The notes beneath the pieces were generated by a model, which was not told the origin of the DNA, ran no database searches, and worked only from the letters and a program-made list of their open reading frames with translations. Shown here piece by piece: positions 1 through 42,852 of a DNA stretch of 42,852 nt. The translations under genes and the position numbers were made by a program. The DNA comes from a virus. Positions within the stretch are counted from its first letter, which is position 1. Each line of letters opens with the position of its first letter. The stretch covers positions 1 through 42,852 of IMG/VR virus record IMGVR_UViG_3300023284_000760. One strand, given 5' to 3'.

Positions 1-144
1 AAAATTGTCACGCCGAAATTGTCGTGATACGAAATCCGATCAGCGCCACCAGTAGATCCACTACTAACTATTATCTGCGTCCCTAAACCGCCACCATTAA
101 CAAGAAATAGTGGAACAAAAGTCGTCAGTATTCCGTTGATAAAT
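1..144. repeat. Terminal direct repeat, left copy (contig closure)
   Basis: Bases 1-144 are identical to bases 42709-42852. The reading frame of the tail-fibre gene continues through this overlap without a break, so it is most simply the overlap of a circular assembly (a circular or circularly permuted headful genome). A true packaged terminal repeat is less likely, because the copy lies inside a coding region and P22-like phages package headfuls. Confidence 0.95.
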
Positions 145-2459
145 ACTTGAGCCGCCCCCAATCCTGCTGGAACTACACATTCCCAACGGAAAAATTCGTC
201 GAAAGCGACCAGAGGATTTCCTCCGGTGCCGTCCATTATCACAGTATTTCCAGGATTATTGTCTGCCTCAACAAGTTTAAGGTTGCTTGCATCGCTATCA
301 AACAATATGCCGTAACGTCGGTTGCCTGTAACTAATGGATTTTCTGCTGCGTTAACTTGTAAGCCAGAGAAAAATCCGTTGAAGCCGTTAACCGTATCTA
401 GTCTAGCTGTCCCGCTATAAGATGCACCGAACGCATTAATGTCTGTCCAGTTCTGAGCTGTAAGCGTTATTTTCGATGTCGTTGATCCATTCGTCACATC
501 ATCATTATGTCTAACAACCTGCTTTGACTCTCCAAAAACAGTCTGCGTAACTAAATCAATAGTTGCAGGACCGGTAGCGGTATCCGTCCAACCCTGTGCT
601 GCAGGCAATGCCAACTCGCCGAAGAACCGAACATTGGTCGAAGCAAAAGTTTCCTGCGCAACAACGGTTGCCGCGTCTTCCGTTAAAAACGTTTTCCATA
701 TACCACCACTAAAAATCTCAGCCTTATCAACGGTCGTGTTGTGAATTTCTAATCCGGGCGCAGGAGATATAATTGCATCCCTCTGAACCGTAGTCATTCG
801 TGGCGGTAAGAATCCTTCGGTTGTGCTACTGAGATCAAGGATTGATGTAAAGTCTGGATTCGTTGTTCCAATGCCAACCGCGCCGTCACTCTCAATAACC
901 ATCTTGGTTACATTTCCGTTAACTCGGAACTGGAAGCCATCCTGACTGCCCGGATCATTATAGAAGATACCGCCTGCTAAATTACTGGAGGGTTCTCCAA
1001 ACAATATACCGCTGGTACTTATATCAGGAGTTAGAATTGACAGATACCCTGCACCCGCACTTTCAAAGGTGGCAATCGTGCCTGCAAATGCTGTTACTGT
1101 CCCTGCGTCTCCACTTGTAACGTGTAGTTTTGAATCAGGGGTTGTTGTAGATATACCAAGGCTTCCTGTACCATTGGGAGATAAATTGATATTTCCGTTA
1201 GTATCAGTTGATGAAATAGTGTTGTCGTCTAATCTGAGATTATCTACGTCAAGCCTAGTTCCTATCTCCACTTGGTTGGAAGTTATTTTAAGGGAATTAA
1301 CAGCAGCACCGCCCAAAATCTTAAAGGCATTATTACCGCCTACTTCTGTTATTGAAAAGTCACCGAGGTTATTTTTAACTATAAACGTTTTATCGTTATC
1401 AGTATCGGTCAGTAGCAATTGTGAGGTGACACCTGCAATTTCTAATTGATCCATGACTTTTACAACTCCAATACCCGCTGTAAAAGCATCAAGTATTAAG
1501 TCGCCATCAATATTAAGTACAGAAATTGTATTTCCGTTGATGTCAATATTATCAACGGTTAGCTGAGTTAGCCCTGATAAAGCACCTGTAATCGCAACGT
1601 CTTTGGCAAAGGTAGCTAATTCGCTTCCTGCTCCCCCAGACAAGGTTAGGTTGGTGGTTTCCTGATCGCTGGTAAGTCTAAAGCGAGCGCCTGTTTTTGA
1701 TGTTCCTACAGTGAAATCACTAGCTGAAAAACTCCATACCATGAACGCGCCAAAGTTGTCGGAAGGCGTACCAAAGAGAAGTCTTCCAAAGTTTGCATCA
1801 GGCGTTAGTATCGAAATACCATTGTTTCCCGCATCCTCTACAACAAGAGCGTTTGCTACAGTGCTTGCGGTTACTAGTCCTGCGCTTCCCGTATGCACAT
1901 GCAAAGTGCCATCGGGCGGTACAGCAGTACCAATAACTGTTTTAAGGAAAGTAGGTGTACTGAGAATTGTTACACTTTGGTCAAGGAATGCATGATCACT
2001 TCCATCCGAACTTCTGTGAGCATTGTTCAGCACGACGTCAGAATGATCTTTGCCGTCAGAACTTCTATGCGTTGTGTTCAGGTCTACATTTGCGCCATCG
2101 ACCGATACATCCCGGCCGTCCACGTTGCCCGGCACCGTGAGATTTGCAAAAGTAGGACTGTCCAGAGTATTGAGCGCCTGGCCGAACTCGAGCGCCGTGC
2201 CGCCTGTGTTGCCTTGCACAATAAGATTGGCTGATATAGAACCCGGAGTGTCGGTAAGTTCTATCCATTTATCTAATGCGCTGGCAATCCATGATGCATT
2301 GTCAGCGGCTTCAGCAATATATAATATATTATTGGTCGAATCCCAATACAACTCACCAATAACACCGGCTGTGACTACGCCATTCGGATTGCCCGTAGAA
2401 ACCTGTGATCTACCGATATGTAGTTCGTCGCCGGTCAGATTTTTATGTAGCGTGCCCAT
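1..2459 (-). CDS. Large tail fibre protein, N-terminal part (gene crosses the contig junction)
   Basis: This is the first 819 codons or so of a 1,092-residue protein that continues at the right end of the window (41889-42708). Unique length is 2459 + 820 = 3279 nt, an exact multiple of three, and the frame is open through the junction. It starts at ATG 2459 with MGTLHKN. The N-terminal third has a capping motif common in tail fibres (GVVTAGVIGELYWDS). The middle has repeated beta-structure motifs of the type (V/L)GI(G/S)TTxPDxxL and TEGFLPPRMTT, seen in many phage fibres, then a segment resembling a jelly-roll or carbohydrate-binding fold. It is a likely receptor-binding or side fibre of the virion. 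It follows three small virion genes and precedes a tailspike. The family assignment rests on motif style only. Confidence 0.85.
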   Translation of the reverse strand, partial: MGTLHKNLTGDELHIGRSQVSTGNPNGVVTAGVIGELYWDSTNNILYIAEAADNASWIASALDKWIELTDTPGSISANLIVQGNTGGTALEFGQALNTLDSPTFANLTVPGNVDGRDVSVDGANVDLNTTHRSSDGKDHSDVVLNNAHRSSDGSDHAFLDQSVTILSTPTFLKTVIGTAVPPDGTLHVHTGSAGLVTASTVANALVVEDAGNNGISILTPDANFGRLLFGTPSDNFGAFMVWSFSASDFTVGTSKTGARFRLTSDQETTNLTLSGGAGSELATFAKDVAITGALSGLTQLTVDNIDINGNTISVLNIDGDLILDAFTAGIGVVKVMDQLEIAGVTSQLLLTDTDNDKTFIVKNNLGDFSITEVGGNNAFKILGGAAVNSLKITSNQVEIGTRLDVDNLRLDDNTISSTDTNGNINLSPNGTGSLGISTTTPDSKLHVTSGDAGTVTAFAGTIATFESAGAGYLSILTPDISTSGILFGEPSSNLAGGIFYNDPGSQDGFQFRVNGNVTKMVIESDGAVGIGTTNPDFTSILDLSSTTEGFLPPRMTTVQRDAIISPAPGLEIHNTTVDKAEIFSGGIWKTFLTEDAATVVAQETFASTNVRFFGELALPAAQGWTDTATGPATIDLVTQTVFGESKQVVRHNDDVTNGSTTSKITLTAQNWTDINAFGASYSGTARLDTVNGFNGFFSGLQVNAAENPLVTGNRRYGILFDSDASNLKLVEADNNPGNTVIMDGTGGNPLVAFDEFFRWECVVPAGLGAAQVFINGILTTFVPLFLVNGGGLGTQIIVSSGSTGGADRISYHDNFGVTI

Positions 2460-2464
2460 TAGAA

Positions 2465-2656
2465 TTAATTCGTGTAGATAGGATCAAATGATGTGTTAAA
2501 AATGTGATCAAGAGCAATGGTATAAATGAGGTTTTCTGTAACAACGATTAAAGGACCTGTTTGATTTGTCAATTCCTCTGTCAAACTGGGATGAAAATGC
2601 CGAAACAATCGACCTCGATCATCATAAGTCTTTCCATCTGATTTAAATATACTCAT
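2465..2656 (-). CDS. Small virion-region protein, 63 aa
   Basis: Starts at ATG 2656, which overlaps the end of the upstream 108-aa gene (stop at 2653) as ATGA, and ends 5 nt before the large fibre start. It is polar with no membrane segment; the C-terminal half is hydrophobic beta-like (LIVVTENLIYTIALDHIF). I do not recognise the family. Its position between fibre-type genes suggests a small virion or fibre-associated protein. Confidence 0.65.
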   Translation of the reverse strand: MSIFKSDGKTYDDRGRLFRHFHPSLTEELTNQTGPLIVVTENLIYTIALDHIFNTSFDPIYTN

Positions 2657-2979
2657 GATCGTGACCCAAACACGACAAAGTTAACAGCACTAGCCGTGGT
2701 GGTCTCAGCCTCAAGACTATCACCTATTTCCAAGGGAAGATTATCACCAGGTTCCAGGTATTCACCACCCTCATTCTGCAGCAATTTGAATTGGCGAATT
2801 TTTCGCGAGGAACCAAATCTCTCTTTAACGAATAAAATTGCCGTTTGTTCGCTAACGTTCTCATTGAAAAATGTTATTTTCTCAATAATTGCCTTTGAGG
2901 TTGGCAATACATCAGCATCTTTGACCTCAAATATCGTGGTGGAAGCTACTTTCAATTGTCCGCTTGCTAAAATAGTCAT
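2653..2979 (-). CDS. Probable small virion protein, 108 aa
   Basis: Begins MTILASGQLKVASTTIFEV and is made of beta-rich segments with a Gly/Asp turn (EYLEPGDNLPLEIGDSLEA). Proteins of this style are common beside tail fibres, and I infer a structural beta-sandwich role. It overlaps the next gene by ATGA. No catalytic motif is visible. A 38-nt gap to the gene upstream (3018-3443) carries AAGGTAAAATAAC in front of the ATG, a plausible ribosome site. Confidence 0.65.
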   Translation of the reverse strand: MTILASGQLKVASTTIFEVKDADVLPTSKAIIEKITFFNENVSEQTAILFVKERFGSSRKIRQFKLLQNEGGEYLEPGDNLPLEIGDSLEAETTTASAVNFVVFGSRS

Positions 2980-3017
2980 GTTATTTTACCTTGTAACTAT
3001 TCCTTTTAGTCTATATA

Positions 3018-3443
3018 TCAAGGCGCGTTCGTACTATCAAAAGTCATGGTTGCCGTCGCAATGATATTGGTGCCGCCGGCATCATCGGAAATCTCGAAAA
3101 ATACCGTGGTCCTTTTAAGACCTATCGAAGATTTCTGATTGTCGTAGATTCTGTCCGCATTCAATTGTAAAAAACCCGTACCGGGATCAACCTCAAGCGA
3201 GCCGCCGTTTAAGATTGTGCGTTGCGCAAAGAAGTTGCCAACCGGGCCGTTTATATTCCACTCACCAATGATCGCACTGAATCCGCCATTGGGCTGAATG
3301 GTATATAGAATGCCATCGTTATCAAGCTTGATACCCGAATGACAAGTAGCTCCAAAACGAATATTACTCACAGTGCGATTAGTGATGTTGGCTATATTAC
3401 CAAGAATATTTTGCTCACTCTGCCAATTCTGATGTGACAACAT
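3018..3443 (-). CDS. Probable virion or tail-associated protein, 141 aa
   Basis: Starts MLSHQNWQSEQNILGNIANIT at ATG 3443, whose A is shared with the stop of the 270-aa fibre-type gene (1-nt TAATG-type overlap). The remainder is beta-rich (FGATCHSGIKLDNDGILYTIQPNGG). It is conserved in style with phage fibre or neck-appendage proteins, but I cannot name a family. Confidence 0.65.
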   Translation of the reverse strand: MLSHQNWQSEQNILGNIANITNRTVSNIRFGATCHSGIKLDNDGILYTIQPNGGFSAIIGEWNINGPVGNFFAQRTILNGGSLEVDPGTGFLQLNADRIYDNQKSSIGLKRTTVFFEISDDAGGTNIIATATMTFDSTNAP

Positions 3444-4255
3444 TATGTGAATGCCTGACTAAAGCTACCTCGCCACTCGGTGCCGGCATCGATGGTGCGC
3501 AAAGTTATTTCATCAATGGCGCCGTTTGAGGTGGTGATAACCGGCGCCGTGCCGGCAGGCCACTTAACAGATGCTGGCCAGGTGACTGTGAAAGCCCCTC
3601 CTGCACCATCTTGGATAATCTTGATTACGAACTGTCCATAATTGCCCGTTGCCGGCGGATTGCTCAGTACTACAGATGTCACGTTCTCGGTGAGCGTGGT
3701 GACAAACGAATTACCCGTGGTCAGATTAAGTGTCAACACACCTGCAGCACTAGAAACAGAATTATGTTTGATTGCATAATCGAGCAACAATGCACGCCGC
3801 AGTTCCTGATCCGACATTTGCACAGCGGCCGTAAATGTCTGGATTGCAATGAATGTGTTAGTTCTAGCAAGCTTTGCCCAGTCATCCGAAATCTCTTTCA
3901 GTACTAGTTCGACATCTTTGGCTGTGAAATTCCCGGCCGTGTCCAGTACACTGACTAAGGCTGCAGCAAGAGCAGCGATACTATCTTCGGGCGCGAATAT
4001 ATCAATCGGGCCATAGATATTGGCACCAGCAGAAGTCTCAAGCGTTACCGTAGCCTTTATATCAAGAAAGATATTTGGAAACAGACCATCCGCATCTGCA
4101 AGTACGGGATCAGTATTAGCCGCAGTGAGTCCAGAATCTGAAAAGGTGGTTTTTGCTGTGGATGTGCCGAAGTCAAAGAAAAACAGTTTGGCGCCACCAA
4201 AATTGGCAATGCCATCACCTACCCTAGTTCTTGGCTCAACAAATCTATAGGCCAC
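3443..4255 (-). CDS. Tail fibre/appendage protein with N-terminal head-binding-like domain, 270 aa
   Basis: Residues ~15-90 contain the pattern KLFFFDFGTSTAKTTFSDSGL..NPVLADADGLFPNIFL. This is a well-known beta-domain at the N terminus of many podovirus tail fibres and spikes, where it anchors the protein to the tail. A linker helix (EDSIAALAAALVSVLD, ~110) and a C-terminal beta domain follow (GQFVIKIIQDG...FTVTWPASVKWPAGTAP, ~200-260). In P22 the equivalent slot after ejection gene 16 holds the tailspike. Here the protein is short and lacks an obvious enzymatic beta-helix, so it may be an adaptor for one of the larger fibres. It overlaps the gp16-like gene by one base. Confidence 0.8.
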   Translation of the reverse strand: MAYRFVEPRTRVGDGIANFGGAKLFFFDFGTSTAKTTFSDSGLTAANTDPVLADADGLFPNIFLDIKATVTLETSAGANIYGPIDIFAPEDSIAALAAALVSVLDTAGNFTAKDVELVLKEISDDWAKLARTNTFIAIQTFTAAVQMSDQELRRALLLDYAIKHNSVSSAAGVLTLNLTTGNSFVTTLTENVTSVVLSNPPATGNYGQFVIKIIQDGAGGAFTVTWPASVKWPAGTAPVITTSNGAIDEITLRTIDAGTEWRGSFSQAFT

Positions 4256-5871
4256 TATCTTTCTCCTTGAGCGGCAACGGCACTTAATGATGCGCCAGGT
4301 ATAACACCAGCCGTCGGCCTAACCGTTTCACCAGCAAGTCCAGAACGTCGAGCGACCTCACTTAATGCCACCCTTCTCAGTGCCGGTCGCGCTATTGTTC
4401 CAGCCAGTGGTAACAATCCGGCCGGCCCTGCGCCAAGTGAAAGTGCCGTGCCGGTAATACCAAGAGAGGTGCCGCCAACAGCCAGGTCCAATGGCGAAAA
4501 TGCTTGTGCAGTGCCGGTAAATAATCTTGATACTGATGGAAATGTATTAGCAAAATCGGCAATTGTTCTGAGATCACCAGATAATGGCTTACCTTTCTTC
4601 AGTTGCGCCGCAAGTTGTGTAGCCGATACTTCGCCTGTTATTCGACCTTGCAAAGCTTCTTGCACCGAATATGTTTCAGCGATTTGCTGACGCGCTTGTC
4701 GAAAACCATCAACCAGGGCAGGATCACCACCCCTGCCAAGATGACGTTCCATTACGCCCTCAACCGCATCTGATGCGGCCCGGTAAGCGTTGCCGAGTGA
4801 CTTATCGCCGCCCCGGAATGCGACGTCTGCTCTATTGCGTAACAGGCTTATGGCATCAATACCCGCGCCGGCATCAAACTCAGCCACACGCAGGCCATCA
4901 ACAATATCAATGATTTCTGATTTCGCTAGTTCTGGAAAGTCTTTAGCGGCGCTCCTGAAACGAGCAGTTGCTGCCGACAAGTCTCTGCGAAATGCAGTAT
5001 CGGTGAAAACCTGACCCACGCCCCTGACAGCTTCATATGCCTGGCCGGCCTGTTGACGTATGCCCTGTAACACATCGATGGTCACTGGCACATTTTCGGG
5101 CAGACCCACGGCACGACTGGCAAGTTTGTTTGTGACCGCCTGATTTGTTTCTATGGCTTGCTGCCCGGTCTTGATCTTGCCGCCAACACCTTCAGCTAAA
5201 CCGGCAGCGCCGGCCTCACCACGCACTGACGGTGGCGTGACATAGCCCTCTTCGGCTGCTGATGCAGCTACTTGTTGACGTGGGGTTGGTTTGGGCGCCG
5301 CCTTAGTCACAGTAGGACCACGACGTAATCCAAACAGTGCCGGTGCGCCCAAAATAGCGGTCTTGACCAAGGTAGCACCCAACACATCTTCTGGCTCGCC
5401 CGTTACCTCACCAGCAACGTCTGCAAAACGCTCCAAAGCCTCCAATGGCGCAGCAATGGCTTCCGAGGCACGCCGACCGGGTTCAGTCATCGTACCTCGA
5501 GCACCAGCGCCAATATCCTGAAAGCGCTCGATCACAGCCCTGCCAGCACCCGCCGGATCAGCGCCGCCTCTAATGGCCTCAAACGCCGTAACTGGAATAG
5601 CGGCTACACCACCGGCTGCCGTGGCTAAACCGCCGACACCGAGTTCAAGTGCAGCCTCTGGAATACCACGAATATCACTTAAGGTTTGGCCGACTACCTC
5701 CGCAGCACCACGTAAAACGCCGGGCTGATCTTCTGTCAAGGCGGCTTGCTCGGCCTCTAGCGCAGAGATCATGGACAAACGCTCCTCACGTGTAAGACCA
5801 GTGGCAACTTGTCGTTGCCTGGCTTGTGCTATGGCAATAGCTTTTTGCTGTTCTAGACTGAGATGAGCCAT
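4255..5871 (-). CDS. Ejection (internal virion) protein, P22 gp16-like, 538 aa
   Basis: Last of three consecutive Ala/Gly/Gln/Arg-rich genes in the place of the P22 gene 7-20-16 cluster. The N terminus (MAHLSLEQQKAIAIAQARQRQ) is a charged helix. Residues ~55-185 alternate hydrophobic glycine-rich segments (GVGGLATAAGGVAAIPVTAFEAI), as expected of a protein that inserts into the cell envelope on ejection. Residues ~190-430 form long helices, and a hydrophobic Gly/Leu stretch lies at ~470-500. P22 gp16 is 609 residues. Assignment rests on gene order, composition and length, not on a detected motif. It forms part of the DNA-translocation conduit after adsorption. Confidence 0.75.
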   Translation of the reverse strand: MAHLSLEQQKAIAIAQARQRQVATGLTREERLSMISALEAEQAALTEDQPGVLRGAAEVVGQTLSDIRGIPEAALELGVGGLATAAGGVAAIPVTAFEAIRGGADPAGAGRAVIERFQDIGAGARGTMTEPGRRASEAIAAPLEALERFADVAGEVTGEPEDVLGATLVKTAILGAPALFGLRRGPTVTKAAPKPTPRQQVAASAAEEGYVTPPSVRGEAGAAGLAEGVGGKIKTGQQAIETNQAVTNKLASRAVGLPENVPVTIDVLQGIRQQAGQAYEAVRGVGQVFTDTAFRRDLSAATARFRSAAKDFPELAKSEIIDIVDGLRVAEFDAGAGIDAISLLRNRADVAFRGGDKSLGNAYRAASDAVEGVMERHLGRGGDPALVDGFRQARQQIAETYSVQEALQGRITGEVSATQLAAQLKKGKPLSGDLRTIADFANTFPSVSRLFTGTAQAFSPLDLAVGGTSLGITGTALSLGAGPAGLLPLAGTIARPALRRVALSEVARRSGLAGETVRPTAGVIPGASLSAVAAQGER

Positions 5872-5875
5872 ATTA

Positions 5876-7216
5876 CTACTCGAACAATGCTCGTTGTTCG
5901 GGCGTCATAAACTCGAGTAATGCAGGATCAACGGCATCTTCTGGCGCAACACCTGGCTCAACTCCACGCCGTTGCTGCCGCAGGAAACCGGCAATACTTC
6001 CACCTTCATCAAGAAAATCGATTTGTTGTTCGTAATATCTCTGCAGTTTTTCTTGTGCAGTTTTCTTTTCCTGCAAAAATGTAATTAGTTCTGGCGGCTG
6101 TAGATTTGTCGGCAATGCCGTGGCACGTGCCAGATCCAACTCGCCCTTACTGAGAGCGCCAAAGGTAACGGAACCAACTACGTCCAGTGCCAATTCGCCC
6201 TGGATCTGATCCAGTATCACCGATGACTCGCGTATTGACGGGAAAAACCGGCTTTCGATCGCACCTGTTGAGGCACCACCTTCCAAAGCTGAAATAGCCC
6301 GATCAATATTGCGCACGTTCTTGTTAATATTCTTGATGCTGGCAAAGCCTTTATCAATGGTTGTTGCTCGAGACGCACCAGTACGTTCGGCAAACTTGGT
6401 GCGCTCTGCTAAGGTCTCGCGTAGTTCGGCAATCGCCTCAGCTAACTGTTCGTTAACAGCGATGGTCTGTTCGGCCGAACCAACCGCACGCGGATCTACG
6501 CCCAACGCAACCCTGGCAGCTCCTTCTATTTCTTCTCCTTCTAATCCAGCGGATTCAACCAGACCACGAAATGTTTGTAACGCAAACGGCTCAACAGTTC
6601 CACGCTGCAGTCCAAGAAATTCTTTAGTACTCAGCGCAGCCGATTGCACAATATTCAGTGTACGATTCTGTTCCTCTGGCGCCATACCGATCAGGCTTAA
6701 GGTGTCGGACATATCTCGACCCTGCGCCTCTCCTTCAGCGACTTGTCGTAATATCACGGCTTCCCGGTCTTGAGGGGCCGTTTGTAATATTTCACTGGCG
6801 CGACGCGATGCATCTTCACGTTGCGCAGAGGAAGTCGCACCCATGTTCTTGAATAGTGTGTCAGCAAGCTCCGGATTCAACTGAAACAGTCGATCAGCCG
6901 CTTGCCTGGACTGTTCGCCAGTGCCTTGCTGCACCACACCGATTAGTTGCTGTATTTCCTGCTGTTGCCTGGTGGCTTCCTGATTAGCCTCGATTTCCTG
7001 CCGGCCAAGTTCAGCCTCATTGGCCGTGATATCGCGCTGCGAGCGTATTGTTTCAATCTGTGATTGCGGTATGCCAGAGCCAAACGATACCAGCCCTTGT
7101 CCAATTCTTGACAACAGACTGCGTGGCGACCGAGTTGCTGTGGCCGGTCCAGCCCGACTAACTGGAGGACCACCCGCAGGACCAAGTGAAGGACCAGCAA
7201 TTTCCTGATGTGGCAT
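5876..7216 (-). CDS. Ejection protein, P22 gp20-like, 446 aa
   Basis: The N terminus is Pro/Gly/Arg-rich (MPHQEIAGPSLGPAGGPPVS). A long Gln/Glu/Arg-rich helical region follows (residues ~45-130, e.g. EIEANQEATRQQQEIQQLIG) and then largely helical sequence to the end. Length (446, P22 gp20 is 471), position and composition fit a gp20-like DNA-transfer protein packaged in the head and released with the DNA. It sits 14 nt after the gp7-like gene and 4 nt before the gp16-like gene. Confidence 0.75.
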   Translation of the reverse strand: MPHQEIAGPSLGPAGGPPVSRAGPATATRSPRSLLSRIGQGLVSFGSGIPQSQIETIRSQRDITANEAELGRQEIEANQEATRQQQEIQQLIGVVQQGTGEQSRQAADRLFQLNPELADTLFKNMGATSSAQREDASRRASEILQTAPQDREAVILRQVAEGEAQGRDMSDTLSLIGMAPEEQNRTLNIVQSAALSTKEFLGLQRGTVEPFALQTFRGLVESAGLEGEEIEGAARVALGVDPRAVGSAEQTIAVNEQLAEAIAELRETLAERTKFAERTGASRATTIDKGFASIKNINKNVRNIDRAISALEGGASTGAIESRFFPSIRESSVILDQIQGELALDVVGSVTFGALSKGELDLARATALPTNLQPPELITFLQEKKTAQEKLQRYYEQQIDFLDEGGSIAGFLRQQRRGVEPGVAPEDAVDPALLEFMTPEQRALFE

Positions 7217-7230
7217 TTTTATGCTCCCGG

Positions 7231-7800
7231 TTAGATAAACGCTTGTGCAACACGCGTCAAACTACTACGACGTCGTGCCGCGACATTTTCAATGCCGGCA
7301 CCACGCGCCTCACCACGACCGCCCAACAAATCGGCAATATTCGCTGAAATCTGCCCACCAAAGCCTGCACCGGCCGTGGTTGCCTGTAACCCTCTGCCGG
7401 CTACTCTGGATAACCTGTCTTTACGTTCACCTAAAAACTGTGCGGCAAAACCTGTGCCACGTCGCTGTAATTCTTCAAGAATATTACCGCCGCCGAGCTC
7501 ACCCGAAACAGATGCAGCTCGATTCGCCGCCCGCAAGCCCCGCTCCCGTAAGAATGCCTGCCCAGGAGACTCGGTAAAGCCTGCAATGGCTTCCTGTTCG
7601 GCCTCCGGACCACGCAGACCGAGAAATTCGGCCTCACGCTCACCGGCCAGCCCACCACGTTCACGAAAACCAGAAAAGTCTTCTCGAGTCAGGTCAAATT
7701 GACGCCGCTGCTCTTCAATGCCCTCGGTAATGCCTCTCTCACGGGCCTCTGCGGCACGCTTTTCAGCACCTCCCGTAAAAAGATCAGTTACAAAACTCAT
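7231..7800 (-). CDS. Ejection protein, P22 gp7-like, 189 aa
   Basis: Small Ala/Gly/Arg/Glu-rich protein: MSFVTDLFTGGAEKRAAEARERG at the start and repeated Arg/Glu helices, with a Gly-rich hydrophobic middle (TTAGAGFGGQISANIADLLGG, ~140-160). This layout (short N-terminal ITDLFxGG-like motif, helices, Gly-rich segment) is typical of podovirus DNA-transfer protein gp7 (229 aa in P22). It overlaps the DUF2824-type gene by ATGA. Confidence 0.75.
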   Translation of the reverse strand: MSFVTDLFTGGAEKRAAEARERGITEGIEEQRRQFDLTREDFSGFRERGGLAGEREAEFLGLRGPEAEQEAIAGFTESPGQAFLRERGLRAANRAASVSGELGGGNILEELQRRGTGFAAQFLGERKDRLSRVAGRGLQATTAGAGFGGQISANIADLLGGRGEARGAGIENVAARRRSSLTRVAQAFI

Positions 7801-8198
7801 GAGTGCAACCTTCGTCTGATAAACAAGTCCTTGTTGCCTGATTCCAGCAATCGAAACCCTAACTGTCGCGCAAATAGCGTGACGTGGCGCAATTTGGGGT
7901 CAATTTCGGCATAAATGCACGCACATCCATCATCGAACATGCACTGAATCGACTCTTCTATCGCAATATACGCTAATCGACCGCGCTTAGATGGCAATAT
8001 GTTGGGGTGAATCTTAACTCCATCCCTGAAACAGTGAAACATGATCACACCATCGCCATCATTGACCAGAAAATACATCACTTGCGGCAAATACATCGTA
8101 TCGAACGGCGCCATGTGTTGTGGCGCGATGTCTTTCCAGATATCCGGATGTGTCAACACAAGATTGACTGCATCCATGTCGAAAGTCTGCCGAATCAT
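7797..8198 (-). CDS. DUF2824-type phage protein (GNAT-like fold), 133 aa
   Basis: The sequence shows a GNAT-like order of elements: MIRQTFDMDAVNLVLTHPDIW, then YFLVNDGDGVIMFHCF, then IAIEESIQCMFDDGCACIYAEI and LFARQLGFRLLESGNKDLF. This matches the DUF2824 proteins often found between tail genes and ejection genes in P22-like phages. Whether it is an active acetyltransferase is unknown; the usual acetyl-CoA loop (QxxGxG/A) is not evident. It overlaps both neighbours by 4 nt. Confidence 0.75.
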   Translation of the reverse strand: MIRQTFDMDAVNLVLTHPDIWKDIAPQHMAPFDTMYLPQVMYFLVNDGDGVIMFHCFRDGVKIHPNILPSKRGRLAYIAIEESIQCMFDDGCACIYAEIDPKLRHVTLFARQLGFRLLESGNKDLFIRRRLHS

Positions 8199-8500
8199 GT
8201 CAACAACTCTTTAGCCTTGAGATCAGCAATCAATGTGGCAGCAACATCAGCTAACTCCAGTATTGCATCACGAATATTTTCAACCTCGTCCTTCGTGGGT
8301 GTTGCGGATATAGTGCCAGCCGCAGCATCGGCATCAAAAGTTCGATCTGTAGTAACATTGCTAGTTGTATAAGCGCTGGTCACTTCTGTGAGATCATTCG
8401 AAACATCAACCAAATTCTCAAGCAATGAGGCAAAGCGTAAGCTGGCAAGACCGTCCTCACCGACCAAAGCTTCACTGCGAGTTGTGACAATAATGGTCAC
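8195..8500 (-). CDS. Small virion protein in the gp26 (tail needle) slot, 101 aa
   Basis: Lies exactly where P22 has the tail-needle gene 26, between the gp10-like gene and the DUF2824 gene, with 4-nt overlaps on both sides. The N-terminal part resembles a beta strand and coil (MTIIVTTRSEALVGEDGLASL). The C-terminal half has the motif TTDRTFDADAAAGTISATPTK followed by a helix (VENIRDAILELADVAATLIADLKAK), which recurs at oligomerising ends of phage appendage proteins. It is far shorter than gp26 (233 aa) and lacks a long coiled coil, so a needle role is only a positional inference. Confidence 0.7.
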   Translation of the reverse strand: MTIIVTTRSEALVGEDGLASLRFASLLENLVDVSNDLTEVTSAYTTSNVTTDRTFDADAAAGTISATPTKDEVENIRDAILELADVAATLIADLKAKELLT

Positions 8501-9960
8501 ATCTGCTCCGCTTGTGATGCCGTTACATCCAGACGCAAAAGCGTACTCTTTACGGGCTCAGTAGTGGTAAAGCGCAACACCCTGTCCCTGGGAATACGGC
8601 CCTGTTTGCGCCATGACGGTATTTTCTGATAATTACCAATCTTGCCATAGGAGCGCGTACCGACTACCTCAAATGATCGCGCCCCATTATCCGAAATCTC
8701 CATCTTTAATTGCGGGTCCAAACCTGCAATGGTGCCAACTCCGGATTCCATCTTCGCCTTAATCTCACTGGCAAATAATGGAAACTGATCGGACTGAAAC
8801 GGCATTGATGTCTTTTGTCTGAATATGGTATCGCCATACTCGGTATGCACGTCCTTTTCCAGCACACCAATGCGACCATCAACCGAATCACCGACAATGA
8901 TATCGCCATACGCCGATACCACGTCTGTGACGCGCCATTTGCCGTCTACCACACCAGTCTGTCGCTCGTGCCATTCATCGCGTCCCGACAATGCACTGGT
9001 AGTAGCGTCATAAATAAAGGTCTTGGACGCTATACGCGTCGATTCAAAGGTAAAGGCTAAAAAGAAGTTGCCACCATAGGCATAGGTAAATGCAAACGCG
9101 TTTGCGATCTCATCCTCAGTAAACTCCTGAATGGCATTATCAATAGCCGATGTCGATATCTTTCTAGGTGAACCTTCCATGCGATATACGGCCGTCAATT
9201 CGTTAACGTCACCGCCTAGCCATACAAAAGAGTTGTCGAAATCGATAATGCCGAATTTTGCATGTAAGCCCTTTTGTATGTCACCACCTGGCACCCGCTT
9301 ATATGGAAAGCCTGTACCACCAATATTCTGGAATAATTCAAATGTATCCTCTCCTGGCACCCACAATTGGTTATGATTGACATGAGTGGCAATGATCTTA
9401 TCCGGCCTGACTTCGGCACTGCCAAAGTCCAAGGCATTATAGGAAGTCGGGTCATTGAGCTCGGACACGAAAAAAGTATTGCCATCTGTAGCAGTGAAAT
9501 TGAAAAAACCGTCCTTGAAACTGACGGTATCAGCTACTCCCGTTCCTTCGGCATTAAAATCAGTATCTGTTATTTCGGCCAGTGTGTCGGTAGTATTGTC
9601 GAAGGTATAAGCCTTGACTCCGGGCACAACAATAACCAGAAAGCGGCCATTATTCGCCAACGACACCCGACCAGAACCATCAATTGTGCCGTGATTAGTG
9701 ACCACATTACTGGAATCAAACGAGTACAGGGCGTTCTCGTTAATGAAATACGGCACACCATTAACGACTTGCGCGCCGCGGTTAATGCCGGTAATGGTTG
9801 CGCCTGTGAGTGTGCGGGTAGAAATACCACGCACATCAAACAGCGCACGAATATTCAGTGCTGATGCTTGTGGGATGATCGGTTCCCAGTTAATGCAGCG
9901 CTGTGCAGCCAGCGGCAGGGAATCCGACTGGTAAAAGCCTGTTGCTATTTCTAATTGCAT
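8497..9960 (-). CDS. Tail accessory factor / packaged-DNA stabilisation protein, P22 gp10-like, 487 aa
   Basis: Begins MQLEIATGFYQSDSLPLAAQRCINWEP. This start (YQSDSLPLAAQRCINWYPE-like) is diagnostic of the P22 gp10 family of beta-propeller-like tail hub proteins. The rest is repeated beta segments (e.g. FVWLGGDVNELTAVYRMEG ~260 and DVVSAYGDIIVGDSVDGRIG ~345). P22 gp10 is 472 residues and closes the portal channel by binding gp4. It follows the gp4-like gene with a 10-nt overlap. Confidence 0.92.
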   Translation of the reverse strand: MQLEIATGFYQSDSLPLAAQRCINWEPIIPQASALNIRALFDVRGISTRTLTGATITGINRGAQVVNGVPYFINENALYSFDSSNVVTNHGTIDGSGRVSLANNGRFLVIVVPGVKAYTFDNTTDTLAEITDTDFNAEGTGVADTVSFKDGFFNFTATDGNTFFVSELNDPTSYNALDFGSAEVRPDKIIATHVNHNQLWVPGEDTFELFQNIGGTGFPYKRVPGGDIQKGLHAKFGIIDFDNSFVWLGGDVNELTAVYRMEGSPRKISTSAIDNAIQEFTEDEIANAFAFTYAYGGNFFLAFTFESTRIASKTFIYDATTSALSGRDEWHERQTGVVDGKWRVTDVVSAYGDIIVGDSVDGRIGVLEKDVHTEYGDTIFRQKTSMPFQSDQFPLFASEIKAKMESGVGTIAGLDPQLKMEISDNGARSFEVVGTRSYGKIGNYQKIPSWRKQGRIPRDRVLRFTTTEPVKSTLLRLDVTASQAEQM

Positions 9961-10418
9961 TGCCGGCGTGCATTCGATGGATAGAATCTGGAATCACGCA
10001 AATTGCCAGGTGCATCGCCATCACCGACAAAGTTATTGTCCTCGTTGCCACTGCCAACCGGCAAGGTGTCCGGAAACTGCGAGGGATTAATTGCAATGGA
10101 CGCACGCAGAGAGTTCTTGCTGCGCCTTGCGCGCCTTTTCAGTGCCACACTTGGTGTGCGGCCGTATTCTGGCGCAATATAGATCGCCAAGTTGGCTTTC
10201 ATGGCGCCGATCGAGCCTAAATCTACAAATATCTCATCGGCGGTATCATCGAGCGATTCATAGCCGACATCGATACCGTCGACGTTCCACTCGTTCATCA
10301 TGTCATTGAGTGCAGCCAGTCCGTCCACACCTTCGGCCGGTGTTACACCCGATTCAGCGACACGAATTTCAAGCAGTGACAATGCACCCGTAACAATATC
10401 AAGGACTGTGGTAACCAT
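9951..10418 (-). CDS. Head-tail adaptor, P22 gp4-like, 155 aa
   Basis: Starts MVTTVLDIVTGALSLLEIRVAE and carries GLAALNDMMNEWNVDGI and ANLAIYIAPEYG, which match the helical core of P22 tail accessory factor gp4 (166 aa). In that family gp4 binds the portal ring and recruits gp10. The gene begins inside the end of a 41-codon small gene and runs into the gp10-like gene, giving a coat - gp4 - gp10 order as in P22. Confidence 0.9.
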   Translation of the reverse strand: MVTTVLDIVTGALSLLEIRVAESGVTPAEGVDGLAALNDMMNEWNVDGIDVGYESLDDTADEIFVDLGSIGAMKANLAIYIAPEYGRTPSVALKRRARRSKNSLRASIAINPSQFPDTLPVGSGNEDNNFVGDGDAPGNLRDSRFYPSNARRQCN

Positions 10419-10524
10419 AGTTTGCTTTCCCTTTGATCAGGTGTAGCAAAAACTCGTATATATCAGCGTCCGACATATCGTGCATCACTGAGAGGAAATA
10501 CATCGTTGTTTCCTCATCGGACAT
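10399..10524 (-). CDS. Small protein, 41 aa, between coat and gp4-like genes
   Basis: From ATG 10524 the frame reads MSDEETTMYFLSVMHDMSDA and continues as a helix (YEFLLHLIKGKANYG) to TGA 10399, overlapping the start of the gp4-like gene by 20 nt. The frame stays open upstream as far as the coat stop but has no better start. The composition is protein-like. Function unknown. It could act by translational coupling to gp4. Confidence 0.5.
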   Translation of the reverse strand: MSDEETTMYFLSVMHDMSDADIYEFLLHLIKGKANYGYHSP

Positions 10525-10607
10525 TTCCGCTACAGCAGCCTTATGCCAGGAAAGGGAGCCGGGCGCACCGCACCCGACATCCCCGTCTTGAACATAAGCC
10601 TTCGCGT

Positions 10608-11876
10608 TTATGCTACACCGTAACCGTGGCCCGCGAAGAACGGGTTAAGGACCGCATATGCCGGCAGCAGATCAAACCTGACCTTCTGCACGTTCGCATC
10701 ACCATCCGCATACTTGCTAACTCGCAAGCTGAAGCCGTCCTGTGTGGTCACCGTAGTGTCCGTCGAGAACAACTTCGGCAGCTTCACCGATGCCAGACTG
10801 AAAGCCTGCGGGTGATAGAACAGATTCGGCTGAACCGTGGTGGCCGAAGGCGTGATGATAGTGGCTATCGCATCGTCCGCAATCGCAATATCGACCGTGT
10901 CGTACTGCTTAATTGTGTCGAAGATTGCCGGAGACGATACGGTGAACGTGATTACACCCAACGAGGCCGTCGCGTCAGCCAAAGTCACACCGCGCCACGG
11001 GATTTTCGCGCCCGAGGCATCCAGTGCCGGGTTTCTTGTCGCCTGGTTCAAAATGGAACTAGTCGGGATCTCAATAACCGAACCTGCAGAAACCACCGCT
11101 GAAGCGGTTATGGCATCGATAACGATCGTCTGTTGCATCGTATCCTTTGCAGCCACATACGTCGGCGTCGGAGCACCCATAACCGCTCCGACTAGGTCCG
11201 CGGACGTCGCTTGGGTAACCGAGGCCAACGCATTCGACGTTAGAGCCCGCAGTCCACCAAAGTCACGACTGATCTGCGCCTTCTCCCACGCAGTCTGCAC
11301 TAGGGAATCAGCCGCGGTGAGTGCATTTTGCAGATTCGCCATTGCGACCTGCTCGAACGGGTTCATGATGTAATACCACGGCATATCGCTGGGAACACCA
11401 GTAGCTGCCATCAACGCACCCGCGTTGGCGACCTCTGACCAGGCATTAATAGCCTGACCGGGCGTACCCTGAACCATGCCGGAGTTCTTCATCATGAAAC
11501 TTGCGAAGTCCGTTTCCAGGTCCGTGACAATGCGCCGAGCCATTGGTGCCAGGATCTGATCAAGCTGATCCAACTCCAGCGCCTCTTCGACATTGTTCCA
11601 ATCAACGGTAGTGGTGAAGTACTGCTGCACTGTCGCCGTTGCCTTACCGGAGATAATGCTGTCCTTTGTGATGCCGGAAACATCACCAGCGGCTGACCGG
11701 GTCACGGTGTAGTCGTGCGGACGCTTGATGTCCACAGTCGTGCCACTTGCCGGCGTGAATTTACCCTCGAAAAGCTGCGTGTTGACGGTCTTGGTGATCA
11801 CTCGATTTGACTCGAAATGCTTCAAGAACACGCGCATCAGCTTGCGGGTGACGTTACTCGTGAGGTCGTTGGCCAT
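10608..11876 (-). CDS. Major capsid (coat) protein, P22 gp5-like, 422 aa
   Basis: Starts MANDLTSNVTRKLMRVFLKHFE. Residues 1-130 follow the HK97-fold start of the P22 coat family: N-arm helix, then FEGKFTPASGTTVDIKRPHDY, then the E-loop and spine-helix region WNNVEEALELDQLDQ. The central part (~200-330) probably holds the inserted I-domain-like beta barrel characteristic of gp5 (430 aa in P22). It builds the icosahedral head together with the adjacent scaffold. It is 14 nt after the scaffold gene. Confidence 0.95.
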   Translation of the reverse strand: MANDLTSNVTRKLMRVFLKHFESNRVITKTVNTQLFEGKFTPASGTTVDIKRPHDYTVTRSAAGDVSGITKDSIISGKATATVQQYFTTTVDWNNVEEALELDQLDQILAPMARRIVTDLETDFASFMMKNSGMVQGTPGQAINAWSEVANAGALMAATGVPSDMPWYYIMNPFEQVAMANLQNALTAADSLVQTAWEKAQISRDFGGLRALTSNALASVTQATSADLVGAVMGAPTPTYVAAKDTMQQTIVIDAITASAVVSAGSVIEIPTSSILNQATRNPALDASGAKIPWRGVTLADATASLGVITFTVSSPAIFDTIKQYDTVDIAIADDAIATIITPSATTVQPNLFYHPQAFSLASVKLPKLFSTDTTVTTQDGFSLRVSKYADGDANVQKVRFDLLPAYAVLNPFFAGHGYGVA

Positions 11877-11890
11877 GCTCTAGCTCCTAA

Positions 11891-12649
11891 TCATTCGTAC
11901 TTGGCCCCCTCTTCCCATTCTTCCTTCATTTCAGGAGCCCCACCACCTTTGAGAGTGATGGGTGGGTCAGGCGCGGTACTTGTTTGTGGTTTCAGCAAAG
12001 AGGCTTTGGCCCTGATATCACCATTCAGATGATTGACCAGCTGCAACACAGACATCCCGTTCATTTCCTCAAGTTCGACAGGATTGTCAGCGAGATACTG
12101 TACAAACAACGGCCCATCCGGATCTTCCAACAAAACATCCTGAAAGTTCTCAGATATACCGTATGCAATGACCGTATCCGCCGCTTTTTTCGTTACAACC
12201 GGATTCAGACCATGCGTGACCATATTGGCGTCAAAACCTGCGACCTTCTCTTTGATCGCTGCCTCTTCACCGGCCAAGCGAGCCTCGTCCTTTTCTTTCC
12301 GTGCTTCCGTTTGCCGTGTTACTTCCGCGCCTTGTTCCGCTTTTGCCACAATTTTCTCGTCACGTGCCGCTACATCCGCTTCGTAAGTTTCCGAATCCCG
12401 ATTAGGCACAGGCGGTATTTCGACCTTGACCTGTTGTCCTTTCAGATCATCCAGTTCTTGCTGTAGACCGTCCGCCCGCTGTTCCGCTGTTGTCCTGCCG
12501 CGCTCCTCGTCTCTGAACTTCTTGTGCTGAACATTGACGTCTTTCTGGTGCTTATCCAGGGCAATAAAACCATCGTGCGTTTCTTCCGGTGGCGTTTCCT
12601 CGCCGGGTCCTGCCTCTTCACTTCCCACATTTAATTCAGGATCTTGCAT
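11891..12649 (-). CDS. Scaffolding protein, P22 gp8-like, 252 aa
   Basis: Highly charged and helical: a long Lys/Glu/Arg/Gln coiled-coil segment covers residues ~25-125. The C-terminal end is a short basic/acidic helix-turn (KGGGAPEMKEEWEEGAKYE), the part that in P22 gp8 binds coat protein. Position between portal and coat is exactly that of gene 8 (303 aa in P22). It directs procapsid assembly and is expected to leave the head before DNA packaging. Confidence 0.88.
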   Translation of the reverse strand: MQDPELNVGSEEAGPGEETPPEETHDGFIALDKHQKDVNVQHKKFRDEERGRTTAEQRADGLQQELDDLKGQQVKVEIPPVPNRDSETYEADVAARDEKIVAKAEQGAEVTRQTEARKEKDEARLAGEEAAIKEKVAGFDANMVTHGLNPVVTKKAADTVIAYGISENFQDVLLEDPDGPLFVQYLADNPVELEEMNGMSVLQLVNHLNGDIRAKASLLKPQTSTAPDPPITLKGGGAPEMKEEWEEGAKYE

Positions 12650-12665
12650 TGCTACTTACTCCGCT

Positions 12666-14762
12666 TTAAGGCTGTTCCGCTTGCGACTCTCGTATCTGAG
12701 CCGCTTGGTCAATAAATGCTTGTACTCCGCCTGGTCCACTGATGGTCTCAAGGCCCATTGCCTCGCGCATCTTCTCCCAGGTATCGGCGTGCTTGTTCAA
12801 TACTTCCGCTGACATCTTGATGAGTTCCATCGCCTCTTTCATCGAGGCGCGATCGTCATCACGCTGTGCATTCGCTATTTTCTCATCCAGTTCCCGATCT
12901 TTGCGTGCTTCCGCAATGGCCGCTATCTGAACCTTGTCGTCCGCATTCTCAGCCTCTGCCCGCAATGCCTTTTCAAGTGGATCTGGCGGCGGCTCTGGCT
13001 GAGCCTCGAGGAACTCTTTCTCATCGTCCGTCATTTGTTCCTCGGGTATTTGACCGGATACTAACATCTTTTGCCGGGCACGCTCTGCAAGTACGTCAAA
13101 GCCGGGGGCATTAACGCTCTTATAGAACACATCACGACCATCTTCAATGATACTGGGATCAATACCAGCGATTTCAACAACGGAGTTCACGGTCTCAGTC
13201 TGACGATTCTTGAAGGACTTCGACACGTTGCAGGTAACATCGTACACACCCTTTGAAAGATCAATAACCTCAACAGGCTCGCCAGTTTGCTCATCGATAA
13301 TGCGCTCATTCAATGTGACCATTTCGTCGCTCTGATCTTCATTGATAATACGCACTTGCCGCTTGGTATCGTAAACCCTGGGAATAGCCAGCATCAGAAT
13401 CTTGCCAGTATGGCACAAGGCAATCTGTTTTGAGCGAGTGTACTTGTAATTACGGGTATCACCACGGTTTTGTTTCAGCTCTACCGCAAGACCAGACTGC
13501 AGGCCCAAAGGCTGTCCGGGCAACTGATCTATGCCGGCCGTTGACTGCAGATTCTGCAGCATGGACTGACTTGTTACCTCAAGTCCGGGATTAATCTCCG
13601 CCCCACCTATCTTGAACGGCGGCGGCGCTTCCGGATCAGGCTCCCATGGCAATACCGGATCAGAACTGACATTAAGCTGCTCCCATGCAACACGATCACC
13701 ACCAATTTGTGTCTTTGTGGCAAGAATCTTGGCAAGCGGTGCCAATGCCCCCTCTTCGACCTTGCGACTTTCGGTGTAATTATAGATGCGCTGTGCATCC
13801 ATCTTCTTGGTGACAATGCCCCAATAATTACGGATCTTGCGGCGTATTGAAAAGTTGGCGTATTCCGGCACAATCGGAATCAGTTCAAACACTGTGTCCT
13901 GCACTTTCGTCAGCCAGTCATCGCCATCGAAGATGCGTGTCTTGACCTGATCCATTTCCCGCTCACGACTGCGCACCTCTGTCGCACCTTGCTTGGCGAG
14001 TTCGTCCTTGATCTTCTGGAATCGTTCGTCATCAACATACACAGCGCCATTGGACAACTCGACAATGCGCCGCGTGATCTTTTCCTTGTACAGAATCTCA
14101 CCAACTACAACCACTTCTGCGACACGATCCGTTGACGAAATATTGTCGCCAACACTGACCGATTTGCCTTTGCCTTCGGGAAACTCTTTCTCATAATCCG
14201 ACTTGATCATGGCCGTCAGAACAAAGCAGTAATTGGCATCCTCATGCGTCTGCAACATGGAGTTCGGATCAAACCACACACGATCCACATAGTCTGCAAT
14301 GGGATCGATAAACAAGTCTTGATCAAAGGTATTGTTCTCGCCCCAGCGTTGATTCACACGCCAACCATCCAGGCCGGCACGCACAGTAAATCGTGTTGAT
14401 GCATCATAAATATCGCTAGCATTCGAGAGGTTCTGGATGTTGCGGATCAAGCCGTCATAGGTCTTGGCCAAATCCTTGGTCGCATCACCGCCCGCCGGCA
14501 GGATCTGAATGTCGAAATCCTTTTGCTCAATAGCGCCGGCAATGTCATCGACCAGATCATTGCATTTGTCCAGCGTATAACGCGGCCTGCCCTTGAATGC
14601 TTTGGCCGCAAGGTCATCCCACTGACCGTCCTTGTCATCGAGAAATGTATGTACCTCACGCACAATATCGCGCACATCTGATTCATTGGACTGGGCCTTG
14701 CGCAGCAGCGTCAGGACTGCGCCGTGACTTTCGAAACCCTTGTCAGTATCGTCGTCAGCCAT
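12666..14762 (-). CDS. Portal protein, P22 gp1-like, 698 aa
   Basis: Chosen start is ATG 14762 (MADDDTDKGFESHGAVL), overlapping the upstream gene's stop by 8 nt; a start further upstream would add 23 unlikely residues. Features of the P22 portal family are visible: the N-terminal helix with RKAQSNESDVRDIVREVHTF; GRPRYTLDKCNDLVDDIAG (~60-80); the wing domain with RVWFDPNSMLQTHEDANYCFV (~170-190); and a C-terminal acidic helical barrel (LDEKIANAQRDDDRASMKEAMELIKM, ~640). P22 gp1 has 725 residues. It forms the dodecameric DNA channel at one head vertex and docks with terminase and the gp4-like adaptor. Confidence 0.95.
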   Translation of the reverse strand: MADDDTDKGFESHGAVLTLLRKAQSNESDVRDIVREVHTFLDDKDGQWDDLAAKAFKGRPRYTLDKCNDLVDDIAGAIEQKDFDIQILPAGGDATKDLAKTYDGLIRNIQNLSNASDIYDASTRFTVRAGLDGWRVNQRWGENNTFDQDLFIDPIADYVDRVWFDPNSMLQTHEDANYCFVLTAMIKSDYEKEFPEGKGKSVSVGDNISSTDRVAEVVVVGEILYKEKITRRIVELSNGAVYVDDERFQKIKDELAKQGATEVRSREREMDQVKTRIFDGDDWLTKVQDTVFELIPIVPEYANFSIRRKIRNYWGIVTKKMDAQRIYNYTESRKVEEGALAPLAKILATKTQIGGDRVAWEQLNVSSDPVLPWEPDPEAPPPFKIGGAEINPGLEVTSQSMLQNLQSTAGIDQLPGQPLGLQSGLAVELKQNRGDTRNYKYTRSKQIALCHTGKILMLAIPRVYDTKRQVRIINEDQSDEMVTLNERIIDEQTGEPVEVIDLSKGVYDVTCNVSKSFKNRQTETVNSVVEIAGIDPSIIEDGRDVFYKSVNAPGFDVLAERARQKMLVSGQIPEEQMTDDEKEFLEAQPEPPPDPLEKALRAEAENADDKVQIAAIAEARKDRELDEKIANAQRDDDRASMKEAMELIKMSAEVLNKHADTWEKMREAMGLETISGPGGVQAFIDQAAQIRESQAEQP

Positions 14763-14946
14763 TATTTTCTCGCAACACTTCTGCCGCTTTCTCGAATATG
14801 TCGGCAGCAACCAGCTTATCGACGCCCTCATTCAATTCAATGAGCCACTGGGTCTTCCCTGTATCCCCAATCCGAACGCCAGTTATGAATGATTCAAGCT
14901 CATAGTCTGGTTTTGCGTGACGACGATCTAGAAACGATTTAACCAT
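14755..14946 (-). CDS. Small protein, 63 aa, paralogue of 28978-29163
   Basis: ATG 14946 overlaps the terminase stop by 8 nt, and the end overlaps the portal start by 8 nt, so it is tightly coupled in the packaging operon. Sequence MVKSFLDRRHAKPDYELESFI.GVRIGDTGKTQW...FEKAAEVLRENNG aligns over its full length with the 61-aa early protein at 28978-29163. An alpha/beta fold is likely; there are no metal or catalytic motifs. The function of this family is not known to me. Confidence 0.8.
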   Translation of the reverse strand: MVKSFLDRRHAKPDYELESFITGVRIGDTGKTQWLIELNEGVDKLVAADIFEKAAEVLRENNG

Positions 14947-16372
14947 AAACACTCGCAAACTTTAGCGGTGCGTCCGATTGCTTGGGCGGTGGAGTGGCAA
15001 GGCTCATCATCATGGAATCAGCCATGTTCGGTGATGCAATTGCTGGCTTTTGACGTGCCATTTCTTCCTTACTCATGATTTGAATCAGCCCAATGCCATT
15101 CGGTCTCCTCGGTATTCTACACACTTCGGCTCGCAATGCAGCCATATTAGAGATGTTGGACGATAAGCTGATGAGTTCATCAGGATCGATGTATTTGCCT
15201 TTCTCCACTGCTTGGTAAGCTTTGTAAAACCTATCGCGTAACATCCAGTAGTACTGCGCACGTCTATTCTTGAACGTCTCCTCGTTGCTCTTCGCCCTCA
15301 CATTCGAATGGCTATCGACCCGCTGATAGGTCTGTTTCGGGTTGTCGACGCCCTTGCCACCACGAAACTCAACGTGCTGCATTTTCTTGCCGGCGATAGA
15401 TTCCAACGTCTGCCGGCGCAGGCTTGCACCCAATCCATCACAGTCCCAAATGTATACGTCAGCTTGTTCATTGATGGCGTAGTCCACTGCCCAGTCACAG
15501 CCCTCGTTCACATCCAAGCCAGCTTTTTCCTGCACGTCCAGAATCACTGAACCATGCCGCAAACACAGCCCCTTATCGTCCGGTCCTTTATCAGACGGAT
15601 CGTGGGATACCACCTTCACACCTTTCGGCACAAAACCGAGCTTCACGTGTGCGTCAATAGCCGCATCGAACCACTCGGCCGGAATAATACTGTTTTCAAC
15701 ATGATCACTGAATGCGCCCTCCCAGATATGATCGTATTCGGCCCGCGGCAGATTCTCTTTGTCCCACAGACGTTCAGATTCGAGCTCCGCCGGAAACCAC
15801 GGATTGTCTCGCCAGTTCATGACGATGATCAGATGCAAGTCGTCCTCATATATGCCATCACGTGTGAGTTCTTTCAGATACGGCACAATGAAGCGCTTGC
15901 TGAATGGATCGGCACTACTCTTGGGATTGGCCGTAAAGAACAGCTGTGAGCCTTCGGCACGTATGGTTGGCGTCAAGTCCTGGATGGACTCCTTGCTGAG
16001 TGTCTGCGCTTCCTCAATCCACGATGCCTTGAATCCTTGCGCGGATTTGACTGCACTGGAGTTCCTGGCAAAGCCCTTGAAACGAAAGCCACCGCCAGTC
16101 AGACAGTCGATCTTCTGCTCCATGCAGTTAAAGCCCTGCAGCTGCAATCGATCCTGAATCAGCATCTTCAACAGTTTGTGTACCGAGTCATCGATGGACG
16201 ATTGAAACTCACGCCCGCAGAGAATATCAGCAGCCTCGGTCTGTGCCTTCATGGTCAAAAAGCCACCCATGCTCTCGCTCTTAGCCGAGCCGCGGCCACC
16301 AATCAGGACAATGAAGCGTTTGATGCTGGTCAGAACGGGCAAGAACTTACTCGGGACTTGGAGTTTCGGCAC
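14939..16372 (-). CDS. Terminase large subunit, 477 aa
   Basis: The N-terminal ATPase has a Walker A motif GGRGSAKS (residues ~25-32) and a Walker B-like IEEA (~118-121), followed by LTPTIRAEGSQLFFTANP (motif III/coupling region). The C-terminal nuclease shows the acidic residues expected of an RNase H-like fold: SHDPSD (~255), WDCDGLG (~310) and ADSMMM (near 455). The pattern fits the Terminase_3/PBSX-type large terminases of headful-packaging phages. It cuts concatemeric DNA and pumps it through the portal. It starts inside a 43-codon membrane gene and is followed at once by the 63-aa gene and the portal. Confidence 0.95.
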   Translation of the reverse strand: MPKLQVPSKFLPVLTSIKRFIVLIGGRGSAKSESMGGFLTMKAQTEAADILCGREFQSSIDDSVHKLLKMLIQDRLQLQGFNCMEQKIDCLTGGGFRFKGFARNSSAVKSAQGFKASWIEEAQTLSKESIQDLTPTIRAEGSQLFFTANPKSSADPFSKRFIVPYLKELTRDGIYEDDLHLIIVMNWRDNPWFPAELESERLWDKENLPRAEYDHIWEGAFSDHVENSIIPAEWFDAAIDAHVKLGFVPKGVKVVSHDPSDKGPDDKGLCLRHGSVILDVQEKAGLDVNEGCDWAVDYAINEQADVYIWDCDGLGASLRRQTLESIAGKKMQHVEFRGGKGVDNPKQTYQRVDSHSNVRAKSNEETFKNRRAQYYWMLRDRFYKAYQAVEKGKYIDPDELISLSSNISNMAALRAEVCRIPRRPNGIGLIQIMSKEEMARQKPAIASPNMADSMMMSLATPPPKQSDAPLKFASVYG

Positions 16373-16478
16373 TGTTCCGCCTTATCAAATCTAGAGCTTG
16401 AAGACCAATATATGACCATCCAATAATTACACCAAGAAAAACGACGAATGCCGTTAACTGCCAATACCATGCATACAT
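16347..16478 (-). CDS. Small membrane protein, 43 aa, in the packaging operon
   Basis: ATG 16478 lies 3 nt after the upstream stop, and the AAGGAG within that gene's last codons is a good ribosome site. The peptide has a single hydrophobic helix (WQLTAFVVFLGVIIGWSYIG) and a polar tail ending AETPSPE. Its end overlaps the terminase start by 26 nt. Function unknown. Its place between the two terminase genes is unusual. Confidence 0.65.
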   Translation of the reverse strand: MYAWYWQLTAFVVFLGVIIGWSYIGLQALDLIRRNSAETPSPE

Positions 16479-16481
16479 TAT

Positions 16482-16892
16482 CTACTCCTTTGCATCTTTC
16501 ACCAACAGGGCGATCGTCAGGCGATCGACGGTCACGGTAGGCACGTTGTGATGTATCCAAGGGCTTATGTGCACCAGGGTGCCTTTGTCGGGATGAAACG
16601 GCACGCCTTCAATCAATATCGGGTCGCACGCCTCCGGATAGAACAACATCACATGCTCTCTGTGTGCGTGGTCCGGCACCTCGCCGCCTACCGGCTTCCA
16701 TACTGCAAACAACTTGTGCCAGTCATCACCGGGAACCGGACACTCAGCGCGCATCACCTTCGCCAGTAAATGCCAGCGGTCAGTCTTGGCGATCTCCTCC
16801 GCCTCAATTTTAGCCAAACGCATCAGCTCCGTCGTGTCCTCGGTTGAGATCAGGTGAGGCTTGCACACGCACCAGGATGGGTCAGTCGGCAT
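16482..16892 (-). CDS. Probable cupin-fold protein, 136 aa, between the terminase genes
   Basis: Best start is ATG 16892 (MPTDPSWCVCKPHL), overlapping the small-terminase stop by 11 nt. The C-terminal half shows a double-stranded beta-helix pattern: GEVPDHAHREHVMLFYP, then PFHPDKGTLVHISPWIHHNVP, then DRLTIALLVKD. The histidines (HAHREH and IHHNVP) could be metal ligands. Proteins of this sort occur between terS and terL in some phages; their role is unknown. The cupin or 2OG-oxygenase-like fold is an inference from the pattern. Confidence 0.75.
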   Translation of the reverse strand: MPTDPSWCVCKPHLISTEDTTELMRLAKIEAEEIAKTDRWHLLAKVMRAECPVPGDDWHKLFAVWKPVGGEVPDHAHREHVMLFYPEACDPILIEGVPFHPDKGTLVHISPWIHHNVPTVTVDRLTIALLVKDAKE

Positions 16893-17331
16893 GACCGGGC
16901 TCCACCACCTCCACCGTCCAAGCCATTGCAATCGGCTTGCCTTCAGCCCCAGTAACCTCACGCCGATCACGCCATCGGGTGGGCTGCCTGTTCTTCAACC
17001 AGAAAATGCCAGCTGCAGTATCGGGCGGGTAATGTTTGGTCAATTCAGTTTGCGTGATCTTGCCCTGATAATTGCTGATATGCACATCAGAATGTGAGTA
17101 GCCATTGGCACGCTGATACAAACTCTTGGCCACATTAGAATCAGCTAACTCCTTGCCTTCCCTTATGGACTCAAGAAATTCAGGGTGTTCGTTCTTCCAA
17201 TTATTGATCGTTGTTTCGGAAACCCCAAAGAAATCAGCAAGATCCTTATCCGTCGCACCCATCAGGCACGCCTTCTTGGCCTGCTTGGATGTCTTCTTTG
17301 GATCGTATTCTGATGGTCTTCCAGCTGGCAT
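16882..17331 (-). CDS. Terminase small subunit, 149 aa
   Basis: The N terminus MPAGRPSEYDPKK leads into a helix-turn-helix (ACLMGATDKDLADFFGVSE then TTINNWKNEHPEF, residues ~21-51). The conserved middle of terminase small subunits follows (LYQRANGYSH.DVHIS.YQG and KHYPPDTAAGIFWLKNRQP.RWRDR). It recognises the pac site and stimulates the large subunit. The pac site is often inside this gene in headful phages, but I cannot locate it from sequence alone. Confidence 0.93.
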   Translation of the reverse strand: MPAGRPSEYDPKKTSKQAKKACLMGATDKDLADFFGVSETTINNWKNEHPEFLESIREGKELADSNVAKSLYQRANGYSHSDVHISNYQGKITQTELTKHYPPDTAAGIFWLKNRQPTRWRDRREVTGAEGKPIAMAWTVEVVEPGHAD

Positions 17332-17334
17332 TAT

Positions 17335-17619
17335 TTAGTCCGCCTTGCCAACATGCTCATGAACAATATCAGCCATGCGCTCTTCCTTGTCGCCGTGATT
17401 AATGTCCCAAGGTCCACCACACCAATCACCATCGCTTGGACGCATCACAGTATAGTCCTCGTTGCCATCATCATCGAGTGTCTGCCAAATGACAGCAAAC
17501 GGATATTTGATATCCCTAGCTCTCATCAGGTCACACAAAACAACAAACGCCCTACGCATATCGGCCTGCTTTAGTGTTTCCTGATACTTCGCTTCTTCTT
17601 CCACTGTTCGCTTATTCAT
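17335..17619 (-). CDS. Hypothetical protein, 94 aa, upstream of terminase
   Basis: Starts MNKRTVEEEAKYQETLKQAD after GGAAGG. Acidic and soluble, with PFAVIWQTLDDDGNEDY in the middle and a His/Asp-rich C terminus (MADIVHEHVGKAD). Ends 3 nt before the small-terminase start, so co-expressed with packaging genes. I do not recognise the family. Confidence 0.7.
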   Translation of the reverse strand: MNKRTVEEEAKYQETLKQADMRRAFVVLCDLMRARDIKYPFAVIWQTLDDDGNEDYTVMRPSDGDWCGGPWDINHGDKEERMADIVHEHVGKAD

Positions 17620-17678
17620 GTTCCGCTTCCTTCCGTTAATTAATGTTCCGTTTGGTCAGTATAGATCCACGTGAAACC

Positions 17679-17849
17679 TCATTCAAACACCGGTCCTCGT
17701 TTCTTCCGTGTCTTCTTCCTGCGCTTTTTGCCGCCTCTGGCCTTGCTGAGTGCAATCGCAACAGCCTCATCTTGAGATTTACCGGCCGCTTTTTCCGTCC
17801 GAATATTGGCAGAAATAATCTTCCTGCTCTTACCACTCTTGAGGACCAT
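17679..17849 (-). CDS. Small conserved basic phage protein, 56 aa
   Basis: Starts MVLKSGKSRKIISANIRTEK and has AGKSQDEAVAIALSKA followed by a Lys/Arg-rich tail. The pattern G(K/S)SRKxISxNIRxxxxxGKxQxxAVAIALxKA belongs to a widespread tiny phage protein family usually encoded near structural genes and of unproven function. TAATG overlap with the 27-codon gene upstream. Overlapping open frames here (e.g. 17636-17836) are shadows. Confidence 0.85.
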   Translation of the reverse strand: MVLKSGKSRKIISANIRTEKAAGKSQDEAVAIALSKARGGKKRRKKTRKKRGPVFE

Positions 17850-17932
17850 TAACGTTTGCGGCGCTGCGTGCGTTTGGTTTTCTTCTTTTTCTTGCGACGT
17901 TTGGCTCGTTCCGGGGGTGTATGTCCTGGCAT
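17849..17932 (-). CDS. Very basic micropeptide, 27 aa
   Basis: ATG 17932 is preceded by GGAGGATCTA, an excellent ribosome site. It encodes MPGHTPPERAKRRKKKKKTK and ends RRKR, so more than half is Lys/Arg. TAATG overlap with the next gene. Likely a nucleic-acid-associated or charge-neutralising peptide (inference). Confidence 0.65.
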   Translation of the reverse strand: MPGHTPPERAKRRKKKKKTKRTQRRKR

Positions 17933-17941
17933 TAGATCCTC

Positions 17942-18271
17942 CTACGCGACTTGCGCGAAACCTAAATTCTTGATTTTATAGAAGTATTGGGTAAAAGACT
18001 GTGTTGACAGTCCATTATCTGCATTGAATGTAAGTACTTTTTTCTCCGGCGTCTGCAACGTATTATTCACAATCGCATTAAAACTGCCGGCAATATCCAC
18101 CTGTATCGAAGTCGATGGCACCGCTATGACCGTCCAGTCGATCAATTCCTTGCCGGATAGGCAATCATCCAGTCTAAACCGTGCCGTTGTCGGCGTATAG
18201 GGATCGCCATTGTTATCCCGTGGCGTAATGGTAACAGTGACAGCAGCCAGCTCATTGTGTGTCGCGCTCAT
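17942..18271 (-). CDS. Probable virion protein, beta-sandwich, 109 aa
   Basis: MSATHNELAAVTVTITPRDN starts a fibronectin- or Ig-like pattern (ARFRLDDCLSGKELIDW, VDIAGSFNAIVNN, KKVLTFNADNG). Small beta domains of this kind are typical of virion decoration. It lies directly after the 220-aa gene (2-nt gap), at the end of the appendage module. Confidence 0.65.
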   Translation of the reverse strand: MSATHNELAAVTVTITPRDNNGDPYTPTTARFRLDDCLSGKELIDWTVIAVPSTSIQVDIAGSFNAIVNNTLQTPEKKVLTFNADNGLSTQSFTQYFYKIKNLGFAQVA

Positions 18272-18273
18272 GC

Positions 18274-18936
18274 CTACTCCAGTGCAATTGGCAGATCATC
18301 CTCTTGTAGAAGAATACCACCATCTTCGGTAAGGATAAATCCAAGCGGCTGCGACGTATCCACAATGCCAATCGTAGCATTGCTTATCGACTGAAATGTC
18401 GCCCCTTGGAACGATTCAGACAAAAACGTGGCCGATCTCGAGGTGGATCTGAACAGAACGAAATGTGACCGCAGCAATGCCGCAGTAGCTGTAACACCGA
18501 TAGTAGGCGTGGCGACAATCGACGTGGAGACGTCTAGGGCCTCATCCGGCACAGTTACCGTGATCACCTCATTGACCGTAATGTTGTAATCCGGCGCAGC
18601 AGTCCATGTTATCGTCACTACCGTATCAGACGTCCTGACCACAGACGTCACGGATTCTTTGTCGCGGACTTCCTTATTCCAACCCTTGTCCTCAAACTGA
18701 GCCGAGGTCACGCCGTTAAGGATGATCTGTCGAACTTGATTAAAGGATGCTCCAAAGACAGCCCAAGTGGCATTACTCAGTGTGATGGTATTTACGTGAC
18801 TATCAGCACTGACCACGGGCTCTGTAAGCGCCGTAACCCCGCCAACTACAGCCTCTGCTGCTCCAACTACCTTACCGGAAAAATCCCCATACGGGCTGCG
18901 TGTACAGCCATACAGCCCTAATCGGGTAGTGATCAT
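18274..18936 (-). CDS. Probable virion appendage protein, 220 aa
   Basis: Beta-rich sequence with Thr/Val strands (VTSVVRTSDTVVTITWTAAPDYN, NEVITVTVPDEALDVS). It is likely an Ig-like or other beta-sandwich protein of the capsid or tail surface. The first residues (MITTRLGLYGC) lack a signal peptide. The C terminus, GFILTEDGGILLQEDDLPIALE, resembles endings of phage glycine-rich virion proteins. It shares one base with the 564-aa fibre gene. Confidence 0.7.
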   Translation of the reverse strand: MITTRLGLYGCTRSPYGDFSGKVVGAAEAVVGGVTALTEPVVSADSHVNTITLSNATWAVFGASFNQVRQIILNGVTSAQFEDKGWNKEVRDKESVTSVVRTSDTVVTITWTAAPDYNITVNEVITVTVPDEALDVSTSIVATPTIGVTATAALLRSHFVLFRSTSRSATFLSESFQGATFQSISNATIGIVDTSQPLGFILTEDGGILLQEDDLPIALE

Positions 18937-20630
18937 CAGACGATCACAAAGGAATCACCGCTAGCGGGCGCCGTGGTCACGGCCGTTACTGTGAGCGTTC
19001 CAGTAGCTCCTGCGTAGTCTGTAATATCGGATGCCTCTTGTGCGCCATTACCGCTAGTTATCACAACAACTCGACCAATAAAGTGATCATCTGTGGCTTC
19101 TGACAAATCAGTTTGCATTACTGTTGTAGTTGGAGTGCCTTCAAAAAGTCCGGTTTGTATGCCCAGAGCCGATGCTTCCAGATTATCAGCAGCCGCAGCA
19201 GAGGTAGAAATAGCACCCATATCTGAATCCATGCGACCTCCGACTAATGCGGTCGGCAATAATCCTGGAATAGTCGTGGCAGTATCGGCCAATATATCAT
19301 CAATATCAGAGGGTAAATTAGCTGCATCCAGTTCGGCCAGTCGCGCCTCGGTAGCTACACTTGCAAGCGCTGCATTATCAGTGCCGCGCATTGCCGTGGT
19401 GGGAATGGCATCAACACCTGTTTGAACGTTTGCAATATCGGTAGCCAGATCCGTATCAGTAGGCGTACCCAATGTAGCAGGTAACGTTGTACCTGTATCC
19501 ACCAGGATCGCATCAACACCAGTCTGATTATCGTCCAGTGTCTCTGTGACAGCACCACTGGCATTGTCAGTTATCTTCCAGTTACCACGAATACTTGCGT
19601 TGCTGGTAGCCGAGCAAGAAGCTGCCCAGATTATCTGACCATCGCCCTCAAAGGACGCCTCGTATGTTCCGGTGCCGGCGCCCATGTTCTCAACTGTCCA
19701 GCCGCCCGAATGGTGTCTTATGTGCAGAGTAGAAGCATTCAGTCCAACTCCAAAATCTATAGTAGGCGAAGCTGCTCCGGCAACTGCTGAGTGACATTGA
19801 TCATAGAAGAAGTCACCAGTTTCGCCAAATGTCTGTGTGCCTGCAATGCCACAATTGAGACAATGGGTGTCCGCGGGTAATGTAACTGCTCTCATCTCGC
19901 ATTCATGGAAGTGTTGTTCCCCGGTCGTATTTGTTGCGATACCTGTCACGACTGCATTGAAAAAGACGCTGCCGTCTATGTTCTGTCCGCCCAAGGCCAG
20001 CGTCCAGTTTTCCCCCATAAAGACTTGATTAGCTTGGGTTGCGGCAAGCGTTATGGTAGACCCGGAGGCTATTTGAAACTTGGATAAGCCTAGAGAGGCG
20101 GCTAGCGTATTAGCGTCGGCCATGTTATCTACTGGATTGAAGGCAGTACCGCTCTCGAAATCGGTAGTACCGGCAGCACCGTTGACCGTGTCGATCCATA
20201 TAGCACCGCCTTCGTAGACGCCAAATTCTTGTAAATCGCGTAGTCTGCGTCCGGCAGAATCTGCAATGTTATGTGTAGCTCCAGTAAGAATCCGATCCCA
20301 GACGGCCGCGGCAAAAATTTCAATAGTGAACTCGTGTACAACTTCGCCTATGACAGATACACCACCGACAGTACCCGTAGAAATATAAACGCCATAGCTT
20401 TTGCCTGCTTCATAGCCATTGGCAGCGGTGGCAATAACTGTCCCTTCGTTCAGTCCGACAACGCTTGCTCGATTAACGCTTACGGTGACTCCTGCCGTGA
20501 TTGGCGTAGCGTTATTTTCTTCCAACACAGAAAGAACCGGCGTTCCTGCTAAAACAGTCGGCACACCAGTTGCAAAAGCACGTGTCGTGAATTGAAACCT
20601 GAAAGTATCTTCTAGGGTTATATCTCTCAT
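18936..20630 (-). CDS. Large fibre-like virion protein, 564 aa
   Basis: The N-terminal ~110 residues form a beta domain (FRFQFTTRAFATGVPTVLAG...NEGTVIATAANGYEAGKSYGVYIS). Residues ~115-370 have right-handed beta-helix-like turns beginning GAIWIDTVNGAAGTTDFESG. Residues ~380-470 carry Asp/Thr/Ala repeats (NVQTGVDAIPTTAM, DDILADTATTIPGLLP) that look like a coiled trimer stalk. The C-terminal ~70 residues form another beta domain. Similar proteins in many phages are annotated as tail or head fibres. Its location upstream of terminase, away from the tail genes, suggests a head fibre or accessory adhesin (inference). Confidence 0.75.
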   Translation of the reverse strand: MRDITLEDTFRFQFTTRAFATGVPTVLAGTPVLSVLEENNATPITAGVTVSVNRASVVGLNEGTVIATAANGYEAGKSYGVYISTGTVGGVSVIGEVVHEFTIEIFAAAVWDRILTGATHNIADSAGRRLRDLQEFGVYEGGAIWIDTVNGAAGTTDFESGTAFNPVDNMADANTLAASLGLSKFQIASGSTITLAATQANQVFMGENWTLALGGQNIDGSVFFNAVVTGIATNTTGEQHFHECEMRAVTLPADTHCLNCGIAGTQTFGETGDFFYDQCHSAVAGAASPTIDFGVGLNASTLHIRHHSGGWTVENMGAGTGTYEASFEGDGQIIWAASCSATSNASIRGNWKITDNASGAVTETLDDNQTGVDAILVDTGTTLPATLGTPTDTDLATDIANVQTGVDAIPTTAMRGTDNAALASVATEARLAELDAANLPSDIDDILADTATTIPGLLPTALVGGRMDSDMGAISTSAAAADNLEASALGIQTGLFEGTPTTTVMQTDLSEATDDHFIGRVVVITSGNGAQEASDITDYAGATGTLTVTAVTTAPASGDSFVIV

Positions 20631-21499
20631 TGTCCTGCGAGACCTCCTCCCTTACCGGCGATTCCGCCTTTATGGGCTAAGCCACCAGAGTATGCAAGAC
20701 TTGACATTATTCTGCCACCAACAGGCGCAGCAACCTCTATGGGGATTATTTGAGTACGAGACTGAAATATCTGATAAGGATTATGTTTGAGTATTTGTGC
20801 ATGAGAGTTCAATAATCGCCAGTCATAAAAATAGGCATAATAGAGCTTTCCACGAAATGATAGAGCTGTGCTATTACGACCATCACCCAAGTTGGTAAGA
20901 ATAATGCCACCATTTCTTGTCGAGGCCGATGCGAACTCAACACCATCATGATGAACTCGTATGGTGCATGCACCTGTACCAGCACCATCTGATGAAATTA
21001 CCCAATCGTGATATCCAGTGGGCGTGATGCCAGTATCGGCGAATGATGTCGTGCCACCAACAGTAGGATCAAAATCTACTCTATCAGTCGCGCCGTCATC
21101 GGCAATGTTGATATAATCACTACCAATGTCAACACCGTCACCAAATAGCGCGCCGTGAGCCGGGTTACCGTCATCAATTCGATCAATTCCAAAGGCTATT
21201 GACCAAGGTTGCGAATCACTAAATGTAAGAGTTGTAAAATTAAACCCATCCCGACTTGCTCCAGAGGTTCTAAAATCAAAAGTTCTACCTCTCCTATTAG
21301 TTAACCATGCCGTAGGATTGCCTACATTCTGTATTGCGTGATCGCTCTTAACAAACTCGCGTAAAGTGTCTCCCATTCCATCATTACAAAGAAACGCCCG
21401 CAATAAACCTCTTGCAAATGGATGCGCATCATTTATCTCTAATGATACCGATCTGTCATATGGCCGACGAACCCACGGTATTTTGCGGATAATCGCCAT
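20627..21499 (-). CDS. LamG/concanavalin-like virion protein, 290 aa
   Basis: Residues ~75-240 show a laminin-G-like beta sandwich: PWSIAFGIDRIDDG, GYHDWVISSDGAGTGACTIRVHHDGVEFASAS, RGKLYYAYFYDWRLLNSHAQILKHNPYQIFQ. The last motif is a hallmark of phage LamG-domain proteins. The C terminus is glycine-rich (LAHKGGIAGKGGGLAGQ). Probably a sugar-binding surface protein of the virion. It overlaps both neighbours by 1-4 nt. Confidence 0.8.
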   Translation of the reverse strand: MAIIRKIPWVRRPYDRSVSLEINDAHPFARGLLRAFLCNDGMGDTLREFVKSDHAIQNVGNPTAWLTNRRGRTFDFRTSGASRDGFNFTTLTFSDSQPWSIAFGIDRIDDGNPAHGALFGDGVDIGSDYINIADDGATDRVDFDPTVGGTTSFADTGITPTGYHDWVISSDGAGTGACTIRVHHDGVEFASASTRNGGIILTNLGDGRNSTALSFRGKLYYAYFYDWRLLNSHAQILKHNPYQIFQSRTQIIPIEVAAPVGGRIMSSLAYSGGLAHKGGIAGKGGGLAGQ

Positions 21500-22008
21500 T
21501 AGGCCGTAGTAAAAGTAATGCCCGTGGTGTTGACATCAGATCCAGCAGCCATTGTGCCTGCAGTATTATTGTGCAGAACAAGCATAAATCGTTTTGGCAT
21601 AATTCCACCGAAAAATTGCGCCACACCAGCCGGTCCCCAGTGATAGCCTTGAGCAGTAGCAGGTGTGGTTGCTTCAACCTCGGAAGATACAAATAAAATA
21701 AGATTCGCTTTAACAAATGCGGTGTCCTCTACTTCTTCAGTAGCAGCATTGAATAAGGCATCAATACCACCTGTCATGTCGGTAGCTGTTTCGGAATACT
21801 GACCGGCGATGTATATATCGAGCGTATCACCAACGACTGGTGTCGTAGCACCAAGTTCTAATATACCGCCGCAAAGAACATCCATGTAAAGCGTAGATGT
21901 ATTATCGAAAATTGCAGAGGTAGCGAACTCTCCGGGCGCAAGACTGGTTCCCCACGCTGTAACAGCAAGTGCTGCATCTGTGTCATAGGTAATATTGGTT
22001 ACTGCCAT
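21499..22008 (-). CDS. Probable virion protein of the appendage module, 169 aa
   Basis: Beta-rich: VLCGGILELGATTPVVGDTLDIYIAGQYSETATDMTGGIDALF, then FFGGIMPKRFMLVLHNNTAG. Such proteins accompany LamG proteins in many phage genomes and are probably structural. I know no biochemical role. It is joined by 1-nt overlaps to the 139-aa gene upstream and the LamG gene downstream. Confidence 0.7.
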   Translation of the reverse strand: MAVTNITYDTDAALAVTAWGTSLAPGEFATSAIFDNTSTLYMDVLCGGILELGATTPVVGDTLDIYIAGQYSETATDMTGGIDALFNAATEEVEDTAFVKANLILFVSSEVEATTPATAQGYHWGPAGVAQFFGGIMPKRFMLVLHNNTAGTMAAGSDVNTTGITFTTA

Positions 22009-22427
22009 CAGCTGGTCCTCTGCACATCAGCAAGTATTGGAACAGGAAGCCGAAGCTCGGCCGCCCTGCTGAATTGCTGATCTCGAATAGCCGCAAGAGT
22101 CGTTACTGTGGTAGAACCGCCACCAAAAGTATTCAAAAGCTCTTGTACGGCCATGTGAGCATTGCCAGGACCAACAACAACCTCAGCACCCAAACCCAAT
22201 AATCGATCAACCCGCGTCTTATCTGAAACCGGCAAAGCCTGAAACTCTGCAACATCAATGGATTCAAATAATACGCCAGAACTAATGCTGGTCAGAGGAT
22301 TATCGCGGTTTTCGGTTGTGATAGATGTTAAAAATTGAACGTCTGTCATTCCAGAATAGCTTCGGACTAACGGATCGTTAGTGCGTTCTTCCTGTAGATC
22401 AGCAACTTGTTTTGCTGTGTATGGCAT
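22008..22427 (-). CDS. Conserved phage protein of the appendage module, 139 aa
   Basis: Middle: LTSISSGVLFESIDVAEFQALPVSDKTRVDRLLGLG. C terminus: TTLAAIRDQQFSRAAELRLPVPILADVQ. This layout (LFEAID..EF.AL....V..LLGLG ... SRAEELG) recurs in phage genomes beside LamG and fibre genes and has no known function. It is 2 nt downstream of the 62-aa gene. Confidence 0.75.
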   Translation of the reverse strand: MPYTAKQVADLQEERTNDPLVRSYSGMTDVQFLTSITTENRDNPLTSISSGVLFESIDVAEFQALPVSDKTRVDRLLGLGAEVVVGPGNAHMAVQELLNTFGGGSTTVTTLAAIRDQQFSRAAELRLPVPILADVQRTS

Positions 22428-22429
22428 TT

Positions 22430-22618
22430 TTAGCCTCCACTGCTGGCAACGATCTTGACTGGATTCAGACGCTCACGCGCTTGCAATGCATGTTTCTTAA
22501 TTATATTCGACATAGCCAGTGCATCCTGCCAATGAACAACGATCGCTTTGTCATTCATAATGATAGCAACACCGTCGTTCGATTGCTCAACAGTAAATTT
22601 CATTTTTTGCTGGATCAT
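22430..22618 (-). CDS. Hypothetical protein, 62 aa
   Basis: ATG 22618 follows AGGAGCCGCA, a clear ribosome site. Contains a beta hairpin (MKFTVEQSNDGVAIIMNDKAIVVHW) then a basic helix (ALAMSNIIKKHALQARERLN). Small unknown proteins with this layout often precede the 139-aa family. Function not recognised. Confidence 0.65.
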   Translation of the reverse strand: MIQQKMKFTVEQSNDGVAIIMNDKAIVVHWQDALAMSNIIKKHALQARERLNPVKIVASSGG

Positions 22619-22631
22619 TGCGGCTCCTAGG

Positions 22632-22778
22632 CTATTTTATATAGGCAATCAAATGCCAGATCCCATCGACAAAACGCTCAGGAATGGCACTCGGATCTTG
22701 AATCCGCTGCACCTCACCACATACCAAGCGAAACCTAGGATACTTGCTTGCATGTGTATGATCGGTTGCATGTTTCAA
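22632..22778 (-). CDS. Hypothetical protein, 48 aa (TTG start)
   Basis: A TTG at 22778 overlaps the Ref-like stop as TTGA. The peptide reads KHATDHTHASKYPRFRLVCG then EVQRIQDPSAIPERFVDGIWHLIAYIK. It fills the gap between 22618 and the nuclease gene, which would otherwise be empty. No family recognised. An alternative overlapping frame (40 codons from the ATG at ~22769) looks less protein-like. Confidence 0.55.
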   Translation of the reverse strand: MKHATDHTHASKYPRFRLVCGEVQRIQDPSAIPERFVDGIWHLIAYIK

Positions 22779-23128
22779 TTTCTCGTCTTTATCCACAAAT
22801 CCAACGCCTGTCGGCGTATCTCGTAGCCGACAGCATAATCTAACCAGGGATTGGACTCAAACTTAGCCAGCAGAAAGTCCTGCACTGCTATCAGCACAGA
22901 TTCAGGGCCATACTCACTCTGGAAGGTCCGCTTGCCCATCGTCAGACTCGGGCCGAGTAGTCCGGACATGGCCTGCCGAGACCAGCCGTCCTGTTTTATC
23001 CCCAAATGATGCCATTCGCATGACGAGTAAGTCCGATGATGACCCTCGCGGGTAAGGCCGGACACCACGTGTTGCACGGTCGGCAAGCGTGTCCGGTTTA
23101 GGGTCAACAAACACGGCAGGCATGGCAT
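22775..23128 (-). CDS. Ref-family (RecA-dependent nuclease-like) HNH protein, at least 117 aa
   Basis: Residues 1-80 show the Ref/HNH pattern: CLPCLL with PTVQHVVSGLTREGHHRTYSSCEWHHLG, i.e. CxxC, a histidine-containing segment, then C(E/P)WHH. C-terminal SEYGPESVLIAVQDFLLAKFE matches FE..YG.E..LL. P1 Ref is the best-known relative and makes site-directed cuts with RecA. The ATG at 23128 has AAGGAG only 3 nt before it. The same frame stays open upstream with family-like residues (GKTTATAEEKRRLKTIKEHM), so the true start is probably a non-ATG codon near the end of rusA. Confidence 0.75.
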   Translation of the reverse strand: MPCLPCLLTLNRTRLPTVQHVVSGLTREGHHRTYSSCEWHHLGIKQDGWSRQAMSGLLGPSLTMGKRTFQSEYGPESVLIAVQDFLLAKFESNPWLDYAVGYEIRRQALDLWIKTRN

Positions 23129-23184
23129 GTGCTCCTTGATGGTTTTGAGGCGCCGCTTTTCCTCGGCCGTAGCGGTGGTTTTAC

Positions 23185-23520
23185 CTACGATATCAAAACC
23201 TCCACACTGCCGGCCTTGATCGGATTGAATTTCTGTATTCTCAGATCAACAACTTCTGAATCATCCGAAATCGCGCCATATTCCACCAAACTATCGAGCA
23301 ACGGCTTTATCAGATTATCTATGTCGCGCTTTCGTTTGTCAGGTGGGCGAACGCGTATATAGATTGAATACGGCCCCTCACCGCCCTTTGGCACAGCCTG
23401 CTCATACAAATAGACCATAGCCTCTTTCTTATAAGAGCGGCCCTTTCTAGATAGGATTTTTCGATTACGATCAACCGCGTAATATGTGTTTACAGTTGGC
23501 GGATAAGGCATGGTTATCAT
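23185..23520 (-). CDS. rusA: Holliday junction resolvase RusA-like, 111 aa
   Basis: Has the RusA signature: PYPPTVNTYYAVDRNRKILS at the N terminus, RPPDKRKRDIDNLIKPLLDSL (residues ~57-78) with the catalytic Asp residues of the DxDN...K motif, and ISDDSEV (~83). RusA is a small endonuclease that resolves four-way DNA junctions. In the early recombination cluster with the Ref-like and DUF1367 genes it probably debranches replication or recombination intermediates before packaging. Confidence 0.93.
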   Translation of the reverse strand: MITMPYPPTVNTYYAVDRNRKILSRKGRSYKKEAMVYLYEQAVPKGGEGPYSIYIRVRPPDKRKRDIDNLIKPLLDSLVEYGAISDDSEVVDLRIQKFNPIKAGSVEVLIS

Positions 23521-23522
23521 TT

Positions 23523-23810
23523 TTAGTATCCGTCAACAGGGATTGCCTGATAAACATGCGCCAGAAAAGCACCACCCTGCATTATGGCTGTGCCTACGTG
23601 AGTTATTTGCAACCCTTCTAAATCATCAATCGGATGCCCCGTGCCAAATACTCGGAAACTACGCGGAAAAGTAGGTTCTCCGGGTATGGTTTCCACCCAC
23701 ATTTTAAGCTCACCAAATTGTTCACCCACATGAACAAGCTTAGCCGATAGTGGCAAATCAATAACCGTTTCACCAAGGCCCAAATTGAATTTATGTACAG
23801 TTCTCATCAT
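23523..23810 (-). CDS. Conserved phage protein, 95 aa
   Basis: Begins MRTVHKFNLGLGETVIDLPL with LVHVGEQFGELKMWVETIPG and FRVFGTGHPI...THVGTAIMQGGAFLAHVYQ. This small beta protein family (R.VGTGHP and ..VGT....F.WH..) is common next to DUF1367 and RusA genes in phages; no function is known. ATGA overlap with the DUF1367 gene; 2 nt before the RusA start. Confidence 0.75.
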   Translation of the reverse strand: MMRTVHKFNLGLGETVIDLPLSAKLVHVGEQFGELKMWVETIPGEPTFPRSFRVFGTGHPIDDLEGLQITHVGTAIMQGGAFLAHVYQAIPVDGY

Positions 23811-24259
23811 TCAAAACTCTCCACTTGTTCCACAACAGAGCGCAGCATATCGCCCGTGTAATTCTTGAGAACGTGTTTGATTATAACGTCGATCGTTTTT
23901 GCATACAGCTTCTCAAACTCATCTTCACTCATACTAGCAAATGATATCGACTTCGCCACTACTCTGGTACTGCCATCAAGGCGAATCCACTGATAATAGA
24001 AACCACACAAAATAATGATGTCGTAACGGAATTGATCGAAGTTCTTCTCACCAACCATGTTGCCTTCATCTGGGAGCCAGTAGTCAAACGCCAAATTCAA
24101 CAACGCATAGTATTTTTTGTGGTATTCATAATTTCTGACTCTTTTGAAAGTCAGGCGTGTCGGCTGCCCAATCTTGATATGTTTCAGAAGTTCAGCATCG
24201 TGATCGGTCGCTGGCATTAACGTGCGTGCTGCTGTTTTCAAGAAAAAAGCGTCCATCAA
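23807..24259 (-). CDS. DUF1367 family phage protein, 150 aa
   Basis: LMPATDHDAELLKHIKIGQPTRLTFKRVRNYEYHKKYYALLNLAFDYW is characteristic of DUF1367 (a motif around FKRVRN..FH.K.FALL). It is found in the recombination/Nin region of many temperate and lytic phages, usually near RusA or NinB-like genes. The C terminus is acidic and helical (LRSVVEQVESFE). Likely DNA-metabolism related by association only. It overlaps the gene upstream by ATGA. Confidence 0.85.
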   Translation of the reverse strand: MMDAFFLKTAARTLMPATDHDAELLKHIKIGQPTRLTFKRVRNYEYHKKYYALLNLAFDYWLPDEGNMVGEKNFDQFRYDIIILCGFYYQWIRLDGSTRVVAKSISFASMSEDEFEKLYAKTIDVIIKHVLKNYTGDMLRSVVEQVESFE

Positions 24260-24609
24260 ATCGGTGGGCCAACCATAATTGCCGGCGGCCGCGGAATCTC
24301 TTGATCAATTGGTCGCCATAAATGCAGACAATAATCATGGCAATTGACGTGATCGGAGGCCAGCACGTGTAATTGCATTACGCACAGATCATTTGACCAA
24401 AAATCACACTTGATCTCATCCATGTCCTCATAGGTTGGTGTGCGTCCACGCCTAGAAACAGAAACATGTTCCCAATCTAAGCCATTCGAGAAGATCACTT
24501 TCAAACCACGTGGCTTTATCATCAATGCTCCATTCTGTGAATCACCACACTCGTATCCATCAAGAATCATTCGATACTGTTCCAGCTTTTCAGGACAGCC
24601 AAAAGACAT
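24256..24609 (-). CDS. Hypothetical phage protein, 117 aa
   Basis: DWEHVSVSRRGRTPTYEDMDEIK then VMQLHVLASDHVNCHDYCLHLWRPIDQEIPRPPAIMVG. This is a compact alpha/beta family seen in phage early regions (WEHVSVS....PTW.EM...K..F....V.QLH....YVN.H..CLHLWRP). Function unknown. The ATG at 24609 sits in the 3' part of an early gene cluster that overlaps DUF1367 by 4 nt. Confidence 0.75.
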   Translation of the reverse strand: MSFGCPEKLEQYRMILDGYECGDSQNGALMIKPRGLKVIFSNGLDWEHVSVSRRGRTPTYEDMDEIKCDFWSNDLCVMQLHVLASDHVNCHDYCLHLWRPIDQEIPRPPAIMVGPPI

Positions 24610-24677
24610 CAGAATAACTCCCGCTGTGATGATCGCTCAACCAGGCGCCAGTAATGTTCCGGCCGGCCCAGGTAAAG

Positions 24678-24851
24678 TCAATCGCTGTGTGCCTCAGGGC
24701 GCTTATTAGCTCGTCGATACTTAGCCTTTTGTCTACAGGCATTAGAGCAATACCTCGCTGTCTTGAGTGCCTTGAATGTTTTGCCACAGATGGGACAAAC
24801 ATGATCCACCTTCTTTCGGAGTGCGGATAACTCGCCAGCCGCCCTGCTCAT
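24678..24851 (-). CDS. Small zinc-ribbon protein, 57 aa
   Basis: ATG 24851 overlaps the upstream stop as ATGA. Frame: MSRAAGELSALRKKVDHV, then CPICGKTF, then ARYCSNACRQKAKYRRANKR. The CPxC...CSxxC pattern is a phage-common zinc finger followed by a basic helix, so nucleic-acid binding is likely. The overlapping 70-codon frame 24590-24802 is not zinc-finger-like and was not used. From 24610 to 24677 there is no other convincing gene. Confidence 0.8.
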   Translation of the reverse strand: MSRAAGELSALRKKVDHVCPICGKTFKALKTARYCSNACRQKAKYRRANKRPEAHSD

Positions 24852-25120
24852 GTCCAGGCCGCTTCATATTTCTCCCTAGTAATCCACCCGGACCACTTGT
24901 TACCCGTGTCGTGATGGTTGATCCACTCGCCGGTATCTTCCCAACAGTCTCGTCCAAGAGTCGATTCATGTACCTCTGCGTACAAGTGGCAATCACCCTT
25001 TGATGCGTTCTTGAAGGCGACCGTCTTGGCCTCGTCAATAGTTTTGTGTTCAGACGTTTCGATCCATTGGTCGTATTCATCACGCTCGTACCAAAGCGCT
25101 AAATATCGTTTGACTGTCAT
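24848..25120 (-). CDS. Hypothetical phage protein, 90 aa
   Basis: Start ATG 25120 chosen because GGAG lies 6 nt upstream; an upstream GTG at 25135 would add only 5 residues. MTVKRYLALWYERDEYDQWIE then KTIDEAKTVAFKNASKGD. The C terminus is Trp- and Asp-rich (WINHHDTGNKWSGW). First gene after the strong promoter at 25146-25174, so it probably opens a separate leftward transcript. No known family. Confidence 0.75.
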   Translation of the reverse strand: MTVKRYLALWYERDEYDQWIETSEHKTIDEAKTVAFKNASKGDCHLYAEVHESTLGRDCWEDTGEWINHHDTGNKWSGWITREKYEAAWT

Positions 25121-25145
25121 TGCTTTCTCCACCAAACCAGATTGG

Positions 25146-25174
25146 AGTGTAACACACTATCGATACTGTGTCAA
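25146..25174 (-). promoter_or_regulatory. Strong sigma70 promoter with operator-like palindrome
   Basis: On the minus strand TTGACA (25174-25169), a 17-nt spacer, and TACACT (25151-25146). The start point would be near 25139, leaving a short leader before the ATG at 25120. The spacer, including part of the -35, holds the inverted repeat ACACAGTATCGATAGTGTGT at 25152-25171 (one mismatched pair). Such a position blocks RNA polymerase when bound, so repressor control is likely. Confidence 0.8.
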
Positions 25175-25200
25175 TCAAGACCATAAGCCCTCTTGGTTAG

Positions 25201-25905
25201 TCAAAATTTCACCAATCCACATTTAGGGCAAGATTCGGTTAATCGGTTCATACTGCTGTGATCGCACTGCCGTGTAGACACAGTGATCGGATCTGCGTAG
25301 TCAATGGCGTGAAAATGGGCTGCATTGAGAGCGATGCTGCCATCGTCGTCCCTGTCGCCGCTCAACCAGCCGTAAGTAATGTCACGAATCGAGTCAAGTT
25401 GGGCCTGTTTGCGTGCGCCCTCAGCAGACAGTCTCTTAATCTCGCTTACTATCTCCGATGGCAGTATGCCCTTTGATCCGAGCGCAACAATAATCTCGTC
25501 CTGCTGTTGCTGGAGTTCGTCAACATAGCCACGAAGGGCTGAAATCTCGCTTAGCTTCTTGACCGCATCCATGTGGTATCGGCTGCTGTCGAATTGGTGG
25601 CGCTCGCCTTCGGTTACTACGGGCGCTCGGCAGGTGGGGCACTTATCAGTGTCATCGCGTCTACCTGATACAGCAAGAACAGCAGCCTCAAGGGCTTGCA
25701 GCGATGTCAAAATACCGTCATCTCGTTCGTTGAGGTCGATTAGATATTGAGCCGCCGCTTCGACAACAGCATCTTTGAGTGCGTGTTCAGTAAGCGCACT
25801 CTCTAGTTCGTCAATTATCTCTCGGACAGGGCCAGCAGGAACGGCCACAAACTCATTCTCGTATCCACCGATTTCCTCTAGCATTTCTCGCCAATTCTTA
25901 CTCAT
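25201..25905 (-). CDS. Hypothetical coiled-coil/zinc-ribbon protein, 234 aa
   Basis: Start at ATG 25905 (MSKNWREMLEEIGGYENEFV), which overlaps the previous gene by 8 nt. The C-terminal part holds CPTC (~98-101) and, at the very end, CDHSSMNRLTESCPKCGLVKF, a probable zinc ribbon. The middle is helical with Gln/Glu/Asp (GYVDELQQQQDEIIVALGS). Early-region phage proteins with such ends are common and uncharacterised. About 25 nt separate its end from the 25146-25174 promoter. Confidence 0.7.
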   Translation of the reverse strand: MSKNWREMLEEIGGYENEFVAVPAGPVREIIDELESALTEHALKDAVVEAAAQYLIDLNERDDGILTSLQALEAAVLAVSGRRDDTDKCPTCRAPVVTEGERHQFDSSRYHMDAVKKLSEISALRGYVDELQQQQDEIIVALGSKGILPSEIVSEIKRLSAEGARKQAQLDSIRDITYGWLSGDRDDDGSIALNAAHFHAIDYADPITVSTRQCDHSSMNRLTESCPKCGLVKF

Positions 25906-26062
25906 CAGTTTTCGCCTGTGTGTCTGGATCACGCCCGGATCGGCGTTGCTTCCACCGGAATTTCCAGTAAAAGTATTCGTATGCAATGTAATTCTTGCAA
26001 TGTTGGCAATGCCTAGAGAGCGCGAGCCACGCCTGCTGTGATCTAGTGAGTGGTACGTTCAT
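25898..26062 (-). CDS. Small protein, 54 aa
   Basis: ATG 26062 overlaps the upstream stop as ATGA, and the end overlaps the next start by 8 nt. Sequence MNVPLTRSQQAWLALSRHC, then QHCKNYIAYEYFYWKFRWKQRR, is aromatic and basic. CxxC within RHCQHCKN may bind zinc. Family unknown. Confidence 0.65.
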   Translation of the reverse strand: MNVPLTRSQQAWLALSRHCQHCKNYIAYEYFYWKFRWKQRRSGRDPDTQAKTDE

Positions 26063-26403
26063 TTCTCAGTGCGTCCTCGGTCGTTAGACTCCAAAGCCTT
26101 CACGTAAGCCCCTATGATTGCACGGGGGAGTGATTCGTCTGCAACCCAGGCAGCTGTTGTCCAGTCATTAGGGCAATATGTACACGCACAGTAATGCAGG
26201 CCCTTTTCGTCAATACCAACTTCCAGTTCGTGATATTCGTCGTCGGCCCACCTTTCCATCAATGCCCCGGCTACTCGCCAGTCACGGACGAAATGGTCTT
26301 CGCGTCCCATGCCCTTGAAGTAAACAAAGTCGTCAAGGCCGCTGCCCGGACGTTTTCCTATTCCCAACGCAATAACCTTGTCTGCCAGTTCTTTGTCAAT
26401 CAT
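26059..26403 (-). CDS. Small early protein, 114 aa, paralogue of 31872-32183
   Basis: The first residues MIDKELADKVIALGIGKR, the middle FVRDWRVAGALMERW, and the end SLPRAIIGAYVKALESN align with the 103-aa protein at 31872-32183. The central part differs and includes CACTYCPNDW here. A similar N-terminal and C-terminal layout is seen in early phage proteins of unknown function. The motif at 26402-26420 lies at its start. Confidence 0.75.
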   Translation of the reverse strand: MIDKELADKVIALGIGKRPGSGLDDFVYFKGMGREDHFVRDWRVAGALMERWADDEYHELEVGIDEKGLHYCACTYCPNDWTTAAWVADESLPRAIIGAYVKALESNDRGRTEK

Positions 26404-26420
26404 TTACGAAATTCCGTTAA
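26402..26420 (-). promoter_or_regulatory. 19-bp motif, copy A, at the start of the 26059-26403 gene
   Basis: Minus strand TTAACGGAATTTCGTAAAT ends in the ATG of the gene. It contains the near-palindrome ACGGAATTTCGT. It recurs at 29770-29788 (ACGAAATTTCGT, perfect palindrome) and 30808-30826. Two of the three copies overlap an ATG and none resembles a normal ribosome site, so a protein-binding or RNA-level regulatory role is possible. Confidence 0.5.
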
Positions 26421-26433
26421 AAGCGCGTCGAGG

Positions 26434-26688
26434 CTAGACACGATATAAATCTGCCCGCCCGCAATGTTCGATTTGATCGTGAAAGTATCCGTCACGCATA
26501 ATGTTGATGGCCGCAAATAGCAATAGGGCACAATCATCAATGTTGCCGACCCACCCCTCGCAGGTGGCGTCATTGTCCATTACGGCAGCGAAACTCATGG
26601 CCTTAATTTCGCCCTTTCTGGCCTGATCCAGCCAACCTTCGAGGATAGGGACAAGTTCTCCACCTCGAATTGGCGTCACGTTATTCAT
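26434..26688 (-). CDS. Conserved early protein, 84 aa
   Basis: MNNVTPIRGGELVPILEGWLDQARKGEIKAMSFAAVMDN with WVGNIDDCALLLFAAINIM resembles the small phage family that has LxxWLEQAR.GEI...A.V...G....W....D....LL.A...L. Function unknown. GGAGAAGATCGG precedes its ATG. Confidence 0.7.
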   Translation of the reverse strand: MNNVTPIRGGELVPILEGWLDQARKGEIKAMSFAAVMDNDATCEGWVGNIDDCALLLFAAINIMRDGYFHDQIEHCGRADLYRV

Positions 26689-26703
26689 CCGATCTTCTCC
26701 AAT

Positions 26704-26793
26704 TTAATTACCAGTATCCAATAGTCGACTAGAAAATCCCAATGAAATCAATCTGGTGCACAAGTATTTTGCAAGCATCATGTCAATTTCCAT
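26704..26793 (-). CDS. Micropeptide, 29 aa (possible)
   Basis: Open frame from ATG 26793: MEIDMMLAKYLCTRLISLG, then FSSRLLDTGN, stop at 26704. It fills the gap between copy 1 of the 134-bp element and the 84-aa gene. No ribosome site better than GAAATGG is visible, so coding status is uncertain. The interval from 26794 to 26821 shows nothing else. Confidence 0.35.
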   Translation of the reverse strand: MEIDMMLAKYLCTRLISLGFSSRLLDTGN

Positions 26794-26821
26794 TTCAGCG
26801 CGTAGTACTAGAACAGTAATC

Positions 26822-26955
26822 TTTGAAGATGATAGTTGGTGTGAACTTTTCGTTGGCTTCCCACGGTATATCGGTTCAGCCGCCTCAACGAAGGGGGGTG
26901 GACTCCAACCAGCTTACTTACTGGCCCTCCGGTATTGCTACCTATCATCATCAAA
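26822..26955 (-). repeat. 134-bp repeated element, copy 1 (structured)
   Basis: 115 bp (116 counting 26821) are identical to copy 2 at 27303-27436; the last ~19 bp differ. The ends are complementary: minus strand TTTGATGATGATAG at one end, CTATCATCTTCAAA at the other. Internal stems: CCAG(8 nt)CTGG, and TTCGTTG pairing with CAACGAA, with an inner GGCT/AGCC. It lies 2 nt after the stop of the 75-aa gene. Confidence 0.85.
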
Positions 26956-26957
26956 AT

Positions 26958-27185
26958 TCACTGCCCTCTTACTACAGAATATTTCTCACCCCACCAGTCA
27001 ATCGCCGCCTCACGATACGTTCCAGGCCAGTCAGGTTCATAAACAGCAATGCGCTCACCAGTGAAGAACAGAAATTCGTATCCTGTCTCTCGCTGAAAGA
27101 ACAGTGGCACACCATCCGCGCCAACCTTCGTAAGTTCGTTATCTTGCAGTTCTTGTATGAACGTCCAGTTTTCGTGAATTTTCAA
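26958..27185 (-). CDS. Early protein, 75 aa (TTG start), inside the repeat-flanked cassette
   Basis: Start chosen at TTG 27185, which has AAGGA about 7 nt upstream; the frame is open further upstream but overlaps the 27-aa gene. Sequence KIHENWTFIQELQDNELTKV then VPLFFQRETGYEFLFFTGERIAVYEPDW and TYREAAIDWWGEKYSVV. It looks like a compact beta-rich domain. Function unknown. Its stop is followed at once by copy 1 of the 134-bp element. Confidence 0.65.
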   Translation of the reverse strand: MKIHENWTFIQELQDNELTKVGADGVPLFFQRETGYEFLFFTGERIAVYEPDWPGTYREAAIDWWGEKYSVVRGQ

Positions 27186-27195
27186 CGCTGTATCC

Positions 27196-27279
27196 TTAGA
27201 GCAGAAGCAAAGCCAATGAAAGCCCCGCCGCAGCTCCAAAACACCATCCAGATATAAACTCTAACTCTCTGTCACTCAT
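27196..27279 (-). CDS. Micropeptide with one membrane segment, 27 aa
   Basis: ATG 27279 follows TTAGGAGCACAAA, a strong ribosome site. MSDRELEFISG then WCFGAAAGLSLALLLL, a single short hydrophobic helix. It is the first gene after copy 2 of the element and probably coupled to the 75-aa gene. Function unknown. Confidence 0.6.
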   Translation of the reverse strand: MSDRELEFISGWCFGAAAGLSLALLLL

Positions 27280-27302
27280 TTTGTGCTCCTAAGACAAAAT
27301 AC

Positions 27303-27436
27303 TTTGAAGATGATAGTTGGTGTGAACTTTTCGTTGGCTTCCCACGGTATATCGGTTCAGCCGCCTCAACGAAGGGGGGTGGACTCCAACCAGCTTACTT
27401 ACTGGCCCTCCGGTATTTCTGCTCATCACCTTCAAA
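27303..27436 (-). repeat. 134-bp repeated element, copy 2 (structured)
   Basis: Same length and internal stems as copy 1. Its diverged end reads TTTGAAGGTGATGAG and still pairs with the constant end. It lies 13 nt after the stop of the membrane gene 27450-27608. Copies 1 and 2 are in direct orientation 481 bp apart, with two small genes between them. Plus-strand open frames through both copies are shadows. Confidence 0.85.
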
Positions 27437-27449
27437 ATACTCTGTATGC

Positions 27450-27608
27450 TCACGACAGCAACCACGGATAAAGACATAGCAATACAACGACTACACCGGT
27501 AAACAATCCAATCGTCCAGGTTCTAAGGCCCTCAATATCTGCCGCAGAGGCAAGCGCACCAACAACAAAGCCCATAGCAATTACTACAAACGCGGCCAGA
27601 AAATTCAC
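27450..27608 (-). CDS. Small two-helix membrane protein, 52 aa (GTG start)
   Basis: GTG 27608 overlaps the upstream stop as GTGA. Two hydrophobic segments: MNFLAAFVVIAMGFVVGALA and WTIGLFTGVVVVLLCLYPWLL, joined by SAADIEGLRT. Its stop is 13 nt before copy 2 of the repeated element. Role unknown; inner-membrane location predicted. Confidence 0.7.
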   Translation of the reverse strand: MNFLAAFVVIAMGFVVGALASAADIEGLRTWTIGLFTGVVVVLLCLYPWLLS

Positions 27609-28240
27609 GGCGCGTGCCCAAGGTGGGCACGCGCAGCACCCGTTTCAGTAACGTCTGCGAGTTCGCCGCAGTCCCTACATTTCGCAGTCCCATCACCCTT
27701 TGAGCGGAAATCATGTGGTGGGCAGGTCTGTCCTTGTTCGTCAGGAAACTTTCGGCCATCTCCACCAGTACGCACACCGCACTTTTTGCAAATCACATAC
27801 ATTTTCCCGTTCGTAAGGTGGTCACATGGCGCGAGTGCCTCACCTACAGGCGGCAAATCATCCAGGTCCACCTCAACTAATTGAGGGTCTGCTAATCGCT
27901 CCTTGACAGTTTCTGTCAGCCTTGAGTCGGCAGGAATGCCGGTTGCTGTGCCGGTTGGATCACTGGCCTGACATGCGTCACAATCGCGCCAATGTTCCTT
28001 GTATGGGTAGCTAGTGCGTCCTTTCTCACGCATTATCCAGTACGAACATTTCTGTATTGTCTGCACAGGCGGGACATCAGGCCAACCGAGTGTTTCAATG
28101 GCGTCTATGACAAGCTCAAACGCTTCCAATGAACTGTTTGCATATGTGGCGACATCTGGGAACTCTTTACACGTCCCCATAGCGCATAGATCGCCGTCCT
28201 CGTCGATAAATGGTTTAACCTCAATATGCGGGAATCTCAT
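27605..28240 (-). CDS. HicB-like domain fused to zinc ribbon, 211 aa
   Basis: Residues ~12-50 (DEDGDLCAMGTCKEFPDVATYA then EAFELVIDAIETL) resemble the HicB/antitoxin-like partial RNase H fold. Residues ~78-90 have CDAC (WRDCDACQAS). The C-terminal third has CDHLTNGKMYVICKKCGV and CPPHDFRSKGDGTAKCRDCGEL, two zinc-ribbon-type clusters. There is no toxin gene (HicA) beside it. An early regulatory or DNA-binding protein is a reasonable inference. Confidence 0.7.
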   Translation of the reverse strand: MRFPHIEVKPFIDEDGDLCAMGTCKEFPDVATYANSSLEAFELVIDAIETLGWPDVPPVQTIQKCSYWIMREKGRTSYPYKEHWRDCDACQASDPTGTATGIPADSRLTETVKERLADPQLVEVDLDDLPPVGEALAPCDHLTNGKMYVICKKCGVRTGGDGRKFPDEQGQTCPPHDFRSKGDGTAKCRDCGELADVTETGAARAHLGHAP

Positions 28241-28431
28241 TTTTCTTCCTGACCGGGCTGGGCAGGACTAAAAACGCCGCAGGACTCGCTTGGATCGTGA
28301 GGTAGATGCCCCCTTACTTCGGAAGATAGGCCCTGTTCGGCAAGCAATAAAACCGCACCAAGCGCAGCGGGACTATTTTTTTCAATAGCAAGTATCGCCT
28401 CTAGTGCCTCTTTCATAGATTCGTAAGTCAT
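28237..28431 (-). CDS. Small early protein, 64 aa, with a shared C-terminal tail
   Basis: MTYESMKEALEAILAIEKNS then a helical AALGAVLLLAEQG. The end, GHLPHDPSESCGVFSPAQPG, resembles the tail of the 28727-28981 protein (EHLPHDPSEPCEVCTP). ATGA overlaps with both neighbours. The changes C to G and C to F remove a possible CxxC pair found in the relative. Confidence 0.65.
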   Translation of the reverse strand: MTYESMKEALEAILAIEKNSPAALGAVLLLAEQGLSSEVRGHLPHDPSESCGVFSPAQPGQEEK

Positions 28432-28730
28432 TTTTCCTCCAATTGATCGCGTCCGAGCTGGTCAGGCGGCGCAGGCAGCGGCATCCAATGCGTAACAAAT
28501 TCATCGTCTATTTCTGCATACTCTGGTTCGCTCGAATCAGGGTAGCTCCCGTTATTAAACATTGCCCACCACTTAACGGTTTTGCCTCTACTGCCCGTCC
28601 GAATTGCTGGCACTACACAGGTGCCTAATTCATCATCTTTCCAGTCAATGTAAATTAAGATGGGTTCACACTGACGAGCAAATTGTCGGTGTTTCGGTAG
28701 TTGCTTCTTAACTGAAATCCACTTATTCAT
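28428..28730 (-). CDS. DUF551-like early protein, 100 aa
   Basis: MNKWISVKKQLPKHRQF at the start and FVTHWMPLPAPPDQL at the end are the two hallmarks of the DUF551 family (W.SV...LP...........VTHWMPLP.PP), common in phage early regions, function unknown. The middle is WWAMFNNGSYPDSSEPEYAE. ATGA overlaps with neighbours. Confidence 0.85.
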   Translation of the reverse strand: MNKWISVKKQLPKHRQFARQCEPILIYIDWKDDELGTCVVPAIRTGSRGKTVKWWAMFNNGSYPDSSEPEYAEIDDEFVTHWMPLPAPPDQLGRDQLEEK

Positions 28731-28981
28731 TGTTTTTCCTTCTGTCTATCGAGGGCAGTGGGAGTACATACTTCACAGGGCTCGCTCGGGTCGTGTGGCA
28801 AATGCTCTTGAACCTCAGAGGTCTCACACCCATACCACGCTTCTCGCGCATTCACCGACACATCAAAAGTGTTCATGCAGTCCATCAGGTAGGATGCCAA
28901 TATAAAATCGGGCGTATTGCTCAGATTCTCTTGGCTATGCCGGTTGATTACGGCGCAAATTTCTTCTTCAAAGGTCATCAT
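28727..28981 (-). CDS. Small early protein, 84 aa, with a CxxC-bearing tail
   Basis: MMTFEEEICAVINRHSQENLS and NTPDFILASYLMDCMNTFDVSVNAREAWYG, a motif set of phage proteins that have NTPDFILA.YL..CL..F. The tail is EHLPHDPSEPCEVCTPTALD. Early function unknown. The tail is partly shared with the 28237-28431 protein. Confidence 0.7.
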   Translation of the reverse strand: MMTFEEEICAVINRHSQENLSNTPDFILASYLMDCMNTFDVSVNAREAWYGCETSEVQEHLPHDPSEPCEVCTPTALDRQKEKQ

Positions 28982-29163
28982 TTATCCCTCAATACCTCGA
29001 CAGCACGCTCGAGAATGCCTGCTGCTAATTCACAATCATCTTCGCCCTCAATCTGAACGTTCCAGTGAACGAACCCGGTTGCACCGTCCCTGACACCAGT
29101 AATCCATGCCTCAATATCGTAATCCGGCGTTTTGAAGCGGCGCTCTAAGAATGATTTGCTCAT
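28978..29163 (-). CDS. Small early protein, 61 aa, paralogue of 14755-14946
   Basis: MSKSFLERRFKTPDYDIEAWI, GVRDGATGFVHW and ILERAVEVLRDK match the packaging-operon protein at 14755-14946 over its full length. It is short and alpha/beta. It is joined to both neighbours by ATGA overlaps. Function unknown. Confidence 0.75.
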   Translation of the reverse strand: MSKSFLERRFKTPDYDIEAWITGVRDGATGFVHWNVQIEGEDDCELAAGILERAVEVLRDK

Positions 29164-29366
29164 TTCTCACTCTGCCTTGCGAGGTCAGAAATAGGTCGTA
29201 CTCGATAATTGAACTTATCCCAATTCCATGTAGATTCATCACGCTTAATCGGACACCACCTACCGGGAGAATCTCTAATTTCAAATTCAATATGAAAGGG
29301 CCAGATATCATCGACCCACACCTCCATCACTTGAATGGCTCGTTTTGTTTCTGTCTTGTCCATCAC
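29160..29366 (-). CDS. Small early protein, 68 aa
   Basis: MMDKTETKRAIQVMEVWVDD, then PFHIEFEIRDSPGRWCPIKR, then STWNWDKFNYRVRP. The ending WNWDKY.YR(V/I)RP is a recurrent feature of small phage early proteins. ATGA overlap on both sides. Function unknown. Confidence 0.7.
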   Translation of the reverse strand: MMDKTETKRAIQVMEVWVDDIWPFHIEFEIRDSPGRWCPIKRDESTWNWDKFNYRVRPISDLARQSEK

Positions 29367-29758
29367 TGTGCTAGCGACACAGAAGCGGGATGTTCCTCAA
29401 AGAACTTGATGATCTTCTCCCGATCACCACGCCCCGCTCTTTGCTTGAACAGCGGCATAAAGTCCTTCATTTCTCGGACCTCGATATCAGGATCGGTTAT
29501 TAAGATGTCGCCCTTTATGATCATCTCAACCTGCCAGCCAGTCTTGGTTTCGATATTGACAAGCCGTACAAATGCGTCAGTGTCCTCATCTGACCAATGA
29601 TCTGGCACAGGAACCAGCAGCCTTCTCACAATCATTGGAATGTAGTAGTAATTGCCAGTACCACCAGTCGTGGTTCCGGCATCTGTGGTCCACCCATTCG
29701 TTGTGGTTCCGGTGCTAGTTGACGAATCATTCCACCCATCCCAGTATCCGTAAGCCAT
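29363..29758 (-). CDS. Early protein with low-complexity start, 131 aa
   Basis: The first ~40 residues are rich in Gly, Thr, Trp, Ser and Asn (AYGYWDGWNDSSTSTGTTT). The rest is ordinary, with VPVPDHWSDEDTDAFVRLVNIETKTGW. A GGAGGT site precedes the ATG at 29758. No family recognised. The 5' composition is unlike its neighbours. Confidence 0.65.
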   Translation of the reverse strand: MAYGYWDGWNDSSTSTGTTTNGWTTDAGTTTGGTGNYYYIPMIVRRLLVPVPDHWSDEDTDAFVRLVNIETKTGWQVEMIIKGDILITDPDIEVREMKDFMPLFKQRAGRGDREKIIKFFEEHPASVSLAQ

Positions 29759-29769
29759 TTCTACCTCCT

Positions 29770-29788
29770 ATTTACGAAATTTCGTTAA
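29770..29788 (-). promoter_or_regulatory. 19-bp motif, copy B, after the methyltransferase stop region
   Basis: Minus strand TTAACGAAATTTCGTAAAT, a 12-bp perfect palindrome core (ACGAAATTTCGT). It begins at the TAA stop of the methyltransferase gene and lies just downstream of the 29363-29758 gene start in coordinates. One base differs from copies A and C. Confidence 0.5.
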
Positions 29789-30648
29789 TCTGAACGAGCG
29801 AGTCCTGTTTGGGCACGATCTATTGCCCTAAATATGATTTCTGCGACTTGAGGGACGATTGCGTTTCCAAGCCCTCTAAGTCTGTCCACCCTTCTGGGTA
29901 TCCCATTAGCCACTCGACCCACTGGGGGTTCAGCGGCCCATTCATAGGTTCCGTTGCCGTGATCGCGCCTCGCAGTCCCAGGCCCGCCTTCGGATTGTCT
30001 TTTCTTGGAAATGTCCGACCCGTCCCTATTGCATCCACTGCCGCCGACGTCGGCCACAGCCTCACATATCGTTTCAGTGTCATTTGACAATGTTTGCCAG
30101 TTTTGGCGTTGTAATTCCTCGCGTTCTTTTTCGGTTCGTGACTGAGCTCCGGCATTGGTCCTGATTGTGCCGAGTCCGGTGTGGGAAATAATCCAGACTC
30201 GTTCTCGTCTGTGCGGGGCATCAACGGCACAAGCCGGAATAACAAACGCTTCCCAGGTGTAGCCAAGTCCCTCCAGGTCAGCCAGCACTTCGTCGAGGCC
30301 CATATTGATATGTCCAGCAACGTTCTCGCCAAGCACCCAACGCGGCCTGAGTTCTCGTATAAGCCGAGCAAATTCCGGCCAGAGATGGCAGTCATCTGCC
30401 TCGCCTCGTCGCTTCCCGGCAACACTGAATGGCTGGCAGGGATACCCTCCTGTAATGATGTCCACATGTCCCACTGTTTCACCTGTCAGTTCTCGTACAT
30501 CGTCATAAATCGGTACATCCGGCCAATGCTTGCGTAATACCTTCTGGCAGTAAGGGTCAATCTCGCAGAAACCAACGGTTTCCCATCCAACCCACCTGGC
30601 AGCAAGTGCAAATCCTCCAATTCCGCTGAATAAATCAAGATGTTTCAA
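29785..30648 (-). CDS. DNA (cytosine-5) methyltransferase, 287 aa (TTG start)
   Basis: A start at TTG 30648, which overlaps the upstream stop as TTGA, puts motif I at the very N terminus (LKHLDLFSGIGGF). Motif IV has the catalytic cysteine (GGYPCQPFSVAGKRRG, ~70), followed by ENVAG (motif VI, ~113) and APHRRERVWI (motif VIII, ~150). The last motif is RLRGLGNAIVPQ (motif X, ~263). The target-recognition region between motifs VIII and IX is short and polar and has many Arg, Glu and Gly, perhaps because a second reading frame overlaps it (29820-30482). It probably protects phage DNA from host restriction. Confidence 0.93.
   Translation of the reverse strand: MKHLDLFSGIGGFALAARWVGWETVGFCEIDPYCQKVLRKHWPDVPIYDDVRELTGETVGHVDIITGGYPCQPFSVAGKRRGEADDCHLWPEFARLIRELRPRWVLGENVAGHINMGLDEVLADLEGLGYTWEAFVIPACAVDAPHRRERVWIISHTGLGTIRTNAGAQSRTEKEREELQRQNWQTLSNDTETICEAVADVGGSGCNRDGSDISKKRQSEGGPGTARRDHGNGTYEWAAEPPVGRVANGIPRRVDRLRGLGNAIVPQVAEIIFRAIDRAQTGLARSD
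29820..30482 (-). CDS. Alternate-frame ORF inside the methyltransferase, 220 aa
   Basis: Open for 220 codons from ATG 30482, in a different frame of the same strand. It has protein-like, ordered motifs: SGRNLLGLYENSGRVGCLARTLLDIS, STKCWLTWRDLATPGKRLLFRLVPLMPRT, LFPTPDSAQ, and near the end LNPQWVEWLMGYPEGWTDLE. I recall this motif order as a recurrent protein family overlapping or following phage cytosine methyltransferase genes. Its product may form or assist a recognition module. Expression and start codon are unproven. Confidence 0.6.
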   Translation of the reverse strand: MKQWDMWTSLQEGIPASHSVLPGSDEARQMTAISGRNLLGLYENSGRVGCLARTLLDISIWASTKCWLTWRDLATPGKRLLFRLVPLMPRTDENESGLFPTPDSAQSGPMPELSHEPKKNARNYNAKTGKHCQMTLKRYVRLWPTSAAVDAIGTGRTFPRKDNPKAGLGLRGAITATEPMNGPLNPQWVEWLMGYPEGWTDLEGLETQSSLKSQKSYLGQ

Positions 30649-30809
30649 TCCTCGTAATGCTCTCGCGGAAGGCAGTATTCCCAGACATCTCGACCAAGAA
30701 GCTGTGAACACCAGCCGCCTTTCCAGCGCATTACATAGCGCAACCAAACGGTTTCCCCACCGACGATGGTGACTGGATACCACGCAAACCATTTTTCACA
30801 TCCGCTCAT
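30645..30809 (-). CDS. Small early protein, 54 aa
   Basis: ATG 30809 lies in motif copy C. MSGCEKWFAWYPVTIVGGET, then VWLRYVMRWKGGWCSQLLG, then VWEYCLPREHYED. It is rich in Trp, Tyr and Cys; such peptides (AWYPV....G.WVWL..V...W) are common in phage early regions. It overlaps the methyltransferase start by 4 nt. Function unknown. Confidence 0.65.
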   Translation of the reverse strand: MSGCEKWFAWYPVTIVGGETVWLRYVMRWKGGWCSQLLGRDVWEYCLPREHYED

Positions 30810-30826
30810 TTACGAAATTCCGTTAA
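30808..30826 (-). promoter_or_regulatory. 19-bp motif, copy C, at the start of the 30645-30809 gene
   Basis: Identical to copy A for 19 bp, with a flanking TT on the minus strand in both. It overlaps the stop codon of the 82-aa gene and the ATG of the 54-aa gene. Confidence 0.5.
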
Positions 30827-31071
30827 AAAGTCTGTCTTCGTCGGTCAGTCACATCATTGTCCTCAGACATAGCTTCCCCCTTTGTAGGGAGGTTAGGCCC
30901 TACTAGTGGCAGGTATGGTTCGCACATATTGTGTGCCTCCCACCAGGTTGTCAGGGGTCGACAGTGCCTGGGTTTGATTACACATGAGATTAAAGCCCTC
31001 CGGCATTCGGGTTTGAGTTCCACAAACTGCTTTAAAGGCAACTGGACACGGCTGTAATCTAACCGGGACAT
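30823..31071 (-). CDS. Possible early protein, 82 aa, overlapping another frame
   Basis: MSRLDYSRVQLPLKQFVELK then CRRALISCVIKPRHCRPLTTWW, ending MSEDNDVTDRRRQTF. It is basic and protein-like. It overlaps the last ~60 codons of the 157-codon frame 30893-31366, so only one may be used, or both. A short form from an internal ATG with AAGGGGGAAGCT upstream (15 codons, SEDNDVTDRRRQTF) is also possible. Confidence 0.45.
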   Translation of the reverse strand: MSRLDYSRVQLPLKQFVELKPECRRALISCVIKPRHCRPLTTWWEAHNMCEPYLPLVGPNLPTKGEAMSEDNDVTDRRRQTF

Positions 31072-31366
31072 ACAGCCTGTTACCCAAACTAAAAGCCTCT
31101 CCGCCCTTACCGGATCGTCGACTTAGGGGTTCATTGATATCCCCATCAAGGCTAGTGGTCCAATCACCATCAAAACAGTTTATTTTACGGTTAACCTGAG
31201 GAAAACACCGCTGGTTGGGTGTTGAGGCCGGCATTGACACAAGATGTTGTGCTAGACTTATCTTGTCTGGTGTCGGGTACCAACTTTCAACCAGATTTGA
31301 AGGGGCTTTCAGTGCAATACTGACGGCCCTTTCGTTTATTGAGACTACGCTATTTCGGTCAATCAT
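30893..31366 (-). CDS. Possible early protein, 157 aa
   Basis: ATG 31366 overlaps the upstream stop as ATGA, which favours translation. MIDRNSVVSINERAVSIALK leads into a Pro/Asn/Ser/Thr-rich sequence (PDKISLAQHLVSMPASTPNQ, FDGDWTTSLDGDINEP). The composition is unusual and no domain is seen. The region could instead be a structured, partly non-coding segment, since several short complementary stretches lie within it. Confidence 0.45.
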   Translation of the reverse strand: MIDRNSVVSINERAVSIALKAPSNLVESWYPTPDKISLAQHLVSMPASTPNQRCFPQVNRKINCFDGDWTTSLDGDINEPLSRRSGKGGEAFSLGNRLYVPVRLQPCPVAFKAVCGTQTRMPEGFNLMCNQTQALSTPDNLVGGTQYVRTIPATSRA

Positions 31367-31710
31367 TCCAGCACCTTCAATGCTGCTCTGGCGTAGTCGC
31401 CTATTTGATAATCAACCTTGTGTAAATGAAGCGCATTGAAAAATATCCACCCTTCATCGTCTGATGCCCATTTAATGTGTTCGCCAATGCTCGGTGTCTT
31501 TTCACGCATCCACTCCAACACCGCATAGTCATCATTAGCGTCTGTGAATGGGGTTGGTAATTCTCCCGCTGGTTCCAGCATTTGATGACTTGGCGAGTGC
31601 CAAACCTTAAAATCTGACATACCTTTGCTGCCATCTGTGAACTCAACTGGAAACGTTTGCAGGTAAAATCCCATTGCCTTAGCTAATTTGATTTCGTCTT
31701 GTTCAGCCAT
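31363..31710 (-). CDS. Early protein, ABA-sandwich-like, 115 aa
   Basis: Start ATG 31710 (MAEQDEIKLAKAMGF) overlaps the upstream stop by 8 nt. The pattern NDDYAVLEWMREK, then WASDDEGWIFFNALHLH, then YQIGDYARAALKVLE resembles the phage ABA-sandwich family (D..VL.W......F........Y..GDYARAAL.VL). Function unknown. ATGA overlap with the next frame. Confidence 0.75.
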   Translation of the reverse strand: MAEQDEIKLAKAMGFYLQTFPVEFTDGSKGMSDFKVWHSPSHQMLEPAGELPTPFTDANDDYAVLEWMREKTPSIGEHIKWASDDEGWIFFNALHLHKVDYQIGDYARAALKVLE

Positions 31711-31879
31711 TACCAAGCTCCCACAATTCCACACACTCAGCTTTGCTGTAGGTATCAATACAGTCTTTCAGAAAACCCCACTTCTCATAAGGTTCTGCAA
31801 TAACGAACAGCAACAAAGCCATAATAATCAACCCGACAATCACGCCCCAAATCTCATTTGAAATATCGTCGTCAGTCAC
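31703..31879 (-). CDS. Small membrane protein, 58 aa (GTG start)
   Basis: GTG 31879 overlaps the upstream stop by 8 nt. MTDDDISNEI, then one hydrophobic helix (WGVIVGLIIMALLLFVIAEP), then YEKWGFLKDCIDTYSKAECVELWE. This is a known type of phage peptide with a Cys pair in its outer tail, function unknown. The start and end overlaps fit a coupled gene. Confidence 0.7.
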   Translation of the reverse strand: MTDDDISNEIWGVIVGLIIMALLLFVIAEPYEKWGFLKDCIDTYSKAECVELWELGNG

Positions 31880-32183
31880 TTAACGCCTCCACATAAGCCT
31901 CAATGATTGCGCGCGGAAGTGAAGTTTGAATTATCTTCACTTCCACATTAATTACATCAGGACTATGTACCCGATAATTCTGTTCTGCGCGATGCACTAT
32001 TATTGGAGTTTCATACCTCTCTATCAATACCCCGGCTACTCGCCAGTCACGGACGAACCACTTTGCATTGCCGCTGTTTCCGCCAATGGCGTAATCGCCC
32101 TTCTCGTTTATCCAGTCGCTTTCCTCAAGGACTCTACCAATACCCAACGCAATAACTTTGTCTGCCAGTTCTTTGTCAGTCAT
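31872..32183 (-). CDS. Small early protein, 103 aa, paralogue of 26059-26403
   Basis: MTDKELADKVIALGIGR, WFVRDWRVAGVLIERY and LPRAIIEAYVEALSD match the 114-aa protein at 26059-26403 at both ends; the middle is different. Likely product of duplication and divergence, or of domain swapping at the centre. Function unknown. Confidence 0.75.
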   Translation of the reverse strand: MTDKELADKVIALGIGRVLEESDWINEKGDYAIGGNSGNAKWFVRDWRVAGVLIERYETPIIVHRAEQNYRVHSPDVINVEVKIIQTSLPRAIIEAYVEALSD

Positions 32184-32185
32184 TA

Positions 32186-32431
32186 TTATTCCTCAGCCTG
32201 CAACACCAGCGCCAATGCAACTAATGCGTCCTTGGCTTCGCGCTTCAATTCTGGCGGAATCGTGTGATTCCAATTACACCATGCGCCATGTGGCATGACC
32301 TGAATATTGATCGTCAGCCATGTACCCGTTCTAGCCAAGCGTTCATCCTCGAACTCGCTGATCTTCTGTGCATACTGCGGCCGTACAGGAGGATGCCACG
32401 GCTTGCGCTTTTGCCAGGGCCACCAGTTCAC
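32186..32431 (-). CDS. Early protein, 81 aa (GTG start)
   Basis: GTG 32431 overlaps the regulator stop as GTGA and is preferred to the GTG at 32440. MNWWPWQKRKPWHPPVRPQY, then GTWLTINIQVMPHGAWCNWN and ELKREAKDALVALALVLQAEE. Trp-rich start, helical end. No family recognised. It is the second gene of the leftward transcript. Confidence 0.65.
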   Translation of the reverse strand: MNWWPWQKRKPWHPPVRPQYAQKISEFEDERLARTGTWLTINIQVMPHGAWCNWNHTIPPELKREAKDALVALALVLQAEE

Positions 32432-32580
32432 AACCAACACTTTTGCCGCTTGGCCGCCCTACGAATCAGCCCGGTTATTGTGGATGATTTTGACAGCCCA
32501 TTCTTTTTAGCAAGCTTTTCAAGGGCTTGCAGTTCTTCGGCTGTCAGGCGAAATTCCTGTCTGTAATGTTTTCTCTCCAT
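32428..32580 (-). CDS. Ribbon-helix-helix DNA-binding protein, 50 aa
   Basis: MERKHYRQEFRLTAEELQALEK then LAKKNGLSKSSTITGLIRRAAKR. It has the Arc/MetJ layout: a beta strand (HYRQEFRLT), helix A (AEELQALEKLAKKNG), and helix B (SKSSTITGLIRRAAK). It lies at the head of the leftward gene train. The predicted start of transcription falls on or one base before its ATG at 32580, and no ribosome site is visible. It is likely an autoregulator of the divergent promoters. Confidence 0.8.
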   Translation of the reverse strand: MERKHYRQEFRLTAEELQALEKLAKKNGLSKSSTITGLIRRAAKRQKCWL

Positions 32581-32584
32581 GTAC

Positions 32585-32613
32585 TTGATAATACGGTACG
32601 GTACGTGTAAAGT
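32585..32613 (+). promoter_or_regulatory. Rightward promoter of the divergent pair
   Basis: TTGATA (32585-32590), 17-nt spacer, TAAAGT (32608-32613); four to five bases in each box match consensus. The start point would be near 32620, about 38 nt before the first rightward gene. The spacer has TACGG TACGG TACG at 32592-32605, a candidate operator for the adjacent ribbon-helix-helix protein. The two promoters overlap, so they should compete. Confidence 0.6.
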
Positions 32614-32616
32614 AAA
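32588..32616 (-). promoter_or_regulatory. Leftward promoter of the divergent pair
   Basis: Minus strand TTTACT (32616-32611), 17-nt spacer, TATTAT (32593-32588). The start point would be near 32581, so the transcript for the 50-aa regulator begins with its ATG (leaderless or nearly so). The spacer holds the direct repeats CCGTA/CCGTA that are also within the rightward spacer. Confidence 0.6.
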
Positions 32617-32657
32617 GGTCTAATTAGCAGAAACAATACTGACAAGGACACTAACCC

Positions 32658-32960
32658 ATGATCTTAAGCGAAGAATCAAAGGAAGCCCTATATACCTGCG
32701 GTATTCCGGAATACATGCATGGTGGAATTATTCGATATTACGAGAATTATATTTCTCCTGGTGATTTCTTGACTGCTGTTATCGATAATGATCTTAAAGA
32801 GGCTTGTGGTCGCGCTGATGACACGAACCGCCACCATTTATTCGACTACGTTATGTGGTTCTACAACCACGCACCTAGTGGAACTTGGGGGCGACAAGGA
32901 GCAGCGCATGATTGGCTTATGAAAGGTGCAGACATTGATGTCGTCACTCCACCGCTATAA
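32658..32960 (+). CDS. Conserved phage protein, 100 aa, first gene of the rightward block
   Basis: YMHGGIIRYYENYISPGDFLTAVIDNDLKEACGRADDTNRHHLFDYVMWFYNHAPSGTWG is the conserved core of a common small phage family (YI.PG.FL.AVL.NDL..A..RAD..N...L......N..P...WGS). Function unknown. AAGGA precedes the ATG. TAATG-type overlap with the next gene's upstream start. Confidence 0.85.
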   Translation: MILSEESKEALYTCGIPEYMHGGIIRYYENYISPGDFLTAVIDNDLKEACGRADDTNRHHLFDYVMWFYNHAPSGTWGRQGAAHDWLMKGADIDVVTPPL

Positions 32961-32974
32961 TGAAGGAACAAGTC

Positions 32975-33331
32975 ATGACCCCATTAGATAAAGCAATTGC
33001 AGACATCCGTATTTATCCCCCGGCCACGCAGGGTCCACACTGCTGGCATGAAATTCAACCCGGCGACTTTGGGCCGGAATGGGACTATGAACTCGAGAAC
33101 CACATCACCTTATGGATTATCACACCCATATCCGAGGCAGCACTGCAATGGCTCTATTGTTTCTTGCCCGAAGACTGCCCGCGGTATGGCGCCAAAGGTT
33201 TCATAATCGAGGCCGAATATCTCAATACTGTAGTCAAAGGCATGACACGAGATAAGTTGATGTCGCCCGAGGAATACGAAGATGCGATGCATGAGGCCCA
33301 TATGATACAACTGCAATGGGACGATCGATGA
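32975..33331 (+). CDS. Hypothetical protein, 118 aa
   Basis: The ATG at 32975 is favoured because AAGGAA lies 7 nt before it; an upstream ATG at 32960 overlaps the previous stop and would add 5 residues. MTPLDKAIADIRIYPPATQG then WHEIQPGDFGPEWDYELENH. The C terminus is SPEEYEDAMHEAHMIQLQWDD. It is soluble and acidic. No family recognised. Confidence 0.7.
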   Translation: MTPLDKAIADIRIYPPATQGPHCWHEIQPGDFGPEWDYELENHITLWIITPISEAALQWLYCFLPEDCPRYGAKGFIIEAEYLNTVVKGMTRDKLMSPEEYEDAMHEAHMIQLQWDDR

Positions 33332-33361
33332 CTGAAAATGAAGCGAATTAGCGGGTAAGCC

Positions 33362-33736
33362 ATGAATGATCAAGACTACATACGCAAAGCAGTTGAGCTG
33401 GCTGATGGTTTTGACAACCAGACCGATGAAGCCGGTGATTACATCGAAATGGATGATGCCCCCTATACCACAGTTTATTTGGATATTCCAAGACAAGATG
33501 ATCAGTGGTTTTTTGACGCTCTAGCCGCACAGCTTGTGAAGCAGGTAGATGCAATGATTTTGTATCGTTTGCGAATAGAACCAACTGGAGCCTTTATGGA
33601 TCACGAGGGAACGGGCGAACGAATGTCGGACTCTACTTTCGGTGGAGACCGCACCATGAACACCATCAAGGCAGTTGTGGACAGTGAGGTGCTTGCGGAA
33701 AAGCTGCCGATGATGCTTAAGAATCAAGCTGAGTAA
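33362..33736 (+). CDS. Hypothetical protein, 124 aa
   Basis: MNDQDYIRKAVELADGFDNQ, then WFFDALAAQLVKQVDAMILYR, ending VLAEKLPMMLKNQAE. This resembles small phage proteins of the type DYI..A..LA.G. with ...DALA.QL..QVD; function unknown. Between 33332 and 33361 there is an 8-codon mini-frame of unknown relevance. Confidence 0.7.
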   Translation: MNDQDYIRKAVELADGFDNQTDEAGDYIEMDDAPYTTVYLDIPRQDDQWFFDALAAQLVKQVDAMILYRLRIEPTGAFMDHEGTGERMSDSTFGGDRTMNTIKAVVDSEVLAEKLPMMLKNQAE

Positions 33737-33808
33737 CATTGATAAGACCTGAATGGTCGAAACGCTGCAAGGCGTCTGTTACAGGCTATACAACCGAGGA
33801 GGTTAATC

Positions 33809-34480
33809 ATGCCGTCAACAGTAAAAAGTAAGGGTGAGTCCAGTTTTGAACTGGTGCCGCCAGGAACACATTACGCAGTTTGTACGCGGGTGCTTAATCT
33901 CGGCGATCAGACCACAAAGTTTGGTGCAACGGCGAAACACTTCATCGGATTTGATGTGCCGGCTATTCGTGTCGAATGGGAAAAGGATGGCGTTAAGCAC
34001 ACAGGGCCAGCATTTATCGGCACACGCTACACCTCGTCGTTGTCACCAAAGGCCATCCTGCGTCAGCACCTGGAAGCTTGGCGCGGTCGTGCGTTCTCTG
34101 AGGAAGAGTTGGCCGGATTTGACCTGTTCAATCTGCTGGGTGTATCGGCCATGCTGTCGGTGACACACACCGAGGATGGCAAGTACGCCAATATCGCTGC
34201 AATTATGGGTATGCCGCCAGGTGCACCGAAAATTGAGCCAGAAAGTGAATTGCTCGGCTATGATCCATCGAGCCCGAATGCCAACGAGGTCTTTGCTAAA
34301 CTGCCAGAGGGCTTTCAGAAAGCGATCCAGCGAGGGCAGCAACCTGTTGCGCCGCCAGCGCAAGTTGCAGTACCGCCGGGAACAGCACTACCAACACTGC
34401 CAGTGCCCAGAGCGCCAGTAACCGGAATGGTATCGTTAGCACCGGCATCAGATGAGTTCGATGACGATATACCGTTTTGA
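33809..34480 (+). CDS. Single-stranded-DNA-binding-type protein, 223 aa
   Basis: The N-terminal ~125 residues form a beta-barrel-like domain (PPGTHYAVCTRVLNLGDQTT, KHFIGFDVPAIRVEWEKDGV, SSLSPKAILRQHLEAW). A Pro/Ala/Gln-rich linker follows, ending in the acidic tail DEFDDDIPF, which is the hallmark of bacterial-type SSB C termini (binding partner proteins). A strong site GAGGAGG precedes the ATG. It coats ssDNA during replication or recombination and may recruit host proteins. Confidence 0.85.
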   Translation: MPSTVKSKGESSFELVPPGTHYAVCTRVLNLGDQTTKFGATAKHFIGFDVPAIRVEWEKDGVKHTGPAFIGTRYTSSLSPKAILRQHLEAWRGRAFSEEELAGFDLFNLLGVSAMLSVTHTEDGKYANIAAIMGMPPGAPKIEPESELLGYDPSSPNANEVFAKLPEGFQKAIQRGQQPVAPPAQVAVPPGTALPTLPVPRAPVTGMVSLAPASDEFDDDIPF

Positions 34481-34635
34481 TATCCCTCGTAGGGGAGTGT
34501 CAGGGCATTGGCTCGCTCCGGTGTCCAAGCATAGGGCTGGTCCGCCTATCTGACGAAATGGACAAGTGGCGTGGATGCTGTTGAAACTCCAACCCAACGC
34601 TCCACGCTGCTAACCTTACAATTGGAGAAACTGAA
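34481..34635 (+). other. 155-nt intergenic region with stem-loops between the SSB-like and HNH genes
   Basis: No gene of useful length is seen. Two complementary pairs are: CCCT(CGT)AGGG just after the SSB stop, and GCGTGGA (34570-34576) with TCCACGC (~34600-34606). It is the longest gap on the plus strand and could be a terminator region or an RNA structure associated with the HNH gene. Confidence 0.4.
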
Positions 34636-35013
34636 ATGGAAAAGATATGCACAAAATGTAAGGCAAGGAAGTCGTTGGCATACTTTTACAGAGACAGACG
34701 CACAAAAGACGAACGTCGGAGTTGGTGCAAGAAATGTGATAACGCGAGGACCATCAAATATCGAAAAGCAAATATTGATCTTTGTCGAAGTTGGGAACGT
34801 ACATATCCAATTAAAAAGAAGGCGAAATCTTGCATCCTTACCGCAATTCGATCCGGTCGTATTGTGCGCGGCAAAAAATGTGAAGCATGTGGAAACAAAG
34901 AAAAATTAAATGCACACCACGATGATTATTCTAAGACCCTTGATATTCGATGGCTATGTGTGCCTTGTCATCAAGAATGGCACACTAAACACGGACAAGG
35001 ATTGAATGGATAA
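34636..35013 (+). CDS. HNH endonuclease-like protein with N-terminal zinc ribbon, 125 aa
   Basis: MEKICTKCKARKSLAYFYRD plus SWCKKC gives a CxxC...CxxC zinc site (residues ~5-36). The C-terminal part, CEACGNKEKLNAHHDDYSKTLDIRWLCVPCHQEWH (~82-117), is an HNH-type betabeta-alpha-metal fold with two CxxC pairs and catalytic histidines. Such genes are often selfish homing endonucleases. An unusual stem-loop region lies upstream. GGAGAAACTGAA precedes the ATG. Confidence 0.8.
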   Translation: MEKICTKCKARKSLAYFYRDRRTKDERRSWCKKCDNARTIKYRKANIDLCRSWERTYPIKKKAKSCILTAIRSGRIVRGKKCEACGNKEKLNAHHDDYSKTLDIRWLCVPCHQEWHTKHGQGLNG

Positions 35014-35053
35014 ATTATCCGAGCTGCGCACCCCTTACAACAGGAGATAGACA

Positions 35054-35260
35054 GTGACTAAAATTATATTGCTTGCCCTTCTGATGTTCTTTGTTGGATG
35101 TGATTCTGGTGGGAATGTCGCTCAAAAATTGGCAGATGAATGCCCCGGAACAGTCACTATAATTTTCGGTCAAACAACATTTAATAAACACATTTCGGTC
35201 GAATGCCAATATGAAAATGATCTAGATGAAAATCAACAAATAGAGAAACAAAATGAGTGA
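35054..35260 (+). CDS. Small lipoprotein, 68 aa (GTG start)
   Basis: AGGAGATAGACA precedes GTG 35054. MTKIILLALLMFFVGC is a lipoprotein signal with the modified cysteine at ~16. The exported part holds QKLADECPGTVTI and CQYENDLDENQQIEKQNE. It may act at the outer or inner membrane, for instance in superinfection exclusion, but this is only inference. It overlaps the next gene by 8 nt. Confidence 0.75.
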   Translation: MTKIILLALLMFFVGCDSGGNVAQKLADECPGTVTIIFGQTTFNKHISVECQYENDLDENQQIEKQNE

Positions 35261-35450
35261 TTTTATTATGTATAAACCGATTCAATGTTGGCATTTCTGG
35301 CGCAGCCGCTTTCTAGTTCAACAGATATTGGGGTGGGAACTAACAAAAAATAACGATGGGGTAAATTCCATTCTTAGTCCACCTGAGCAAGTTTGTGAGC
35401 ATTGCTGTAAGCGACACAAATACCGATGCATACGTGAGGTACAACTATGA
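35253..35450 (+). CDS. Small Cys/His-rich protein, 65 aa
   Basis: MSDFIMYKPIQCWHFWRSRF, then SPPEQVCEHCCKRHKYRCIR. CEHCC with later Cys residues could bind zinc. ATGA overlap with the exonuclease start and 8-nt overlap with the lipoprotein gene. No family recognised. Confidence 0.6.
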   Translation: MSDFIMYKPIQCWHFWRSRFLVQQILGWELTKNNDGVNSILSPPEQVCEHCCKRHKYRCIREVQL

Positions 35451-36124
35451 GCTTTTTGTTCCTAGATCTGGAGACGATCCCCGACCAACGTCCGGGCGCT
35501 TACGACAAGATTCTTGAGAATGTGACTGCACCTGGAAACTATAAAAAACAAGAATCAATTGATAGATGGATTGCCCAACACGGTGAGGCCGAAGCACAAG
35601 AGCAATATCATAAAACTGGCCTTAACGGTATTGCCGGTGAAATCTGTTCCATCGCATGGGCAATTGATGATGGCGAGATTATTGGCTATACAATCCCGCC
35701 GAGTTTGCCTGAGGCCGGTCTTCTGGATGGTTTTTTTAAAGATGTACAGTACAAGGTGAAAAAGGCGGGCACTGGTGCACATCCGAGCCTGACTTGGATT
35801 GGCCATAATGTTATTGACTTTGATCTACGCTTTTTGAAACAACGCTGTATCGTCAACCAAGTACAGCCGCCATTCATCATACCGGCCGACGCCAGGCACG
35901 GCAGCCGTGACGTATTCGATACCATGAAAGCGTGGGCGGGTTGGAAGGGTTATGTCTCGCAACAGGCGTTGTGTGAAGCGCTAGGCATAGAGGGCAAGGA
36001 CGACATGACTGGCGCCGATGTATGGCCCGCTTATCAGGCCGGCAAATTCGAGGAAATTCTGGCATATAACAAAAACGATGTCCGAATCGTGCGTGAACTA
36101 TACCGGAGAATGTCTTGGGCATGA
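35447..36124 (+). CDS. 3'-5' exonuclease, DEDDy type, PolB-exo2-like, 225 aa
   Basis: Exo I motif FLDLET (residues 4-9), exo II HNVIDFDLRFL (~118-128), and exo III YNKNDVRIV (~206-214) with the Tyr-x3-Asp spacing of DEDDy enzymes. Together with PGNYKK..SI..W and GISGEICSIA-like residues (GIAGEICSIAWA) this is the predicted 3'-5' exonuclease related to the PolB proofreading domain (PF10108-type). It works in DNA repair or recombination. There is no polymerase domain and no separate polymerase in the genome. Confidence 0.9.
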   Translation: MSFLFLDLETIPDQRPGAYDKILENVTAPGNYKKQESIDRWIAQHGEAEAQEQYHKTGLNGIAGEICSIAWAIDDGEIIGYTIPPSLPEAGLLDGFFKDVQYKVKKAGTGAHPSLTWIGHNVIDFDLRFLKQRCIVNQVQPPFIIPADARHGSRDVFDTMKAWAGWKGYVSQQALCEALGIEGKDDMTGADVWPAYQAGKFEEILAYNKNDVRIVRELYRRMSWA

Positions 36125-36384
36125 ATGAACAGACCAGGCGCGATTACTGGCATTTGATTGTTGGTATGTTCTTGGGTCTGTTAGTCGCAGCAATGGGAAT
36201 GTTGCTAAAGACGCCGACACAGGTAACACACGCTGAGTTGCAGCGTGAGTTCGAAGGTTATCGCATGTGTATGCAGGCGGCCGGGACTAACCGCTGTTCA
36301 ATGCAACCACTGGACTTTGTGCGCTATGTGGAAATCAAGCATTTGCTTTCGATACCCACTGAGATAATTCAGAGAGAGAAATGA
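36121..36384 (+). CDS. Small membrane protein, 87 aa
   Basis: ATG 36121 overlaps the exonuclease stop as ATGA; an upstream TTG at 36115 is unlikely. Residues ~8-30 make one membrane helix (YWHLIVGMFLGLLVAAMGMLL), followed by an exported or cytosolic tail with two Cys residues (CMQAAGTNRCSMQP). Unknown function. ATGA overlap with the last gene. Confidence 0.7.
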   Translation: MNEQTRRDYWHLIVGMFLGLLVAAMGMLLKTPTQVTHAELQREFEGYRMCMQAAGTNRCSMQPLDFVRYVEIKHLLSIPTEIIQREK

Positions 36385-36713
36385 AAGACGATGAAATAAT
36401 GGAGTTACACACTAAGCTGTACACTAAACTAATGCTGAACTTACCAGACGAGCTATACAGTCTTTGGGATTGCGAGTTTATGTACACGCTTCCTGACGGG
36501 AAACAATTATCTGTCATTGAGTCCAAACGCCCAGTGCTGGAAATAACAAATGATGCGCGCCACGAGATCAATCGTCTGAGGGCTGAGACCAAACATTTAC
36601 AGGAAGCATTTCGCGTAATGATCGTGAAAATTGATGAGCAGCTGATGCGATTTCTGCACGATGCGCCAGAGCGGGAATACATCAAGATTTCAGACGATGA
36701 ATGGTTTTTATAA
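36381..36713 (+). CDS. Hypothetical protein, 110 aa, last rightward gene
   Basis: MKDDEIMELHTKLYTKLMLN, then a helical coiled-coil-like middle (NRLRAETKHLQEAFRVMIVKIDEQL), ending with EYIKISDDEWFL. No family recognised. Its stop at 36713 is 4 nt from a hairpin that also faces the leftward genes. Confidence 0.65.
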   Translation: MKDDEIMELHTKLYTKLMLNLPDELYSLWDCEFMYTLPDGKQLSVIESKRPVLEITNDARHEINRLRAETKHLQEAFRVMIVKIDEQLMRFLHDAPEREYIKISDDEWFL

Positions 36714-36716
36714 AAT

Positions 36717-36743
36717 GGCAGAGAGGAACTTGCCCTCCCTGCC
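36717..36743 (-). terminator. Intrinsic terminator of the leftward gene train
   Basis: On the minus strand GGCAGGGAGGGCAAGTTCCTC then TCTGCC pairs GGCAG/CTGCC and inner bases (one mismatch) into a ~10-bp stem, followed by ATTTTATA. The leftward transcripts of the lysis-side genes would end here. On the plus strand no T-run follows, so it is weak for the opposite direction. Confidence 0.65.
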
Positions 36744-36760
36744 ACAAACGCGCCAGAAGT

Positions 36761-36973
36761 CTATTCCAGTTTCTTGATTTCCTCGATGATGGCCTTTAGG
36801 CGCTCATCGCCCTGATCAAACCAGTGCTGCACCTGCTCCTTGACGGCATTCGGCGCACCTTCCGTTTCGCAGATTGTTTGTAGCCCTTTCCGACCGCCCT
36901 CATACCATTTGCGAAGGCGATCAGAGATTAGGGCGTTATTGCTCGTCGTCGTCACCGCCCGATGCTGGCTCAT
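36761..36973 (-). CDS. Hypothetical protein, 70 aa, last leftward gene
   Basis: The start at ATG 36973 is chosen because the protein-like part begins MSQHRAVTTTSNNALISDRL. The core, KWYEGGRKGLQTICETEGAPNAVKEQVQHWFDQGDERLKAIIEEIKKLE, is helical. It overlaps the ribbon-helix-helix gene upstream by 38 nt. No family recognised. Confidence 0.6.
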   Translation of the reverse strand: MSQHRAVTTTSNNALISDRLRKWYEGGRKGLQTICETEGAPNAVKEQVQHWFDQGDERLKAIIEEIKKLE

Positions 36974-37163
36974 CACTGCTTTCCACGGCCGCCTGTTCAG
37001 GCCACTCTGGTACTGCCACGCCAAACGAGTTGCACAGATAGAGTTGCGCAACCTCTTCCCGGCTTGCGCCGAAAGGGCCGGCGGCTACCTTGCGATCGAG
37101 GCATTCTGCGAGCTCGGGCGGAATTACTACTGAAATGATGATGTGGCCACTCTCATGTGTCAT
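36936..37163 (-). CDS. Ribbon-helix-helix-type protein, 75 aa
   Basis: MTHESGHIIISVVIPPELAEC, then LDRKVAAGPFGASREEVAQLYL, shows a beta strand, helix, turn (GPFGAS) and second helix: a typical RHH fold for a small DNA-binding regulator or antitoxin. The tail is acidic (SSDEPASGGDDDEQ). It is probably a regulator of the end-of-train genes; no toxin partner is apparent. Confidence 0.7.
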   Translation of the reverse strand: MTHESGHIIISVVIPPELAECLDRKVAAGPFGASREEVAQLYLCNSFGVAVPEWPEQAAVESSDEPASGGDDDEQ

Positions 37164-37459
37164 GGTTTTTCTCCATCGTGTGGAATTTCAAAACCGGCCT
37201 TCACCAACTCCATGCGAAAGTTGTCAATCTCAAGTTGAGCAAGGCGACATTCGCGCTCAGTTTCCTTGTACATAGTTTGCCATGTCTGAGCAGTAGCGGC
37301 CGACTGGCTAGAGCTGTACATTGCAAGCGCGGCAATAAGGGCAAAGATTACGCTAACAATCAGAGCAATGCCAGCAATGGATACAACCATCGACTCTCTA
37401 CTGAACTTCTGGAATAAACGATTAAGCCGGTTGTTTTCCGCCTGTAGTTCTTCGACCAT
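37160..37459 (-). CDS. Membrane protein with coiled coil, 99 aa
   Basis: MVEELQAENNRLNRLFQKFS forms a coiled coil, followed by one membrane segment (VSIAGIALIVSVIFALIAALAM, ~27-48), and a helical C terminus. It has no signal peptide. It overlaps the previous gene by 38 nt and the RHH gene by 4 nt. Function unknown. Confidence 0.65.
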   Translation of the reverse strand: MVEELQAENNRLNRLFQKFSRESMVVSIAGIALIVSVIFALIAALAMYSSSQSAATAQTWQTMYKETERECRLAQLEIDNFRMELVKAGFEIPHDGEKP

Positions 37460-37688
37460 TTGCTTGCCTCAGCAGTTCTTTGACATCATCGCGGGTTTCG
37501 TCGCCTGTAACACGGATGTGTTCCATGTTAGCAGTAATCGTGGCGATTTGGATGTCATGGCTTCCCAGTCTTTCATCATGAGTGGTCCATCTGGTTTCCC
37601 AACTTTTTATCCAGTTCTTAATTATAAACAGAGCCAATATAACAAGACCGCTATTCAGCACAATTATTACATATTGAGCTTCTGACAT
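37422..37688 (-). CDS. Membrane-anchored coiled-coil protein, 88 aa
   Basis: MSEAQYVIIVLNSGLVILALFIIKNWI holds one N-terminal membrane helix. The rest, RLGSHDIQIATITANMEHIRVTGDETRDDVKELLRQANG, forms a coiled coil. This layout is common in phage proteins near the lysis genes, where some are holin- or spanin-related. No assignment beyond that. Confidence 0.65.
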   Translation of the reverse strand: MSEAQYVIIVLNSGLVILALFIIKNWIKSWETRWTTHDERLGSHDIQIATITANMEHIRVTGDETRDDVKELLRQANGRRTTGGKQPA

Positions 37689-37718
37689 ATTATTCCATCC
37701 ACTGGCTTGGTTTTGATG

Positions 37719-37724
37719 ATTATA
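37719..37724 (-). promoter_or_regulatory. Consensus -10 box (TATAAT) in a 66-bp intergenic gap
   Basis: Minus strand TATAAT sits 31 nt before the 88-aa gene in the gap 37689-37754. No good -35 is seen at 16-18 nt, and the upstream bases are weak. It may be a weak internal promoter for the last leftward genes or chance. Confidence 0.3.
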
Positions 37725-37754
37725 CGCATACGGGAAATAATGCCCACTTGTTTT

Positions 37755-38042
37755 TTACCGATTGGCTCGTCTTTCTAAATCTGCGACAAATAGTCCAGTC
37801 AGGTGATCAATCTTTCCTTCGACGCGTACCATACTACCGTCAATACGAATAACACTTGACTCCATTCCTTCCATTTTTGCAATCAGTGTCGTGACCTCCT
37901 TTGGCGTTTGTTCGCCCTTATGCAGCGCGTCAACCTGGCGTTTTACTTCGCTTTGAATATAATATGGCACACCCCAAAATTGTGCACCGAGAAAAGCGAC
38001 GATTGCCGCAGCAATTGCAAATCCCTTCATGATTTTACTCAT
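37755..38042 (-). CDS. Membrane-anchored coiled-coil protein, 95 aa
   Basis: ATG 38042 overlaps the upstream stop by 8 nt and is preferred to 38057. MSKIMKGFAIAAAIVAFLGA carries one membrane helix, and the rest (LHKGEQTPKEVTTLIAKMEG..MVRVEGKIDHLTGLF) is helical. It resembles the 88-aa protein in layout. Function unknown. Confidence 0.65.
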   Translation of the reverse strand: MSKIMKGFAIAAAIVAFLGAQFWGVPYYIQSEVKRQVDALHKGEQTPKEVTTLIAKMEGMESSVIRIDGSMVRVEGKIDHLTGLFVADLERRANR

Positions 38043-38691
38043 TTGGCGGTTCCTCAATCTGTCGTATCTCTTCGATCAACTGCTGCGCATATTCACGATC
38101 GGCTTGCTTTTCCCGGCGTTGCTGAACTGCATATTTGTTGGCCGCTGTCGCGGCCGTGCGTTGTTCCTCAATGAGTACAACCAATTGTTGCTGCAGTTCA
38201 CGCACCTCCTGTTGATGCGAATCGTCCTCATCGTGATCATCCCTGTCTTGAATAACCGGAAGATCAACAAGCCCCACCATTGTTACTGCGTCAATACAGA
38301 TGTCAAAGGTTTCGAAAGCACTATAGATTGTCTTCACATGCTTACATCGAACACGCGCCGCGGCGTCGTGGTTGCCCCTGGCATCCAATCCATCGGCAAT
38401 ACAGGTGGCATTTTCCTCAAGCGTTTGCCAGCCGACAATGATGATACTCATGGCCTTACTTGCCAGGCACTGGTTGATATCGACGTCAAATGATCCCTGA
38501 CCGATGGCAAATGCGCGATCACCGGCAATATCCAGAGAGTCTCTACCGAGCTCATTGGTGACAATCGTTTCCACTTCCGTATTGGTGATGTCGTCACCAT
38601 AGCGATAATCATCGTCAGCACGCGCCTGCACACACCACGCTAGCAAGAACGGCAAGGTAAAGCCCAACAGATAAGCGTTCAAATTTCGCAT
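38035..38691 (-). CDS. Exported protein, 218 aa
   Basis: ATG 38691 is the likely start (MRNLNAYLLGFTLPFLLAWC); it has a signal peptide probably cleaved after VQARA, leaving DDDYRYGDDIT. The middle has three or more Cys residues (INQCLAS, ENATCIADG, ARVRCKHV, DICIDAV), which may form disulfides in the periplasm. The C-terminal ~60 residues form a coiled coil (HQQEVRELQQQLVVLIEEQRTAA). It may be a periplasmic phage protein with lysis or exclusion roles. Family unknown. Confidence 0.7.
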   Translation of the reverse strand: MRNLNAYLLGFTLPFLLAWCVQARADDDYRYGDDITNTEVETIVTNELGRDSLDIAGDRAFAIGQGSFDVDINQCLASKAMSIIIVGWQTLEENATCIADGLDARGNHDAAARVRCKHVKTIYSAFETFDICIDAVTMVGLVDLPVIQDRDDHDEDDSHQQEVRELQQQLVVLIEEQRTAATAANKYAVQQRREKQADREYAQQLIEEIRQIEEPPNE

Positions 38692-38693
38692 TT

Positions 38694-39119
38694 TCACAAC
38701 GCGATTGCTCCCACTACAAGAACCCACATGCCGATATTCTGCCAGAAATTATGACGGCGCTCATCATCAAGCATTTCAGCACGCATATCGGCAATATTGC
38801 GCTGTGCCTTGCCAGCATCTACCAAAGCATTTCTGGCCACTTTCAGCTGCATAATCTGCGCCGCGTGTTCATCTACGTTTGCCTCATTGGCCTCAGAACA
38901 GACCCGATAGACCTCCAAAGCGTTGACGCCAGCCTCATCATAGGCAATTTCTGCCGCTGTAGCCCGTGTCGGTAGCGGGAACGGTCCACAGTCCAGTGCG
39001 GCGGCCGCTGGCTTGGTATCAACAGTTAAGCCCGTCCAGGGGCTCTCAGGCGGCGTGGTGGCGCATCCGCTAAGGAGTAGGACGACGCCAATTATCGAGA
39101 ATATCGCCAATCGGCTCAT
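38694..39119 (-). CDS. Lipoprotein with C-terminal membrane segment, u-spanin-like architecture, 141 aa
   Basis: Start ATG 39119, overlapping the upstream stop as ATGA. MSRLAIFSIIGVVLLLSGC is a lipoprotein signal with LLSGC (Cys ~19). The middle is polar and helical, and the last ~16 residues (IGMWVLVVGAIAL) form a hydrophobic helix right at the C terminus. That is the architecture of unimolecular spanins (phage T1 gp11, 134 aa): outer-membrane lipid anchor plus inner-membrane anchor. It lies just after an i-spanin-like gene. It may be the o-spanin of a two-part pair or a true u-spanin. Confidence 0.7.
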   Translation of the reverse strand: MSRLAIFSIIGVVLLLSGCATTPPESPWTGLTVDTKPAAAALDCGPFPLPTRATAAEIAYDEAGVNALEVYRVCSEANEANVDEHAAQIMQLKVARNALVDAGKAQRNIADMRAEMLDDERRHNFWQNIGMWVLVVGAIAL

Positions 39120-39418
39120 TTTTTCCAACGATCAACAATATTAGCAATCGGTTCATTCTTCTCTCGTATCTGAGCGCGGCGTGCCTTTGCTGTCATATTG
39201 CGTTCTTTGGCCCTGGCATTATGTAGTTTAGCCTGAGTATTGGCTTGTTCTGCGGTCTCGATGCCCTTGACCACATTACCCTCCTCGATCGCCACCGCTT
39301 TACCTTGCCATTGCTTCGCAGTCGCTTTCTCACGTATCGCAGCCCAGGTGGCAAGCATCGCAAGAGCTGCCAGCCCAAGAGCTGCGATCGGCGCCCATGC
39401 GGACTTCAGCCAGTTCAT
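39116..39418 (-). CDS. i-spanin-like lysis protein, 100 aa
   Basis: Residues ~8-29 are one N-terminal membrane helix (WAPIAALGLAALAMLATWAA), followed by a long Lys/Ala/Glu/Gln helical periplasmic part (REKATAKQWQGKAVAIEEGN... ). This is the Rz-like i-spanin layout, 100 residues long. It follows the holin-like gene, and its stop overlaps the next lipoprotein gene. Confidence 0.75.
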   Translation of the reverse strand: MNWLKSAWAPIAALGLAALAMLATWAAIREKATAKQWQGKAVAIEEGNVVKGIETAEQANTQAKLHNARAKERNMTAKARRAQIREKNEPIANIVDRWKK

Positions 39419-39422
39419 TTTT

Positions 39423-39629
39423 TCACTCTATCCGATCCTTAACCCAGTAACCGATCGCATTACCGATCACAAGAACCGCGGCAGCTTCCACGCCTGGCGG
39501 GATATCTATCTTGAGCGCATAACCAACGACAAACGCGATAATCGTAATGGCTCCGCCAGCCTGAGATGTCCAGAATTGTTTGCGCGTCATGCGCTTGCTG
39601 TTCTGAGAAACGAGCACTTGAGTAGTCAT
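39423..39629 (-). CDS. Holin-like membrane protein, 68 aa
   Basis: It has a polar N terminus, a first hydrophobic helix (GGAITIIAFVVGYAL), a short turn (KIDIPPG), and a second hydrophobic helix (VEAAAVLVIGNAIGYWV), then a charged end (KDRIE). Two-helix phage membrane protein of ~70 residues next to endolysin, typical of class II holins. Overlaps endolysin by ATGA. Confidence 0.75.
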   Translation of the reverse strand: MTTQVLVSQNSKRMTRKQFWTSQAGGAITIIAFVVGYALKIDIPPGVEAAAVLVIGNAIGYWVKDRIE

Positions 39630-40081
39630 GTGAGTCTCCTCACGCCCAATAGGCGTTTGGTTGGATAGCGTGAAATTTTGACTGTATCAGACTGATTACC
39701 ACCCAATACCTCAATAAAACCATTGAAACGGCCGGCGTAAAAGCCAACGTGTCCGGGTGCGTCGATCACTTCGGGACCGGGTTGTTCGCCCTTACCACGT
39801 TTGAGCACAATGATGTCACCGGGCTCGGCGTCATCGAGCGGGATACCCTTGCCGACCGTTAGCCAAGATCGCGCACGCAAATCCTTGGAGCGTGGAAATC
39901 TGACGTGCCAACAGATCCAATTTACAAATCCGCTGCACCATGGAACCTCATCATTGCTCGGCCACTTGGCGTCAAGTGTAAGCATGGCCATAATCGCAGG
40001 ATTGTCGACCTTACCGCCGACCTCCTTGGTGTTGACGTATCGCTCGGCAATATCAAATGCATGTTCTTTTGTGAAATTCAT
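39626..40081 (-). CDS. Endolysin, TIGR02594/NlpC-P60-like peptidoglycan hydrolase, 151 aa
   Basis: PWCSGFVNWICW (Cys ~50, probable nucleophile), ARSWLTVGKGIPLDDAEPGDIIVLKRGKG, and DAPGHVGFYAGRF (His, ~113) with EVLGGNQSDTVKISRYPTKRLLGVRR. This is the TIGR02594 type of cysteine amidase/peptidase fold (Cys-His pair). It degrades peptidoglycan for lysis. It lies directly upstream of the holin and downstream of the tailspike. Confidence 0.88.
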   Translation of the reverse strand: MNFTKEHAFDIAERYVNTKEVGGKVDNPAIMAMLTLDAKWPSNDEVPWCSGFVNWICWHVRFPRSKDLRARSWLTVGKGIPLDDAEPGDIIVLKRGKGEQPGPEVIDAPGHVGFYAGRFNGFIEVLGGNQSDTVKISRYPTKRLLGVRRLT

Positions 40082-40090
40082 AAAGTTTCT

Positions 40091-41722
40091 CTAAGTCACC
40101 GAAACGGTAATGCCGCCATCAGCACCTGATTTTGCCGTGCAATACCAATTAGTTCCATCAGACTCAACTTCAAGAAAATCACCAACCACTGAAGCGCTGG
40201 CAACAAAATTAAGCGTGTCTTGCGCTGAGAAAGAAGTAAGTTCTCCAATAATATCAAGAAAGGTTCCGAACAGAATATTAGCGCCGGCATTTGTAGTAAT
40301 GATGTATGCGGTGGTGGGTGCTGTTTTTACAATGAATTTATATTTCAATCCGATTGCTGGCGCGGGCAGAGTAGAAGTAAAACCGCCAACCAAGTCTAGA
40401 TAAAACGTCTTGCCATTTTCAGCGGCAGTAATGACGTTTGTTGTGATAACAACCTCTTGCGGCAAAGTAATTGCTCCATTAAAGTTCCAATCAGCTAATG
40501 CAAAGTTTGGATTAACAGTGGAACCAAATTGCACCGTATCATTAGGCGCCATTTTGACGACTGAACGGGCAATTCCTCCGATTTCTTGCATGTTAAGTGG
40601 AATATTATTAAGCAATTCCAGTGAGGCTGCGTTGAGTCGTACATTTGCATCAGGATCGGTTCTAAACGTCAATGTGCCTAAATCGCTCAGATGGGTAGAA
40701 ACCGCACCTCCAGCAAATCTATGTAAAATCAATTGAGTCCTGTCAGTGCCGGAATTAATACGCACAGCAAATGTCTTTTGAAATTCCGTACGAGTGCATA
40801 TAAGCTTTACACCACCGCCATTTGTTGTGCCGTTTCCGAAAAGGTCATAACAAAAGTCGAATGATTCAACATCAGTAAAAGCAATCACCGTCTCGGCAGC
40901 AAATTGACCAACTTTCACACCAACAGAGTCATCTACAACCACCCCTTCCCCAATTACCGAACCACCATCAATTACAGACCCGAAATCACCATTGCCAGCG
41001 CTAACACCAGTGAACTCATAGCCGGTTTTATTATTAAAAAGAAACATGTCTACAAATTTATTGAGTCCTCCAATTTGGCCGGTCCTGGCCGTCATTTGTA
41101 TACCAGTACCCGATTTGAATCCTTGTACAGCAATGTTTTGAAAGCGACCATTATTTGAACTAATTCCTTTCAGCCCAATGGCAGTTGCAGAAGTAATCGC
41201 AGCGCCGCTTGCTTTAATACTAAAGTTGTCGAGAAAAACTTTGAATATTTTTGATGAAGCACCCGGATCAATTAATAGAGACGCTCCCGTTCCGGTGTAA
41301 ATTAATTCAGACGTTGACGTGATATCGGCAGAGGATGAAACATCCCCAATAAACGATGTTGTTTTGCTAATAGTGATTGTTGTTGTACCGATGAAATATT
41401 GGTCCAACGGAAGGATGACTTTCCTGTTAGTGTTCACGGCTTTCTGAATAGCGTCGGCCATTGGCGTAGTGCCGGGGTTGGTGTTCTCTCCGTAACGTAT
41501 GACATCGCCCTGATCTTGCTTGAAATCTAAATCATCATTACTTAGGCCTTCAGCAATCTCTGCAGCCGATATATTATAGGTACGCAGAAATTTTCCGAAT
41601 CCAGTCTTTTTTGTTTTCTTACCAGGATTATTCGGATCATCAACGACCGGTAATACATCCTCTGGAACAGGCGTATCTAATAATGGAAGCGCTGTAATCC
41701 GTTGGGCAATGTCATCTGCCAT
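40091..41722 (-). CDS. Tailspike, pectate-lyase-like beta-helix, 543 aa
   Basis: N-terminal ~75 residues form an anchor and helix (ITALPLLDTPVPEDVLPVVDDP...FLRTYNISAAEIAEGLSND). Residues ~85-340 show the pectate-lyase/glycosyl-hydrolase beta-helix pattern: DAIQKAVNTNRKVILPLDQYFIG, TSFIGDV, ATAIGLKGISSNNGRFQNIAVQGFKSGTGIQM. The last ~120 residues form a beta domain. It probably cleaves or binds surface polysaccharide during adsorption. It follows the large fibre gene through one small gene. Active-site residues could not be assigned. Confidence 0.85.
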   Translation of the reverse strand: MADDIAQRITALPLLDTPVPEDVLPVVDDPNNPGKKTKKTGFGKFLRTYNISAAEIAEGLSNDDLDFKQDQGDVIRYGENTNPGTTPMADAIQKAVNTNRKVILPLDQYFIGTTTITISKTTSFIGDVSSSADITSTSELIYTGTGASLLIDPGASSKIFKVFLDNFSIKASGAAITSATAIGLKGISSNNGRFQNIAVQGFKSGTGIQMTARTGQIGGLNKFVDMFLFNNKTGYEFTGVSAGNGDFGSVIDGGSVIGEGVVVDDSVGVKVGQFAAETVIAFTDVESFDFCYDLFGNGTTNGGGVKLICTRTEFQKTFAVRINSGTDRTQLILHRFAGGAVSTHLSDLGTLTFRTDPDANVRLNAASLELLNNIPLNMQEIGGIARSVVKMAPNDTVQFGSTVNPNFALADWNFNGAITLPQEVVITTNVITAAENGKTFYLDLVGGFTSTLPAPAIGLKYKFIVKTAPTTAYIITTNAGANILFGTFLDIIGELTSFSAQDTLNFVASASVVGDFLEVESDGTNWYCTAKSGADGGITVSVT

Positions 41723-41883
41723 TATTTGTCACCATTATTCTGTGATTCTTCAAGTTGATTAGCCGCATTCTGAATCTTTTGAACTAACAAAACACCAATT
41801 GCTGCGACATTCAGACCATTAGCTCGAATATGCGTATCAATAGCATTCAAGACATACTGCAGTTCATCCTTTGAAAGTTTCAT
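41722..41883 (-). CDS. Small protein, 53 aa, between fibre and tailspike
   Basis: ATG 41883 is 5 nt after the fibre stop. MKLSKDELQYVLNAIDTHIR, then ANGLNVAAIGVLLVQKIQNAAN. A helical protein with a polar tail (EESQNNGDK). TAATG overlap with the tailspike start. Function unknown; perhaps a fibre-associated or chaperone-type peptide. Confidence 0.65.
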   Translation of the reverse strand: MKLSKDELQYVLNAIDTHIRANGLNVAAIGVLLVQKIQNAANQLEESQNNGDK

Positions 41884-41888
41884 ATTGG

Positions 41889-42852
41889 TTATCCACCAAC
41901 TCTGATCATTAAAAAGATAATTGATGGTACTCTTGGTGCGGTTGGCGGCCCGACGACCGGGTCGGTATTCTTCAATCCCATGCCTACCGCCGCGTTACTT
42001 ACTACCTGCATCATTCGTATTTTATCGCCAACCTGTAACTGAAGGGTGATTGCAGAAGCAATAACATCGGTGATATCGGAATCTTTAATCGTTAAGGTAA
42101 TATTTGAATTGTCTTCATCGACAAATCCAGAGCCTCTATCGACTTGTAAGAACATATTGAAATCTACTTTCAGGCCGCCCGCATCCTTGCCGACTTGTGG
42201 CTGAGCGATAATGGAGTAAGTTCCTTCAAATCCCGGTAGTATTTCTAATTCGCCAGTATTAAGAGTTGTCGAATGCCCGATCCCGTTAATCGAGTCGTGG
42301 TTAGTGTACGTAATAACTGTCGGATTAGTATCCGCTGGTATCTGGTCGATGATACTATGAAGTTGGGCAAAAATAGTACTAGACCTAGCAACGTCCTCTG
42401 CCTTAAATCCGATGTAAACATTTCCCAAATTAACAGTATTGACACCGTTAATAACTTCTTTAATGGCGATATCTAAAACTAAAGTTCGTAACCCGTTATA
42501 TAGGATTTCCGGAACAGCAGGATTTTGATTCTGTAAGGTAATCAGACCGCCTACATTATTCGCCGCCAACCGTAACACCGATCCGATAAGTCTCGGATTT
42601 CCATCAGGTAAGATAACTATATAGTCCCGCTTCCCTTCTGGGATATTTATCTGCACCACATTTGCTGCCATCGTAGCCGCGGCCAAGGTTTTTGTAGCGG
42701 CTGCTTCGAAAATTGTCACGCCGAAATTGTCGTGATACGAAATCCGATCAGCGCCACCAGTAGATCCACTACTAACTATTATCTGCGTCCCTAAACCGCC
42801 ACCATTAACAAGAAATAGTGGAACAAAAGTCGTCAGTATTCCGTTGATAAAT
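41889..42852 (-). CDS. Large tail fibre protein, C-terminal part (continuation of 1-2459)
   Basis: Carries the last ~273 codons of the 1,092-residue fibre, ending at TAA 41889. An apparent GTG start at 42719 is only an internal valine codon. The C-terminal region is rich in Asn, Thr, Ile and Val, contains a segment typical of beta-sandwich domains (about 42250-42000), and ends IFLMIRVGG. The stop is 5 nt before the next small gene (41883), and the tailspike follows. Bases 42709-42852 repeat 1-144. Confidence 0.85.
   Translation of the reverse strand, partial: FINGILTTFVPLFLVNGGGLGTQIIVSSGSTGGADRISYHDNFGVTIFEAAATKTLAAATMAANVVQINIPEGKRDYIVILPDGNPRLIGSVLRLAANNVGGLITLQNQNPAVPEILYNGLRTLVLDIAIKEVINGVNTVNLGNVYIGFKAEDVARSSTIFAQLHSIIDQIPADTNPTVITYTNHDSINGIGHSTTLNTGELEILPGFEGTYSIIAQPQVGKDAGGLKVDFNMFLQVDRGSGFVDEDNSNITLTIKDSDITDVIASAITLQLQVGDKIRMMQVVSNAAVGMGLKNTDPVVGPPTAPRVPSIIFLMIRVGG
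42709..42852. repeat. Terminal direct repeat, right copy
   Basis: Exact copy of bases 1-144. Removing one copy leaves a 42,708-bp circle. Confidence 0.95.

Follow-up and report, generated by a model that had tools for sequence, protein, structure and literature searches.

A repeated stem-closed element with exchangeable heads in a virus genome suggests a modular family of phage RNAs

The window analysed here, the whole 42,852-base virus record, carries two direct copies of a 134-bp sequence around two small reading frames, and raises the question of whether these copies border a mobile gene cassette, are themselves mobile DNA, or act as RNA. The window encodes a P22-like coat protein, a portal and a Terminase_3 large subunit. 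Its ends, positions 1–144 and 42709–42852, form an exact 144-bp direct repeat, which suggests a complete genome that was circularly assembled or is terminally redundant.

The two copies lie at 26822–26955 and 27303–27436, where the first-pass annotation had placed them, with a start-to-start spacing of 481 bp. They are closer to each other than the 115 identical bases given there, as 128 of 134 positions are identical and six differ. The longest exact run spans 116 bp (26821–26936 and 27302–27417, minus strand) and, in the terms used below, comprises the head and the inner part of the 3′ arm. Weaker similarity widens the repeat by about 15–20 bp on each side, to 26808–26977 and 27289–27458 (88% over 170 positions). 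Apart from the repeat at the contig ends, the window has no other direct repeat longer than 48 bp, so the similarity is far beyond chance, and since the copies differ both within and outside the core, a single sequence assembled twice is unlikely. As described earlier, stop codons lie upstream of the copies on the minus strand, 2 nt from the first and 13 nt from the second. Elsewhere on this strand, two paralogous genes (26059–26403 and 31872–32183) share start segments of 48 and 43 bp at 92–93% identity, the remainder having diverged.

On the minus strand, which is the gene strand, a base stem (the stalk) closes a head of about 100 nt in each copy and extends into the diverged flanks. Element A (26811–26966) consists of a 5′ arm at 26941–26966, which contains the stop codon of the 75-aa gene (26958–26960), a head at 26837–26940 and a 3′ arm at 26811–26836. 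Element B (27292–27447) has its 5′ arm at 27422–27447, its head at 27318–27421 and its 3′ arm at 27292–27317, and its stalk is formed of 22 contiguous base pairs. Over 22 columns, the minus strand pairs at 20 (A) and 22 (B), compared to 17 and 17 for the plus strand. A and B have identical heads; their stalk arms and outer flanks differ and still pair. Eight columns differ between the two: two have changed on both sides with pairing kept (U-A to A-U and A-U to U-A), four have changed on one side with the pair kept, and two form a pair in B but a mismatch in A.

This comparison is independent of pairing, as A and B were identified as a pair by sequence. In 200,000 trials that placed the same substitutions randomly on the arms, as many pairs were kept in 0.06% of cases from A to B and in 0.9% from B to A; a shuffle of the 3′ letters on A and B alone, which draws on two sequences only, was not significant (102/500). 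Folds of 166 nt on the minus strand gave z −3.6 for A, with 0/200 shuffles as good, and z −2.5 for B (4/200), compared to −2.2 and −1.0 on the plus strand. Among 64 non-overlapping minus-strand tiles of the same length, from 22 to 32.6 kb, one reached z −3.79 and the next lowest −2.02. Taken without the stalk, the heads of the 11 family members described below show no folding advantage over shuffled sequence (z −1.7 to +2.1), so a folded functional head is not supported. Other strong folds occur on the minus strand of the window. A segment at 31814–31979 (z −3.4) has a strong hairpin and overlaps the gene at 31872–32183, and a long-range stem at 37817–37979 (z −4.1), unrelated to the stalk motif, lies inside a possible coding gene (frame 37755–38057).

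Searches with the whole A/B element found no homologue. A 19-mer and a 17-mer matched none of the viral contigs, and blastn searches of phages and plasmids returned no convincing match. Two 16-mers occurred in 6 and 14 viral contigs, and one in 39 bacterial contigs; the 6 and the 39 were at chance level on flank comparison, and the 14 scored no better in a comparison made without a separate shuffle control. A covariance model built on A and B recovered no sequence but these two from 47 sources, and none from 80 relative records; the model misses relatives because their heads differ. At the gathering cut-off, Rfam 15 gave no match in the window or in eight relative loci. The best sub-threshold match in 26750–27500, Sphinx_2 (E 0.98), is an unrelated lncRNA and was rejected. 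ARAGORN found no tRNA or tmRNA in the window or in 11 relative loci.

The family emerges when the stalk is separated from the head. We scanned each strand of the window for 22-nt arms 60–150 nt apart in which 20 or more of the 22 positions pair, and found five stems on the minus strand and none on the plus strand, with zero to one in four shuffled versions. A and B are among the five, as is a third member, element C (31020–31185, minus strand), which combines the A/B stalk sequence with an unrelated head (fold z −4.1, 0/200 shuffles); by reading, 14 of 16 bases of its 5′ arm are as in A. Scanning 40 loci of 23 related phage records at 19 pairs gave many chance stems, and among the matches listed were arms with the stalk sequence in loci L087 and L100 and a similar arm in L084. 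A member in L101 was added by motif search, which brings the type-1 members to seven: A, B, C, L087a, L100a, L084 and L101.

A two-arm scoring matrix combined with pairing placed all seven members at 55–72, compared to 31.6 for the best reversed-sequence control, the matrix having been trained on the same members. In a leave-one-out version, with A and B omitted together, six of the seven remained above their controls (35.5 to 55.1 versus 27.7 to 33.9); element A fell below (25.1 versus 33.9) and is joined to the family via B. Because full elements are poorly aligned by MAFFT, the arms were aligned by pairing register. Across the seven members, 14 of 21 pairs have changed on both sides and 93.2% of cells are paired, figures that are biased upward because pairing led to C, L087a, L100a and L084, and a motif together with pairing to L101. 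None of 500 shuffles paired as highly, a control that does not yield a probability, and slid versions paired at 35–52%. Five pairs, one of them a U.G wobble, are invariant (UUUU-A with U-AAAG). Six of the seven members have a mismatch one step further in. The stalk consensus is about YAGRCUGUUUUGA-U-GGUGR paired with YCAYC-U-UYAAAGCAGUU, usually with a U.U-type mismatch. Beyond these seven, a stalk pattern allowing three mismatches gave scattered matches in 39 records, a relaxed two-arm scan yielded no further accepted phage member, and no type-1 matrix score exceeded 36 in five isolate phages (Sortsne, 4_4512, AH02, ZP9 and PVA1) and other viral loci.

A second type of stalk was identified with blastn, which is blind to pairing. 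Arms of about 33–42 nt are common to noncoding stretches of L100, L091 and L099, with identities of 100% and 97.6% between L100 and L091 and of 100% and 84.6% between L100 and L099. These arms pair, and their interiors differ. Head similarity is at chance between L100b and L099b and between L091b and L099b, while the heads of L100b and L091b are more alike than shuffles (score 28 versus 20; p 0.005, 200 shuffles). A second L087 element (17212–17364) has the same internal pattern as the type-2 elements. Together, these comparisons show heads and stalks in different combinations: A and B carry one head on diverged stalks, and L100, L091 and L099 carry largely different heads on one stalk. Elsewhere in their own phage genome, exact matches to the A/B and C heads are no longer than expected by chance. 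A 148-nt repeat in L091 (10554–10701 and 11020–11167) was rejected as an RNA candidate, as it is the shared start of two paralogous neighbouring genes, whose products have a common N-terminal part of about 48 residues and different C-terminal parts.

The total is 11 elements in six of 24 records: three in the window, one in L084, two in L087, three in L100 and L101 (one record), and one each in L091 and L099. Many of the 24 records are fragments, and the L087 record was covered up to its last 228 bases. All 11 members have one stalk and a variable head, and range from 101 to 203 nt. The conserved stalk with mostly unrelated heads suggests, at the level of sequence, that these related uncultured phages share a modular RNA family, possibly a new one.

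The elements sit in gene gaps or in a noncoding array. Wherever neighbouring genes are listed (A, B, C, L084, L101, L087 and L100), they lie in gene-sense orientation; for L091 and L099, orientation was judged by the strand of a gene several kilobases distant. The stop codon upstream of A, L084 and L101 falls within the 5′ arm. Element C occupies the array locus (30857–31343, minus strand), between two blocks conserved in L100 and L097. One of these blocks is 88.9% identical over 126 nt between the window and L100, and the block indels are not multiples of three and so break any frame. In L100, two different elements lie between the same blocks. Array loci gave only chance-level matches to Rfam.

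Gain and loss can be seen at the portal-scaffold junction, which was compared across nine records with both genes. The junction holds an element in two (L084 and L101), is short (10–16 nt) and empty in four (the window, L088, L094 and L098), and holds other inserts in three (L087, L089 and L096). The L087 insert is about 110 nt and apparently noncoding; that of L089 contains a small reading frame, and its right flank resembles the 3′ end of the portal gene. The right flank of the L084 element likewise repeats the portal gene 3′ end (13 of 15 bases, by reading).

Such presence or absence at an orthologous site would also be expected of a miniature mobile DNA element, whose arms are terminal inverted repeats, recognized by a recombinase or transposase with its gene elsewhere, and whose head is cargo. 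This DNA-level hairpin is the strongest rival. It accommodates the conserved arms, the variable interior and the multiple sites per genome; the L084 flank repeat looks like a target duplication, and a similar repeat surrounds a different insert in L089. The sense bias would then reflect selection against a harmful orientation. We nevertheless consider it rather unlikely, as the arms co-vary with G.U pairs that help the RNA-sense strand only, and it is these pairs that favour RNA over mobile DNA. No flanking duplication was noticed by reading at A or B. The recombinase search covered tyrosine integrase (PF00589), reverse transcriptase (PF00078, the mark of retrons and group II introns) and Y1 transposase (PF01797, the mark of REP/RAYT or IS200-like elements), and found none of the three in seven records; the integrase profile was recovered in 14/14 control genomes, and a host-supplied integrase is possible. 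The bacterial genomes searched, including 369 Gammaproteobacteria, had no convincing copy. The two-arm pattern occurred in 4 of these 369 (reversed control, 0), where the outer arms pair at 1–3 of 8 positions, compared to 6–8 of 8 in phage members, and these matches were rejected.

A mobile counterpart in architecture is the integron attC site. These sites likewise follow genes and form arrays. They recombine via the bottom strand, whereas the phage elements pair better on the gene-sense strand (20 and 22 versus 17 and 17 of 22). The attC R-box consensus is not evident by eye in the phage elements, and the seven phage records lack a tyrosine integrase. The two also have in common a paired stem with conserved interruptions beneath a variable top, as described for attC sites (PMC2727003). 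The resemblance is one of architecture, not of membership.

If the elements act as RNA, they could also do so in cis, as processive antiterminators in an early operon or as regulators of translation of the next gene. The model for the former is the HK022 put RNAs, which act on RNA polymerase; they are two similar cis elements of about 70 nt per genome, structured in early phage transcripts and each formed of two stem-loops (PMC9378689). The sense orientation in gene clusters and the two near-identical copies in one cluster fit this explanation, as does an AGGAG just after the stalk of B, while A has no clear ribosome-binding site 3′ of the element (by reading). The elements described here are longer than put, with one stalk, a variable head and a different predicted fold, and heads that are unrelated although they share a stalk do not resemble a single RNA polymerase-binding fold. 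In relatives, moreover, two copies follow the late portal gene. No sigma-70-like promoter was found in 26780–27480, and the base stem forms no intrinsic terminator (a GC hairpin with a U-run). We regard a cis-acting role as unlikely.

The first-pass annotation read the copies as flanks of a mobile two-gene module, and this touches on a third alternative, in which they are shuffling cassettes like the T4-type PeSLs, or the result of plain tandem duplication of a gene module, with an incidental RNA fold. The two frames between the copies do exist: a 27-aa membrane-peptide frame (27196–27279, minus strand) with a weak codon-usage score of 0.066, and a gene-like 75-aa frame (26958–27185, minus strand; TTG start) with a score of 0.228, relative to a gene median of 0.185. 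The 75/93-aa protein has no convincing relative in viral contigs or phages (best E 0.09). The direct repeats surround small genes in a fast-changing region, where most genes from 25.2 to 29 kb have no relatives in the 23 related records, and T4-type PeSLs are likewise intergenic repeated elements tied to gene shuffling (PMC4503421). A PeSL, however, joins a promoter to a stem-loop, and the repeat has no match for sigma-70-like sites, which are what this comparison covers. The stalk also co-varies, and elements stand singly, with no flanked cassette, in L084, L101, L087, L100 and at 31020–31185 of the window, an outcome that the first-pass annotation itself had named as speaking against its reading. 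The gain and loss proposed for the module thus holds for the repeated element, at the portal-scaffold site, and movement of the 27-aa/75-aa cassette is unsupported: relatives of its genes occur in none of the 23 records, and none of these, which lack both genes, is a relative missing exactly one 481-bp unit. Homologous deletion between the two 116-bp identical runs is possible. Overall, shuffling or duplication is an improbable account of the elements. A perfect 11-bp GC-rich hairpin (27610–27634, minus strand) also lies nearby, in the last codons of a 211-aa gene and just upstream of a 52-aa membrane peptide.

Finally, translation of the minus-strand frame of 45–48 aa, which is open in both copies with ATG starts near the 5′ arm, can practically be dismissed, as its codon score falls at the 1.3 percentile of real 39-codon gene stretches, three of the six frames through the repeat are open, and no relatives were found.

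The reading that we consider probable is that A and B are copies of a structured RNA module with a shared stalk and exchangeable heads, with cutting by RNase III as a further, inferred step. It starts from what the sequence comparisons establish, namely the stalk pairing, its strand, the family, presence or absence at one site and the mixing of heads with stalks. On this reading, the leftward gene cluster would be transcribed together with A and B, modules in which a long double-stranded stalk, common to the family in related phages, closes a head of roughly 50–150 nt. The modules occupy gene gaps or a noncoding array in sense orientation, and some begin at the stop codon upstream; heads and stalks combine independently, and modules are present or absent at an orthologous site. 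In A and B, one head would have been duplicated on two stalks, and selection or gene conversion would keep the two head copies identical.

With 22 contiguous pairs in B and 20 of 22 in A, about two helical turns, the stalk is close to the duplex length that RNase III accepts, and cutting there by the host enzyme would split the polycistronic mRNA at the module borders and free the head. Once free, the head may work independently as a small RNA, perhaps as a decoy or regulator; this function of the head is the weakest link of the proposal. At the T7 R sites, of which R1.1 is an early one, and in the stems of pre-rRNA, a long duplex likewise encloses or separates parts of one polycistronic transcript; the stalk described here differs in being conserved in sequence and bearing unrelated heads. 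RNase III cuts rRNA operon transcripts and R1.1 RNA (PMC4858673). Conservation of the stalk sequence suggests that sequence as well as duplex may be recognized.

Structured phage RNAs usually have a conserved core and variable edges. The elements described here have the base stalk in common instead, with turnover of the heads, and whole units are present or absent at one site in close relatives. Structured, dispersed phage RNA is a known kind, and GOLLD and ROOL are structured phage noncoding RNAs of unknown function, with conserved and less conserved regions reported for GOLLD (PMC12286853); the present elements are far smaller units and have no Rfam match. We found no published description of such elements in the literature searched, which lay mostly outside subscription journals. 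There is a real chance that the system is new. Tentatively, it could be an undescribed phage RNA system in which the stalk is a universal handle for a phage or host protein and the fast-turnover heads are interchangeable effectors, such as anti-defence decoys, spread by inserting directly after stop codons and collected in an array. If confirmed, the stalk would provide a signature with which to search phages for a hidden class of RNA cargo, and would pose the questions of whether it recruits RNase III or another protein and of what the heads bind.

Follow-up and report, generated by a model that had tools for sequence, protein, structure and literature searches.

To our knowledge, M.EcoHK31I is the one studied precedent for a methyltransferase encoded in two frames, and its small chain is reportedly read from an alternative frame within the large gene. 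The genes of M.AquI, also a two-chain enzyme, are said to share only a short overlap. The multispecific C5 enzymes of Bacillus subtilis phages (SPbeta, phi3T) carry, between motifs VIII and IX, tandem recognition domains similar in size to the modules described below; these phage enzymes are cited in PMC4081073. In PMC3404938, the large chain of M.EcoHK31I (YGGCCR; Lee, Kam and Shaw 1995) is given motifs I–VIII and X and the small chain motif IX, with the predicted target-recognition domain (TRD) placed in the large subunit; the same paper describes M.AquI (CYCGRG) as an alpha/beta C5 methyltransferase whose motifs are split into I–VIII and IX–X.

The locus analyzed here lies in a window of 42,852 nucleotides (the whole stretch of DNA under analysis, IMG/VR record IMGVR_UViG_3300023284_000760) that comes from a phage and contains portal, head-closure and endolysin genes. 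The gene of a C5-cytosine methyltransferase (alpha) overlaps a second gene (beta) over 663 bases (Table 1), and the two overlapping genes, on one mRNA, very probably encode a single heterodimeric C5 methyltransferase to which beta gives motif IX. A previous examination of the letters without database searches (the sequence-only reading) had reported a protein-like second frame of 220 codons, which we can confirm: it is open from GTG 30482 on the minus strand, in the +1 frame relative to alpha. It had also described the methyltransferase frame as intact, with motifs I, IV, VI, VIII and X. All of these are present, and motif IX, about which nothing had been remarked, is missing from the chain. 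The alpha ORF is open already from ATG 30792 (29785..30792, minus strand), and its conserved part begins at TTG 30648, the start suggested by comparison with homologues. An ORF of 54 aa (30645..30809, minus strand), for which a Pfam search gave no match, is located immediately upstream, and its TGA stop shares the sequence TTGA with the presumed TTG start of alpha. Elsewhere in the window we found a DUF551 protein (PF04448, E = 1.1e-8) at 28428..28730 on the minus strand and, on the opposite strand, a predicted 3'-5' exonuclease (PF10108, E = 1.9e-11) at 35447..36124, which sits in a short block of plus-strand genes at about 32.6–37.7 kb.

Table 1. Features of the two-frame methyltransferase locus (positions in the window).
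Feature	Position	Strand	Remarks
alpha, C5-cytosine DNA methyltransferase large subunit	29785..30648	-	287 aa from TTG 30648
alpha motif I (DLFSGIGGF)	30610..30636	-	
alpha motif IV, catalytic PC (GGYPCQPFS)	30424..30450	-	
alpha motif VI (ENV)	30310..30330	-	
alpha motif VIII-type block (HRRERVW)	30193..30213	-	
alpha linker, motifs VIII to X	29941..30192	-	open, barely conserved in the alpha frame, mostly disordered (predicted)
alpha motif X (RGLGNAIVPQVAEII)	29833..29877	-	AlphaFold2 helix 266–286, high confidence
beta, nested +1-frame gene, putative small-domain / motif IX subunit	29820..30482	-	220 aa from GTG 30482
beta conserved hairpin block (WASTKCWLTWRDLATPGKRLLFRLVPLMPRT)	30210..30302	-	conserved in alignment A3
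beta module 1 (LFPTPDSAQ...KRYVR)	30060..30191	-	putative target-recognition module; similar module in L002/L003
beta module 2 (LWPTSAAVD...NGP)	29934..30059	-	putative target-recognition module; aligned with conserved PTP columns 144–146 of A3
beta motif IX-like block (LNPQWVEWLMGYPEGWT)	29883..29933	-	near-invariant in alignments A1/A3

Alpha matches phrog_363 (E = 2.6e-91) and PF00145 (E = 1.9e-42), the latter at residues 2–181 only, and its alignment to canonical C5 enzymes covers just residues 1–162. A motif IX scoring scan found no motif IX in this chain, which does not combine motif IX and a small domain with the catalytic motifs, as a monomeric enzyme does. AlphaFold2 predicted a confident catalytic core, which matches M.HhaI and M.HaeIII along about 160 residues, and mostly disorder in residues 161–248, where M.HhaI has its small domain (pLDDT was below 50 at 161–167, 193–222, 227–230 and 243–248). 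Substitution along this linker is relaxed in the alpha frame (the alignment being unreliable in the module region), and the linker contained a single alpha-frame stop over 164 loci, against 354.5 expected; the frame was open in 163 of the 164 (34 expected). Apparently, the alpha frame is kept open through the modules only to reach motif X. The sequence-only reading had taken this stretch for the target-recognition region of the enzyme, short and polar in keeping with a double-coding constraint. The constraint is real, but the stretch looks like disordered filler, and the variable recognition modules seem to be located in the second frame and not in that of the methyltransferase.

Beta matches phrog_1008 (E = 1.2e-27, residues 6–203), and the identity of related betas to it reaches about 53% at most. 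Pfam, NCBIfam and PDB sequence searches gave no match. Modeled alone by AlphaFold2 it gave a poor structure (pLDDT 63.6, pTM 0.29), whose best-predicted segment includes the hairpin block (strands 67–74 and 80–87), and a structure search with this model recovered no PDB fold. The end of the second frame, described earlier as conserved-looking, is indeed a near-invariant C-terminal block in alignments A1 and A3 (LNPxWVEWLMGxPxGWT), and it lines up with the canonical motif IX, e.g., RLTPRECARLMGF of E. coli Dcm. When betas were scored for motif IX by a simple scan, the LNPxW block came out as the top window in 83 of 88; the match per sequence is modest (mean z 2.1) and is not seen by Pfam. Most likely, the end of the second frame in the window (LNPQWVEWLMGYPEGWTDLE) is the very motif IX that the methyltransferase chain lacks; the block stops 5 bases ahead of the alpha-frame motif X. 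From this motif and its position, we infer that beta is the small-domain subunit.

A long open frame inside another gene could be a shadow of the codon bias of alpha, and the conservation of alpha does yield some similarity in the other frames. We permuted synonymous codons, leaving the protein and the codon usage of alpha unchanged, and, for the window alone, the +1 frame came out free of stops in 0.24% of the shuffles (mean 3.9 stops). Over the core overlap of 70 homologous loci (<90% identical) we counted four stops in the beta frame against 237 expected, and 68 of the 70 were stop-free against 1.1 expected from the synonymous shuffles; the four stops, confined to two loci, are probably misalignments at the edges. 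Similarity in the beta frame was 2.1 BLOSUM units per column, compared to 0.26 in the shuffles and 0.9 in the +2 frame. When each substitution was classified by its effect in both frames, the dN/dS of beta given alpha was 0.67 (95% 0.59–0.76) and 0.39 (0.30–0.48) in the overlap, while the same measure upstream in alpha gave 0.95 and 0.89, values not clearly different from 1. Four-fold sites of alpha differed by 0.33 in the overlap and by 0.61 upstream (at 45–55% identity). These stop counts and dN/dS values, together with modules that are conserved when read as beta but not when read as alpha, led us to reject a chance frame, to which we attach a practically negligible probability: beta is a real gene under purifying selection. 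The constraint passes from one chain to the other along the overlap. At motifs IV–VI, changes affecting alpha only are rarer than those affecting beta only (0.12 vs. 0.29), at motifs IX/X they are commoner (0.19 vs. 0.10), and the motif IX block of beta has the lowest rate of beta-changing substitution in the whole overlap; rates per region are affected by the unreliable alignment within the module region. The double coding proposed by the sequence-only reading is therefore upheld by the near absence of stops in relatives and by purifying selection in the second frame, and also by the existence of a beta family (phrog_1008), by +1 nesting nearly everywhere we examined and by the ribosome-binding site that most relatives have inside alpha.

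In those relatives a run such as GATGTAAAGGAGTTAGCAAATG precedes the start of beta, inside the alpha gene. A Shine-Dalgarno (SD) match of at least 4 nt was found before the beta start at 58 of 70 loci, whereas 27.8 would be expected from the codon usage of alpha and the maximum in 200 simulations was 38. GTG 30482 occupies a position homologous to ATG starts that have AAGGAG sites in relatives; in the window the SD ahead of it is weak, and ATG 30467, with a 4-base SD match, is an alternative start. Such sites argue against programmed ribosomal frameshifting, by which beta would be made only at the C-terminal end of a fusion with alpha, acting as a single-chain enzyme. This fusion would also omit the N-terminal part of beta, yet residues P22, S24, A27, M30, T31, S34 and G35 are conserved there. 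(To some extent this N-terminal part may be a shadow that alpha motif IV casts; we saw short spurious beta matches in two canonical enzymes.) A single chain is made structurally plausible by two loci, L212 and L215, in which one frame holds motifs I–VIII, a C-terminal half that resembles beta and includes motif IX, and motif X, but in each case one indel in an AquI-like locus would suffice as an explanation. For the same reason we discarded these fusions, as ambiguous, as proof of one enzyme. All considered, we regard frameshifting as quite improbable and prefer a separately initiated beta chain.

In the window the motifs are divided so that alpha has I–VIII and X, without IX, and beta has IX. 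The division is different in a set of rearranged loci (L149, L152/L201, L210, L214 and L216), where alpha stops just past motif VIII and the beta ORF runs through motif IX into motif X. Since motif X is part of the catalytic fold, neither chain of these loci can form an enzyme by itself, and this genetic support suggests that both would be needed for activity in the family. The contrasting view accepts beta as a true overprinted protein but gives it a role of its own, e.g., anti-restriction or regulatory, the methyltransferase gene merely housing it. Overprinted genes often encode accessory factors, and beta has neither a fold match nor a Pfam family. However, the motif IX that alpha lacks is present in beta, and at least five loci have motif X in beta instead of alpha. 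Furthermore, beta accompanies alphas devoid of motif IX and not complete enzymes: among the loci examined in a census of 17 genomes, chosen for having a beta, the methyltransferases whose PF00145 match stops at 145–229 have a nested beta, and none was found with the full-length PF00145 methyltransferases. An independent role is for these reasons very improbable, and we retain the heterodimer. In four other loci (L143, L148, L259 and L274) alpha and beta shift frame together, one indel disrupting both chains, as expected from a single indel, either natural or a sequencing error.

The most variable part of beta is a tandem array of one to five modules of about 35 residues (27–51 between starts), beginning with (W/F)PTPxAxD and located between the conserved N-terminal half and motif IX. 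Similar modules, falling into 20 families, formed 83 distinct pairs among betas whose N-terminal parts were less than 60% identical, and 53 of the 83 pairs were at different positions of the array; as module pairs share ancestry, these counts are not independent trials. Identity within the pairs was 82% when they were read as beta and 43% when they were read as alpha. By beta codon position the identities were 83, 90 and 49%. When pairs were selected instead for similarity in the alpha frame, only four were obtained, against the 83 selected on the beta frame. Given their position, their variability and the precedent of the multispecific phage enzymes, the modules may be target-recognition units, and beta probably supplies the part that chooses the DNA target. 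We lean slightly towards seeing the nested frame as a recombining specificity cassette, in which modules are gained, lost and shuffled, and for which alpha provides a non-conserved linker that needs only to stay open.

A tblastn search with beta retrieved 80 annotated phage records, and a pattern scan matched 335 viral contigs and 279 places in bacterial genomes; eight plasmids matched as well. In all of the first viral loci (80/80) the beta homologue was in the +1 frame of alpha, and the same nesting recurred in three annotated phage records and, with few exceptions, in the loci added later from genomes and viral contigs, which comprise phages, prophages and plasmids of many phyla. Within the Pseudomonadota, 25 of 398 genomes matched, nearly all the loci examined being nested identically. 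More distant betas follow the same plan, as in E. coli phage K1G and mycobacteriophage Nitzel. A few annotated relatives, phrog_1008 among them, have this nesting and are listed with no function assigned or as a second methyltransferase: an ‘internal gene’ had already been entered for some Paenibacillus phages, gp56 of Paenibacillus phage Shelly being the nested +1 gene, annotated as ‘g55 internal gene’, and ORF30 of Escherichia phage K1G is annotated as ‘Mte8-like’. In the other records examined alpha alone is annotated. For example, in Nitzel (NC_051690, locus L168) beta is open and conserved at 1015–1674 and only the methyltransferase frame is listed. The arrangement is thus conserved in hundreds of phages and prophages and mostly missed by annotation, and a search of the papers available found none describing this phage two-frame family. 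The chromosome of a Roseovarius MAG (OX638333.1) has five methyltransferase loci with identical scores (L097, L099, L101, L102 and L103), suggesting repeats of one prophage-like element. In a Bacteroides finegoldii plasmid (NZ_OY725930.1, L085, at about 1100–2400) beta is open and the alpha ORF starts only at around residue 65; the methyltransferase is missing from the gene table, and alpha is possibly broken or has an unusual start.

Putting these data together, alpha would contribute the catalytic large domain with motifs I–VIII and X, and beta, initiated within alpha at its own site in the +1 frame, would contribute motif IX and presumably the small domain that recognizes DNA. For ribosomes in the alpha frame, the DNA that encodes the beta modules and motif IX would specify just an unstructured linker leading up to motif X; for those in the beta frame, alpha motifs IV–VIII would specify the conserved N-terminal part. 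As in M.EcoHK31I, the two chains may then assemble, and the resulting enzyme would methylate the phage DNA at sites determined mostly by the modules of beta, probably evading host restriction. As to its history, a canonical gene (I–VIII, recognition region, IX, X) may have been broken by a change of frame before the recognition region. The nested form would have required a second change before motif X, after which each chain reads the stretch of the other as extra.

This two-frame, two-chain C5 methyltransferase is widespread and poorly annotated. Annotation keeps one frame, and many phage and prophage ‘cytosine methyltransferases’ are consequently listed as single proteins that, if our reading is true, would be inactive when cloned alone; once the second frame is recognized, the missing motif IX of these enzymes is explained. 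Experimenters should express both chains together. With its hundreds of members, the family is also a naturally replicated case of a long same-strand gene overlap, allowing constraint to be measured in each frame. If the modules recognize DNA, the family would in addition supply DNA specificities that can be combined and would directly test how specificity evolves within overlapping genes, and if the cassette view is true, this is a large-scale natural system in which information changes in one frame over a spacer indifferent to sequence in the other.

Compared to M.AquI, the likeness is that two chains complete one C5 enzyme, and the rearranged loci (L149, L152, L210, L214 and L216) share its motif split. 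However, motif X of the window is in the large chain and not in the small one, and the overlap of 663 bases differs from the short one reported for AquI. The recognition domains of the SPbeta and phi3T enzymes are placed like the beta modules, but those enzymes are single chains read in one frame. The window shares with M.EcoHK31I the split of the motifs given in PMC3404938, and the small gene is nested in the large one, as it reportedly is in M.EcoHK31I. There are differences: PMC3404938 places the predicted TRD in the large chain, whereas here recognition would reside in beta; the system of the window is borne by phages and prophages, with no restriction enzyme identified nearby; and small chains of the window type have one to five shuffled modules. 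By motif split and nesting, i.e., by anatomy and not by the sequence of beta, the locus can be classed as a two-chain enzyme of the M.EcoHK31I type.
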